Shown here: in pieces, positions 1 to 48,412 of the stretch | Layout: the number at the start of each line of letters is the position of its first letter | Position numbering within the stretch: position 1 is the first letter of the stretch | From: Flavobacteriales bacterium | GTDB taxonomy: Bacteria; Bacteroidota; Bacteroidia; NS11-12g; UBA955 | Assembly (NCBI GenBank): GCA_947457565.1 | Contig: CANGWH010000009.1 | Span: 1 to 48,412 of the forward strand | Direction: 5' to 3' | Length of the DNA stretch: 48,412 nucleotides | Program-made: the position numbers and the translations under genes | The notes under the pieces: generated by a model | What the model was told of the DNA's origin: nothing | Database searches by the model: none | The model's input: the letters and a program-made list of their open reading frames with translations, nothing else

Positions 1-137
1 ACAGCCATCGAAATCATCAAACCGTCATGATTCAATATCGATTGCCACAAAATTAACAAACCAATCAACAATCTCACTACACGAGCGAAATTCCACTGAT
101 GGGTTAACGTATACCACAAATTTTGCATATTGGCCAT
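1..137 (-). CDS. YgaP-like (DUF2892-type) small membrane protein, 3' end cut by window edge
   Basis: An open frame starts with ATG at 137, two bases after the TGA of the rhodanese gene, and runs off the left edge with about 45 codons visible. The visible part has a short amphipathic start, then a hydrophobic stretch (RLLIGLLILWQ) and a second hydrophobic run reaching the edge. This resembles the small two-helix YgaP-type membrane proteins that sit beside rhodanese genes in Bacteroidota sulfur clusters. The tight spacing argues for co-transcription with the upstream rhodanese. The family call is inferred from start, hydrophobicity and context; the diagnostic C-terminal half is not in the window. 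Confidence 0.55.
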   Translation of the reverse strand, partial: MANMQNLWYTLTHQWNFARVVRLLIGLLILWQSILNHDGLMISMA

Positions 138-139
138 CC

Positions 140-421
140 TCACATCAATTGGATTTGCATATCCCCCAAACCACCGCCATTAACTACGGTATCTAAGCCC
201 ATTTGCTGCAAAATACCCGCTGCCATTCCACTTCTGCTGCCGCTTCTGCAATATACAATTACAGGCTGATGCATTGCTTTTATTTCAGCAACCCTACTTT
301 GGATTTCATCCAAGGGAATATTTAGCGCCCCCTCTACATGCCCATCGGCAAATTCCCAACTCTGTCTTACATCAATTACTGTTGCGCCTTGTTCTTTTAC
401 TAATGATTTGATTGTGCTCAT
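140..421 (-). CDS. Single-domain rhodanese (sulfurtransferase)
   Basis: This 93-residue protein is a stand-alone rhodanese domain of usual length with no signal peptide, so it is probably cytoplasmic. VIDVRQ is at 15-20, and the active loop C58-RSGSRS carries the persulfide-forming cysteine. The domain ends with the usual G-G-x motif (NGGGLGD). Such proteins carry sulfane sulfur between thiosulfate or glutathione persulfide and acceptors. It is the first gene of a short unit with the YgaP-like gene. The unit is separated from the YeeE genes by a strong terminator and has its own CRP/FNR-type dyad at 472-485, so it is probably induced together with the rest of the sulfur island. Confidence 0.92.
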   Translation of the reverse strand: MSTIKSLVKEQGATVIDVRQSWEFADGHVEGALNIPLDEIQSRVAEIKAMHQPVIVYCRSGSRSGMAAGILQQMGLDTVVNGGGLGDMQIQLM

Positions 422-441
422 GATTGTATTATTTAATGATA

Positions 442-485
442 CAAAACAACAACAGTCCAGCCAGCCGAAAAGTAACTTGTGTCAC
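442..485 (-). promoter_or_regulatory. Predicted Crp/Fnr-family promoter of the rhodanese unit
   Basis: The top strand reads GTAACTTGTGTCAC at 472-485, an imperfect copy of the dyads at 5218 and 8635. On the minus strand TTGTTTTG at 449-442 fits a Bacteroidota -7 element (TAnnTTTG) in five of six defined positions. The dyad centre is 36.5 nt from the last G of that element, the same as at the other two sites. The start codon at 421 is about 16 nt below the predicted transcript start. Confidence 0.5.
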
Positions 486-490
486 CTACC

Positions 491-527
491 AAAAAAAAGG
501 TTAAACTGGGAAGTTCAACCTTTTTTT
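491..527. terminator. Bidirectional intrinsic terminator after the YeeE genes
   Basis: An inverted repeat with arms AAAAAAAGGTTAAACT and AGTTCAACCTTTTTTT (16 pairs, one mismatch) surrounds a GGGA loop. U-tracts occur on both strands. On the minus strand it lies downstream of the YeeE-family gene ending at 611 and just upstream of the next promoter, so it divides the sulfur island into two transcription units. Confidence 0.85.
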
Positions 528-610
528 AGAAATCGATCACAATCTATTTCGCAAACAACAAAGCGTGGGGTTTCCAAAAAGAAATACCACAACGCTCATT
601 GAAACGAGAA

Positions 611-1096
611 TTAGTGTGGAAGTTTATCGTTGTATTTACCATACACCCAAGTTCCAAAAACAGCACTTAAAAAGGTGACAATTACAACCGTAAAACCTGC
701 TCCAATTTGCGCAAATAATGGACCTGGACAAGCACCCGTTAACGCCCAACCAAAACCAAATAGTAGCCCACCGTAAATCTGACCTTTATCAAATTTCTTA
801 TCGTGAACTTCAATTTGCTCTCCGTCTATCGATTTGATTTTCTTTCGTTTAATAATTTGCAAAGACAACATCCCCACGGCGATAGCAGTACCAATTACTC
901 CGTACATGTGGAAAGAATCCAATCGGAACATTTCCTGAATCCTAAACCAACTCACAATCTCGGCCTTCACAAAAACAATCCCAAATAATATACCCACCAC
1001 GGCATATTTTATATTGGAATACCAAGGTTGCGTAATTTCCGATTGGTTTACACAGGCGGTACCCGTTTGCTCTAAGTTTTCTGTATGCTTACTCAT
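611..1096 (-). CDS. YeeE/YedE-family thiosulfate transporter, C-terminal-half subunit
   Basis: This 161-residue membrane protein has about four transmembrane segments (roughly 28-48, 62-82, 108-128, 132-152). The signature GACPGP surrounds C123. In the YeeE/YedE (TsuA-type) family conserved cysteines in such motifs pass thiosulfate through the membrane; that function is family knowledge. Classical TsuA is one chain of about 350 residues. Here the protein is split in two, and this is the second half, 12 bases after the first. A poorly conserved N-terminal 27 residues precede the first helix. It is the last gene before the terminator at 491-527. Confidence 0.85.
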   Translation of the reverse strand: MSKHTENLEQTGTACVNQSEITQPWYSNIKYAVVGILFGIVFVKAEIVSWFRIQEMFRLDSFHMYGVIGTAIAVGMLSLQIIKRKKIKSIDGEQIEVHDKKFDKGQIYGGLLFGFGWALTGACPGPLFAQIGAGFTVVIVTFLSAVFGTWVYGKYNDKLPH

Positions 1097-1108
1097 TGTA
1101 TTTTCTCC

Positions 1109-1672
1109 TTATAAATTTAATAAAAACGGTAATCCAAACCAGGTCATTAGAAAACCACCTACCATGAAACAACAGGTTGCAATCACCGATGGCCATTGTA
1201 AGTTACTAATACCCATAATCGCATGGCCCGAAGTACAGCCACCCGCGTATCGGGTTCCAAAACCTACCAAAAATCCACCCAAAACCATAAATACGAGTCC
1301 GCGTAGTGTTGCCAAACTCTCCCAGGAAAACAGATCTTCAGGCATTAACCCACCGAAGTCCTTAATTCCTAAGGCAAACAACTGATCGTGCGTTTTTTCG
1401 GCCACCACCACATCGTTGGGATTGGTTAGGAATGTAGCCGCAATAAATCCTCCAATTAAAACACCCCCTACAAAGAACAAATTCCAAGATTCGCGCTTCC
1501 AATCGTATTGAAAAAACGGAATCTTTGCCGGAATGCATGCCGCGCAGATATGTCTTAAGGAACTAGAAATCCCAAACGACTTATTCCCCAACAACAGCAA
1601 CGTTGGAACTGTTAGTCCGATGAGAATCCCCGCCACATACCAGGGCCAGGGTTGCGAAATAAATTCTATCAT
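1109..1672 (-). CDS. YeeE/YedE-family thiosulfate transporter, N-terminal-half subunit
   Basis: This 187-residue integral membrane protein has the YeeE signature [10 protein letters not shown] with C146 and a further pair of cysteines near 43-46 (HICAAC). Hydrophobic segments are near 11-29, 64-82, 122-140 and 162-186. It is the partner of the downstream half-size protein, and together they would form one transporter for thiosulfate or a related sulfur species. It starts four bases after the persulfide dioxygenase stop, indicating tight co-transcription. The substrate is inferred from the family and from the surrounding sulfur genes. Confidence 0.87.
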
Positions 1673-1675
1673 AGT

Positions 1676-3091
1676 TTACGATTTTACCAATTTACTCTGA
1701 CAAACAAAATCGGTTCTCGGGGCCGATGTTTTAGCAATCGCACCAAAACCACCTTCAACCTCTTTGAAATTGTGAATTCCACGAGCCTTTAAAATAGAAG
1801 CGGCAATCATACTGCGATATCCACCAGCACAATGCATGTAAAACTCACCATCATTGTCAACACCAGCAAACCAGTCGTTGATAAAATCTAAGGGCTTATT
1901 GTAGGCATCTTCTACGTGTTCGGCGCGATACTCGCTTTCTTTTCTAACATCCACAACGATAGAAGTTCCAATATTAACTTCGGATGCAAACGTCTCCGCC
2001 GAAATTCTATTTACTGTATCTACTTCTTTTCCGGCTGCGATCCAACCTGCAAATCCACCTTGCAAATGACCCATCAAATTATCAAATCCTACCCGGCTCA
2101 ATCGCGTTACCACTTCTTCTTCTCTACCTTCGGGGGTAATCAATAAAATGGGAGTTTTCACATCACCGATAACCGAACCTACCCAAGGAGCAAATTGACC
2201 ATCAATCCCGATGTTAATGCTTCGAGGAATATGTCCTTTGGCAAAATCAGCCGGACTGCGGGTATCCAACATCACGGCCTCCATAGACTCTGCGGCTACT
2301 TCAAATTCTTCAACCGAAAGCGAACGCATGCCATTGTTCAGCACATCGTCGAAGGACTTATACCCTTTTTTATTCATTGCCACATTCATAGGGAAATAGG
2401 CAGGCGGAGGTAATAACCCATCCAATACGGCTTCAATAAAGGATTCCTTACTGGGTTGATTTAATGCATAATTCATCTCTTTCTGATGACCCAATGAATC
2501 CATAGTTTCCTTCATCATATTCTTTCCACATGCAGAACCTGCCCCGTGAGCTGGATAAACCATTACTTCGTTTGGCAATGGCATAATTTTATTCATCAAG
2601 GAATCAAACAACATACCTGCCAATTGCTCTTGGGTCATATCAACAGCTTTCTGCGCCAAATCCGGTCTCCCTACATCGCCCAAGAACAAAGTATCTCCGC
2701 TAAACAAACTGTGGGGATTGCCCTGTTCGTCCAGCAATAAATAGCAAGTGCTTTCCATAGTATGTCCGGGGGTATGTAACACCTTCAAGGTGATATTCCC
2801 GATTTTAAATTCTTGATTATCTTCCGCGATTACGCATTCAAAATCAGGGTTTGCCGTGGGCCCATAGACGATGGGAGCTCCGGTTTTCTTACTTAAATCC
2901 AAATGTCCACTTACGAAATCGGCATGAAAATGCGTTTCAAAGATATATTTCAACGTCACCCCATCCTTGGCCAATCTATCCAAGTAAGGCTGCACTTCGC
3001 GCAAGGGATCGATAATTACCGCCTCTCCTTGGCTGTGGATGTAGTAGGCGCCTTGTGCCAGACATCCCGTGTAAATCTGTTCTATATTCAT
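1676..3091 (-). CDS. Persulfide dioxygenase-rhodanese fusion (CstB type)
   Basis: This 471-residue protein has three parts. Residues 1-~230 are a metallo-beta-lactamase fold of the ETHE1 persulfide dioxygenase group, with H54-x-H56-x-D58, H110 (TPGHT), D133 (SGDTLF) and H182 (PAHGAG) as metal-site candidates. Residues ~258-355 form a rhodanese fold without an active cysteine (the loop reads ITPEGREE). Residues ~363-455 are a rhodanese with C421 in HCAGGYRS. This is the CstB layout. Such enzymes oxidise low-molecular-weight persulfides to sulfite and thiosulfate using non-haem iron and O2 in the cytoplasm. The neighbours fit: thiosulfate transporters downstream, cytochrome and sulfite exporter upstream. 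The family call is secure; the physiological persulfide is not known. Confidence 0.93.
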
Positions 3092-3103
3092 AATCGTTTT
3101 ATT

Positions 3104-4171
3104 TTACTGTTTAGGAATTGATTTTTTCACCGCCTTTATAGGCTTAAATGGACCAAACTTATGCTGTTTTTCCGAAAATTGATCGGCAAACGGACCAAAT
3201 GGATGATCAAATATTTTCTCTTCGATTTTTGGCCAATCCTTACTCAAATCTTTGGCAGGTCTTGGCATGTTGTTTACATAAGCTGCGATATCCCATGCTT
3301 CTTCGTCCGTTAATTGGGGCTGCAAATAGGTTGTACCCTGAGGCATATTGGCTTTGATATACCCTGCAAAACGAGATAACCGATACAATCCTGCACCGTG
3401 GTTATAGCTGTTTTTACCCCATAATGGCGGGTATGTGTAGGATTTCCCATCGGCGGCCATCACCCCAGCTCCATCGGATTGATGACAACTTACGCATTTT
3501 GTTTCGTAGAGCTTCTTACCATTTTCTGGACTTGCTGCTCTATCCAAAAATGCCAATTCATATATCCCGGTCCCTTTAGGCTTTTCGTCTTTTTTAACAT
3601 TGCTTCCAACAAAATTAATGTACGCCACAATAGCCTCCATTTCTTTGGTACCTTTAGCCGGTGCAGTGCCATTGAGTGATCGTTCAAAACAATCGGTCAC
3701 TCGCTTATAAACATCTTCCATACTTCCGCTTCTGCCCCGATACTTAGGGTAGGTAGAAGTAACTGCAGCATAATTATTTCCCCAGGGTTGTGTACCTGCA
3801 TTTAAATGGCAATTTTGGCAATTCATACCGTTGGTTAGTTTCGCAACGCTACCCTTAGGACCCAAGTATACCGAAGTTTTAACAATCAATTCCTTACCAT
3901 ATTTTATCAATTCGGCGTTGGGTAATTTATTTAATTCATCGTCCGATGGGGGTATCCACATACCTTCGGCTTTATCGATGGCAGGCAATCCAATAGCACC
4001 CTCCGAACCGGTCAACAATACGGAGGTAGAATCCGTTACCGTCGGACTTGAACTTGTATTATTTCGGCCGAATAAAATCCAAATAGCCATGCTTAAAACG
4101 GCAATTAGCAACACGCCAATTACAATCATCAGCGAATTAATGGATCGAAATAGCCTTTCCGTGTTTTCCAT
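3104..4171 (-). CDS. Membrane-anchored diheme cytochrome c, TsdA-like thiosulfate dehydrogenase
   Basis: This 355-residue protein has an N-terminal uncleaved anchor (about 13-34) and two class I cytochrome c domains outside the membrane. Heme 1 binds at C118-QN-C121-H122 and heme 2 at C226-VS-C229-H230. The stretch between them (NNYAAV, YPKYRGRSG, then DCFERSLNG) matches thiosulfate dehydrogenase TsdA. C161 lies 39 residues after H122, where TsdA has an unusual cysteine axial ligand. M276 (NMPQG) and M302 (NNMP) are candidate ligands for heme 2. TsdA joins two thiosulfates to tetrathionate, or the reverse. The call is strong at family level; the direction and true substrate cannot be read from sequence. 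The gene lies between the sulfite exporter and the persulfide dioxygenase genes. Confidence 0.82.
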   Translation of the reverse strand: MENTERLFRSINSLMIVIGVLLIAVLSMAIWILFGRNNTSSSPTVTDSTSVLLTGSEGAIGLPAIDKAEGMWIPPSDDELNKLPNAELIKYGKELIVKTSVYLGPKGSVAKLTNGMNCQNCHLNAGTQPWGNNYAAVTSTYPKYRGRSGSMEDVYKRVTDCFERSLNGTAPAKGTKEMEAIVAYINFVGSNVKKDEKPKGTGIYELAFLDRAASPENGKKLYETKCVSCHQSDGAGVMAADGKSYTYPPLWGKNSYNHGAGLYRLSRFAGYIKANMPQGTTYLQPQLTDEEAWDIAAYVNNMPRPAKDLSKDWPKIEEKIFDHPFGPFADQFSEKQHKFGPFKPIKAVKKSIPKQ

Positions 4172-4189
4172 AATACTGCTTCCTCAAAA

Positions 4190-5158
4190 TTAATGTCCGC
4201 CTGCCGCTCCTCCAAACACTCCCAACGTATCCAAAATCATATATATCCCCAACAATAACACCATCCAACCAAAGGCCGGCTTCAACTTATTGCCAGGAAT
4301 CTTTTTACTTAATTGACTTCCAACAAGAATACCCACTACCGCAATCGACGAAAAGATGAATAAAAACTGCCAATCGATGGTATTTCCCGCTTTTAAATCG
4401 CCCCCAAAAAAACCAATTAACGATTTACTGGCAATAATAATTAACGAGGTACCTACAGCCTGTTTCATAGAAAGTTTGGCCATCAACACCAACACTGGAA
4501 TAATTAAAAAACCTCCGCCGGCGCCTACCAAACCCGTAACAAATCCAACCAACAAACCTTCTCCCAAAATCAACGGATAATTGAAATTGGCATCACCAGT
4601 ACTGTCTGTATTCTCCGTAGTTTTGGAAGGTTTGATCATCGAATACGATGCCGCTACCATCAAAATAGCAAACAGAATTAAAACCGCTACGGCTTTTGTA
4701 AATTCAAAGCCTCCCACCGTAAACAACAAATCAGGAATATTGGGCATCACGTATTTCCTCGTTAACAAAACGGTTACGATACTGGGCGCACCGAACACCA
4801 ATGCAGTTCTCCAATGCACATTGCCCATTCGAATATGACTAACCGAACCTACTAAACTCGTTAACCCCACCACAAACAACGAATAGGCCGTTGATAAAAC
4901 CGATGGGATAGCAAATAATTTCACCAAAATTGGAACCGTTAAAATTGAACCTCCACCACCAATTAGCCCCAGCGACAGTCCCATCAATAATGCCCCTACA
5001 TAACCGAAAATCGTTAGCCACGTAAGGCCGGAATCGCCCACTGATGCAGAAACCTGAGCGGCAACATGAGCCGTATTTGAATCAGAAACTAAGGCAGTAA
5101 CTGTATCTATCGGAACAGCGGTTTGTAGTAACTGTAAAGCGAACAAGGATGTATGCAT
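4190..5158 (-). CDS. TauE/SafE-family sulfite/organosulfonate exporter
   Basis: This 322-residue multispanning protein has the two internally related halves of the TauE/SafE family. Each begins with a glycine-rich loop: GLIGGGGSILTVP near 65-77 and GLVGAGGGFLIIP about 145 residues later. About eight transmembrane helices are predicted, after an unusual polar N-terminal stretch of some 45 residues. Members export sulfite or sulfonates, which fits removal of sulfite made by the co-transcribed persulfide dioxygenase. It is the first gene of the unit tauE-like, tsdA-like, cstB-like, yeeE halves (gaps of 4 to 18 bases). A CRP/FNR-type promoter lies directly upstream at 5188-5231. Confidence 0.88.
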   Translation of the reverse strand: MHTSLFALQLLQTAVPIDTVTALVSDSNTAHVAAQVSASVGDSGLTWLTIFGYVGALLMGLSLGLIGGGGSILTVPILVKLFAIPSVLSTAYSLFVVGLTSLVGSVSHIRMGNVHWRTALVFGAPSIVTVLLTRKYVMPNIPDLLFTVGGFEFTKAVAVLILFAILMVAASYSMIKPSKTTENTDSTGDANFNYPLILGEGLLVGFVTGLVGAGGGFLIIPVLVLMAKLSMKQAVGTSLIIIASKSLIGFFGGDLKAGNTIDWQFLFIFSSIAVVGILVGSQLSKKIPGNKLKPAFGWMVLLLGIYMILDTLGVFGGAAGGH

Positions 5159-5187
5159 TAAAAATATTATTTAATAATTATAAACTT

Positions 5188-5231
5188 CAAAATTGTACCA
5201 AAATCATTAAGCCCACAGTGACTTAAATCAC
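5188..5231 (-). promoter_or_regulatory. Predicted Crp/Fnr-family promoter of the tauE/tsdA/cstB/yeeE unit
   Basis: The top strand holds GTGACTTAAATCAC at 5218-5231, a dyad that fits TGTGA-N6-TCACA. On the minus strand CAATTTTG at 5195-5188 matches TAnnTTTG at five of six positions. The dyad centre lies 36.5 nt from the last G. With a start site four to five bases downstream the dyad would sit near -41, the class II activator position. The leader to ATG 5158 is about 25 nt. Confidence 0.6.
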
Positions 5232-5259
5232 ACTAAAAACAAATTTAACCATACCCGGA

Positions 5260-7137
5260 TTAACGGAAATCGTAATCATACCCTTCCAATTGTGATAGCA
5301 ACGTGATTGGCTTATCGGTACAAGTGATTCTACCTTCTAATTTAGGAGCTACGGGGGAATTTACTTTTAAATAATCTTTCATGATTTGGTGCAAGGTTAC
5401 ATCCAACTTTTGCGGATTTTGCACTTTTTCCAATCGGCACAAGGTATCAACAGGATCCCCTTCGCGTTCGCAAGCCACGATGCTATACATTTTTTGCAAA
5501 TCCAATTTCTTCCCTTTCACTTTTATCCAGTTTATTCTACTGCCTTTGGGTTTCCCCGAGGTGAAATTTACCTCCATTCCTTTGAATCGTACCACCCAGC
5601 CACCAAATCGTTTGGCAGGATCCACTGCAAATACATTTTCCAATTCCTTTTCCAACCAGTCCCACAACTGCTTGCCCGATACCATGGCTTTCTTTGCTTC
5701 CGAGTCTACGGGCAACATACTCCACAAATACTCTTCGGTGATTTCGGCCTTACCCGTTTTGGGGTCAGGCAACAAGGGCGGACAGAATCTAAATCCATTG
5801 CTCAATGCAATATCCGGCTTCAATTTCCACATTAACGCATCGGTAATCATATTGTCCATGGGAGTTTCCAAAACATAATATCTCACCAACGGAGTTTTTG
5901 TCACACCGATAACCGTATCCAACTGCTTTTTATACGGAGTTCTTACCTGCTCCACCAACGCTTCCATTTCGGCATCGGCTGCATACTTAGCAGGATCAAC
6001 ATCCATCAACTCATAATGATGTTCTTTTACGATCCCGTTTTCTACCACAATATCCAGCTTCCCCAAGAAAGAAGCAAACGCTCCCGGTTCCGTAACCTTG
6101 GAATATTTCCCTTCAATTGGTTTTCTCACCCGTTCGTGGGTATCGGCACCTAAAATATAGTCCGCACCTTCAACATAGGATTTATTCGATAAATCTACTT
6201 GTTGTGCCAAGCCCATATGAGTCACCAAAAACACCATGCTACACTGCTCATAATCGCGCAAATATTTGATCAATTTCTGTGCGTTTTCAGCGGGATCGGT
6301 AAACTTGATACCATAGCTGTAAGCCGGGGATTGACGCTTGGGCGTGAGCGGATCATTATACCCTACAAAGCCAATTTTAACCCCAGCCACATTGGCAGTC
6401 CAATACGGAGGGTACAACGATTCACCACATGCCATCCCGGGGATATCGTGATACATATTCGCGCAGACCTTGGCTGCATGGTAGCCCCCCAAATCGCGCA
6501 TCATCAAATCTTTACCGTATACCACCTCCCAATTTCCAGGAAGCATTAAATCGTATCCGATATTATTAATTAACGGCACAATCGCTTTCCCCTGACTTAG
6601 GGCCGCCACTCCAGAGCCCTGAAAACAATCGCCGCCATCAATCACCAAGGTATTCCCCGGATTTTCGTTTCGGATTTCGTTAATCATGGTTTTCAGATGA
6701 GCCATCCCACCTCTTCGCTTGTATACGGGTTTACCGTTTTCTAAAAAAAATTCATCATGAACGTACAATTGCCCGTGGATATCGGCAGTATGCAGCAGCG
6801 TAAAATGTTGTGCCTTACCGGATTTTATGGTCGATGATTTCTTGATTGACGCCAATACCGATTCATCCGATGGGGCATGCGAAGCATCCATGGGAATTCC
6901 CGGCGAAACCGACAAAGACTGGTTAGTATTCCCGGCCGATGGATCCAAACTCGATAAACCATGCACCAAAGAAGGTGCAGCTCCTAAGCCCAAACCTACT
7001 GCTCCCAGTTGTTTAATAAACCCTCTTCGATTGGGTTTACAACAGGTGCACCCGGGTAAATGGGGGTTTTCATCGTTTGCATTTGCAGTACTTTTCGATG
7101 CATTATTGGAAATATCCTTATTGTAATTTTCAGCCAT
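5260..7137 (-). CDS. SoxB-like Tat-exported dimetal hydrolase (5'-nucleotidase superfamily)
   Basis: This 625-residue protein has a twin-arginine signal (NRR-GFIK at 36-42, then a hydrophobic run ending near 60), so it is exported folded. The metallophosphoesterase domain shows D119-x-H121 (TADIHG), G168-GD, G201-NWE and a GADTH motif; a 5'-nucleotidase C-terminal domain follows (about 400-600). SoxB cleaves sulfate from SoxY-bound sulfur. The tryptophan in GNWE recalls SoxB (GHWE as I remember it), while the asparagine recalls 5'-nucleotidases (GNHE), so the protein is SoxB-like rather than certainly SoxB. Oddities are a 35-residue extension before the RR pair containing C30-T-C32-C33, and no SoxYZ or SoxXA genes nearby. 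It follows the porin gene by 15 bases. Confidence 0.8.
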   Translation of the reverse strand: MAENYNKDISNNASKSTANANDENPHLPGCTCCKPNRRGFIKQLGAVGLGLGAAPSLVHGLSSLDPSAGNTNQSLSVSPGIPMDASHAPSDESVLASIKKSSTIKSGKAQHFTLLHTADIHGQLYVHDEFFLENGKPVYKRRGGMAHLKTMINEIRNENPGNTLVIDGGDCFQGSGVAALSQGKAIVPLINNIGYDLMLPGNWEVVYGKDLMMRDLGGYHAAKVCANMYHDIPGMACGESLYPPYWTANVAGVKIGFVGYNDPLTPKRQSPAYSYGIKFTDPAENAQKLIKYLRDYEQCSMVFLVTHMGLAQQVDLSNKSYVEGADYILGADTHERVRKPIEGKYSKVTEPGAFASFLGKLDIVVENGIVKEHHYELMDVDPAKYAADAEMEALVEQVRTPYKKQLDTVIGVTKTPLVRYYVLETPMDNMITDALMWKLKPDIALSNGFRFCPPLLPDPKTGKAEITEEYLWSMLPVDSEAKKAMVSGKQLWDWLEKELENVFAVDPAKRFGGWVVRFKGMEVNFTSGKPKGSRINWIKVKGKKLDLQKMYSIVACEREGDPVDTLCRLEKVQNPQKLDVTLHQIMKDYLKVNSPVAPKLEGRITCTDKPITLLSQLEGYDYDFR

Positions 7138-7152
7138 AGGCCTGTATTTCTT

Positions 7153-8598
7153 TTAGAAGTGATAATTCAATATTAAGTTATAATGGGTTAAATTAACCTT
7201 ATTAATCTCGAATTTCGGCAAATATCCTTGTTGTTCGATGGCTTGTTTCAAAACTATCAAAAACTGAATCTCCAAGCCCTTGAAAAAATCTTCCATGCTG
7301 TATCGAACATCCAAATTGGCTTGGTAATAAGCCGGAAAACCATATTTATTTAATTCGAAATTATAGATATTGGGCAGTTTATACCTACCTATTCCAACAT
7401 CAATTTTCAGAGGCATTTCTGTAAAACCATAACTGTACAACACATTCATCGCCCAAACATCGCCATAGCCTTCGTTTCGTTCCCGGGGCATAAAGGTATA
7501 AAACGGATCTCTACCCCATTCTCTGGGCATCAAGTAGCGTCCATGGCCGGTGATTCGAGTTCCATTAAGGGTAATTCGCTGGTTCTGATTTATTTGTTTC
7601 CCCAATCGAACCCCAAACACAAAACTTCTATTTTGGGGCTGAAAATACGCTTGGTTGATTTCTACATTGCCTCCGTTCCCCAATGAATGTTGATGAATCC
7701 CTTGAATTCCATAGATCCAAGCTCGATTCTTACTCCCTATTTTACCATCCCATTGGGTTAAGTATGTTTGAAACATATTGTACACCGTTTGCGACCACAA
7801 CATCAGATTCCCGCGGTTGGTTCTTACCGAATATCCTGCGTACAAAACAGAAGAATGCGGTAGATTACCGGCATATTGCGACCTCGAACCATCGGGATTC
7901 ACGCCCACACCGTATAGGCCTACAGAGTGTCCTACCGAAAACCATCGTACCGTGCTCCGTGGCGAAATTCGATCAATCGCACCCAACTGCAACAATCCGT
8001 TTTTCCCTAGTTTTTTTTCTGCTAATACACCTTGAACCAAGGTAGGTCGCATCCTTCCGTCTTGTGGATTTAAAAATGGGGTTCGAATATGTTGCTTCCC
8101 CGCCTTAATCATCCAGCTTTTCGATGGCAACGAATACTTTATGTACAAATCTTCCAATCGATCCAAATCATCGTGATTCCCTGGATTTAAGACATCAAAC
8201 AATCCCACTTCATAGCGATTGGGCTGATTGGAAAGTTGATCAATTTTAGTTAAATCGGACGAATACACATCATAAATGGCATATCCACTAATTCCCAACT
8301 GAAAATTTCGATAAACGCCGGTTTCATAACCAATACCCACACCTATAGCATTGGCGAAATAATCGGAATAATTGGATGCATTATTGGTAACCATGCTATA
8401 CCATCGGGCATGACCAAAAAAATTTCCCGACCGCAAAAAATCCTGTAACGACTTGGGCTTTACTTTAGCGCCTGTGGAATTAGTATCCAAGCTCACTCTT
8501 TCGTTGGGGTGAACGTAGGGATGATCTTGCCCCTTCAAGTGAATGTGGCTAAAAAATAAAGCACCAATTACCAAGACTACATGGCGAACACCAAACAT
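7153..8598 (-). CDS. Outer-membrane beta-barrel protein, OprD-like porin
   Basis: The chosen start (ATG 8598) gives 481 residues with a signal peptide (hydrophobic VVLVIGALFFSHI, then a GQ-D cleavage region). The frame is open upstream to 8673, but those codons would include the predicted operator and -7 element, so the longer start is unlikely. The mature part has many alternating aromatic/polar segments and ends in YHF, the terminal phenylalanine of outer-membrane barrels. Phrases such as SVLYAGYSVRTNRGNLML and SQTVYNMFQTYL resemble OprD-family porins. Being first in the unit with the SoxB-like gene, it probably admits a sulfur substrate to the periplasm. Barrel confidence is high; the OprD assignment is moderate. 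Confidence 0.75.
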   Translation of the reverse strand: MFGVRHVVLVIGALFFSHIHLKGQDHPYVHPNERVSLDTNSTGAKVKPKSLQDFLRSGNFFGHARWYSMVTNNASNYSDYFANAIGVGIGYETGVYRNFQLGISGYAIYDVYSSDLTKIDQLSNQPNRYEVGLFDVLNPGNHDDLDRLEDLYIKYSLPSKSWMIKAGKQHIRTPFLNPQDGRMRPTLVQGVLAEKKLGKNGLLQLGAIDRISPRSTVRWFSVGHSVGLYGVGVNPDGSRSQYAGNLPHSSVLYAGYSVRTNRGNLMLWSQTVYNMFQTYLTQWDGKIGSKNRAWIYGIQGIHQHSLGNGGNVEINQAYFQPQNRSFVFGVRLGKQINQNQRITLNGTRITGHGRYLMPREWGRDPFYTFMPRERNEGYGDVWAMNVLYSYGFTEMPLKIDVGIGRYKLPNIYNFELNKYGFPAYYQANLDVRYSMEDFFKGLEIQFLIVLKQAIEQQGYLPKFEINKVNLTHYNLILNYHF

Positions 8599-8604
8599 GA
8601 ACAG

Positions 8605-8648
8605 CGAAGTTCGCAGTATCGGTTGGCATAGTATGTGACTAAAGTCAC
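8605..8648 (-). promoter_or_regulatory. Predicted Crp/Fnr-family promoter of the porin/SoxB-like unit
   Basis: GTGACTAAAGTCAC at 8635-8648 is a perfect 5-4-5 palindrome matching TGTGA-N6-TCAC. On the minus strand GAACTTCG at 8612-8605 is a weak -7 candidate (four of six positions), again 36.5 nt from the dyad centre. The implied transcript start (about 8600) is only two or three bases before ATG 8598. It is the best dyad and the worst -7 box of the three, as expected for an activator-dependent promoter. Confidence 0.6.
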
Positions 8649-8848
8649 GAATTGATATAATCGTTACCAACAACTTAGATTTCCGTTATTCATTTTCCGA
8701 TTTAACTAAATTTGACGTGGACAAATTAAACAACCAGTAATCTCAGATAATTTATCGGCCAACCTAAATCAGCTAAATACGAAATAGTCTAACTTATTAG
8801 TTAAATACGAGACTAGGGAATTAAAATAGGTTAACTATTCGCTATTTC

Positions 8849-9643
8849 TTAGTCAGCCATATACGAAATAGGCAAATGAAACAGGTTTACTGCGTTTTGG
8901 GTGGTGGTTTTGGCCACTTCTTGCAACGAGACTGATTTTACCTCGGCCAGTTTTTGGGCCACCAACAAGGTATAGGAGGGTTCATTTCTACTTCCGCGAT
9001 GGGGAACTGGGGGTAAATAGGGCGAATCCGTTTCTAGTATTAGATGTTCCAATCCTATTTGAGAGAGAACTTCGGGCAAGCCTGCATTTTTATAGGTAAG
9101 AACACCGCCAATACCCAAATAAAAGCCTTCCAATTTTAAAATTTCCTGAGCCAGTTCGTAGCTTTCCGAGAAGCAGTGAAACACCCCGGTTAATCCTTTA
9201 CCTTTAAATTGTTTTAATAATTGAATGGTCTGTTGCGTTGCATTTCGAGTATGAATAGCGAGTGGCAACTTATGGGCCACCGCAAACTCAGCTTGTAACA
9301 AAAATGCCTGCTTCTGGATTTCTTCGGTAGTTTTATCCCAATACAAATCCATACCCATTTCACCCACGGCCACATAATTATGTTTGGTAAACAAATCGAA
9401 CATTTGGGTTAATACGGTTTGATAATCCTCTTTTACATCGCAAGGATGCAAACCCATCATGCCAAAACATTGGGAAGGATAATCCTGCATCAATTGATGC
9501 AATCCTGGGATTGAATCGAGGTCGATATTCGGCAACAAAATCTGCTTTACTCCGGCTTTCAAGGCTCTTTCTATGGCCTGAGGTCTGTCTTCGTTGAATT
9601 TATCAGAATAAAGATGACAATGCGTATCGATTAAATGAACCAT
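8849..9643 (-). CDS. tatD: TatD-family metal-dependent DNase
   Basis: This 264-residue TIM-barrel amidohydrolase-like protein has normal family length. IDTHCHL at the N-terminus carries the HxH metal pair (H8, H10). The VGEMGMD segment contains the metal-bridging glutamate, AIHTRNA and GVFHCFS supply further histidines, and LETDSPYLPP is the C-terminal TatD signature with its aspartate. TatD enzymes are cytoplasmic 3'-5' exonucleases or DNA-repair nucleases. The start lies six bases after the enoyl-CoA hydratase stop, so the two are co-transcribed. Ordinary family member. Confidence 0.95.
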   Translation of the reverse strand: MVHLIDTHCHLYSDKFNEDRPQAIERALKAGVKQILLPNIDLDSIPGLHQLMQDYPSQCFGMMGLHPCDVKEDYQTVLTQMFDLFTKHNYVAVGEMGMDLYWDKTTEEIQKQAFLLQAEFAVAHKLPLAIHTRNATQQTIQLLKQFKGKGLTGVFHCFSESYELAQEILKLEGFYLGIGGVLTYKNAGLPEVLSQIGLEHLILETDSPYLPPVPHRGSRNEPSYTLLVAQKLAEVKSVSLQEVAKTTTQNAVNLFHLPISYMAD

Positions 9644-9649
9644 TTCTAA

Positions 9650-10423
9650 TTACCAAGTTAATTTTTGTTTGTTTAAAAAGGCATCGATTCCTTTGATACA
9701 ATCTGGGGTGGCGCGGGCATGAGCATTCATGCGGGCGGCATAATCGAGGGCTTGATCACGTTGCATAGAAGGGATTTCCCGAAGCATTTCTTTAACCGTA
9801 GACACGGCCGCCCCGGATGTGCCTTCAGCACATCCCCGCGCCACCGCACCCACTGCCTCATCAATATCCTCAGAATTAACTATCCGCTGCACCAATCCCA
9901 TTTCCTTCGCCTCCGTGGCATCCAATATTCTTCCGGTTAACAACAAATCCCGCATAGCACCGCCTCCAATTTTCTCTGCCAAATACACCATCACCAACGC
10001 CGGAATAAACCCAATCTTCACCTCCGTATACCCAAAACTGGCTTCCGGAGTGGCAAAACACAAATCCGACAAGGTTGCTAATCCGCAACCCCCGGCCAAG
10101 GCCGGACCTTCCACCTGCGTGATCACCAACTTCGGAGAATGATACATCGCGTCAAACATCCTTCTCAATCGCTGAGAATCCACTTCGTTCTCCTCCAAAC
10201 TGTTGTTGCGCAACTGGGTCAAATACTGCAAATCCGCCCCCGCACAAAAAGGTTTATCCGAGGATTTTAACACAATCACACGTACATCCTCCCTGGCATT
10301 GGCCAATAAAAACGCTTCCGTCATCCCCTCAATTAACTCAACACTCAACGCATTGCGCTTCTCCGGCCTACTCATCACTATCCAAGCAATTCGATTTTCC
10401 ACAGAAAAATTCAACACAGACAT
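9650..10423 (-). CDS. Enoyl-CoA hydratase/isomerase-family protein
   Basis: Starting at ATG 10423 gives 257 residues, the usual crotonase length. The open frame continues to 10528, but those extra 35 residues are Gly/Ser/Arg-rich, unlike the family, and would include the predicted promoter. Crotonase features are SRPEKRNAL, CAGADL (first oxyanion-hole loop) and GPALAGGCGLA (second loop). Acidic residues in TPEASFGYTEVKIGF are the likely catalytic positions. It resembles the methylglutaconyl-CoA hydratase branch (leucine degradation), but the substrate is not certain. It heads a two-gene unit with tatD. The transcript is probably leaderless. Confidence 0.9.
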   Translation of the reverse strand: MSVLNFSVENRIAWIVMSRPEKRNALSVELIEGMTEAFLLANAREDVRVIVLKSSDKPFCAGADLQYLTQLRNNSLEENEVDSQRLRRMFDAMYHSPKLVITQVEGPALAGGCGLATLSDLCFATPEASFGYTEVKIGFIPALVMVYLAEKIGGGAMRDLLLTGRILDATEAKEMGLVQRIVNSEDIDEAVGAVARGCAEGTSGAAVSTVKEMLREIPSMQRDQALDYAARMNAHARATPDCIKGIDAFLNKQKLTW

Positions 10424-10427
10424 AGTA

Positions 10428-10435
10428 CAAAGGTA
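10428..10435 (-). promoter_or_regulatory. -7 element TACCTTTG directly before the enoyl-CoA hydratase start
   Basis: The minus strand reads TACCTTTG at 10435-10428, an exact TAnnTTTG. A TTTA lies 20 bases upstream (10459-10456) as a near match to the -33 TTTG. Only four bases separate the box from ATG 10423, so the transcript should begin at or next to the start codon. Confidence 0.55.
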
Positions 10436-10528
10436 CAATCCAAACTCCGTACTTCTAAAATACATCCTTGATCTCGCCTCCCAACAACTACCCCCACCAC
10501 CGCGTATAAACCCTTTCTTTACATCCAA

Positions 10529-12778
10529 TCACCAACGTACCCGAACCCTTTCCACGCCCCGCTTTAATCGATACTTCTCCAACCGCAACCCCAACCTACT
10601 TTCCCAGCGATTGCGGTTTACCACAGTCCTCTCCCAGCGCTTAAACCCCACATCACGTTCCCAGCCCTTGCCACTTAATTTAGCACTGTCCCATCCTCCG
10701 TCCCCAACACTACCCCTACTGCCCCCTTCAACTCCCCCAGAATAACGCTTCTCCCCAGTCCAAACCTTCCTTTTTACCGAAATTACCAAGGTTTCTTTAC
10801 GCTTATACCCCCAAAAGTCTTTCCCGCCCAATCGACCCGAAAAATAATCATCGGCAGTAACCCATCGCATCCGTTGAACCTCAATCCATACTCCTGTTAC
10901 CAAAATCAAAGCCAAAGCTACAGTCCAAAGTTGTACAACCCGATTCCCAAATCGAACTTCCAGCCACAAACACCAACATACCCAAACAATAAGCAAAAAA
11001 ACTAAACCAACCGCTACCCAATCCCATTGGTACGAAAACAATTGAGAAAACGGCAACTCCAAAACAAGCAACAACTTCCCCAGTACCCACGAATACAACC
11101 GGTCCACCACCATACCCAACCCGTTTCCTAACAACGGAATCCAACCAAAAATTAATACAATCAAAGCCGCATACAACAATATCGTAAATAGCGGAACCAT
11201 CAACAAGTTCACCGGCAAAAACCAAACTGGGAATGTCCCAAATCCCCCCATAATCAAGGGAAATGTAAATAATGTAGCCGCAACGTTCATGGCAACCGAA
11301 CCTAACAACAACTGCCAACCGGCATCCATTTTCTTGGCCCCTATCCAATACCGCATCCAACGCTCTACCCTACTTTCACCCCTTAAATTCTCTATTCTAA
11401 TTAACCAAAAATCCCTTAAAACAGGATAAAAAATCAACAAAGACAATACCGCTAAATAACTAAGCACAAATCCTAAATTGTAAATTGAATAAGGCTGTAA
11501 CAACAATTGTATATATGCGCACCCTAACCAAACATGCAAACTCGACACCCGTTTGCCCACCCAATACTTGGCCAACCACATCCACGATGCAGACAACATG
11601 GCTCTTACCACTGCCGCACTGCCACCCGTAAGCACTGCGTAAAACCAACCAATTACCATTAATATCAGTAACGCTACTTTCGTAGGTCGGGGCGTTCGCC
11701 CAAAACCCGTAAACACCCATAAAATAGCCCCCATCACCAAGGCTACATGCATGCCCGATACCGCCAAAACATGCATCAACCCACCAACTCCAAATGCTTT
11801 TACAGTTTCCGAATCTACTTCCTTCGTTTCGCCTACCAACAACGCTATAGCCATCGCCGCGGCTTGTGGAGACAACCGCCCCCGCAATTGATCGCGCAAC
11901 CAACCCAAACACCGCAACCGCAAATCCAACAACCCATTCCTAGACAAATACTTACTCCAACCCATCGGGACATAACTCCCCAATAAACCATACCTTTCCG
12001 CTACCATAAAAGCGCCCAATTGTACCGCACCAACCGTAGTATCCCGCACCAACTGATTCTCAATCCTAAAAGCCCCCAATCGCAACGCGCTATCAAAAGC
12101 TTGTCCACCCGTTTCCGTTGGTTTCGCCCCCCCCAAAGCCGCAGAATATCCGCTCGGTTTTATCGGCCATGTTAATCGACCGTAATACCCTTTCGACCCA
12201 AAAATCAACGGCCAATCCGTATCGTCGGGAATGCCACTATCCTCAAATTCGCTCAAGGCCGATCTTGGTATAATCCACTGTTTTAATGGACCTACCCAAG
12301 GCTCTGAATCTTTCCTCCATCGTGTAATTTCCACCCAAAACTTGCCATTTACTCGCGCCTCTTTAGCTACAGAATCCACACAATCCACCACCATCCAATC
12401 AGAAGATCCGCAAACCTGTTCAACACGCCCTCGTTCAAACACTTCCCAAATTCTATTACTCGGCAACTGAGGCGGTAATACCCAATAGCCTAACCCAACA
12501 TTCAAACAATAAATACACCAAGAACGAAACCCTCGATGTACCCTCGTTGAAAACGATACCCCTCGAAAATAAATCACCAGTAAAACCCCTAATACAACCG
12601 CCGATAACACTAAAACCAGGACAGCCCATATCCAAATGGATGGCTGATATCCTGAATTAGAATATTCCGGAAGCCAAGCAAATACTGCATAACCCGATAA
12701 TAAACCCAATAAAGGGAGGAAGAAAAAATGAGATCTAAAAAATCCCAGCAGCTGTTGGTGTACCAATAAATTTCGCAT
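10529..12778 (-). CDS. comEC: ComEC/Rec2-family DNA-uptake channel protein
   Basis: This 749-residue membrane protein has an N-terminal pair of helices and a soluble DUF4131-like part (about 20-230), then a competence-domain helix bundle. Signature segments are ALLVGETKEVDSE and LAVSGMHVALV (about residues 300-345). ComEC carries single-stranded DNA across the inner membrane during transformation. It lacks the C-terminal metallo-beta-lactamase domain of long ComEC proteins. Instead the last ~100 residues are a basic tail rich in Gly, Trp and Arg of unknown role, which may be poorly conserved. The coding strand is notably G-rich compared with its neighbours. Confidence 0.9.
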   Translation of the reverse strand: MRNLLVHQQLLGFFRSHFFFLPLLGLLSGYAVFAWLPEYSNSGYQPSIWIWAVLVLVLSAVVLGVLLVIYFRGVSFSTRVHRGFRSWCIYCLNVGLGYWVLPPQLPSNRIWEVFERGRVEQVCGSSDWMVVDCVDSVAKEARVNGKFWVEITRWRKDSEPWVGPLKQWIIPRSALSEFEDSGIPDDTDWPLIFGSKGYYGRLTWPIKPSGYSAALGGAKPTETGGQAFDSALRLGAFRIENQLVRDTTVGAVQLGAFMVAERYGLLGSYVPMGWSKYLSRNGLLDLRLRCLGWLRDQLRGRLSPQAAAMAIALLVGETKEVDSETVKAFGVGGLMHVLAVSGMHVALVMGAILWVFTGFGRTPRPTKVALLILMVIGWFYAVLTGGSAAVVRAMLSASWMWLAKYWVGKRVSSLHVWLGCAYIQLLLQPYSIYNLGFVLSYLAVLSLLIFYPVLRDFWLIRIENLRGESRVERWMRYWIGAKKMDAGWQLLLGSVAMNVAATLFTFPLIMGGFGTFPVWFLPVNLLMVPLFTILLYAALIVLIFGWIPLLGNGLGMVVDRLYSWVLGKLLLVLELPFSQLFSYQWDWVAVGLVFLLIVWVCWCLWLEVRFGNRVVQLWTVALALILVTGVWIEVQRMRWVTADDYFSGRLGGKDFWGYKRKETLVISVKRKVWTGEKRYSGGVEGGSRGSVGDGGWDSAKLSGKGWERDVGFKRWERTVVNRNRWESRLGLRLEKYRLKRGVERVRVRW

Positions 12779-12813
12779 AGTTTCAGTCCGATTTACTCAG
12801 ACCTACCCATGCG

Positions 12814-14253
12814 TTAACCCGGAAATATCCGTTTTATCAATCGCAGCATGTCCGAAGCAGCTTCGTCCCTACGACGCCAGTTATTCTCATCGTACCAACG
12901 CTCGTAAACATCCATTCTGCCACTGCCAGTAGGAGCCTGTAATAATTCGTGTATAAACGTACCCATTCGCTGAATATCACCCCCAAACAACAAATTGGCA
13001 AATTCAAACCGCCTCGAAATCGGCATTTGATTCACTATAGCCTCCACATTCATACCCGATAACGCAGGCGGAGGCAACTCCCCATTCGCATTCAATTCCA
13101 CCGAACTACTAGTATCTATTGGACTTTCAGTAATTGTATTGATGGCCGATATGGGCGGCTGAGGAACATCCAATGCAGGAACTTCACTAACCGAAACTTC
13201 CACCGCTGGAACCTCAACAGAAGCAACCTCTGCAACTTCACTAACCGAAACTTCCACCATAGGCACTTCAACAGAAGCAACCTCTGCAATTTCACTAACC
13301 GGAACCGCCACCACAGGCACTTCAACAGAAGCAACCTCCGCAACTTCACTAACCGGAACCTCCACCACAGGCACTTCCAACAAGGGCGCCAAATTAGAAA
13401 TAGCCTCGATTTCAGGAGCTCCCATACTACTTATCCCGGGCACAACAACACCCTCGGATTCTGGCATTGCCACCTCGTTCAATTCAGGCATTGCCCCTTC
13501 CTTAAACGCCAATGTTGCCATATCTTCCATACCCAAATCATCGGGATTTTGCAGTGATTCCTCCTCCGCATTATTCCTTTCAATAGGCTCCTCCCTCACC
13601 GAAATTGGCAACTCGAATTCAGGCAACTCAAATTCAGACGAATCGAAGTCGATAGTTGCAATTTTCGCAATAGATTCTTCCGTATTTGCATTTTTCGCAA
13701 TCTCGTCGCTGATCGCGTTACTATTCTTTTGTCCGCCCAATACCGGTACCGCTGCAAAAAACAAGTCCTGCTGCAAACTATCCGATTCTTTCGAAGATAT
13801 TACCTCCTCCTCTTTAGGAGTTTCCGACACCAAAATTTCTTCTTCAATCTCAGCTACAAGTTCCTGTGCATACAGCCCCAAATTCTCGGATTCTAACGCT
13901 TCTTCTGTCGCCGTTGCTGATGCACTTTCCAATTCTTCAACCCCTATCTCTTCCTCAAAACCCGCCACCAATATTTCCTCCGAGTTACCCAATTCCGCGC
14001 TCTCAAAATCGTCCACATTTTCATCCTCCGTATAATCAATCAAATCATCTGTCTGTGTGTCCTCTTCCGCATTCATTCCTGGCAATAACGCCATCACTGA
14101 CAAATCCGACTCAATATAGATTCTTGCAGAAAGTAATTTCAATTCTCCCAATAGCTCGATTTCTTTCTCCGAATCTTGGTTGTTTTGCAGTTCCTGACGT
14201 AATATTGCCATCGATTCCAGCAATGCATCGATGGATTTCTTTTGAAGTTCCAT
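12814..14253 (-). CDS. Acidic Val/Glu-rich repeat protein with conserved C-terminal helical domain
   Basis: I chose ATG 14253 (479 residues, MELQKKSID). The longer frame to 14469 would run into the divergent thymidine kinase gene and adds no recognisable sequence. Residues 1-~50 are a helical start (ESMAILRQELQ). A long acidic, Glu/Ser-rich low-complexity region follows, with an 18-residue repeat of the form VEVPVVEVPVSEVAEVAS. The last ~75 residues (ISRRFEFANLLFGGD through LIKRIFPG) match a C-terminal domain I recall from Bacteroidota hypothetical proteins next to tdk. No enzyme motif is seen. The function is unknown; the acidic tract looks like a disordered linker. Confidence 0.8.
   Translation of the reverse strand: MELQKKSIDALLESMAILRQELQNNQDSEKEIELLGELKLLSARIYIESDLSVMALLPGMNAEEDTQTDDLIDYTEDENVDDFESAELGNSEEILVAGFEEEIGVEELESASATATEEALESENLGLYAQELVAEIEEEILVSETPKEEEVISSKESDSLQQDLFFAAVPVLGGQKNSNAISDEIAKNANTEESIAKIATIDFDSSEFELPEFELPISVREEPIERNNAEEESLQNPDDLGMEDMATLAFKEGAMPELNEVAMPESEGVVVPGISSMGAPEIEAISNLAPLLEVPVVEVPVSEVAEVASVEVPVVAVPVSEIAEVASVEVPMVEVSVSEVAEVASVEVPAVEVSVSEVPALDVPQPPISAINTITESPIDTSSSVELNANGELPPPALSGMNVEAIVNQMPISRRFEFANLLFGGDIQRMGTFIHELLQAPTGSGRMDVYERWYDENNWRRRDEAASDMLRLIKRIFPG
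13181..13380. repeat. 54-bp in-frame tandem repeat (about 3.7 copies)
   Basis: The landmark ACTTCACTAA (ATTTCACTAA in one copy) begins at 13181, 13235, 13289 and 13343, exactly 54 bases apart. A second landmark, TCAACAGAAG, begins at 13214, 13268 and 13322. The unit encodes 18 residues of the Val/Glu-rich linker on the minus strand. Copies differ at a few bases, so the array is not perfectly recent. Confidence 0.93.
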
Positions 14254-14289
14254 GGTTGGTGGTAAAATTAGTAAAACAACAAGTAATTC

Positions 14290-14841
14290 ATGCGGGAATT
14301 TATTCTCATTTATGGCTGTATGTTCGCTGGTAAAACCACGAAATTGATCGGATTGTACAACGAGAGCGAAGTTGGCTACGACGAAAAAATCGCGGTTAAA
14401 CCCCTGCTCGACAAACGCTACAACCCCAATAATATCAATGCTCACAGCGGATTGCAAATGGTTGCGCATCGCATAAATAAGGCCGAAGAATTATACCCCT
14501 TATGCAACGAACTGATTAAAGAAGTGTACATAGACGAAATTCAGTTCTTTGGACCCTATATTGTCCATGCCGTATCGGAATTAATGATGAACGGCATTCG
14601 CGTAGTTGCTGCTGGATTGGATAAAGATTACCTAAATCAAGATTTTGGTCCGATGGCCGATTTAAAACGAATCGCAACCCAAAAAATCCAAGTATCTGCC
14701 AAATGTAACGTATGTGGAGCACCCGCTAACTTCACCTACCGTGAACCAGGCATTGAAACACAAATTGCGGTAGGTCATACCGATATCTACCAAGCTCGAT
14801 GCCAAGAACATTGGGATCAAGGCATGAACGGGAGAATATAA
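14290..14841 (+). CDS. tdk: Thymidine kinase
   Basis: This 183-residue type II thymidine kinase has the P-loop GCMFAGKTT at 9-17 and the DEIQFF segment near 92-97 (Walker B). CNVCG and a later Cys-x-E-H (ARCQEHW) belong to the structural zinc site. It phosphorylates thymidine for dTTP salvage in the cytoplasm. It is divergent from the repeat protein, with only 36 bases between start codons, so the two share a promoter region. Full length and ordinary. Confidence 0.96.
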   Translation: MREFILIYGCMFAGKTTKLIGLYNESEVGYDEKIAVKPLLDKRYNPNNINAHSGLQMVAHRINKAEELYPLCNELIKEVYIDEIQFFGPYIVHAVSELMMNGIRVVAAGLDKDYLNQDFGPMADLKRIATQKIQVSAKCNVCGAPANFTYREPGIETQIAVGHTDIYQARCQEHWDQGMNGRI

Positions 14842-14859
14842 CACCCATTCCACTACCCA

Positions 14860-14882
14860 ATCTTTTCCCATTTCGAAAAGAT
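14860..14882. terminator. Possible stem-loop after thymidine kinase
   Basis: ATCTTTTC and GAAAAGAT form an 8-bp inverted repeat around a CCATTTC loop, 18 bases after the tdk stop. No U-tract follows, so a role in termination is uncertain. Confidence 0.3.
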
Positions 14883-15024
14883 GTCTCTTCCTGAAAATCC
14901 TAAGTAAAACGAGAGCAATCCTCCGTCTGCCAATTCGTATTTCGTAATTTCCCAGACTAAAATTCAAATCGTCGTTTACCTTTTCCTTCGATAGCGTATT
15001 ACGTTCCCAAAAAATCGGAGAATC

Positions 15025-15849
15025 ATGAAAAAAATTAGTATCGCTATCGAAAACCCCTGCCACGAAGATTGGAATCGTATGACCCCAGAAACACAAGGTA
15101 GATTTTGTAATACTTGCGAAAAAACCGTAATCGATTTCAGCCAAATGTCCGATTCAGAAATCTTGCAATTTTTCAACAAACCAAAAACCGAAAAAATTTG
15201 CGGTCGATTTAAATCCGAACAACTCAAACAAAAAACCGAATCTACCACCCCCCCGAAAACTTGGGAGCAATCCATATTCCCATCTGCAACCAACCCACTG
15301 CCGACACTAGATTGGCAGCAATCTACATTTAAATCCCCTGCCAATCCGCAGATGCCACTGCATCGGCAGCAGCCAACCGCCAACCCAACCTCCAATCCGA
15401 AACCACCCCTACAATTGCTTCATTTTGCCTACATCCTAGTTTTAGTTCTAGGAATTGGAGTCTCTTCCTGTAATTCGGAAACCACCAAAGGAGAAATTCT
15501 CATGGGCGATACTACAGCCATGGTAGATTCCCCAAGAGAAGAAACTACCATTGGGGACACCGTAAAAAACCATACAGCCAACACCCATTCAACCAAAAAC
15601 CATACAATCCATTCCCATTCGGCTAGCACCCTCAAAGCGTCAACCAATCAAATCAAAAACGTCAAAATGGGAGAAACTGCAATTATTCCTGATACAAGAA
15701 ACAGAGTTAATGACGTTAAAAAGGTCGATAAACAATCACGAATTATGGGCAAACCAAAAATTCAACGCATCGAAAAAATAGAACCCGTAATTATGGGGGA
15801 ATGTGTCATTCCTTATGAATACGATGACCAAGAAGAAAGAACCCCATAA
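15025..15849 (+). CDS. Bacteroidota CxxC-domain membrane protein with MG-repeat tail
   Basis: This 274-residue protein begins with a conserved N-terminal module: PCHEDWNRMT (11-20) then GRFCNTCEKTVIDFSQMSD with C28-x-x-C31, which is common at the start of otherwise diverse Bacteroidota proteins. A Pro/Gln/Asn-rich linker leads to one membrane helix (about 136-152, FAYILVLVLGIGVSSC). The C-terminal part is polar, with repeats around a Met-Gly pair: ILMGDT, VKMGET, RIMGKP, VIMGEC. Function is unknown. The N-terminal module would be cytoplasmic and may bind metal; that is inference. An A/G-rich CGGAGAATC precedes the ATG. Confidence 0.8.
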   Translation: MKKISIAIENPCHEDWNRMTPETQGRFCNTCEKTVIDFSQMSDSEILQFFNKPKTEKICGRFKSEQLKQKTESTTPPKTWEQSIFPSATNPLPTLDWQQSTFKSPANPQMPLHRQQPTANPTSNPKPPLQLLHFAYILVLVLGIGVSSCNSETTKGEILMGDTTAMVDSPREETTIGDTVKNHTANTHSTKNHTIHSHSASTLKASTNQIKNVKMGETAIIPDTRNRVNDVKKVDKQSRIMGKPKIQRIEKIEPVIMGECVIPYEYDDQEERTP

Positions 15850-15963
15850 TATGTCTCAACGGGAACCCATTAAACAACACGCAACTCAATCGATTCGAGT
15901 TTCTAACATAGATCAACTATCCCAATTCACACCCAAATCCTTGAGGTATATTTTACCATCCAC

Positions 15964-17100
15964 TTACAAAACCAAAATTAACAATCCCACTTCCACCAAT
16001 AAACGGTAAATCCGGTTCCATTGAATGGCCGATTGAATCTGCAATAACAATCCATAAAACACCCCCAAAGCCATACCCCGAAAAGCATAACGCTCAAAAT
16101 ACAAATTTAGATGCTCCAATTCCCAATAGTTAAGCGTCTTATCCTCCAACAAATTATCGCCCTGTACCAAACAACTTAACCCTATCAATATCAGTACTAC
16201 CGCAACCAAGAGCCAGAAATAAGGCACCCACCAAAACTTCGGGAAGGCAGATAATGCGGGTTCCTCCTGCCTATAGACTAATTTCTTTTTACTAAAATCT
16301 ACCGCAAATAACAACCATACATTGGGCGAATCAGACATCCAATCTTTGGATTTTTCTAGGTATTGCACCAATAATACGTTCATCATAAAGAATCCTAAAA
16401 AGTAATACATCAAGCCCTCTGTGCGCCAATCTTGAACCTCCTTATACCAACCTGCGACATCTGATTCCAAGGCACCATCCCCCCATCCAACATCGCCAAA
16501 CCACCAAAATCCCGATTCACGCGGCATGAATAACAAAATGGTAATCGAGACCGCTATTAACAACGGTGAAATCATCGCTAAAAAGGGAATTTTTTTACTC
16601 GCTAAAAATCCGTACAACCCCACCAACATCAACAAAATTAGTCCCCAATCCGAACTAAACCAGGCAACCATTGACTGCAACCCAAAAGGGCCCAATAGAG
16701 CGTCCTGACGAAGTACAATCGACAAAATCCATGGACTTATAACAACCCCAAATCCGCCAATTAACAACACAATTGCCAGTACCATCAAAGCCGAATTTGC
16801 ACGCTTCCCCAATTTCTCCCAAGCTAAAATGTCCATCAAAAAATCCCACGAATAAACAACGATAATAGCGCCTAAAAATAACGTAAAATGCAGATTCATT
16901 CCCAACCGATTGAACATTGCCTTTTCCGTATTCTTTGTTGTATCCGTTACCCACAAAGGCAAACAATCAACCGAAATTTGCGATTGAATTGACGTCAGTA
17001 CAAAAGCGATAAATGGAATACCTACTAATTGTATGAAAAAACTTGGCTCTACATGTACACTGGTTTGCGCACCGGAATTCGTGGACCTACCCCAGCCCAT
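15964..17100 (-). CDS. Multispanning membrane protein of unknown function
   Basis: This 378-residue protein has about eight to nine hydrophobic helices, for example around FFIQLVGIPFIAFVL, LFLGAIIVVYSW, ALMVLAIVLLIGGFGVV and LILLMLVGLYGFLA. Polar loops contain WWFGDVGWGDGALESD. I recognise no catalytic motif or family. Its ATG (17100) lies seven bases after the NifU-domain gene stop, so it is very likely co-transcribed with it. A role connected to Fe-S assembly cannot be inferred from this alone. The 3' end converges on the CxxC protein gene. Confidence 0.75.
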   Translation of the reverse strand: MGWGRSTNSGAQTSVHVEPSFFIQLVGIPFIAFVLTSIQSQISVDCLPLWVTDTTKNTEKAMFNRLGMNLHFTLFLGAIIVVYSWDFLMDILAWEKLGKRANSALMVLAIVLLIGGFGVVISPWILSIVLRQDALLGPFGLQSMVAWFSSDWGLILLMLVGLYGFLASKKIPFLAMISPLLIAVSITILLFMPRESGFWWFGDVGWGDGALESDVAGWYKEVQDWRTEGLMYYFLGFFMMNVLLVQYLEKSKDWMSDSPNVWLLFAVDFSKKKLVYRQEEPALSAFPKFWWVPYFWLLVAVVLILIGLSCLVQGDNLLEDKTLNYWELEHLNLYFERYAFRGMALGVFYGLLLQIQSAIQWNRIYRLLVEVGLLILVL

Positions 17101-17107
17101 ACCCTAA

Positions 17108-17359
17108 TTACTTTACTGCTTGGATTTTTCCGAGATCAGGAATTGCCCTACGAAGGCTTTCTTCAATTCCTGCGGTCATGGTCATTTCACTCATGCTACA
17201 AGAACTGCAATTTCCTGTTAATTTTAACAAAACATCCCGTTCTTCAGAAACTTCCACCACCTCAACGTCTCCTCCATCGGCCTGCAAATAGGGCCTCACG
17301 GTATTCAACACCTCTTCTACTTTGTGCGTAAGCGCTTGTAATTCTACCGTGGTACTCAT
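17108..17359 (-). CDS. NifU C-terminal-domain Fe-S cluster scaffold
   Basis: This 83-residue stand-alone NifU C-terminal (Nfu-type) domain has QADGGDVEVVEV at 26-37 and the cluster-binding C51-SS-C54 motif. It accepts and delivers [4Fe-4S] or [2Fe-2S] clusters in the cytoplasm. The third position after the second cysteine is Met (CSSCSM), where CGSCP is commoner. It lies downstream of mrp, another Fe-S carrier, but has its own promoter of good consensus at 17376-17407. Confidence 0.93.
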   Translation of the reverse strand: MSTTVELQALTHKVEEVLNTVRPYLQADGGDVEVVEVSEERDVLLKLTGNCSSCSMSEMTMTAGIEESLRRAIPDLGKIQAVK

Positions 17360-17375
17360 GAAATTTTAAGAAATA

Positions 17376-17407
17376 CAAATATACCATTCCATGAGGAAAA
17401 GTCCAAA
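17376..17407 (-). promoter_or_regulatory. Bacteroidota-type promoter of the NifU-domain gene
   Basis: On the minus strand TTTG at 17407-17404 is followed after exactly 20 bases by TATATTTG at 17383-17376. Both elements match the -33 / -7 consensus. The start codon at 17359 lies 16 bases below the -7 box. Confidence 0.7.
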
Positions 17408-17525
17408 AAATAGTAGAACTAGCCCCCCTCAGAAAGTCTGTAAAATCAAGTTACCACCAAATGGGTAACAACCTTAAAAACAGAAGCTTACCATCTGCGC
17501 TACTTTTCGCGAATTAGCCCAAAAA

Positions 17526-18575
17526 CTATTTAGATTGCAAAATACTCACCTGCTGAGCAACTGCTGCTGCCACCGAATGGAATGGCACCAACAATGGTGA
17601 ATCGGGCGTAATTTTTCCGGTATCCATGGCCGACATCAACAATGGATTCAGTGGAATTTCTCCCAAAAATGGCAGGCCATATTCTTCACTGATTTGTTTT
17701 CCTCCACCTTCGCCAAACAAACGATATTTTTTATCTGGAGCATCTTCGGGAGTGAAATAACTCATATTCTCCACTACGCCTAACAAAGGTTTGGCAATTT
17801 GCTCCATCGAAAACATCCCTAAAGCCCTACGTGCATCGCTCAATGCTACCTCCTGTGGCGTGGTAACCAACACAACACCCGTTAACGGCACGGTTTGTAC
17901 TAAACTCAACTGAACATCTCCCGTTCCCGGTGGCAAATCGATAATTAGATAATCCAAATCGTCCCAAGCAGCATCTTGTACAAATTGTTTGAAGGCCGAT
18001 GCAACCATAGGTCCGCGCCAAACTACAGCTTGCCCACGAGCGGTCATCAATCCAATGCTTAGCATTTTCATTCCATGAACCTCTACGGGCACCATAATTT
18101 GCTTATCGCCGCGTTGCACCATGTGGGGCGCTTCCGTTGTTCCAAAAATAGTTGGGGCAGAAGGACCGTAAATATCGGCATCCAAGTATCCCACTTTCGC
18201 GCCCAAATGAGCCAAAGAAAATGCCAAACCCGCGCTGAGGGTACTCTTCCCAACACCACCCTTGCCCGAAGCAACCGCTATTACGTGTTTAACCCCTGGC
18301 AAAATTTGATCCCCTTGTAAACTCCGCTGCACCTGCGAACTAACCGCGATATTCACTGCAATCTGAGGATCCACCATAACTCTAATCGCCGTTTTGCAGG
18401 CATTCACCAACATGTCTTTCATCGGACATGCCGGAGTAGTTAAAACCAATGTGAACGCTATGGAATCCCCAATTTCTAAGTCCTGAATCATATTCAGGGT
18501 TACTAAATCTTTCTTTAAATCGGGATCATCCACGTGCGACAACGCCGCTAAAACACTTTCTTTCGAGATTGCCAT
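17526..18575 (-). CDS. mrp: Mrp/NBP35-family Fe-S cluster carrier ATPase
   Basis: This 349-residue protein has an N-terminal MIP18/DUF59 domain (about 1-80, with LTTPACPM at 45-52) and a ParA-like deviant P-loop ATPase (SGKGGVGKST at 103-112, DADIYGPS, DLPPGTGD). It carries Fe-S clusters to apoproteins in the cytoplasm. The CxxC typical of the C-terminal part of some members is absent; SIGLM and NMSYF segments are present. The start is six bases downstream of the DUF6787 gene stop, so the two form one unit. Confidence 0.94.
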   Translation of the reverse strand: MAISKESVLAALSHVDDPDLKKDLVTLNMIQDLEIGDSIAFTLVLTTPACPMKDMLVNACKTAIRVMVDPQIAVNIAVSSQVQRSLQGDQILPGVKHVIAVASGKGGVGKSTLSAGLAFSLAHLGAKVGYLDADIYGPSAPTIFGTTEAPHMVQRGDKQIMVPVEVHGMKMLSIGLMTARGQAVVWRGPMVASAFKQFVQDAAWDDLDYLIIDLPPGTGDVQLSLVQTVPLTGVVLVTTPQEVALSDARRALGMFSMEQIAKPLLGVVENMSYFTPEDAPDKKYRLFGEGGGKQISEEYGLPFLGEIPLNPLLMSAMDTGKITPDSPLLVPFHSVAAAVAQQVSILQSK

Positions 18576-18581
18576 AAATGC

Positions 18582-18881
18582 TTATTTATTACCGCCGAAC
18601 AATGAAACAATTCGGGCGAAAAACCGTTTTTCAAATTCCCAGAAATACCTTGCCTGACCGAATATGGCTCCGTAAATCAATAACAGCAAATTATAAATGG
18701 GTAAAATCAATATATAATAAGCCAAATCAAACCACCAAGCTTCGTGGATGGGCCAACTGCGAAATATCCGTTTTAAGAACATCACCGAAAACCCCGTAAG
18801 CGCAAACACCAGTAAAATAAGCCAAACTTGGGTGGCATTTTGCACTTTCCAGCGCTCTTTTAGTTTATTTACAAAACTCAC
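18582..18881 (-). CDS. DUF6787-like small membrane protein
   Basis: This 99-residue protein starts at GTG 18881. It begins with a basic segment (KLKERWKVQN) followed by two helices (VWLILLVFALTGFSVMFL and LAYYILILPIYNLLLLIYGAIFG), then a basic tail (FWEFEKRFFARI). This matches the DUF6787 proteins of Bacteroidota, sometimes mislabelled as lipoprotein transferases. No function is known. No in-frame ATG is available nearby, so GTG is the likely start. It precedes mrp by six bases. Confidence 0.8.
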   Translation of the reverse strand: MSFVNKLKERWKVQNATQVWLILLVFALTGFSVMFLKRIFRSWPIHEAWWFDLAYYILILPIYNLLLLIYGAIFGQARYFWEFEKRFFARIVSLFGGNK

Positions 18882-18885
18882 AATG

Positions 18886-18893
18886 CAAAAGTA
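18886..18893 (-). promoter_or_regulatory. -7 element TACTTTTG before the DUF6787/mrp unit
   Basis: The minus strand reads TACTTTTG at 18893-18886, an exact TAnnTTTG, four bases before the GTG start. No TTTG was found at the -33 position. If used, it gives a leaderless GTG-started transcript. Confidence 0.45.
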
Positions 18894-19126
18894 CGCATAC
18901 TCATCGCCCCAACCCTAACTGTTGACAATCTCTTGACAGAATTCCATAATTTTTCGTCTAAGTTTGAACCGCAATCCAATGCCACAATACAATCCAACAA
19001 CCTTGGAGCCAAGACAAAAACTAAAGATACTAACCCAAAAAACACAGACAGCAACCCAGCAACCGCCATTATAATTCCAACAACATTCGAATCTATCCTT
19101 AACAACGCAAACACCGAGTAAAAAAC

Positions 19127-19864
19127 ATGGATTTTACTAAAATCGTCCCCCCACAGAATCCTGAATTAATCCTTTTCCCCTTACCCATCGGCGAACACAG
19201 CAACGCTTGGATGCTAACTACCGAATACCTCAAAGAAATTCAATCAATTACCACCTGGGTGGCCGAAGAGGCTAGAACGCTTAGACGTTTTTTATCGTCA
19301 TTAAAATTGGGAATTAATATCCCCGAATTAACCATCATTGAACTCAATGAGCATACATCGCAAAAAGAGCTGGAGCTACAATTATCGCAATGGGTTAAGA
19401 TTAATCCAACAGGAAAATTAGGATTATGCTCCGAAGCCGGAATGCCATGCATCGCCGACCCCGGAAATTTAGCGGTAAAATTTGCGCAAGCAAGGAATTG
19501 GACCCTGCGTGTTATCCCTGGCCCCAACTCGTTATTAATAACCTTAGCTGGCAGTGGATTAAACGGCCAATCGTTTACATTTCATGGATATCCACCCGTA
19601 AAAGAAGACCAACAAAAGCTATTATTATCTACATTGTTAAAGAATTTCCCTAAAAATCATAGCCATATTTTCATCGAAGCCCCCTATCGATCCGATAAAT
19701 TTTTTCAATGGTTAATCAAACAATTTCCGCCGCAAACCGCTCTGTGCATTGGCTATCAACTGCACACCGAAGAGGAATGGATTAAAACAAAAACCTTGGC
19801 CGATTGGAGAAAAATGAACATTATTTTGGGCAAATCGCCTTGTGTTTTTATCATCGGCACGTAA
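19127..19864 (+). CDS. RsmI-like SAM-dependent methyltransferase (tetrapyrrole methylase fold)
   Basis: This 245-residue protein is related to RsmI, the 16S rRNA C1402 2'-O-methyltransferase. It shows LFPLPIGE at the N-terminus, GLCSEAGMPCIADPGN (about 98-113; RsmI has SDAGTP-IADPG) and VIPGPNSLL. Compared with RsmI it lacks the first GN-GD motif and the C-terminal domain, and it belongs to the Bacteroidota paralogue group. The rRNA or other substrate is not established. Confidence 0.85.
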   Translation: MDFTKIVPPQNPELILFPLPIGEHSNAWMLTTEYLKEIQSITTWVAEEARTLRRFLSSLKLGINIPELTIIELNEHTSQKELELQLSQWVKINPTGKLGLCSEAGMPCIADPGNLAVKFAQARNWTLRVIPGPNSLLITLAGSGLNGQSFTFHGYPPVKEDQQKLLLSTLLKNFPKNHSHIFIEAPYRSDKFFQWLIKQFPPQTALCIGYQLHTEEEWIKTKTLADWRKMNIILGKSPCVFIIGT

Positions 19865-19881
19865 CAAACACAAAATCTTGC

Positions 19882-19889
19882 TAATTTTG
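19882..19889 (+). promoter_or_regulatory. -7 element TAATTTTG of the oxoamine synthase gene
   Basis: TAATTTTG matches TAnnTTTG and lies 29 bases before ATG 19919. No clear -33 element is present. Confidence 0.45.
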
Positions 19890-19918
19890 CAGTAACAAAT
19901 ACGTTACGCCACTACATC

Positions 19919-21166
19919 ATGAAAGATATTTTTGAGAAACTTCACGATCGGATGGGTCCTTTGGGAATGCACGCCGATGACGCTCACGGTTATTACACTT
20001 TTCCCAAATTAGAAGGACCTATTGGTCCAAAAATGGTTTTCCGCGGTAGAGAACGACTAAACTGGAGTTTAAACAACTACTTAGGCTTAGCCAATCATCC
20101 CGAAGTAATGCAGGCCGATGCGGATGCTGCAAAGCAATTTGGAATGGCTTACCCGATGGGTGCCCGCATGATGAGTGGTAACTCAAACTACCATGAACAA
20201 TTGGAGCAGGAATTAGCAGCCTTCGTAGGCAAACCCGAATCCATATTATTAAATTTCGGATACCAAGGGGTATTGAGCGCTATTGATGCATTGGTAGATA
20301 GACATGACGTTATCGTGTACGATGCCGAATCGCATGCGTGTATCATTGATGGTGTTCGATTGCATATGGGAAAACGATTTGTTTTCGCCCACAACAACGT
20401 AGAAAGCTTAGAACAACAACTAAAACGCGCCACCAAATTGGTTGAACAAACCGGTGGTGGTATTTTGGTAATCACCGAAGGGGTTTTTGGAATGAGCGGA
20501 TCCCAAGGAAAATTAAAAGAAATTGCTGCCCTAAAATCTCAATATAACTTCCGTTTATTTGTGGATGACGCACACGGTTTTGGAACTATGGGTAAAAAAG
20601 GTGCGGGAACTGCCGAAGAACAAGATTGCACCGATGGAGTAGATATAATTTTCTCCACTTTCGCTAAATCCATGGCAGGCATCGGTGCATTTATTGCCTC
20701 CGAGCCACATGTAATTAAATTCTTGCGCTATAACCTACGTTCTCAAATCTATGCAAAGGCGCTACCAATGCCTCTAGTTATTGGCTCCTTAAAACGGTTA
20801 GAATTAATTAGAACCCGCCCTGAGCTGAAAGATAAATTATGGACCATCGTTAATGCGTTGCAAAATGGATTGCGTCAAGCAGGATTCAACATTGGTATTA
20901 CCACAACACCCGTTACCCCCGTTTTATTGAACGGAACTATACCCGAAGCAACTCACTTAACTCACGACCTGCGTGAAAATTATAACATTTTTTGTAGCAT
21001 CGTTGTGTATCCAGTAGTACCTAAAGGGGTTATCATGTTGCGTTTGATTCCAACCGCATCGCATAGTTTGGAAGATGTAGAATACACGCTTAACGCATTT
21101 AAATCTATCAAATCCAAATTGGACGCTGGCGAATATCGCCAAGAAAAATTAGCAGCCTTCGCATAA
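19919..21166 (+). CDS. Alpha-oxoamine synthase (serine palmitoyltransferase / cysteate acyltransferase type)
   Basis: This 415-residue fold-type I PLP enzyme carries K250 (FSTFAKSMAG) as the Schiff-base lysine, D216-D217-A-H219 for the cofactor and H139 (ESHAC) as the ring-stacking residue. It resembles the flavobacterial proteins variously labelled 2-amino-3-ketobutyrate CoA ligase, 8-amino-7-oxononanoate synthase or serine palmitoyltransferase. The long N-terminus (MGPLGMHADDAHGYYTFPKL) is typical of that group. The likely job is decarboxylative condensation of serine, or of cysteate for sulfonolipids, with a fatty acyl thioester. There is no threonine dehydrogenase gene beside it to support the ketobutyrate ligase reading. 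Confidence 0.85.
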   Translation: MKDIFEKLHDRMGPLGMHADDAHGYYTFPKLEGPIGPKMVFRGRERLNWSLNNYLGLANHPEVMQADADAAKQFGMAYPMGARMMSGNSNYHEQLEQELAAFVGKPESILLNFGYQGVLSAIDALVDRHDVIVYDAESHACIIDGVRLHMGKRFVFAHNNVESLEQQLKRATKLVEQTGGGILVITEGVFGMSGSQGKLKEIAALKSQYNFRLFVDDAHGFGTMGKKGAGTAEEQDCTDGVDIIFSTFAKSMAGIGAFIASEPHVIKFLRYNLRSQIYAKALPMPLVIGSLKRLELIRTRPELKDKLWTIVNALQNGLRQAGFNIGITTTPVTPVLLNGTIPEATHLTHDLRENYNIFCSIVVYPVVPKGVIMLRLIPTASHSLEDVEYTLNAFKSIKSKLDAGEYRQEKLAAFA

Positions 21167-21187
21167 TTTGGTTTTTGCCTTAAGGCA

Positions 21188-22021
21188 ATGAAACCAATGC
21201 GAAAAAAACCTTTCCAATACCTATTCATTGTGGCGGCCTCGGTCGCCACAATTGTTTTAATCAAAAATTGTCACTCCTACTCTTCGGACAAAAGTATTCG
21301 TTGGACATCCAACAAAACCCAAAGAAAATCAATAAATTACAATCAAAAAGACCAATCATTTAGGAAGTACGCCAACCCAAACCCTTATCCCATTTCGCAA
21401 CAGGAACAAAGCAAAAACAATATTCAACTCCCCTACAAAAACAACAACTACCTACATAAACCAAAGTCGATTTCAGCAAAAATGGCGTACGAGTTACTCC
21501 AAATTTTATGGGGAAAATCCAAGGAAAACCGGTCACTGATGTTGCAAAAATTACAAAAAGATTCCCTACAGTTGCAACGAGAGCTCACCCAATCGTACGA
21601 AAAAGAATTCCCCACGTTCCGTAACTTCAACCCCAACGATAGCCTTTCATGGTTCCTGATACCCGGCTTTTCTAAAAAACATTGGTTATCGGTGAGAAAA
21701 TACCAAGAAAGACTCGGTGGTTTTACCAATAATCAACAAATTCAAGAAATACCTCGCTTAGACACCCTGTTCAAAATCATTCTACAGAACAACCTATCAA
21801 CCAAGTTCACAACTACGCCCAATCGGAAAATTTCCCAACAATCAACCTGGAAAGAACTCTACCAACATCCATACATCGGACCCAAATACGCAAAGATCAT
21901 TTACTACTACTACCAAACCCATCCAGAACCCACCAAAGACCAAATTTCCAACCTTCAAGGCATCCCGCAAGTTCATTTACAACCCTTACTGCCGTATTTA
22001 TCGATTAATTGCAAAGATTAA
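21188..22021 (+). CDS. Helix-hairpin-helix (ComEA-like) protein
   Basis: This 277-residue protein has a signal or anchor helix (FQYLFIVAASVATIVLI, about 9-25) and a polar Asn/Lys/Gln-rich stretch. Two degenerate helix-hairpin-helix regions follow: LIPGFSKKHWLSVRKYQERLGGF near 157-179, and HPYIGPKYAKIIYYYYQTH near 225-243. Bacteroidota carry such ComEA-like proteins; DNA binding outside the cytoplasm, perhaps with ComEC, is possible but not shown. The GIG motif is weakened (GFS, GPK). Confidence 0.75.
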   Translation: MKPMRKKPFQYLFIVAASVATIVLIKNCHSYSSDKSIRWTSNKTQRKSINYNQKDQSFRKYANPNPYPISQQEQSKNNIQLPYKNNNYLHKPKSISAKMAYELLQILWGKSKENRSLMLQKLQKDSLQLQRELTQSYEKEFPTFRNFNPNDSLSWFLIPGFSKKHWLSVRKYQERLGGFTNNQQIQEIPRLDTLFKIILQNNLSTKFTTTPNRKISQQSTWKELYQHPYIGPKYAKIIYYYYQTHPEPTKDQISNLQGIPQVHLQPLLPYLSINCKD

Positions 22022-22065
22022 CGAGCTTTTAACCGATTTTGATGAATTTTTAAACCCTCTGTCCG

Positions 22066-22073
22066 TAAATTTG
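22066..22073 (+). promoter_or_regulatory. -7 element TAAATTTG of the acyl-CoA dehydrogenase gene
   Basis: TAAATTTG is an exact TAnnTTTG and lies 13 bases before ATG 22087. The nearest upstream TTTG (22038-22041) is 24 bases away, longer than usual. Confidence 0.45.
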
Positions 22074-22086
22074 TTTTGCTATTAGT

Positions 22087-23232
22087 ATGATGAACTTTGC
22101 CGAGAACGAAAGCGTACAGATGGTGCGTAACACTGTAAGAGATTTTGCAGAAAAACACATCAGACCCAACGTAATGACTTGGGATGAAAGTCAAGAATTC
22201 CCCATCGAAACCATGAAAGCATTGGGAGAATTAGGATTGTTAGGTGTTTTAGTCCCAGAAGAATACGGGGGATCCGGACTTTCGTATTTCGAATACGTTG
22301 CCGCAATTGAAGAATTAGGTAAGGTTTGCGGTTCCGTTGCCTTGAGCATGGCAGCACATAATAGCCTATGTACAGGCCACATACTTCAATTTGCCAACGA
22401 AGAACAAAAAAAACGCTGGTTACCTAAATTAGCCACCGGCGAATGGATTGGGGCTTGGGGACTTACCGAGGCAAATACGGGTTCCGATGCACTTCGAATG
22501 CAAGTAGTTGCCAAAAAAGAAGGGGATCATTGGGTACTGAATGGTGCTAAAAACTGGATCACCCATGGAATATCCAGCAATGTAGCGGTTGTATTAGCTA
22601 GAACCGGCGATTTACTGGATTCTCATGGCATCACAACCTTTGTGGTGGAACGAGGAACACCCGGGTTCCGTGGAGGTAAGAAAGAAAATAAACTAGGAAT
22701 GCGCGCTAGCGAAACTGCTGAAATGATATTTGAAGATTGTCGAGTTCATGAAAGTAATATTTTAGGTAATATTGGTGATGGATTCATCCAAGCAATGAAA
22801 ATATTAGACGGCGGAAGAATTTCTATTGCTGCCCTTTCCCTAGGTATTGCAAAAGGAGCCTACGAAGCCAGCATCAAATACGCTAAAGAAAGAGAACAGT
22901 TTGGCAAACCCATCGCAAATTTTCAAGCGATAGGATTTAAACTCGCCGATATGGCTACACAAATCGAAGCCGCTGAATTGCTAACACTAGAAGCTGCTGA
23001 TCTTAAAAACAAGGGAAAAAGCGTAACCAAGGTTTCTGCTATGGCCAAATATTACGCCTCCGAAGTAAGCGTTCGTTGCGCCAATGAAGCTGTACAGATT
23101 TTCGGCGGCTATGGCTATACCAAAGATTTTCCCGTTGAAAAATTCTATCGAGACTGCAAACTTTGCACCATCGGAGAAGGTACTAGCGAAATACAAAAAT
23201 TAGTAATTAGCAGAAACGTGCTAAAAGCGTAA
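22087..23232 (+). CDS. Acyl-CoA dehydrogenase, short-chain type
   Basis: This 381-residue flavoprotein has normal family length. It has the ACAD signature [14 protein letters not shown] (about 118-131) and the C-terminal [10 protein letters not shown] segment with the catalytic glutamate in the butyryl-CoA dehydrogenase position. [18 protein letters not shown] matches the FAD/ETF-linked C-terminal domain. It oxidises acyl-CoA to enoyl-CoA, passing electrons to ETF. It stands alone with its own -7 element. The chain-length preference is inferred from resemblance only. Confidence 0.94.
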
Positions 23233-23238
23233 TTTTAT

Positions 23239-23270
23239 TTTGGAAAATAAAAACTAAAAAATTATATTTG
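23239..23270 (+). promoter_or_regulatory. Bacteroidota-type promoter of rpsU
   Basis: TTTG at 23239-23242 and TATATTTG at 23263-23270 are separated by 20 bases, a complete -33 / -7 pair. The leader to ATG 23295 is 24 bases and contains AAAAAAAGGAAAG, a purine-rich start region. Confidence 0.75.
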
Positions 23271-23294
23271 TAACCCCAAAAAAAGGAAAGTATA

Positions 23295-23492
23295 ATGCTG
23301 ATTATAAACGTTAAAGAAAGCGACTCTCTGGAAAAAGCACTTAAGAAGTACAAAAAGAAGTTTGAAAAAACTGGCGTTGTTAAAGAATTACGCTCACGTC
23401 AGGCATTCGAAAAACCCTGTATTACCAAGCGTATGCAGAAAATTCGTGCCGCTTATCGCCAGAAAATGCAAACTCAAGAAGTTGTAGGATAA
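23295..23492 (+). CDS. rpsU: 30S ribosomal protein S21
   Basis: This 65-residue basic protein begins MLIINVKESDSLEKALKKYKKKFEK and has the S21 pattern of Lys/Arg-rich helices (ELRSRQAFEKP). It belongs to the small ribosomal subunit near the anti-Shine-Dalgarno end of 16S rRNA. It has a consensus promoter and an intrinsic terminator of its own, so it is a single-gene unit. xerC follows on the same strand. Confidence 0.96.
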   Translation: MLIINVKESDSLEKALKKYKKKFEKTGVVKELRSRQAFEKPCITKRMQKIRAAYRQKMQTQEVVG

Positions 23493-23520
23493 TACACTGT
23501 ACACTAATTTTCTTGTATAT

Positions 23521-23547
23521 AAAAAGCCACCTATTGGGTGGCTTTTT
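23521..23547 (+). terminator. Intrinsic terminator after rpsU
   Basis: AAAAAGCCACC and GGTGGCTTTTT pair over 11 bases with a TATTG loop, followed by a T-run. The terminator lies 28 bases after the rpsU stop. Confidence 0.92.
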
Positions 23548-23678
23548 TCGTTTACTTTGTTCAACGTAAACGCACTACCCTATTAATCCTAATTATCCTT
23601 TAATAGCTCTGATTAATATTCAATCCTTATTAACAAACATCCTAACGAGTTTTAGAACCTATACCAATCTAAATTACC

Positions 23679-24617
23679 ATGAACAACCAAGTACCAGAAT
23701 TGCAACAGCTAACGCAGCAGTATTTACTGTACTTGGAAAAAACAAAACGGATGTCCATCCACACCGTCACTGCTTACCAATTCGATTTGTCCCAATTTAT
23801 AAAATTCCTCGATGGAGAAGCTATTTCGGAACCTAAACAAATTAAATCAGGCATAATTCGCTCGTTTATGGCCAACTTACTAGAAGAAAATCTCACCCCA
23901 AGATCCGTACATCGCAAAATATCTTCTATCCGAGGTTGGTTCAAATTTATGCGCAAACAGGGAATTTTAACTTCGGACCCAATGGCGAAAGTCTTGCTAC
24001 CCAAAATGCCCAAAACCCTAGTTAAGGATATCCCCGCCACCGATTTAATGAACCTGTTTAACAGATTCCCTTGGAACGAAGAAGAACATGGTGAAAGAGA
24101 TCGACTATTATTACTGCTTTTCTACACCACAGGTATGCGTTTAAGCGAATTAATCAATTTGAAAGTCGCAGACATCGACTTCTACCGTGGATCACTCAAA
24201 GTCCTTGGAAAACGCAATAAAGAACGACTAATACCCATCCACCCCGAAACAAGCGATATTCTCAAGCAGTATTTAACAAACAGAAGTACCGAAGTAACCC
24301 ATAGTAGAAACCAACTCGCTAATAACGTCCACACTACAACACCGAACTACTTATTTCAACGAAACAATGGAGAGGCTCTATACCCCATTTTTGTTTACCG
24401 CTTGGTGAACAAGTACTTGAAGCTATTCTCTCACGCATCCAAAACCTCACCGCACGTTTTAAGACACTCCTTTGCTACCCACATGCTTAATAACGGCGCT
24501 AATCTACTAGCTATCAAAGATATTTTAGGTCATGCAAACCTAAGTGCAACGCAAGTTTACACCAAAAACTCTTTCGAAAAACTAAAGAAAATCCATCAAC
24601 TCCACCCCAGAGAATAA
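23679..24617 (+). CDS. xerC: Tyrosine recombinase XerC/XerD
   Basis: This 312-residue recombinase has an N-terminal SAM-like core-binding domain (about 1-105) and a catalytic domain. Catalytic residues are visible: Arg in TGMRLSEL, Lys in GKRNKER, His-x-x-Arg in PHVLRHSF, His in ILGHANL, and the nucleophile Tyr in TQVYTKN. It resolves chromosome dimers at dif in normal Bacteroidota. A position beside rpsU is a common arrangement in the phylum, supporting a housekeeping rather than a mobile-element role. Confidence 0.93.
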   Translation: MNNQVPELQQLTQQYLLYLEKTKRMSIHTVTAYQFDLSQFIKFLDGEAISEPKQIKSGIIRSFMANLLEENLTPRSVHRKISSIRGWFKFMRKQGILTSDPMAKVLLPKMPKTLVKDIPATDLMNLFNRFPWNEEEHGERDRLLLLLFYTTGMRLSELINLKVADIDFYRGSLKVLGKRNKERLIPIHPETSDILKQYLTNRSTEVTHSRNQLANNVHTTTPNYLFQRNNGEALYPIFVYRLVNKYLKLFSHASKTSPHVLRHSFATHMLNNGANLLAIKDILGHANLSATQVYTKNSFEKLKKIHQLHPRE

Positions 24618-24721
24618 TAGTTGAGGCAACCACAAAACATCAACCCCTATACAGCAACGGCAATCGCAAATGGGATACCTCTATCTACTGAAAAACAGCA
24701 AATGCCATCAAAATTTATTTA

Positions 24722-25138
24722 TTAATCAATGGTGGCCAAAACCTTCAATTCAATTGCAATTGGAGTTGGCAAACAATTAATTTCCAAGGTAGTTCTGCAC
24801 GGTTGATTTTCGGCAAAGTACTCTGCCCATAACTTATTATACGTAGGAAAGTCATCCTTCATGTTGGTCAAAAACACTGTTACATCAACAATTTTATCCC
24901 AACTGCTACCCGCGTCTTCCAATATCCATCGCACATTTTGAAAAACACTTCTCACTTGAGTTTCAATGTCATAACTAACGATTTCGCCAGCATCATTCAA
25001 CTCTACCCCTGGTATTTTTTTTGTTCCACGTTCACGAGGTCCTACCCCACTTAAATACAACATAGTTCCAACACGTTTAGCGTGCGGATACAAACCTACT
25101 GGCTCTGGAGCCTTACTGCTATTAATTCCGTCTGTCAT
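24722..25138 (-). CDS. RidA-family deaminase, 2-aminomuconate deaminase-like
   Basis: This 138-residue RidA/YjgF protein starts with the KAPEPVGLYPHAKRVG pattern, then LYLSGVGPRERGTKKIPGV and IVDVTVFLTNM, and ends PTPIAIELKV. This resembles the 2-aminomuconate deaminases of the kynurenine / 2-aminophenol pathways more than general RidA, which has R-x-x-x-x-V-A near the C-terminus. No other kynurenine-pathway gene is visible in the window, so the specific substrate is inference. It is a single gene convergent with xerC. Confidence 0.82.
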   Translation of the reverse strand: MTDGINSSKAPEPVGLYPHAKRVGTMLYLSGVGPRERGTKKIPGVELNDAGEIVSYDIETQVRSVFQNVRWILEDAGSSWDKIVDVTVFLTNMKDDFPTYNKLWAEYFAENQPCRTTLEINCLPTPIAIELKVLATID

Positions 25139-25295
25139 TGTATATAAATCAAAAAATTAATCTCTTAAACCCAATTATCAAAAACTATTTCTGCTATTAT
25201 CTATGGCAATGCAATTGTAATACTTCAATTGATTTAACCTTACATCTTAGTTACTAAAGCCTAACCGTTATTTCTCAGATATAAATCCGCGCTAA

Positions 25296-26579
25296 TTACT
25301 TCTTTTTGGTTGTTGGTGGGGGCCAAACATTCCCCTCATACTTCGTCACAGGTCGTTTTGGCGTAATTGGGGTAGTTGAAGCGGGTGTAGCAGGAGCACC
25401 AGTGCCGGTTGCCGATGATGAAGGTGTCCCAGTTGTGCCTCCCACAGTACCAACGGCAGGCTTACCTGTTGAGCCAGAGCCAACTGCACCCCCTTTGGGA
25501 GCCTTTACCACAGGCCAACCCAGAGGCGTTTTATACAACACAACTCCATAATTTGAACCTTGTGCTTCCATAGCACCAACTACAGCAATACGACGGTTAT
25601 TATGCGAAAATTGAGCACACTGCGCATTGCTGATTATCCCTTTAAAAATAGCAACACAATTACCGGTTTCTACATTCCAAACCCTGGTCTCACCATCATT
25701 ACAAGCACTTACTACATATTTTCCATCTTTGGAAAAATGCACACTATTGATCTTCCAAGTATGACCTTCAAATTTCTTTACAACAGCGCCGGTTGTAACA
25801 TCCCAAACAATCACCGTCTTATCCAAACTACCACTGGCCATTAACTTTTTATTGGCACTTAAATCCAAACAAGTAACGCCTGCCGTATGACCTTTGTAGG
25901 AACGCACTAATGTTTTCGCAAAATCAATCACTTCAATATCAGCCGAAGAACTGGCAACCACATACAATTGCTTTGTACCCGACGACAACAAAAAATCATT
26001 AATTGGCTTTCCGTAGCTTATGAATTTTGGCTTCATATTGTTCAACGGCTGCGCAACATCATACATCCTCAATGTCCCATCCAAGGATGCTGTATAGGCA
26101 AATTTGCCACCACCATCAAACCTCACAGCTGTAACAACATCCTTATGATCTTCTGTACGGAAAACCAAATCACCGGTAGTTACATCATTTACTCGAAACC
26201 CAAAATCTTTAGATCCACTACCCAGCCATTTTCCCTCTTTGTCAAAGGCCAATGTAGTTACCGCTGATCGATATCCTGCAAAAGTCTTAACAACAGTGCC
26301 CGTGCCCGTAATGGAATCCAATTGATAAACCAATACTTTGTTATCCCAACCTCCAGAAGCCATAAATTTACCGTTAGAGGAATAGGCAACAGCATTCGCA
26401 TAATTACTATGCCCCATTACCTTCTGTTGAATAACAAATCCGCTATCAATCACAATGGGAGATGCCGGTGGAGGTGTTGGTTTTTTTGGTTGTGCCTGAA
26501 GCGCCAAACTCCCTGACAACGAAGCTATTACCGAAAATGGAGCAATGGCAATACCTAAGGTTCGATGCAAGAATTTCAT
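25296..26579 (-). CDS. Secreted WD40-repeat protein
   Basis: ATG 26579 is chosen (427 residues), since it gives a clean signal peptide (KFLHRTLGIAIAPFSVIASLSGSLALQAQ region) and lies six bases after a consensus -7 box that the longer frame would include. After PKKPTPPPAS come about six to seven WD40 repeats (GHSNYANAVAYSSNG, GHTAGVTCLDLSANK with SGSLDKTVIVWD, GHTWKINSVHFSKDG with SACNDGETRVWN). A Gly/Thr/Pro-rich C-terminal tail ends in PPPTTKKK. The propeller probably binds a partner outside the cytoplasm; no enzymatic motif is visible. Confidence 0.9.
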   Translation of the reverse strand: MKFLHRTLGIAIAPFSVIASLSGSLALQAQPKKPTPPPASPIVIDSGFVIQQKVMGHSNYANAVAYSSNGKFMASGGWDNKVLVYQLDSITGTGTVVKTFAGYRSAVTTLAFDKEGKWLGSGSKDFGFRVNDVTTGDLVFRTEDHKDVVTAVRFDGGGKFAYTASLDGTLRMYDVAQPLNNMKPKFISYGKPINDFLLSSGTKQLYVVASSSADIEVIDFAKTLVRSYKGHTAGVTCLDLSANKKLMASGSLDKTVIVWDVTTGAVVKKFEGHTWKINSVHFSKDGKYVVSACNDGETRVWNVETGNCVAIFKGIISNAQCAQFSHNNRRIAVVGAMEAQGSNYGVVLYKTPLGWPVVKAPKGGAVGSGSTGKPAVGTVGGTTGTPSSSATGTGAPATPASTTPITPKRPVTKYEGNVWPPPTTKKK

Positions 26580-26585
26580 AGTAAT

Positions 26586-26593
26586 CAAATTTA
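26586..26593 (-). promoter_or_regulatory. -7 element TAAATTTG of the WD40 gene
   Basis: The minus strand reads TAAATTTG at 26593-26586, an exact TAnnTTTG, six bases before ATG 26579. No matching -33 was found. It argues against the upstream in-frame start. Confidence 0.45.
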
Positions 26594-26645
26594 AGCCAAA
26601 ATCCCTAATAATCATTTGCTTGTGGAAAATCTCGTTAAAACAACC

Positions 26646-28025
26646 CTATTCTTCGATTACTTTTTCTACAAATTTCACTCCATATTCTTCCAACTTTGGC
26701 AATATTGCGGCATACCAGCGTTTGCCCCACGGCATTTGAACCCCTGATTCTGTCTTTGAACCATCCAAATACGCAACTAGCCCCATAGCCAAAGGCAAGC
26801 CTACCGTTTTGGCCATAGCCGTTCTATCACCACCCTCACCAATAACTTGCAAACTTGAGGCAATCACTTTCCTCCAACCTAACCCATTTACTAATACAAA
26901 ACGATGAAACATTACCACCTCATCCCTATCCTCTTCACCCAACCTCCAACAAACCAATAATAATTGCTCCAGATACTGAGCCGCCGATTTTCCACCAAAC
27001 CAACCTGCATCTGAATCTATGCTGGATCTCCAAAATATATCTTCTCCCAACGGCAACCAAGCTAATTTCTCCAACAACTCGTCTTCAATTCCACTCTTTC
27101 GAAGCGACTCAATCCACTCAGCTTTGTCTCCAAAACCTGTAAAATAGGTAAACGCCTCAGACGAAGACGTTATACTTGCGGGCAATTTGTTGGTTGAATC
27201 CGTTAAATGCGCCAAAATTAACTGTTGCCATGCGGCGCAATAACCCCGTCTTCGCAATGTACCACGCAGTAATTTATCAGTTTCATCCAGCCCATAAATA
27301 GTTGAATAACCCAAACTATCTCGGTTGGCATAAACATCAAATTCACCAATCCCAGGAATATTAATAGAATCGGCATGAGCAAATAATTCCTTGGGAGAAA
27401 TCCGAACCACAACTCCTTCTTCCCGGTAAATACTATCACTACCCTGCCCCGCTAATATAACATTGGTTGGATTCCAAGAAAATTTATACCCCCACGGATT
27501 ATCAGTACAATCTTGATAGTATACTAGCCCTCCACAATGACTCTCAAAGGAAACAATTTTCCATTGCTGGTCTACTTCTAATGTATTGTTTTCGTGACGA
27601 ATTTTATCCAAAATCACATTGGCCGATAAATGATCAATTCCAGGATCTAAGCCCAATTCATTCATCAATAAAACGCCGCGTTCTTTGGCCAAAGAATCCA
27701 AGGCACGCATGTCAGTTGAAATATACGAAGCTGTAAAAACGGGAACTCCGCATGCAATACCAAGCTTCGCTACCGATAAATGCATCGAAGGTGGCAATAA
27801 ACTAACAACCGCTTGGTGATCAATTATAATGCTCTCCAACCCATCCAAATCTGTTAAATCCACCTGCCACAAATTAACCCCATCATTTAATTTAAATGAA
27901 TGCTGCAATCGAGTAAAATCTCGATCACAAACGGTTAACAACCAACCTCGATCTTGGCAAATATCCGCTAAATATTCAATCAAATATCCGGCACTTCTCC
28001 CTGCACCCAACACTAAAATATTCAT
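26646..28025 (-). CDS. Saccharopine dehydrogenase-like (Lys9-type) oxidoreductase
   Basis: This 459-residue protein has an N-terminal Rossmann fold (ILVLGAGRSAGYL, then acidic VCDRD) and the saccharopine reductase C-terminal fold (NELGLDPGIDHLSA and ESHCGGLVYY). In lysine degradation such enzymes make or split saccharopine with NAD(P). In Bacteroidota the role may be lysine catabolism, but no LysDH/AASS partner is seen here. Its ATG overlaps the TGA of the upstream TrmH-family gene (28022-28025), showing translational coupling and the end position in a five-gene operon. Confidence 0.88.
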   Translation of the reverse strand: MNILVLGAGRSAGYLIEYLADICQDRGWLLTVCDRDFTRLQHSFKLNDGVNLWQVDLTDLDGLESIIIDHQAVVSLLPPSMHLSVAKLGIACGVPVFTASYISTDMRALDSLAKERGVLLMNELGLDPGIDHLSANVILDKIRHENNTLEVDQQWKIVSFESHCGGLVYYQDCTDNPWGYKFSWNPTNVILAGQGSDSIYREEGVVVRISPKELFAHADSINIPGIGEFDVYANRDSLGYSTIYGLDETDKLLRGTLRRRGYCAAWQQLILAHLTDSTNKLPASITSSSEAFTYFTGFGDKAEWIESLRKSGIEDELLEKLAWLPLGEDIFWRSSIDSDAGWFGGKSAAQYLEQLLLVCWRLGEEDRDEVVMFHRFVLVNGLGWRKVIASSLQVIGEGGDRTAMAKTVGLPLAMGLVAYLDGSKTESGVQMPWGKRWYAAILPKLEEYGVKFVEKVIEE

Positions 28026-28840
28026 AGCGCCGCTCTCTCTCCCTTCTGTCTTACCGATTCATACATCAACAAAGCAGCCGCTACCGACACATTTAAACTA
28101 TCAACTTCTCCATGCATTGGGATTTGGATATTGTTAACCTTTCCCCTCCAAAATTCAGAAACACCGTGATGCTCTGCACCAACAATAATTAGTCCACCGC
28201 CCCCTAAATTAACCTCGTAACAACTACTAGAATCCTCCATGAATGTGCCATACAACGTAAGTGTATTCTCTTTTGCCGTTGCCCACAGCTGCTCTTTGTT
28301 AACACTCAACACAGGCACGGTAAATACCGCACCTAAACTATTCCTTATAACTTGTGGATGCAACAAATCAACCAACCCATCGCAAACCACTACTCCGGTT
28401 ATACCCGATGCATCTGCTGTTCTAAGTATTGCACCCAAGTTTCCTGGCTTTTCAACCGATTCAACGGCCAACCAAATTTCCTCTGGGGCAGGATTCCACC
28501 GTTGTTCAAATCGATCGTCTTGTTGAAAAACCGCGATTGCATTAGTCCCTGTTTTCCTCACCACTAACTTTTCCCAAGGCATTTCCGTCAATTCCAGAAA
28601 CTCAGCTTCCAAAGTAGGAAATTCCACCAATTTCAATAATTCATCCCACCCAATCCCTTGCTGAGGTTTGGCCAAAGTCACCAATTTAAACCCTCCCCGA
28701 ATAGCCGTTCTAATCTCTACAATTCCTTCAACTACAAATAAACCCCGCGATTGTCTTACTTTATTCTTTTCAATCAACAACTGTACTTCCTTTAACCATG
28801 GATTTTGGTTGCTTGATATAACCTTGGGCAAACGATTCAT
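28022..28840 (-). CDS. TrmH/SpoU-family RNA 2'-O-methyltransferase
   Basis: This 272-residue SPOUT enzyme has an N-terminal substrate-binding domain (LIEKNKVRQSRGLFVVEG) and three knot motifs: EKPGNLGAILRTAD, VGAEHHGVS and SLNVSVAAALLMYE. It resembles the RlmB/TsnR-type rRNA or tRNA methyltransferases. The exact nucleotide is not predictable. The gene is five bases downstream of the DUF4199-like gene. Confidence 0.93.
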   Translation of the reverse strand: MNRLPKVISSNQNPWLKEVQLLIEKNKVRQSRGLFVVEGIVEIRTAIRGGFKLVTLAKPQQGIGWDELLKLVEFPTLEAEFLELTEMPWEKLVVRKTGTNAIAVFQQDDRFEQRWNPAPEEIWLAVESVEKPGNLGAILRTADASGITGVVVCDGLVDLLHPQVIRNSLGAVFTVPVLSVNKEQLWATAKENTLTLYGTFMEDSSSCYEVNLGGGGLIIVGAEHHGVSEFWRGKVNNIQIPMHGEVDSLNVSVAAALLMYESVRQKGERAAL

Positions 28841-28845
28841 AAAAT

Positions 28846-29466
28846 CTATGACTGATTATCTACCCAATGAAAATTCTTCTTTCTACGTAAAAATGCTGCT
28901 ACAACCAATCCAACCAATCCATTAACAAACAATTTGTTCGAAACCTCTACCAACATATTTTTAAATGAGGCCAAGTCTAATTGCCGAATTTCATTGATAG
29001 CAAAATCAATTTGATCATTATCGAATCCCAAAACGGCATAGGTATTCTTAATTTGTTCAATTCGCAAGTTCTTTGTTTGCTCAATTAAGGTAACATCTAC
29101 CCAATTCATCAAGATAAAATCAGCTAAACCCGATAACAATAGGGCTATCATCAAAACACGGATGCAGCTGCCAAAAGCATTCCAAAAACCAAAAACTCCA
29201 TTCCTTACCTTACTGTCATTCTCGCCAATGACACCAAAATAAGAGCCCCCGTTAGACTCCCAGTGCCTGCGATCGGTTTGTGTGCCAATTACCATAGCTA
29301 CAATAAGCACTAATCCTGTTACTAAACCGAAAGCCGGAGCGTACACAAACTCCCAGCTATTACTCTTATAAATCACCAACTTGCTAACAAACACTAACAA
29401 ACCAGCAATAAATCCCTGAATATAGGATGGCAATAATTTAAAAGCGAAATTGCGAAAATTAAACAT
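28846..29466 (-). CDS. DUF4199-like membrane protein
   Basis: This 206-residue protein has about four hydrophobic segments: IQGFIAGLLVFVSKLVI, FGLVTGLVLIVAMVIG, RVLMIALLLSGLADFILMNW and NGLVGLVVAAFL. A charged extracytoplasmic or cytoplasmic loop lies between helices 3 and 4. The pattern and position next to a dihydroorotase-like gene match Bacteroidota DUF4199 proteins. Function is unknown. Its start overlaps the end of the dihydroorotase-like gene by eight bases. Confidence 0.7.
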   Translation of the reverse strand: MFNFRNFAFKLLPSYIQGFIAGLLVFVSKLVIYKSNSWEFVYAPAFGLVTGLVLIVAMVIGTQTDRRHWESNGGSYFGVIGENDSKVRNGVFGFWNAFGSCIRVLMIALLLSGLADFILMNWVDVTLIEQTKNLRIEQIKNTYAVLGFDNDQIDFAINEIRQLDLASFKNMLVEVSNKLFVNGLVGLVVAAFLRRKKNFHWVDNQS

Positions 29467-30736
29467 TTTTTGCCTCCATGTAACAACTATGTATCATCGT
29501 TCCTTTAATTCTTCCTGGCAATATCCTGCCCATAAATGGCACATTCCAAGCAATTGACCCATGCTTCCCAGCAGTTATCTCAGTAGTTTCTTTCGTGCTA
29601 AAAAATGTAAATATAGCATCGGAACCTACTGCAATTTCATGGGGTTGTGCACCAATAAATTCTGCGTTTTTCTTGGTTAATAACAACAACCAAATATCCA
29701 TTGTTGCTTCACCAAAAACTTCCAATAACATCGGGAAGGTATAACTCAACGTTGCTGCGCCCCATGCCGAATAATCAAATTCTACTTTTTTACTTTCGAT
29801 ATCCTCAGGATGATGATTACTAAAAACTGCATCAATCACACCATCCAAAACCGCCTGGCGTAACGCACTGCGATCCTTGTCCGAGCGCAAGGGTGGTAAT
29901 ACCTTTAAATTCTCATCAAATTCTGCAATATCCTCATCCACCGCATATAAATTCAACACAGCAACCGCTCCCTTAACTGCAAGCCCAGCCTCTTTGGCCC
30001 CTTTAATCATTTGCACCGATTCGGCAGCGCTTAACCCTAAACTACGCAACTGCGTCTGATTGTATTGAGCCAAATGCAAATCAACCGATAATTCAATCGT
30101 CTCCGCTATAGTTGAAATACCCTTCAACCCCAAATGTAAATTAACAATTCCTTCGTGAATCTTCCCCTCTGTGCTTAACGACCTATTCAATGGATAATTC
30201 ATGTAAATCAAACCCAGAGAATTACAATATTGCATCAATTTCTGACGGAGACCCGCAGAGGATGATGCCTGCATACCGTCGCAAAATGCAGTTGCCCCAA
30301 CGGCCGCCATTTCCGCAACTTCCGCCATTTCTTTGCCCTCACCCTTTACCGAAGCCAAACCAATAGGATGTAATGTAGCACGCTGGTTTCTTCCTTGATG
30401 CCTTACTTGAGCAATAACCGATTCATTGTCTGGCTTTGGCGAACTCCCTGCTAACGCATAAACATCAGTAAATCCTCCAATCTGCGCCGCCCGAGTATAA
30501 CTAACAATCGTCTCTTTCCATGGCTCTCCCGGTTCTGGACAAACCCCATAAGGATCTACCCATCCCGCCGAAACCCAGTATCCAGACATATCCAAATATT
30601 CATTCCCAGAGGACATCAAATTCTCTCCAATTTCATGCAGCTTTCCATCTACAACCAACAGGTCCACTTCTCTGCGATGAAGCTCATGTCCAGGTGCAAA
30701 CAAGCGAGCATTTTTTATAAAAACAGAATGACTCAT
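29459..30736 (-). CDS. Dihydroorotase homologue lacking metal ligands (pseudo-enzyme)
   Basis: This 425-residue amidohydrolase-fold protein aligns with PyrC-type dihydroorotases over its length (KETIVSYTRAAQIGGFTDVY; LKVLPPLRSDKDR; SNHHPEDIESKKVEFD). The canonical D-x-H-x-H-L-R at the first metal site is replaced: the segment GWVDPYGVCPEPG (58-70) has Tyr63 and Val65 for the two histidines and Pro67 for the arginine. The later histidine pair is also missing (AVAVLNLY where PHHL is expected). Catalysis is unlikely. Related catalytically silent PyrC' proteins in other bacteria hold aspartate carbamoyltransferase together. It lies in an operon with a BatA-domain protein and a DUF4199-like protein, a recurring Bacteroidota context. 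Confidence 0.85.
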   Translation of the reverse strand: MSHSVFIKNARLFAPGHELHRREVDLLVVDGKLHEIGENLMSSGNEYLDMSGYWVSAGWVDPYGVCPEPGEPWKETIVSYTRAAQIGGFTDVYALAGSSPKPDNESVIAQVRHQGRNQRATLHPIGLASVKGEGKEMAEVAEMAAVGATAFCDGMQASSSAGLRQKLMQYCNSLGLIYMNYPLNRSLSTEGKIHEGIVNLHLGLKGISTIAETIELSVDLHLAQYNQTQLRSLGLSAAESVQMIKGAKEAGLAVKGAVAVLNLYAVDEDIAEFDENLKVLPPLRSDKDRSALRQAVLDGVIDAVFSNHHPEDIESKKVEFDYSAWGAATLSYTFPMLLEVFGEATMDIWLLLLTKKNAEFIGAQPHEIAVGSDAIFTFFSTKETTEITAGKHGSIAWNVPFMGRILPGRIKGTMIHSCYMEAKNV

Positions 30737-30766
30737 TTCAATACAATTTTAAATCTTAACTTTTAT

Positions 30767-32929
30767 TTATCCTTGTTTAATCGACATATTTTTAACCCGT
30801 TGAAGAATTACCTCAACAATTAGAAAGAAAACTGAAATCCATAAGCATATAGCCCATGTATTATTACCATCGGATTTATCTGTGGCCTGTTTTACGGCAC
30901 CATAATCCAACTGTTGAATATTACTAATCCCTAACAAATCAACCATTGCTTGCACCTCCGTTAACTCTTTCAAACCACTCTCTATCCTGCCATAATTCAA
31001 AGCAAGTAACCTGCGGCTTCCATCAGACTCTATCGAATAAAACCCCGGCAATTCAGGTTGATCACCTAAATAAACACCGCCCATTCCGCTTAATTCCTGT
31101 TGCCATTCTTTTATCCAACTTGACTTTTCTAATAATCCTAATTTATCATCCAATTGCATACCCAAATAGCCCAAAGCTACCCCTCGATCCTTGGATGGAT
31201 TTAAGCCAGGAATCGCAACCATGGTTTCAGATTTCACCAACCCGTACAAATTAAAGTTGCGCTTATTATTTGCCGATACTATTTCCGTAAACACAGGTAA
31301 AACCCAAGGAGATTTCATCCAAGCTTCCGAACCTCGTTGCAAAACACTGGCCCAAATCCAGTAACTACCACTGCCCCAATTCCGTTGAAGCAATAAAATC
31401 TCACCATTTTCACCCGTTAAAATTGAATTAAAATCGGCTACATCGTTAAAAATAAGTCGATGGGTAATTGTAGGAGTCGATGTTCCCGCATCCGGCAATT
31501 TTGAAAACGCCCCTTTAAACACCGGGTGCGAAAACCCATTCTTGTCGATATGAAAATCTCCCGCCTGATTCTTCATCTCCAAGGGGCCGAAAGGACTAAT
31601 TGCAATCCGACTTCTAGAATCTGAAACATCAGTGAACAATTGAAATACCACCCCACCTAGATCCATAAAATCTTTCAATACGCCTTGTTCCGCTGCCGTC
31701 AATGGATTACTATGCAACAAACATAATGCTTGTAGGTTTCTCAATGAATTCAAAGAAATTGGTCTAGTAATAGTTTCAATAGTTGCTGACTGCTGCACCG
31801 AAAACAACCGTTGAAACTCAGAATTAACCCCCAACATCCCAATTCTAAGATTCCATTGTGGAGTACTATGTAAGTACAAGTGATCATCCCAAGGGAAATC
31901 ATCCGGTGACTTCTCCACTACAAAACCTTGACCCGTTAATTTTCTATTTCCTTTGTTCTTTTCACTGAGGTCTTCCTTGATACTAATTGGTAATTCAATG
32001 ATGGAAGACTCATTTGCCGCCAACTGAAGACTCTTATTACTCAATATAGTTCCCTGAGATTTCAACGAAACGGAAACATCCGCTGCATCGCCCCCATAAT
32101 TTATCAACCGTACCTTAACGGCAGGAACTGAGGAAGTGTCACCTCCTAAATTAGTAAATGCCGTATCTATACTAACATTATTAACTTTAGCTAATGGATA
32201 ACGAATTATTTGCCATTGCTCTTGGTTTCTTGGGTTTATTGAAATCCCGCGACTCAATGAACCCGAGTCTGCATTATTCTTTAATTTAACACGCTGTTCT
32301 TGAGACACCAAGCCCCTGAAACTGGATTTTTCTACATCGGTAAAAACCATTACTCGGGTACGATCTCGTAGAACATTATAGTTTGATTCCCCAACTACTA
32401 TAGCTCGCTCAACCTGATCTCTCCATTGTTGCCATCCATTGTATTGAACCGAACATTCAAGCGAATCAATCATGGAAGCGATTTCTGGTGCAGACAACCA
32501 CCCTGTGCCCTCATCCCTGGATTGTGTCACCACATACACCAATTGATTTGATTGTAATCCCAATAAAAATTGCTGTATTTCTGCCTTCATTTTATCAAAG
32601 GCAGTGCCATCAGTACCCTGAACATTGGCCGAAAGCGAATTGTCAATAACAAGAATAAAACGATCAAATCCACGCTTATCAGAATTGTTCGAATTACAAG
32701 CGGGAAGAGCAAATGCTAATATCAAAAAAAGTAGCGCTAATGTTCGAACAAGCCAAATCAACCAATTCTGTATTTTTTTCTGCTGTTGTGCTGCTTGTAA
32801 TCGTTGCATTAACCGATAAACCCCGGGAAATGCCAGTATCCGTGTACGTTGAAAATTAATAAGATGAATCAACAAAGGGATTATCAGCAAAAACAAAAAC
32901 CAAAGTATATGCGGCTGCTGAAAATTCAT
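30767..32929 (-). CDS. BatA-domain (N-terminal double-transmembrane) protein with vWA-like region
   Basis: This 720-residue protein starts with the BatA aerotolerance N-terminal domain: two helices (about 7-25 and 56-78) around the LINFQRTRILAFPGVYRLM linker. A von Willebrand A-like start follows, with D96-NS98-LS100 fitting the DxSxS metal site. A glutamine-amidotransferase-like region and a C-terminal helix (AICLWISVFFLIVEVIL) complete it. Such proteins are common in Bacteroidota, with unknown function in envelope assembly or stress. It is first in the five-gene operon and lies 30 bases ahead of the dihydroorotase-like gene. Confidence 0.88.
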   Translation of the reverse strand: MNFQQPHILWFLFLLIIPLLIHLINFQRTRILAFPGVYRLMQRLQAAQQQKKIQNWLIWLVRTLALLFLILAFALPACNSNNSDKRGFDRFILVIDNSLSANVQGTDGTAFDKMKAEIQQFLLGLQSNQLVYVVTQSRDEGTGWLSAPEIASMIDSLECSVQYNGWQQWRDQVERAIVVGESNYNVLRDRTRVMVFTDVEKSSFRGLVSQEQRVKLKNNADSGSLSRGISINPRNQEQWQIIRYPLAKVNNVSIDTAFTNLGGDTSSVPAVKVRLINYGGDAADVSVSLKSQGTILSNKSLQLAANESSIIELPISIKEDLSEKNKGNRKLTGQGFVVEKSPDDFPWDDHLYLHSTPQWNLRIGMLGVNSEFQRLFSVQQSATIETITRPISLNSLRNLQALCLLHSNPLTAAEQGVLKDFMDLGGVVFQLFTDVSDSRSRIAISPFGPLEMKNQAGDFHIDKNGFSHPVFKGAFSKLPDAGTSTPTITHRLIFNDVADFNSILTGENGEILLLQRNWGSGSYWIWASVLQRGSEAWMKSPWVLPVFTEIVSANNKRNFNLYGLVKSETMVAIPGLNPSKDRGVALGYLGMQLDDKLGLLEKSSWIKEWQQELSGMGGVYLGDQPELPGFYSIESDGSRRLLALNYGRIESGLKELTEVQAMVDLLGISNIQQLDYGAVKQATDKSDGNNTWAICLWISVFFLIVEVILQRVKNMSIKQG

Positions 32930-33023
32930 TGAACTGCGAATTTACGCAATTAATAGAGGCCAACCATCGATGACCTTTTGCAAAAATCGCAAAAACATTT
33001 GGTGCGAAAACCCAAAAACAAGC

Positions 33024-33641
33024 TTAAAACAAGCCGTTTAATGTCGCTTGCACTTTATTGATAATCTCCGACGCATCGTCTGCATTCTCTTGAAAATCAA
33101 TATCATCCACATTAAATATCAGCAATTTGCCTTTATATGTGGAAATCCAAGCCTCGTATCGCTCATTCAGTCGCTTTAAATAATCCAAACGAATTGCATC
33201 TTCATAATCTCTACCCCGCATCTGAATTTGATGAACCAACTTCGGAATACCCGCACGCAAATAAATTAACAAGTCTGGCTCTTGTACCTGAGCACTGATG
33301 CTCTCAAACAACGATTTGTAATTCTCGAAATCCCGGGTACTCATCAAGCCCATCGAATGCAAATTGGGTGCAAAAATATGAGCATCCTCATAAATCGTAC
33401 GATCCTGTATTACGGTTTGCTTTCCTTCGCGAATACGCTGTACGTTTTGCCAACGTACATTCAGAAAGTAAACCTGGAGATTAAAACTCCAACGCTGCAT
33501 ATCTTCATAAAAATCAGAAATGTATGGATTATCATCCATATCTTCCAATTGCATTTCCCAACCATAGTGCTTTGATAGCAAATGGGTTAGCGTAGTTTTA
33601 CCAGCACCGATGTTTCCTGCTATGGCAATGTGTTTGGCCAT
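33024..33641 (-). CDS. Deoxynucleoside kinase
   Basis: This 205-residue member of the deoxyadenosine/deoxyguanosine kinase family has the P-loop GNIGAGKTT at 9-17 and the DRTIYEDAHIFA segment with the E/DR substrate-binding motif. The lid follows (RGRDYEDAIRLDYLKRLNERYEAW). It phosphorylates purine deoxynucleosides for salvage. It is divergent from the ABC exporter. Confidence 0.94.
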   Translation of the reverse strand: MAKHIAIAGNIGAGKTTLTHLLSKHYGWEMQLEDMDDNPYISDFYEDMQRWSFNLQVYFLNVRWQNVQRIREGKQTVIQDRTIYEDAHIFAPNLHSMGLMSTRDFENYKSLFESISAQVQEPDLLIYLRAGIPKLVHQIQMRGRDYEDAIRLDYLKRLNERYEAWISTYKGKLLIFNVDDIDFQENADDASEIINKVQATLNGLF

Positions 33642-33744
33642 ACTGCAATAATACTATTCAACCTATCGGCCAACCAACTGAAACCCAAATAAAAGTTTTA
33701 CACAATTTCAGTACTCCACCCCTTATCTGTATGCAATCCGAATG

Positions 33745-33752
33745 TACCTTTG
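33745..33752 (+). promoter_or_regulatory. -7 element TACCTTTG of the ABC exporter gene
   Basis: TACCTTTG matches TAnnTTTG and lies seven bases before ATG 33760. It overlaps the first codons of the longer reading frame (ATG 33742), which makes the longer start unlikely. Confidence 0.5.
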
Positions 33753-33759
33753 CAACCGA

Positions 33760-35547
33760 ATGGCAACCCCTGGAATCGCTTCCAATACCCAAACATCCAA
33801 ATCGCAAAAGTCTAGTAAAAAAGAGCAATGGATACTCTTTAAACGAGTACTCGCATTGGCAAAATTCCAAAAGAATTGGATGGTATTTGCCATTATTCTT
33901 ACGATACTCCAAAGTGCCTTAACCGCTTTCCAACCCTACCTTTATAAAACAATGATCGATTCGGTTATTGTTCCTAAGCAATTTCAATTATTAGACAAAT
34001 GGGCGTTGATTTTATTCATTTGGTTAATCGTTCAAGCATCACTGGGATTCATTAACTCCTACATCGGAGAGAGCATTGGTCAATCAGTTATCCTAAAAAT
34101 GCGCCAGTTTGTTTATGAGCATCTTGTAAAACTAAAACTTAACTTTTACGACAAAACTCCGGTTGGGACAGCTGTTACGCGTAGTATTTCCGATATACAA
34201 ACCATCACCGATTTATTCTCATCCGGCGTAATTACCATTGCAGGAGACCTTATTCAAATTATTATAATTCTGGGTTGCATGTTGTATATGGATGTAACAC
34301 TAACCCTTATCTCCCTGTCCGTTGTTCCCTTATTGTTATTTGCCGCAAATAGATTTCGGAAGGGAATTAGAGATTCTTTTCAGGATGTTAGAAGCGAGGT
34401 AGCCCGTTTAAATGCCTTTCTACAAGAACGTATAACAGGGATGCAAATCGTTCAGCTGTTCAATCGTCAGAAAGAAGAAATGCGTCGATTCGACACGATA
34501 AACCAAGCACACAGAGATGCGAATATTCGATCTGTTTATTATTATGCAATTTTCTTCCCAATTGTGGAGGTATTAGTTTCTTTGTGTTTTGCATTTATTG
34601 TTTGGTATGGATCTGGACAATTAGTGCAATCCCATATAGCATTTGGTGAACTTACGGCATTCATCATGTTTATCAATTTGTTTTTTAGACCCGTACGAGC
34701 AATTGCCGATCGATTTAACAATATTCAAATGGGTATTGTAGCGGCCCAACGAATCTTTGAATTGATTGATGCCACAGAATACAAAGAACCGGAAAATGAC
34801 ACCCAAGCACCTATTCTAAAAGGGAAAATAGAGTTTAACAATGTTTGGTTTGCATACAACCAAGAAAATTGGGTCTTGAAAGGAATTACTTTCAAAATAG
34901 AACCCGGACAAACCCTCGCAATAGTGGGAGCCACGGGTAGCGGGAAAACAACCATTGCTGGCCTTGTTAATCAACTGTACAGCCAACAACAAGGCGATAT
35001 TCTGCTGGATGGATTATCCGTAAAATCATTAAATCTCACCTCTATCCGGCAGCAAGTTGCGTTGGTTCTCCAAGATGTGTTTTTATTTTCTGGCTCCATC
35101 AATGATAATATCCGACTTCATCATCCTAATATCGATTTAACAAAAATGAAAGCGGCTGCGGAATCTATAGGAGCCTATGAATTCATTCAAAAACTCCCCG
35201 GTGGCTTTGATTACAATGTAATGGAGCGAGGAATGACATTAAGTTTGGGCCAGCGACAATTGATATCATTTATTCGAGCACTAGCATTTGATCCGCGTAT
35301 TATATTATTGGATGAAGCTACAAGTTCCATAGATACAGAAACGGAGCAACTTATACAACGGGCAATTTCGCGTTTGTTGGAAGGCAGAACGGCCATTGTA
35401 ATTGCCCACCGATTAAGTACCATATCTCAAGCTAATAAAATAATTGTCTTAGAAAAGGGTACTATCATAGAAGAAGGGAACCATGAGTCACTTATCGCCG
35501 CTAATGGCCATTACGCTCACCTGTATCAAACTCAGATTCAAGAATAG
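33760..35547 (+). CDS. MsbA-like ABC exporter (permease-ATPase half-transporter)
   Basis: Starting at ATG 33760 the protein has 595 residues. The N-terminal part carries six transmembrane helices (for example MVFAIILTILQSAL, LILFIWLIVQASLGF, LIQIIIILGCMLYM). The C-terminal ATPase has Walker A GATGSGKTT (about 390-398), signature LSLGQ (LSGGQ in most), Walker B IILLDEA and the switch histidine in IAHRLS. It is likely a homodimeric exporter of lipid or drug type. Substrate is unknown. A short Ser/Lys-rich N-terminus precedes the first helix. Confidence 0.94.
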   Translation: MATPGIASNTQTSKSQKSSKKEQWILFKRVLALAKFQKNWMVFAIILTILQSALTAFQPYLYKTMIDSVIVPKQFQLLDKWALILFIWLIVQASLGFINSYIGESIGQSVILKMRQFVYEHLVKLKLNFYDKTPVGTAVTRSISDIQTITDLFSSGVITIAGDLIQIIIILGCMLYMDVTLTLISLSVVPLLLFAANRFRKGIRDSFQDVRSEVARLNAFLQERITGMQIVQLFNRQKEEMRRFDTINQAHRDANIRSVYYYAIFFPIVEVLVSLCFAFIVWYGSGQLVQSHIAFGELTAFIMFINLFFRPVRAIADRFNNIQMGIVAAQRIFELIDATEYKEPENDTQAPILKGKIEFNNVWFAYNQENWVLKGITFKIEPGQTLAIVGATGSGKTTIAGLVNQLYSQQQGDILLDGLSVKSLNLTSIRQQVALVLQDVFLFSGSINDNIRLHHPNIDLTKMKAAAESIGAYEFIQKLPGGFDYNVMERGMTLSLGQRQLISFIRALAFDPRIILLDEATSSIDTETEQLIQRAISRLLEGRTAIVIAHRLSTISQANKIIVLEKGTIIEEGNHESLIAANGHYAHLYQTQIQE

Positions 35548-35572
35548 TAGCATAGTTGCACTTGTCTACGCT

Positions 35573-35590
35573 AGGACTTATGTCCTTTTT
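35573..35590 (+). terminator. Terminator after the ABC exporter
   Basis: AGGAC and GTCCT pair around a TTAT loop, followed by TTTT. It is short but placed 25 bases after the stop, in a 272-base gap that otherwise holds only the rpoC terminator. Confidence 0.6.
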
Positions 35591-35762
35591 CATTGTAATT
35601 GGAGCTAACCAAATCGATTAACGATTGATTAATGTGGCAAAGCTGCAATTGTAGGTTCGCACTACCATCACTGCCATCCAAAAGTTGTAATTTCAATTAT
35701 AATTAGAAGGATAACAGGATGTCGAATTTTGCTGTACCTAGTTAACGTTGGTAATTAGAGAA

Positions 35763-35799
35763 CAAAAAAAAATGGCTACCAATAGTTGGTAGCCATTTT
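35763..35799. terminator. Intrinsic terminator after rpoC
   Basis: ATGGCTACCAA (35772-35782) and TTGGTAGCCAT (35786-35796) pair perfectly around a three-base loop. On the minus strand the hairpin is followed by a long T-run, 24 bases below the rpoC stop. It ends the rpoBC operon. Confidence 0.93.
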
Positions 35800-35819
35800 C
35801 TTATAACAATAGCGGTTAA

Positions 35820-38800
35820 TTACGCTTCGGTTTCTACTTCGTCATCAACAAACTTGGTTGCCATCAAACGATCGTATTCCTCGCGAGAACCAGCAACTAC
35901 ATGCTCATAAGCACGGATACCGGTACCAGCTGGGATCAAGTGACCCACAATTACGTTTTCTTTCAAACCACGCAATTCGTCTACTTTACCCGAAATAGCA
36001 GCTTCGTTTAACACCTTGGTAGTTTCCTGGAACGACGCAGCACTCATAAAGCTCTGAGTACCCAAAGAAGCCTTGGTAATACCCTGCAATACATACTGCG
36101 CAGTAGCTGGAACCGCATCACGGAATTGAACTGGGTTCAAATCTTGACGACGCAATGCACTGTTTTCTTGACGTAAGTCTTTCAAGCTTACAATCTGACC
36201 TGCATGCATCACGGCACTTTGTCCAGCATCGGTAACTACTTTTTTATCCCAAATCCAATCGTTTTCGCGACGTAAAGTAAATCTGTCTACCAATTCGCTT
36301 TCCAAGAAACGGGTATCACCTGGATCCACGATTTCCATCTTCTGCATCATCTGACGTACAATTACTTCAATGTGCTTATCGTTGATTTTTACACCTTGTA
36401 AGCGATATACTTCCTGAATTCCATTCAACACATACCGTTGAACAGCGGCAGGTCCTTCAATACGCAAAATATCTTGAGGAGTAATTGCACCATCACTCAA
36501 TGGTTGACCCGCGCGAACGTAATCTCCATCGTGTACCAAAATGTGCTTAGACAATGGTACTTGATAGTGTTTAACTTCTCCATCTTTGGATGTAATGATA
36601 ATTTCCTGGTTACCACGCTTTGAAACGCCGTACGTTACCACACCATCAATTTCAGCTACAACCGCTGGGTTTGATGGATTACGTGCTTCGAATAATTCCG
36701 TTACACGTGGAAGACCACCCGTAATATCTCGTGTTCTAGTTGCGCTACGTGGAATCTTTGCTAAGATATCACCGGCCTTTACCTTAGACTTATCTTTAGA
36801 AACCAGAATTGCTCCTACAGGCATGTTGAAGATCTTAATATTATCTTCACCACCATCAACTTTGAACTGAGGCGTACGAGTTTTATCCTTGGTTTCGGTA
36901 ATTACCAACTCAGACAATCCGGTTTGTTCATCACCCTCTTCACGCATATTGATACCTTCAACGATGTTCTCAAACGAAAGAGTTCCATCGATATCAGAAA
37001 TAATCAATGTATTAAATGGATCCCAAGTACAAAGAAGATCTCCTTTCTTCACTTTTTGACCCTCTTTAACCTTCAAATGCGCACCATAAGGAATATTGTA
37101 CGTAGTGATTACTGTCTTGGATTTTGCCTCCAATATTCTCACTTCTCCTGAACGTCCTAATACGATTTCGGTATTTTTGATTTCACCGTTTTCTTCGGTC
37201 TCAACTTTGGTTACTGTACGCATGCTATCCAAACTAATAACACCGTCATATTTCGTATCCAAAGTATTTTCTGCCGCAATGTTCATCGCCGCACCACCCG
37301 TGTGGAACGTACGAAGTGTTAACTGCGTACCAGGTTCACCGATAGACTGCGCTGCAATTACACCCACTGCTTCACCCACGTTCACTCTGCGTCCGGTAGC
37401 TAAGTTTCTACCATAACACAATGCGCATACGCCAGTTAAAGTTTCGCAAGTAAGCACTGAACGAATTTCAACCTCCTCAACCCCTGCATCCTCGATGGCT
37501 TGTGAGTAGGCCTCATCCAATTCCGTTCCAACCGCAGCAATTAGTTCGCCCGTTTGCGGATGATAAACGTCATCCAATGCTGTACGACCTAAAATACGCT
37601 CATATAATGATTCCGTTACTTCGTCATTGTTAATGATTGCAGACATATTGATACCACGCAATGTGCCACAATCGTGTTCTGTAATCACTACATCCTGAGC
37701 AACGTCATGCAACCTACGTGTCAAATAACCTGCATCTGCAGTTTTCAACGCCGTATCCGCCAAACCTTTACGAGCACCGTGTGTTGATACGAAATATTCC
37801 AATACGTTCAAACCTTCTTTGAAGTTTGAAATAATAGGGTTTTCAATCGTATCTCCACCTGAATTACCGGTGTTCTTCTGAGGCTTAGCCATCAAACCAC
37901 GCATACCACCCAACTGACGAATCTGTTCTTTAGATCCACGAGCACCCGAATCCAACATCATATAAATGGGGTTGAAACCTTGTACGTCGTTTTGTAAATC
38001 TGTAATAAGAATTCGAGCCAACTGGTTGTTTACACGCGTCCACAAGTCAATTACCTGGTTATAACGTTCGTTGTTGGTAATGAAGCCCATATCGGCATTG
38101 GATTGAATCTCCAATACTTCTTCAATTGCTTTATTAACTAACTCTTCTTTTTCCTTAGGAATACGAACATAACTCAAGTTGAAACTCAAACCACCACGGA
38201 ATGCATAGTGGAAACCTAAGTTTTTAATGTTATCCAAGAAGTCTGCTGCCTTAGCAACACCACTCAAACGAATAATTTCAGAAATGATATCACGAAGATT
38301 CTTCTTCTTCAATACTTCGTTCAAGAATCCAACTTCTTCAGGTACTACTTGGTTGAAAATCACTCTACCTACCGTAGTATCCAATAACTTGGTTACTAAC
38401 TGATCGTTTTCACGAACGGTTACTTTACACTTAACTTTAGCATGTAAATCAGCACGGCCCTCGTTGTAAGCTATAATTGCTTCTTCCGGTCCGTAGAATG
38501 TCAATCCCTCTCCTTTAACGATATGTTCCGGAGTAGACGTACGCTCTTTAGTAATGTAATACAGCCCCAAGATCATATCCTGTGAAGGAACCGTTACCGG
38601 TGAACCATTCGCAGGGTTTAAGATATTGTGCGATGCCAACATTAATAATTGTGCTTCAGCAATAGCCGCGTTCCCCAATGGAACGTGTACCGCCATCTGG
38701 TCACCGTCAAAGTCAGCGTTAAAACCCGTACACACCAATGGGTGCAATTGGATCGCCTTACCTTCAACCAGTTTTGGTTGGAAAGACTGAATACCTAATC

Positions 38801-40130
38801 TGTGAAGCGTAGGAGCACGGTTAAGCAATACAGGATGACCTTTCAAGATGTTCTCTAAGATATCCCAAATTACCGGATCTTTTTTCTCAACTATTTTCTT
38901 TGCGGTTTTTACCGTTTTAACAATACCTCTTTCGATTAACTTACGGATAATGAATGGCTTGAATAATTCCGCAGCCATGTTCTTAGGTAAACCACACTCG
39001 TTTAATTTCAAGGTTGGACCTACAACAATTACCGAACGACCCGAATAGTCTACACGCTTACCCAATAAGTTTTGACGGAAACGACCTTGCTTACCTTTAA
39101 GCATATCGCTTAAACTCTTCAACGGACGGTTACCTTCACTCTTAACGGCCGATGCACGACGCGTGTTGTCCAATAAAGAATCCACCGCTTCTTGCAACAT
39201 CCGCTTTTCGTTACGCAAAATCACTTCAGGAGCTTTGATTTCTATCAAACGCTTCAAACGGTTGTTACGGATAATTACTCGGCGATACAAATCGTTCAAA
39301 TCCGATGTAGCAAATCGTCCACCTTCCAAAGGAACTAAAGGACGCAACTCGGGTGGAATTACAGGTAACATCTTCATAATCATCCACTCAGGACGATTCT
39401 CTCCGGTATGCTGAGCACCGCGGAAGCTTTCGATTACTTTCAAACGCTTCAAGGCCTCTTGCTTTCGCTGTTGAGAGGTTTCAGTTGCCGCTTGGTTACG
39501 CAAGTCGTAACTCAATTTATCCAAATTCAATCGACCCAATAAATCGTTCAGTGCCTCAGCACCCATTCTTGCGATAAATTTGTTTGGATCGCTATCCTCC
39601 AATAATTGATTCTCTTTCGGCAAAGAATCTAAGATATCTAAGTATTCTTCTTCCGTTAACAAGTCCAAATAATTGGCCCCTGTTGCAATTCCTTGCTGAA
39701 CTACTACATAACGCTCGTAGTAAATCACCATGTCCAATTTCTTGGTTGGGATACCTAACAAATAACCAATTTTATTAGGCAAGGAACGGAAATACCAGAT
39801 ATGTGCCACAGGTACCACCAAATTGATGTGACCCATACGCTCACGACGTACCTTTTTCTCCGTTACTTCCACACCACAACGGTCACAAACGATTCCTTTG
39901 TAACGAATACGCTTGTACTTCCCGCAATGACATTCGTAATCCTTGATAGGGCCGAAGATGCGTTCGCAGAATAATCCACCCATTTCGGGCTTATAACTAC
40001 GATAATTAATGGTTTCGGGTTTGGTTACCTCCCCAAAACTGCGACGTAATATGTTTTCGGGCGATGCCAGCGAGATTCTAATCTTGCTGAAATTGCTTCC
40101 AATTTTTTGTGTTTTCTTTTGAAGTTGCAT
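35820..40130 (-). CDS. rpoC: RNA polymerase beta' subunit
   Basis: This 1436-residue subunit has the N-terminal zinc site (CHCG near the start, then CDRCG), the catalytic magnesium loop NADFDGD, and a second zinc ribbon (CALCYGR region). [19 protein letters not shown] marks the trigger-loop/bridge area. Length is normal for Bacteroidota. It forms the active centre with beta. It begins 21 bases after rpoB and ends at a strong terminator. No interruption is seen. Confidence 0.98.
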
Positions 40131-40151
40131 TGTTCTTTTTTTCGAGAAGGT

Positions 40152-43100
40152 TTATTCCATGAAAGTAACTTCCAATCCAAGTCCGCGCAATTCGTGCAAC
40201 AATACATTGAACGATTCTGGCGTTCCAATATTGGTGATGTTATCGCCTTTAACGATCGCTTCGTATGCCTTGGCACGACCCACGATATCGTCAGATTTAA
40301 TGGTAAGGATTTCACGAAGGATATTGGATGCTCCGAAGGCTTCCAATGCCCATACTTCCATCTCACCAAAACGCTGACCTCCAAACTGCGCCTTACCACC
40401 CAACGGCTGTTGCGTAATAAGTGAGTAAGGACCGATAGAACGCGCGTGCATCTTATCGTCAACCATGTGTCCTAACTTAAGCATGTAACTTACACCTACC
40501 GTGGTGGGTTGGTCAAATTTCACACCTGTTAGACCGTCATTCAAATACACCAAACCGTTCTTAGGAATTCCAGCTTTCTCGGTGTAAGCATCCAATTCCT
40601 CGTTGGTAGCACCATCAAAAATTGGAGTAGCGAATTTCACACCCAATTCTTTTCCAGCCCAGCCCAATACAGTTTCGTAAATCTGACCCAAGTTCATACG
40701 AGAAGGTACACCCAAGGGGTTCAAAACGATATCCATTGGTGTTCCGTCTTCCAAGAATGGCATATTTTCCTCACGCTCAATTCGGGCAACAATACCCTTG
40801 TTACCGTGTCTACCCGCCATCTTATCACCCACTTTTAGCTTACGTTTGTTAGCAACATATACCTTAGCTAACTGTAAGATACCGGTAGGTAATTCATCCC
40901 CTACACTTATTGCGTAATGATCGCGTTTGAAGTTGGTTACTTTGTCGTTATAAACATTAATGTAATTGGTTAACGTACGCACAACTAAGTCATTCTTATC
41001 GTCATCCGATGTCCAATTATGATAGTTAACATTACTGTAATCAATACTCAACAAGTTCTTTTGCGTGAATTTAGTGCCCTTAGGAATCAACTCTTCGCTG
41101 TACATGTTGTATACACCTTGCGACGTTTTACCACCCACTAACTGGAATAGTTTCTTCACTAATTCTTCTTTCAACACACCCAATTCCTTGCGATGATCAT
41201 CCTCCATTTTCGACAAACGTGCTTTGTCGCCGCTGCGAGCACCCTTATCTTTCTTCGTTTTGGAGAACAATTTCTTACCAATAACTACTCCTTGAGCACC
41301 TGGAGGCGCTTTCAATGAAGCATCTTTAACGTCGCCGGCTTTATCGCCGAAGATCGCACGGAGTAATTTTTCTTCAGGAGAAGGTTCTGTCTCACCTTTT
41401 GGCGTGATTTTACCAATCATGATATCGCCTTCTTTCACTTCGGCACCGATACGGATCAAACCATTATCGTCCAAGTTACGGGTCATTTCCTCACTTACGT
41501 TTGGAATATCATTGGTTAATTCTTCTTCTCCGCGCTTGGTATCTCTAACTTCTAATTCGTATTCAGTGATATAAACGGTGGTATACCAATCGTCTTTTAC
41601 CACTTTTTCCGAAATTACAATAGCATCCTCAAAGTTATAACCTTGCCATGGCATGTATGCAACACGCAAGTTTCTACCCAATGCCAATTCTCCACCTTGC
41701 GTAGCATAACCTTCACACAACACCTGACCTTTTTTAACACGATCTCCGCGTTGAACAATCGGTCTCAAGTTGATACATGAGTTCTGGTTAGTTCTGCGGA
41801 ACTTGGTTAAGTAATAGGTCTTGGTATCTCCTGTGAAACTTACTAAATCGTCGAAATCATTGTGGTCGTATTTAATGCGGATTTCCCTCGCATCTACATA
41901 CACAACTTCTCCGTCGCCTTCAGCATTGATCAACGATCTTGAATCACGAGCTACTTTTTCTTCCAAACCAGTACCCACGATTGGCGCTTCTGGACGCAAC
42001 AATGGAACTGCCTGACGTTGCATGTTTGATCCCATCAATGCACGGTTCGCGTCATCGTGTTCCAAGAATGGAATCAACGAAGCTGCAATCGATACAATCT
42101 GGTTCGGCGCTACGTCCATATACTCTAACTGTGCTGGGGGAACCAACGGGAAGTCACCTTCCTTACGGCTCTTTACCAAATCAGTTTTAAAGTTGCCCTT
42201 TTCATCCAAAGCGGCATTCGCCTGAGCGATTGTTTTGCCGTCTTCTTCTTCAGCGCTCAAATAGGTAATGCCCTCTTCTACTTTCCCTTCAACTACCCTT
42301 CTGTAAGGAGTCTCCAAGAAGCCCATGCTGTTAATTTTCGCATGAACACACAACGAGGAAATCAAACCAATGTTTGGACCTTCTGGAGTCTCAATGGTAC
42401 ATAATCTTCCGTAGTGAGTATAGTGTACGTCTCGAACCTCGAAACCTGCACGCTCTCTGCTCAAACCACCTGGACCCAGGGCGCTCAAACGACGTTTGTG
42501 CGTAATTTCGGCCAATGGGTTAATTTGATCCAAGAACTGACTCAACTGGTTGGTACCAAAGAATGAGTTAATCACTGAAGATAGGGTTCTTGCATTTACT
42601 AAGTCTTGCGGTGCAAATACTTCGTTATCGCGAATATTCATCTTCTCACGGATAGTTCTAGCCATACGAGCTAAACCAACGCCAAACTGAGAATACAATT
42701 GCTCACCTACAGTACGAACCCTTCTATTGCTTAAGTGATCAATATCGTCAAGAATCTCTGAACCGTTATATAATTCAATCAAATACTTGATGATACTGAT
42801 GATATCTTCTTTCGTTAATACCTTCACATCCATAGGAGTGTCGATCATTAACTTTTTATTGATTCTGTAACGACCTACATCCCCCAAATCGTAACGCTTA
42901 TCAGAGAAGAACAAACGCTCAATGATACCACGAGCCGTTTCTTCATCTGGTGGATCTGCATTACGCAATTGACGATAAATTACCTCTAACGCTTCTTTAC
43001 CGTTGTTTGAAGTATCTTTCTGAAGGGTGTTATAAATTACATCATAACTAATATTGCTGTTAGTCTCAGTTGATAAAATGATTGATTTTACCCCTGCATC

Positions 43101-43955
43101 AACAATAATATCGATGTGATCTTCGCCAATGGTAGTGTCGCGCTCAAGAATCACTTCGTTACGCTCAATCGATACAACCTCACCGGTATCTTCATCCACA
43201 AAATCTTCAATCCAAGTACGAAGTACTCTAGCAGCTAATTTCCGGCCTACAACACGTTTTAAACCGGCTTTAGATACTTTTACTTCTTCACTTAAACCAA
43301 AGATATCCAAAATATCCTTGTCTCCTTCGTAACCAATAGCTCTTAACAATGTGGTTACTGGAAATTTCTTCTTACGATCGATGTACGCATACATTACTGC
43401 ATTTACGTCCGTTGCGAATTCAATCCAAGATCCTTTAAATGGAATTACACGGGCCGAATACAACTTCGTTCCGTTGGAGTGAACGCTCTGTCCAAAGAAT
43501 ACCCCTGGAGAGCGGTGTAACTGACTTACGATAACGCGCTCTGCGCCATTGATAATAAAGGTACCATTAGGTGTCATGTATGGGATAGTTCCCAAATACA
43601 CGTCCTGTACCTTAGTTTCGAAATCTTCGTGTTCAGGATCATTACAGCTCAGCTTCAACTTTGCTTTCAACGGAACTGCATACGTTAAACCTCGCTCAAT
43701 ACACTCTTGTAAGGTGTAACGCGGAGGATCTACGAAATAATCCAAAAACTCCAAGTTAAAGATATTTCGTGTATCGTTGATAGGAAAGTTTTCGGCAAAT
43801 ACCTTATACAATCCCTCACCCTCACGCATATCCGATGGAGTGTCTAACTGAAAAAATTCCTGGAACGATTGCAACTGAACGTCCAAGAAATCAGGATACT
43901 CAATGGCATGCTTAACCTTGCCAAATGAAATCCTTTTATTTTGTGTTGTACTCAA
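40152..43955 (-). CDS. rpoB: RNA polymerase beta subunit
   Basis: This 1267-residue subunit is full length. The rifampicin region reads [20 protein letters not shown] then [13 protein letters not shown]. The Asp, His and Ser positions most often mutated in resistant strains (E. coli 516, 526, 531) have the sensitive-type residue. [13 protein letters not shown] and [19 protein letters not shown] mark the C-terminal clamp region. It is separated from rplL by 118 bases with a long hairpin. Confidence 0.98.
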
Positions 43956-44023
43956 TGTTGGTTTTTTTTAATGGTTTTAAAATGGTGTTAACGATTAAAA
44001 CCCCTGTTATAGGTTTCAAACGA

Positions 44024-44057
44024 CCAAAAGGCCCACGGTAATACCGGGGCCTTTTGG
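44024..44057 (-). promoter_or_regulatory. Extended hairpin between rplL and rpoB (attenuator or processing site)
   Basis: CCAAAAGGCCC (44024-44034) pairs with GGGCCTTTTGG (44047-44057), and inside it CGGT pairs with ACCG around an AAT loop, with one bulged base. It is the only strong hairpin between the ribosomal-protein and polymerase genes. It has no long U-tract, so partial termination or RNase III-like processing is more likely than full termination. Confidence 0.7.
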
Positions 44058-44073
44058 AGTTAGGGTTGGGATC

Positions 44074-44454
44074 TTACTTGATTTCAACTTCAGCGCCCGC
44101 CTCTTTTAGTTTAGCTGCTAAATCTTCAGCTTCTGCTTTAGAAACTTTTTCTTTTACAGCTTTAGGGGCACCATCAACTACGTCTTTTGCTTCTTTCAAG
44201 CCTAAGCCAGTAAGGTCTTTAACAACCTTAACAACTTGTAACTTGTTAGCACCAGCGCTTGTTAAAATTACGTCGAATTCTGTCTGTTCAGCAACAGCTG
44301 CACCACCACCCTCGCCAGCGGCGGGAGCAGCTACGGCTACAGCAGCAGCAGCAGGTTCAATACCATGCTCATCTTTCAAAATTTGAGCAAGTTCATTAAC
44401 CTCTTTTACAGTGAGATTTACCAACTGATTCGCGAATTCTTTTAAATCTACCAT
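44074..44454 (-). CDS. rplL: 50S ribosomal protein L7/L12
   Basis: This 126-residue stalk protein has an N-terminal dimerisation helix ([23 protein letters not shown]), an Ala-rich hinge ([20 protein letters not shown]) and the factor-binding domain ([34 protein letters not shown]). It recruits translation GTPases. It follows rplJ by 44 bases. Confidence 0.98.
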
Positions 44455-44498
44455 TGTTATTGAATTTAAGAGTTTTTTTTTAATTATTTATTTTGAGA

Positions 44499-45020
44499 TT
44501 ATCTTTCTTCTAAGGCCTTAATTAAGCCACCAATTTTCTGAGGACCGCTTGCTTGCAAACCACCAATAACGTTTTTGATAGGTGATTGCAACAAACCGAT
44601 GATTTCTCCAACCAAATCTTCTTTGGTTTTCAACTTCACCAAGGTTGCCAACTGATCGTCACCAACAAATACCGCGTTATCGATCCAAGCACCTTTCAAC
44701 AAAGGCTTATCAGAAGCTCCACGGAACTTCTTTAAACTCTCTGCAGGTGTTCTTTGCGCATCAGAAACCAATACACATGTCTGACCCTTCATAGAACGAT
44801 CTTTCAATGCACCGAAGTCTTTACCGCTATCTTCCATAGCAATACGCAACAAGGTATTCTTAACCATACGCATCTCTACACCCTGATCAAATAACAAGCG
44901 GCGGAAAGCGTTAGTCTGGTTTGCCGTTAAACCCGTAGTATCGGCTAAATAAACAAAATTATTGTTTCTAAATGTTTCGGTTAATTCTGCTACTACAGCA
45001 GCTTTTTCTGTTCTGTTCAT
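44499..45020 (-). CDS. rplJ: 50S ribosomal protein L10
   Basis: This 173-residue protein anchors the L7/L12 stalk to 23S rRNA. The N-terminal RNA-binding domain (VAELTETFRNNNFVYLADTTGL) and C-terminal helices for L12 binding are present. The gap to rplA is only five bases, so the L10 leader used for autoregulation in E. coli cannot sit directly upstream. Confidence 0.97.
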   Translation of the reverse strand: MNRTEKAAVVAELTETFRNNNFVYLADTTGLTANQTNAFRRLLFDQGVEMRMVKNTLLRIAMEDSGKDFGALKDRSMKGQTCVLVSDAQRTPAESLKKFRGASDKPLLKGAWIDNAVFVGDDQLATLVKLKTKEDLVGEIIGLLQSPIKNVIGGLQASGPQKIGGLIKALEER

Positions 45021-45025
45021 AATGC

Positions 45026-45721
45026 TTAGATACCAGGTATGGATTTAACATCAATAATAATACTTGGGCTCATCGTGCTACTCATGTAAATACTCTTGAA
45101 GTATGTACCTTTAGCCGCACTTGGCTTCAAACGGTGCAACACCTGGATTAGTTCCAATGCGTTTTCACTCAATTTATCAGGATCAAAAGAAACTTTTCCT
45201 ACTGAAGAATGGATGATTCCCGTTTTGTCTACCTTGAAGTCGATTTTACCAGCCTTAACTTCTGTTACCGCTTTACCAACTTCCAAAGTTACAGTGCCAC
45301 TTTTAGGGTTAGGCATTAAGTTACGAGGACCTAATACTTTACCTAATCGACCTAACTTCGCCATTACACTAGGTACAGCAATGATAATGTCGATATCTGT
45401 CCAACCACCTGAGATCTTCTCGATATAATCGTCCAAGCCAACATGATCAGCACCGGCATCGCGAGCTTCCTGTTCTTTATCAGGCGTACACAACACTAAT
45501 ACACGAATGGTCTTACCCAAACCGTGTGGCAATGAAGCTACACCACGAACCATCTGGTTTGCCTGACGTGGGTCTACACCCAAACGAACATCCAAATCCA
45601 CCGATGAATCGAATTTTGTATTCGAAATTTCTTTTACGATTTTACAAGCCTCCAACAAGCTGTATGACTTCGTATTGTCGTACTTCGCTAACGCTTCTTT
45701 TCTTTTTTTACCAACTTTCAT
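45026..45721 (-). CDS. rplA: 50S ribosomal protein L1
   Basis: I chose ATG 45721 (231 residues, [11 protein letters not shown]); an in-frame TTG six bases upstream is less likely. L1 signatures are [20 protein letters not shown] and [15 protein letters not shown]. It forms the mobile L1 stalk of the large subunit. It lies between rplK (11 bases upstream) and rplJ. Confidence 0.97.
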
Positions 45722-45732
45722 AACCAATTTAA

Positions 45733-46170
45733 TTAGAAGGGTGCATCCCCTGTTACTGTGATACCCATACTACGCGCAGTACCTGCAACTAATTTCATTG
45801 CCGACTCAACGGTAAAGCAATTTAAATCAGGCATTTTGTCTGTTGCGATAGTACGAACTTGATCCCAAGATACGGAACCAACTTTCTTTCTGTTTGGCTC
45901 AGCAGAACCTTTTTGCAATTTGGTTACTTCTAGTAACTGCGTTGCAACGGGAGGAGTTTTGATAATAAAATCAAACGATTTATCTGCATAAACCGAGATT
46001 ACTACCGGCAACACCTTACCCATCTTGTCTTGTGTGCGAGCGTTGAACTGCTTACAAAAGTCCATAATGTTCAAACCCTTTGAACCCAACGCCGGACCAA
46101 TTGGAGGCGCTGGATTGGCTTGACCACCCTTAACTTGCAGCTTTACATACCCTGTTATTTCTTTTGCCAT
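45733..46170 (-). CDS. rplK: 50S ribosomal protein L11
   Basis: This 145-residue protein has the proline-rich N-terminal motif [20 protein letters not shown] and the C-terminal [10 protein letters not shown] signature. It binds the GTPase-associated region of 23S rRNA. It starts 14 bases after nusG. Confidence 0.98.
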
Positions 46171-46184
46171 TTTACTGTTACGTT

Positions 46185-46739
46185 TTACAATTTCTGTATC
46201 TGGTTGTAATTAAGCTCCAACGGTGTACGGCGTCCGAAAATCTTAACCATCACCTTGAGCTTGCGCTTTTCTTCGTTTACTTCTTCAATAATACCATCGA
46301 AATCATTGAAAGGACCGTCAATTACTTTAACAGCCTCACCTACCAAATAGTGCTCATCATCCACCACTTCCGTGTCACTCAAACTATCAGCAGTTCCTAA
46401 TATCCGATTCAATTCACTTTGTCTTAAAGGTACCGGCTGATCTTTTGATCCCAAAAATCCAACAACACCGCTAACACTCTTAATTAGGGGCATTACTTCG
46501 GGGTCAGAAAAATCAGCATGTATTAAAATATAACCAGGAAACGCATTGCGTTCCTTGATCGTTTTTTTACCATTCTTAATTTGATAAACCTTCTCGGTAG
46601 GAATCAGAATATCGGGCACAAAATCAGACTTGCGGTCGCGCTCAAGCTCAACCTCTATGTTGTGCTTCACCTTCTTTTCCTGTCCAGTGATCGCACGAAC
46701 TACATACCATTTGTGTCTTTCTTCTGTGTTTGTCATCAT
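46185..46739 (-). CDS. nusG: Transcription elongation/antitermination factor NusG
   Basis: This 184-residue protein has the N-terminal NGN domain ([14 protein letters not shown], then [11 protein letters not shown]) and a C-terminal KOW domain ([18 protein letters not shown]). It binds RNA polymerase and links it to Rho or ribosomes. Two ATG codons in tandem (46739 and 46736) are both possible starts. Confidence 0.97.
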
Positions 46740-46744
46740 ACCAC

Positions 46745-46942
46745 TTATTTAAAAAGTTTGTAGAATTGCGTGAGCGTTATACCCAATACGCTATCCAAGC
46801 CCCAGATTACTAGAGCAAATATCAATGAGGCGATAAGCACAATCCATGTGCTTTCCCTCAATTCCCCCCACGTAGGCCAAGACACTTTATTTACCAACTC
46901 GTCTTTTGCCTCGCGGAAGTAGTTATTGATTCTTCCAAACAT
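46745..46942 (-). CDS. secE: Preprotein translocase subunit SecE
   Basis: This 65-residue protein has a conserved amphipathic part (EAKDELVNKVSWPTWGELRES) and one membrane helix (TWIVLIASLIFALVIWGLDSVLG). It stabilises SecY. It ends five bases before nusG, in the usual secE-nusG order. Confidence 0.96.
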   Translation of the reverse strand: MFGRINNYFREAKDELVNKVSWPTWGELRESTWIVLIASLIFALVIWGLDSVLGITLTQFYKLFK

Positions 46943-46956
46943 TGCGCTTTTATTAG

Positions 46957-47027
46957 CACGGGCACAAGGATTCGAACCCTGATCAAAGGTTTTGGAGACC
47001 TCTATTCTACCATTGAACTATGCCCGT
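46957..47027 (-). tRNA. tRNA-Trp (anticodon CCA)
   Basis: The minus strand folds into a cloverleaf of 71 nt. The acceptor arms are ACGGGCA and TGCCCGT with discriminator G. The D arm contains AGTTCAATGGTAGAAT, the anticodon loop CTCCAAA, and the T arm GGTTCGAATC. CCA is not encoded. It lies between secE and tuf, as in many Bacteroidota. Confidence 0.96.
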
Positions 47028-47030
47028 ATA

Positions 47031-47056
47031 AAAAGGAGTGCCGGAGCACTCCTTTT
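47031..47056. terminator. Hairpin terminator between tuf and tRNA-Trp
   Basis: AAAAGGAGTGC (47031-47041) and GCACTCCTTTT (47046-47056) form an 11-bp stem with a CGGA loop. It lies just below the tuf stop on the minus strand. Read-through would be needed if tRNA-Trp, secE and the following genes share the tuf promoter. Confidence 0.9.
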
Positions 47057-47079
47057 CCTATCAACAATAGCCTAAGCTA

Positions 47080-48261
47080 TTATTCGATAATTTCAGTAAC
47101 CTGTCCAGCACCTACTGTTCTACCACCCTCACGGATAGCGAAACGCAAGTTCTTTTCCAATGCGATTGGCTGAATCAACTCAACCGTAACGGAAATGTTA
47201 TCACCAGGCATTACCATTTCAGTACCAGCAGGTAACGAGATTTCTCCAGTTACGTCTGTTGTACGGAAATAGAACTGGGGACGGTATTTGTTAAAGAATG
47301 GAGTATGACGTCCACCTTCTTCTTTACTCAATACATAAACCTCAGCCTTGAACTTCTTGTGAGGAGTTACTGACTTAGGAGCACAGATAACCATACCACG
47401 ACGGATATCAGCCTTGTCAATACCACGCAACAACAAACCTGCGTTGTCACCTGCCTCACCACGATCCAATAACTTACGGAACATCTCAACACCAGTACAA
47501 GTTGAAGTCATAGAAGCACCGAAACCGATGATTTCTACACCATCACCTACGTTGATAACACCACGCTCGATACGACCCGTAGCAACTGTACCACGACCAG
47601 TAATAGAGAATACGTCTTCAACAGGCATCAAGAATGGCTGATCCACCAAACGTGGAGGAACTGGCACCCAAGTGTCAACTGCTTCCATCAACTGCATGAT
47701 AGTGTCTACCCACTTAGCATCACCGTTCAATCCACCTAAAGCAGATCCACGGATGATAGGAGTGTTAGCGTCAAATTCATAGAATTCCAACAATTCGCGA
47801 ATTTCCATCTCTACTAAATCTAGAAGTTCTGGATCATCCACCATGTCAACTTTGTTCATGAATACAACCAAGCGAGGTACACCAACCTGACGAGCCAACA
47901 AAATGTGCTCGCGGGTTTGTGGCATCGGACCATCAGTAGAAGCTACTACTAAGATAGCTCCGTCCATCTGTGCAGCACCCGTAACCATGTTCTTTACATA
48001 GTCAGCGTGACCTGGACAGTCTACGTGCGCATAGTGACGGTTACCAGTAGAATACTCTACGTGAGCCGTGTTGATTGTGATACCACGCTCTTTCTCCTCA
48101 GGAGCAGAGTCGATTGAATCGAAGGAACGAGCCTCAGAAAGACCAGCATTGGCCAATACTGATGTAATAGCCGCAGTCAACGTGGTCTTGCCGTGGTCAA
48201 CGTGACCAATGGTACCAATGTTCAAGTGCGGCTTGGAACGGTCAAATGTTTCTTTTGCCAT
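47080..48261 (-). CDS. tuf: Elongation factor Tu
   Basis: This 393-residue translational GTPase has G1 GHVDHGKT at 19-26, G3 DCPGH and G4 NKVD. RGITI lies in switch I. Domains 2 and 3 are complete and end [12 protein letters not shown]. It delivers aminoacyl-tRNA to the ribosome. It is flanked by tRNA-Thr upstream and tRNA-Trp downstream. Confidence 0.99.
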
Positions 48262-48286
48262 AGTTGTTTTTTGTCTTTTGTGTTTG

Positions 48287-48358
48287 AGCCAATGAGGGGA
48301 ATTGAACCCCTGACCTTTTCCTTACCAAGGAAACGCTCTACCCCTGAGCTACATCGGC
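48287..48358 (-). tRNA. tRNA-Thr (anticodon GGT)
   Basis: This 72-nt cloverleaf on the minus strand has acceptor GCCGATG with CATTGGC (one G-T pair), discriminator T, D arm GCTCAGGGGTAGAGC, anticodon stem-loop TTCCTTGGTAAGGAA and T arm GGGGTTCAATTCCCC. CCA is not encoded. It lies 25 bases upstream of tuf. Confidence 0.96.
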
Positions 48359-48392
48359 CTACCCAAGAAAGTTACCTTTCTCGGTGTTTTCG

Positions 48393-48412
48393 AGCGGGAG
48401 ACGAGGCTCGAA
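48393..48412 (-). tRNA. 3' end of a tRNA, probably tRNA-Gly, cut by the window edge
   Basis: The minus strand reads TTCGAGCCTCGT then CTCCCGC and T, that is, the loop and 3' side of a T arm followed by the 3' acceptor strand and discriminator. The sequence matches tRNA-Gly as found before tRNA-Thr and tuf in Bacteroidota. The anticodon is outside the window. Confidence 0.6.

Follow-up and report, generated by a model that had tools for sequence, protein, structure and literature searches.

How a member of the Bacteroidota might use a SoxB-like enzyme when no other Sox gene accompanies it is the question raised by the first 8598 nucleotides of a contig from a freshwater-type Flavobacteriales genome. 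The window analysed, 48,412 nucleotides, is the entire contig (C9), one of 144 contigs of a MAG that is 93% complete; nothing therefore lies to the left of position 1 in the assembly. As argued below, the genes found here probably oxidize thiosulfate via tetrathionate, using a diverged SoxB-like enzyme and no SoxYZ.

Gene content of the sulfur locus

Positions 1–8598 hold an operon-like run of eight complete open reading frames and a truncated ninth, all on the minus strand; most intergenic gaps measure 4–19 bp, a spacing compatible with an operon. The sequence-only reading had counted nine sulfur genes in a row, and eight of these are complete and where it placed them, whereas the ninth is an end fragment of 46 aa (1–137), open at the contig end, a putative YgaP/DUF2892-like membrane protein as judged from its frame translation. 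The other end of the run is an OprD-like outer-membrane porin (7153–8598; NF033923, 28.9 bits; PF03573, 23.2 bits, slightly below cut-off) that starts with an ATG at 8598, the open frame itself reaching 8673. It is followed by a SoxB-like dinuclear metallohydrolase (5260–7137), a TauE/SafE-family exporter presumed to export sulfite (4190–5158; PF01925, 139.9 bits), a TsdA-type diheme cytochrome c (3104–4171), a CstB-type persulfide dioxygenase (1676–3091), two YeeE halves (1109–1672 and 611–1096) and a single-domain rhodanese of 93 aa (140–421; PF00581, 60 bits) that lacks a signal peptide and has its active Cys in VYCRSGSRSG. The earlier view of these genes as a coherent inorganic-sulfur module is supported.

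The dioxygenase, which matches 3tp9 (237 bits) and 3r2u (201 bits) over its full length, resembles CstB and type III persulfide dioxygenases in joining a metallo-beta-lactamase domain to two rhodanese domains, the first without Cys and the second with Cys in GSACGK; it differs in being linked to TsdA and SoxB-like genes. Like the thiosulfate or sulfur importers PmpAB and TsuA, the YeeE pair retains a conserved Cys in each half-protein, although its substrate here is putative. The PmpA-like half (Sulf_transp; PF04143, 72.6 bits) has its Cys in GGCTSGH and corresponds to the C-terminal end of TsuA (model 274–326), while the PmpB-like half (DUF6691/Sulf_transp) has its Cys in GACPG and matches the TsuA N-terminal half; the logic of split YeeE halves follows that described for PmpAB (PMC11582611).

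The cytochrome was assigned by its match to the thiosulfate dehydrogenase 4wqc (6e-40) and by alignment. Both hemes have CxxCH motifs (C118/C121/H122 and C226/C229/H230), and the heme-1 Cys ligand (C161, in DCFERSLNG) and the heme-2 Met are shared with TsdA of A. vinosum and C. jejuni; an N-terminal membrane anchor sets the protein apart. At heme 2 the alignment gives Asn275-Met276, so that, like the C. jejuni enzyme, the protein has Asn where that of A. vinosum has Lys208. Campylobacter jejuni TsdA is bidirectional and biased toward tetrathionate reduction, and an Asn-Met motif is compatible with both directions (PMC5146829); the enzyme encoded here may thus run either way.

A SoxB-like enzyme without Sox partners

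The earlier reading had noted a SoxB-like enzyme with no other Sox gene in the window, and this pattern extends to the genome as a whole. SoxY and SoxZ gave no matches in the entire genome, the only SoxA match was the TsdA gene, far under cut-off, SoxX returned one weak match of 29 bits (cut-off 61), and no Oxidored_molyb/SoxC/SorA-type protein was found. Positive controls for SoxY, SoxZ, SoxA and SoxX were recovered within the same phylum (Chlorobi-type); those for Oxidored_molyb came from other bacteria and one Bacteroidota genome. SoxZ and SoxA were likewise not found in any of 28 genomes with the SoxB-like clade that were searched, and these include two 100%-complete genomes of the same family (G005 and G016), making it unlikely that Sox genes were missed through incompleteness of the MAG. 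SoxY was not found in 20 of 20 such genomes, a result to be taken as direct absence only, since its anti-correlation with the clade was not significant (Fisher p 0.15). Three Cytophagales open reading frames of 165, 290 and 248 aa between the rhodanese and SoxB-like genes were considered as SoxY, SoxA or SoxX and rejected on inspection, as they encode a secreted rhodanese, a sterol-desaturase-like protein and a lipoprotein.

The SoxB-like protein itself is not a canonical SoxB. Its assignment draws on motifs, a tree, a model and the canonical SoxB profile TIGR04486, against which it scores 258.9 bits, below the curated cut-off of 550. The N-terminus bears a Tat signal (RRGFIK) and a CTCC tail; canonical SoxB is also Tat-exported. 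The residues of most interest are W203, D332, R450 and C452. In all 90 clade members the motif GNW places the SoxB-type Trp at the position of the nucleotidase catalytic His (GNHE to GNWE), and the SoxB-type Arg motif is present (SNGFRF, with FRFC in 90/90). A metal-ligand His is replaced by Asp in 90/90, the canonical GHxH motif reading GADTH here; C452, which adjoins the active-site Arg, is extra relative to canonical SoxB, and a SoxB insert of ~45 residues (REPxxNxGxG) is missing. Given the changed metal ligand and the missing insert, the substrate of the enzyme may differ from that of SoxB.

A 5'-nucleotidase or phosphoesterase whose place among sulfur genes is incidental would be another reading of this protein, one that we consider highly improbable. 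A fold search by itself cannot discriminate, returning the nucleotidase 3ivd (8.6e-38) and SoxB (9.1e-38) without separating them, and the Asn of GNW is the one found in GNHE nucleotidases; the Trp and the FR motif nevertheless point to SoxB, as do the best PDB sequence match, which is SoxB, a tree with nucleotidases as outgroup in which the protein groups with Trp-containing SoxB, and the constant linkage to sulfur genes. An affinity to nucleotidases, which the sequence-only reading had named as a way in which it could fail, was accordingly not found; nor was the other such condition, soxXYZA outside the window, encountered in the genome. Plasmid copies are publicly annotated as 5'-nucleotidases, and heterotrophic Bacteroidota that oxidize thiosulfate can easily be overlooked for this reason.

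Conservation and linkage of the module

The same gene set is kept in genomes of the same family and in 80 named loci, a conservation that exceeds chance; the earlier reading had asked whether it co-occurs in other Bacteroidota lacking SoxYZ, and such recurrence is supported. Carriers of the SoxB-like gene include Flavihumibacter, Niastella, Daejeonella, Runella and a large number of freshwater MAGs; in most cases the module accompanies it, and plasmid copies are known. The Runella slithyformis plasmid pRUNSL04 bears the whole module, which suggests that it is maintained as a unit. In 72/90 loci no more than 8 kb separates TsdA from the SoxB-like gene; where the flanks on both sides reach 8 kb or more (38 loci), TsdA is that close in 31, and in 23 of these it is within 300 bp. 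At the genome level, the 20 genomes with the clade divide into 14 in which TsdA was found and 6 in which it was not, compared with 30 carriers of TsdA among 376 genomes without the clade (Fisher 1.3e-10, kinship ignored). A deep branch of the clade lacks TsdA and carries DoxX, DsrE and TlpA instead. A porin homologue is near the SoxB-like gene in 47/90 loci. Crp/FNR-like regulators adjoin many copies of the locus, and TPMT-like thiol methyltransferases are found at several.

A predicted route and its relation to known systems

One explanation, toward which we lean, is that these genes form a carrier-independent (no SoxYZ) module for the oxidation of thiosulfate and sulfane sulfur, of the type known from Erythrobacter flavus. 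The porin would let thiosulfate in, TsdA would join two thiosulfates into tetrathionate and pass the electrons to the respiratory chain, and the Tat-exported SoxB-like hydrolase would cleave the terminal sulfonate as sulfate, either from tetrathionate or from a derived thiosulfonate adduct. The split YeeE pair would import the leftover sulfane sulfur (or thiosulfate), which the rhodanese would handle and the CstB-type dioxygenase would oxidize to sulfite/thiosulfate; export of sulfite by TauE is proposed because a molybdenum sulfite oxidase was not found in the genome. These reactions, their direction and any energetic benefit are predictions, whereas gene content, linkage, conservation, family and residue assignments and Sox absence are observed. 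In favour of this explanation are the gene families, the linkage and co-occurrence of TsdA with the SoxB-like gene, the lack of Sox partners and of Oxidored_molyb, the plasmid-borne module of Runella slithyformis and the SoxB-type Trp. In E. flavus, deletion mutants of tsdA and soxB put the SoxB step downstream of TsdA and ahead of zero-valent sulfur (PMC7608252), and trithionate hydrolase activity is known for SoxB (PMC5336275). Against an E. flavus-type reading are the differing metal ligand and insert of the SoxB-like protein, the Asn-Met of TsdA, the TsdA-less deep branch and the 6 of 20 genomes without TsdA.

Alternatively, the SoxB-like enzyme may act on a protein-bound thiosulfonate, with a secreted single-Cys DsrE-like protein or a periplasmic rhodanese as the carrier, loaded either in a chemical reaction with tetrathionate or by TsdA; we regard this as unlikely. 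It is true that 33/90 loci have, within 8 kb, a secreted DsrE-like protein whose single Cys is invariant, and that 11 of the 38 well-flanked loci have it within 300 bp; in the deep, TsdA-less branch, too, a distant secreted DsrE is the immediate neighbour of the SoxB-like gene, and Metallosphaera DsrE3A and TusA form Cys-S-thiosulfonates with tetrathionate (PMC4175335). No such DsrE was found, however, in this genome or in its nearest relatives (G005, G010, G016, G020 and G007), where the cluster rhodanese also lacks a signal peptide; DsrE as a universal carrier was rejected, being absent from this subclade. The sequence-only reading had proposed that sulfate is released from a different carrier, which is possible, but the simpler substrate is free tetrathionate, and the secreted DsrE-like protein, the one plausible carrier protein that relatives offer, is missing here. 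Only tentatively do we suggest that, with the diverged SoxB-like enzyme (Asp ligand and, outside the deep branch, Cys beside Arg), a DsrE-type carrier replaces SoxYZ or the enzyme's own Cys452 transiently holds sulfane sulfur, in which case this genome would need no carrier protein. It also seems rather improbable that the locus serves detoxification or redox balancing of persulfide, tetrathionate and sulfite, with TsdA partly a tetrathionate reductase and no energy-yielding oxidation. A CstB-type dioxygenase with YeeE, TauE and rhodanese is a detoxification-type set, and the C. jejuni-like Asn275-Met276, the regulators and the methyltransferases fit such a role; yet a sulfate-making sulfonate hydrolase is an oxidative end step, and the porin points to uptake rather than internal detoxification alone. 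Cultured carriers of the module make a Sox-carrier-free route directly open to testing; how SoxB chemistry runs without SoxYZ is a question that the conserved changes to Asp and Cys pose.

The closest known counterpart to the preferred, carrier-independent route is that of E. flavus 21-3, a TsdA-SoxB-SdoA/SdoB thiosulfate pathway without SoxYZ/XA/CD in one thiosulfate-induced cluster, whose authors also list Bacteroidetes with tsdA and soxB (PMC7608252). At the gene level, both sets have TsdA, a SoxB-type hydrolase and a metallo-beta-lactamase and rhodanese dioxygenase, and both lack SoxYZ; the Bacteroidota set adds the OprD-like porin and the CstB-type enzyme, and its SoxB-like clade is distinct from canonical SoxB. 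With the canonical SoxB of Thermus, Paracoccus and Chlorobi this clade shares the fold, the active-site Trp and Arg and the DxH/GD/H metal motifs, but GHTHD has become GxDTHER and GHWE has become GNWE, and SoxYZ/XA were not found in this genome. Sphingomonadaceae plasmid islands (Novosphingobium pSA3, Sphingomonas p01 and Blastomonas) have a dioxygenase-type metallo-beta-lactamase protein and split YeeE in common with the module, together with DsrE, either TsdA or a SoxB-like gene, and TauE in 2/3; the Novosphingobium SoxB-like protein belongs to another Trp clade (~475 aa), unlike that of Bacteroidota. The alternative pathway suggested earlier for this locus is therefore supported as a module without SoxYZ but not as a new principle, given the E. 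flavus mutants and the proposal for Bacteroidetes made with them; what is new here is a lineage-specific version of an already known carrier-free route.

Gene set and missing Sox partners

ORF calling and HMM scans recovered eight full-length, closely spaced minus-strand genes at the 5′ end of the window; of the nine sulfur genes counted in the sequence-only reading, the ninth is present only as a fragment of 46 aa, cut off where the contig ends. As the window is the whole of contig C9, from a MAG of 2.37 Mb in 144 contigs (completeness 93%), the gene set may continue past position 1. The flank at 8849-12778 (TatD, an enoyl-CoA hydratase-like gene and ComEC) is common to the closest relatives, and the module therefore occupies a fixed chromosomal site there.

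Genome-wide searches bore out the proposed lack of SoxYZ and SoxXA: the window's genome yielded no SoxY or SoxZ, its sole SoxA match was TsdA (27.5 bits against a cut-off of 110), SoxX reached 29.3 bits against a cut-off of 61, and an Oxidored_molyb protein (SoxC or SorA kind) was likewise absent. The SoxY search works, given that it detected SoxY in 47 of 396 Bacteroidota-phylum genomes; the majority belong to one family, by inference Chlorobi-like, whose SoxB scores about 205-215 bits against our profile. The gene set also recurs in other Bacteroidota without soxYZ, a check that the sequence-only reading had called for: same-family genomes keep it, SoxY was found in 0/20 sampled genomes assigned to the window's SoxB-like clade (scoring at least 650 bits), and neither SoxZ nor SoxA exceeded its cut-off in any of 28 genomes carrying the clade.

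Identity of the SoxB-like hydrolase

The SoxB-like protein (5260-7137, minus strand) has a twin-arginine signal, and its closest solved structure by sequence is Thermus SoxB; it scores 258.9 bits against a curated SoxB cut-off of 550. Like SoxB from Paracoccus and Bradyrhizobium and Chlorobi-type SoxB, it has the FR motif, and Trp at the nucleotidase His position (GNWE, versus GHWE/SHWE in SoxB and GNHE in nucleotidases); unlike them, it has Asp for the first His of GHxH, is missing an insert of ~45 residues, and has a Cys after the FR motif. All 90 members examined have GNW, DTHER and FRFC; a deep branch has FRFG, without the Cys. In most SoxB-like proteins (5260-7137; L041-L120 among the compared loci) a short tail rich in Cys (CxC or CxCxxC) precedes the twin-arginine motif. 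Cysteines are unusual at this position in a Tat signal, and perhaps they serve to load metal or to control quality ahead of export.

An AlphaFold model with a mean pLDDT of 74.7, unreliable over the first 105 residues, fits SoxB and nucleotidase structures equally well, so the fold alone does not decide between them. In the maximum-likelihood tree, 33 SoxB-like proteins form a single clade (support 100/100) apart from canonical SoxB, a second Trp-bearing clade of ~475 aa, and the His-bearing nucleotidases, which with related GNHD proteins form their own branch (99/94). Rooted on that branch, all Trp proteins form one group, which together with the invariant GNW upholds the SoxB-like assignment over a nucleotidase one.

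Plasmids of Firmicutes, Alphaproteobacteria and Bacteroidota carry members of the ~475-aa clade (L144, L147, L143, L145, L148, L142), often adjoining DsrE/TusA/rhodanese/MBL genes. One Pontibacter plasmid holds three SoxB/nucleotidase-family paralogues, and a Bradyrhizobium betae plasmid has a lone canonical soxB (L146:5725-7473) adjoining chromate efflux chrA, with no further sox genes in the stretch retrieved.

Linkage and plasmid carriage

We compared 90 loci: 80 are named, and a further 10 come from relatives and the window; a few contigs are entered twice, under different ids. GTDB species gave 527 matching stretches, and the best 80 of these are from Bacteroidota or unnamed bins. At a distance of up to 8 kb from the SoxB-like gene were TsdA in at least 72 loci, TauE and the dioxygenase in at least 58 each, YeeE in at least 50-51, porin in at least 47, rhodanese in at least 46 and DsrE in at least 33, all lower bounds because many loci end early. 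TsdA occurs in 14/20 genomes with the clade versus 30/376 without, a comparison from which kinship was not removed. Runella slithyformis plasmid pRUNSL04 carries TauE, MBL dioxygenase-type proteins, a TsdA-type cytochrome, DsrE, SoxB-like, porin and both YeeE halves, and Pontibacter and Hymenobacter plasmids carry portions of the module. Several module copies include a TPMT-like methyltransferase (L032:2011-2709, L034:6540-7214, L036:5017-5865), one fused to a heavy-metal-associated domain; the window's copy has none.

Proposed chemistry and known systems

Alignment of the window's TsdA (3104-4171, minus strand) shows the two hemes, together with Cys161 as ligand and the pair Asn275-Met276. 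The Asn is shared with C. jejuni TsdA, which is bidirectional and biased to reduction, whereas the oxidising A. vinosum enzyme has Lys (PMC5146829). The dioxygenase (1676-3091, minus strand) is CstB-like, and the YeeE halves (611-1096 and 1109-1672, minus strand) match PmpB and PmpA, a proposed YeeE-like heterodimer (PMC11582611). In Erythrobacter flavus, TsdA produces tetrathionate, SoxB then yields zero-valent sulfur along with sulfate, and the zero-valent sulfur is oxidised by Sdo enzymes, all without SoxYZ (PMC7608252). The simplest model, by analogy, is that the module would follow this chemistry through the TsdA and SoxB-like steps, after which sulfane sulfur would be imported and oxidised in the cytoplasm, and sulfite exported.

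A carrier is not chemically required, since SoxB hydrolyses trithionate, a small molecule (PMC5336275). Relatives frequently have a secreted DsrE-like protein with one invariant Cys, and Metallosphaera DsrE3A accepts thiosulfonate from tetrathionate (PMC4175335); DsrE is therefore a candidate substitute for SoxYZ in species that have it. The window's genome has no DsrE-like protein of this kind. A deep branch without TsdA (L154, L155, L156, L157) has the cluster DoxX, secreted DsrE-like, SoxB-like and TlpA-like, some of its SoxB-like proteins being lipoproteins.

The alternative pathway of the sequence-only reading holds as a module without other Sox genes, but carrier-free TsdA-SoxB oxidation is already published, with Bacteroidetes stated to hold both genes (PMC7608252); in the Bohai Sea, 21 MAGs had SoxB alone, with TsdA in 8/21 (PMC12345210). 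In the open-licence literature we found no paper on this module in Bacteroidota or on its presence on plasmids, nor any on the diverged clade to which its hydrolase belongs. Given the published carrier-free route, we regard the module as a variant of known TsdA-SoxB oxidation and not as a new principle.
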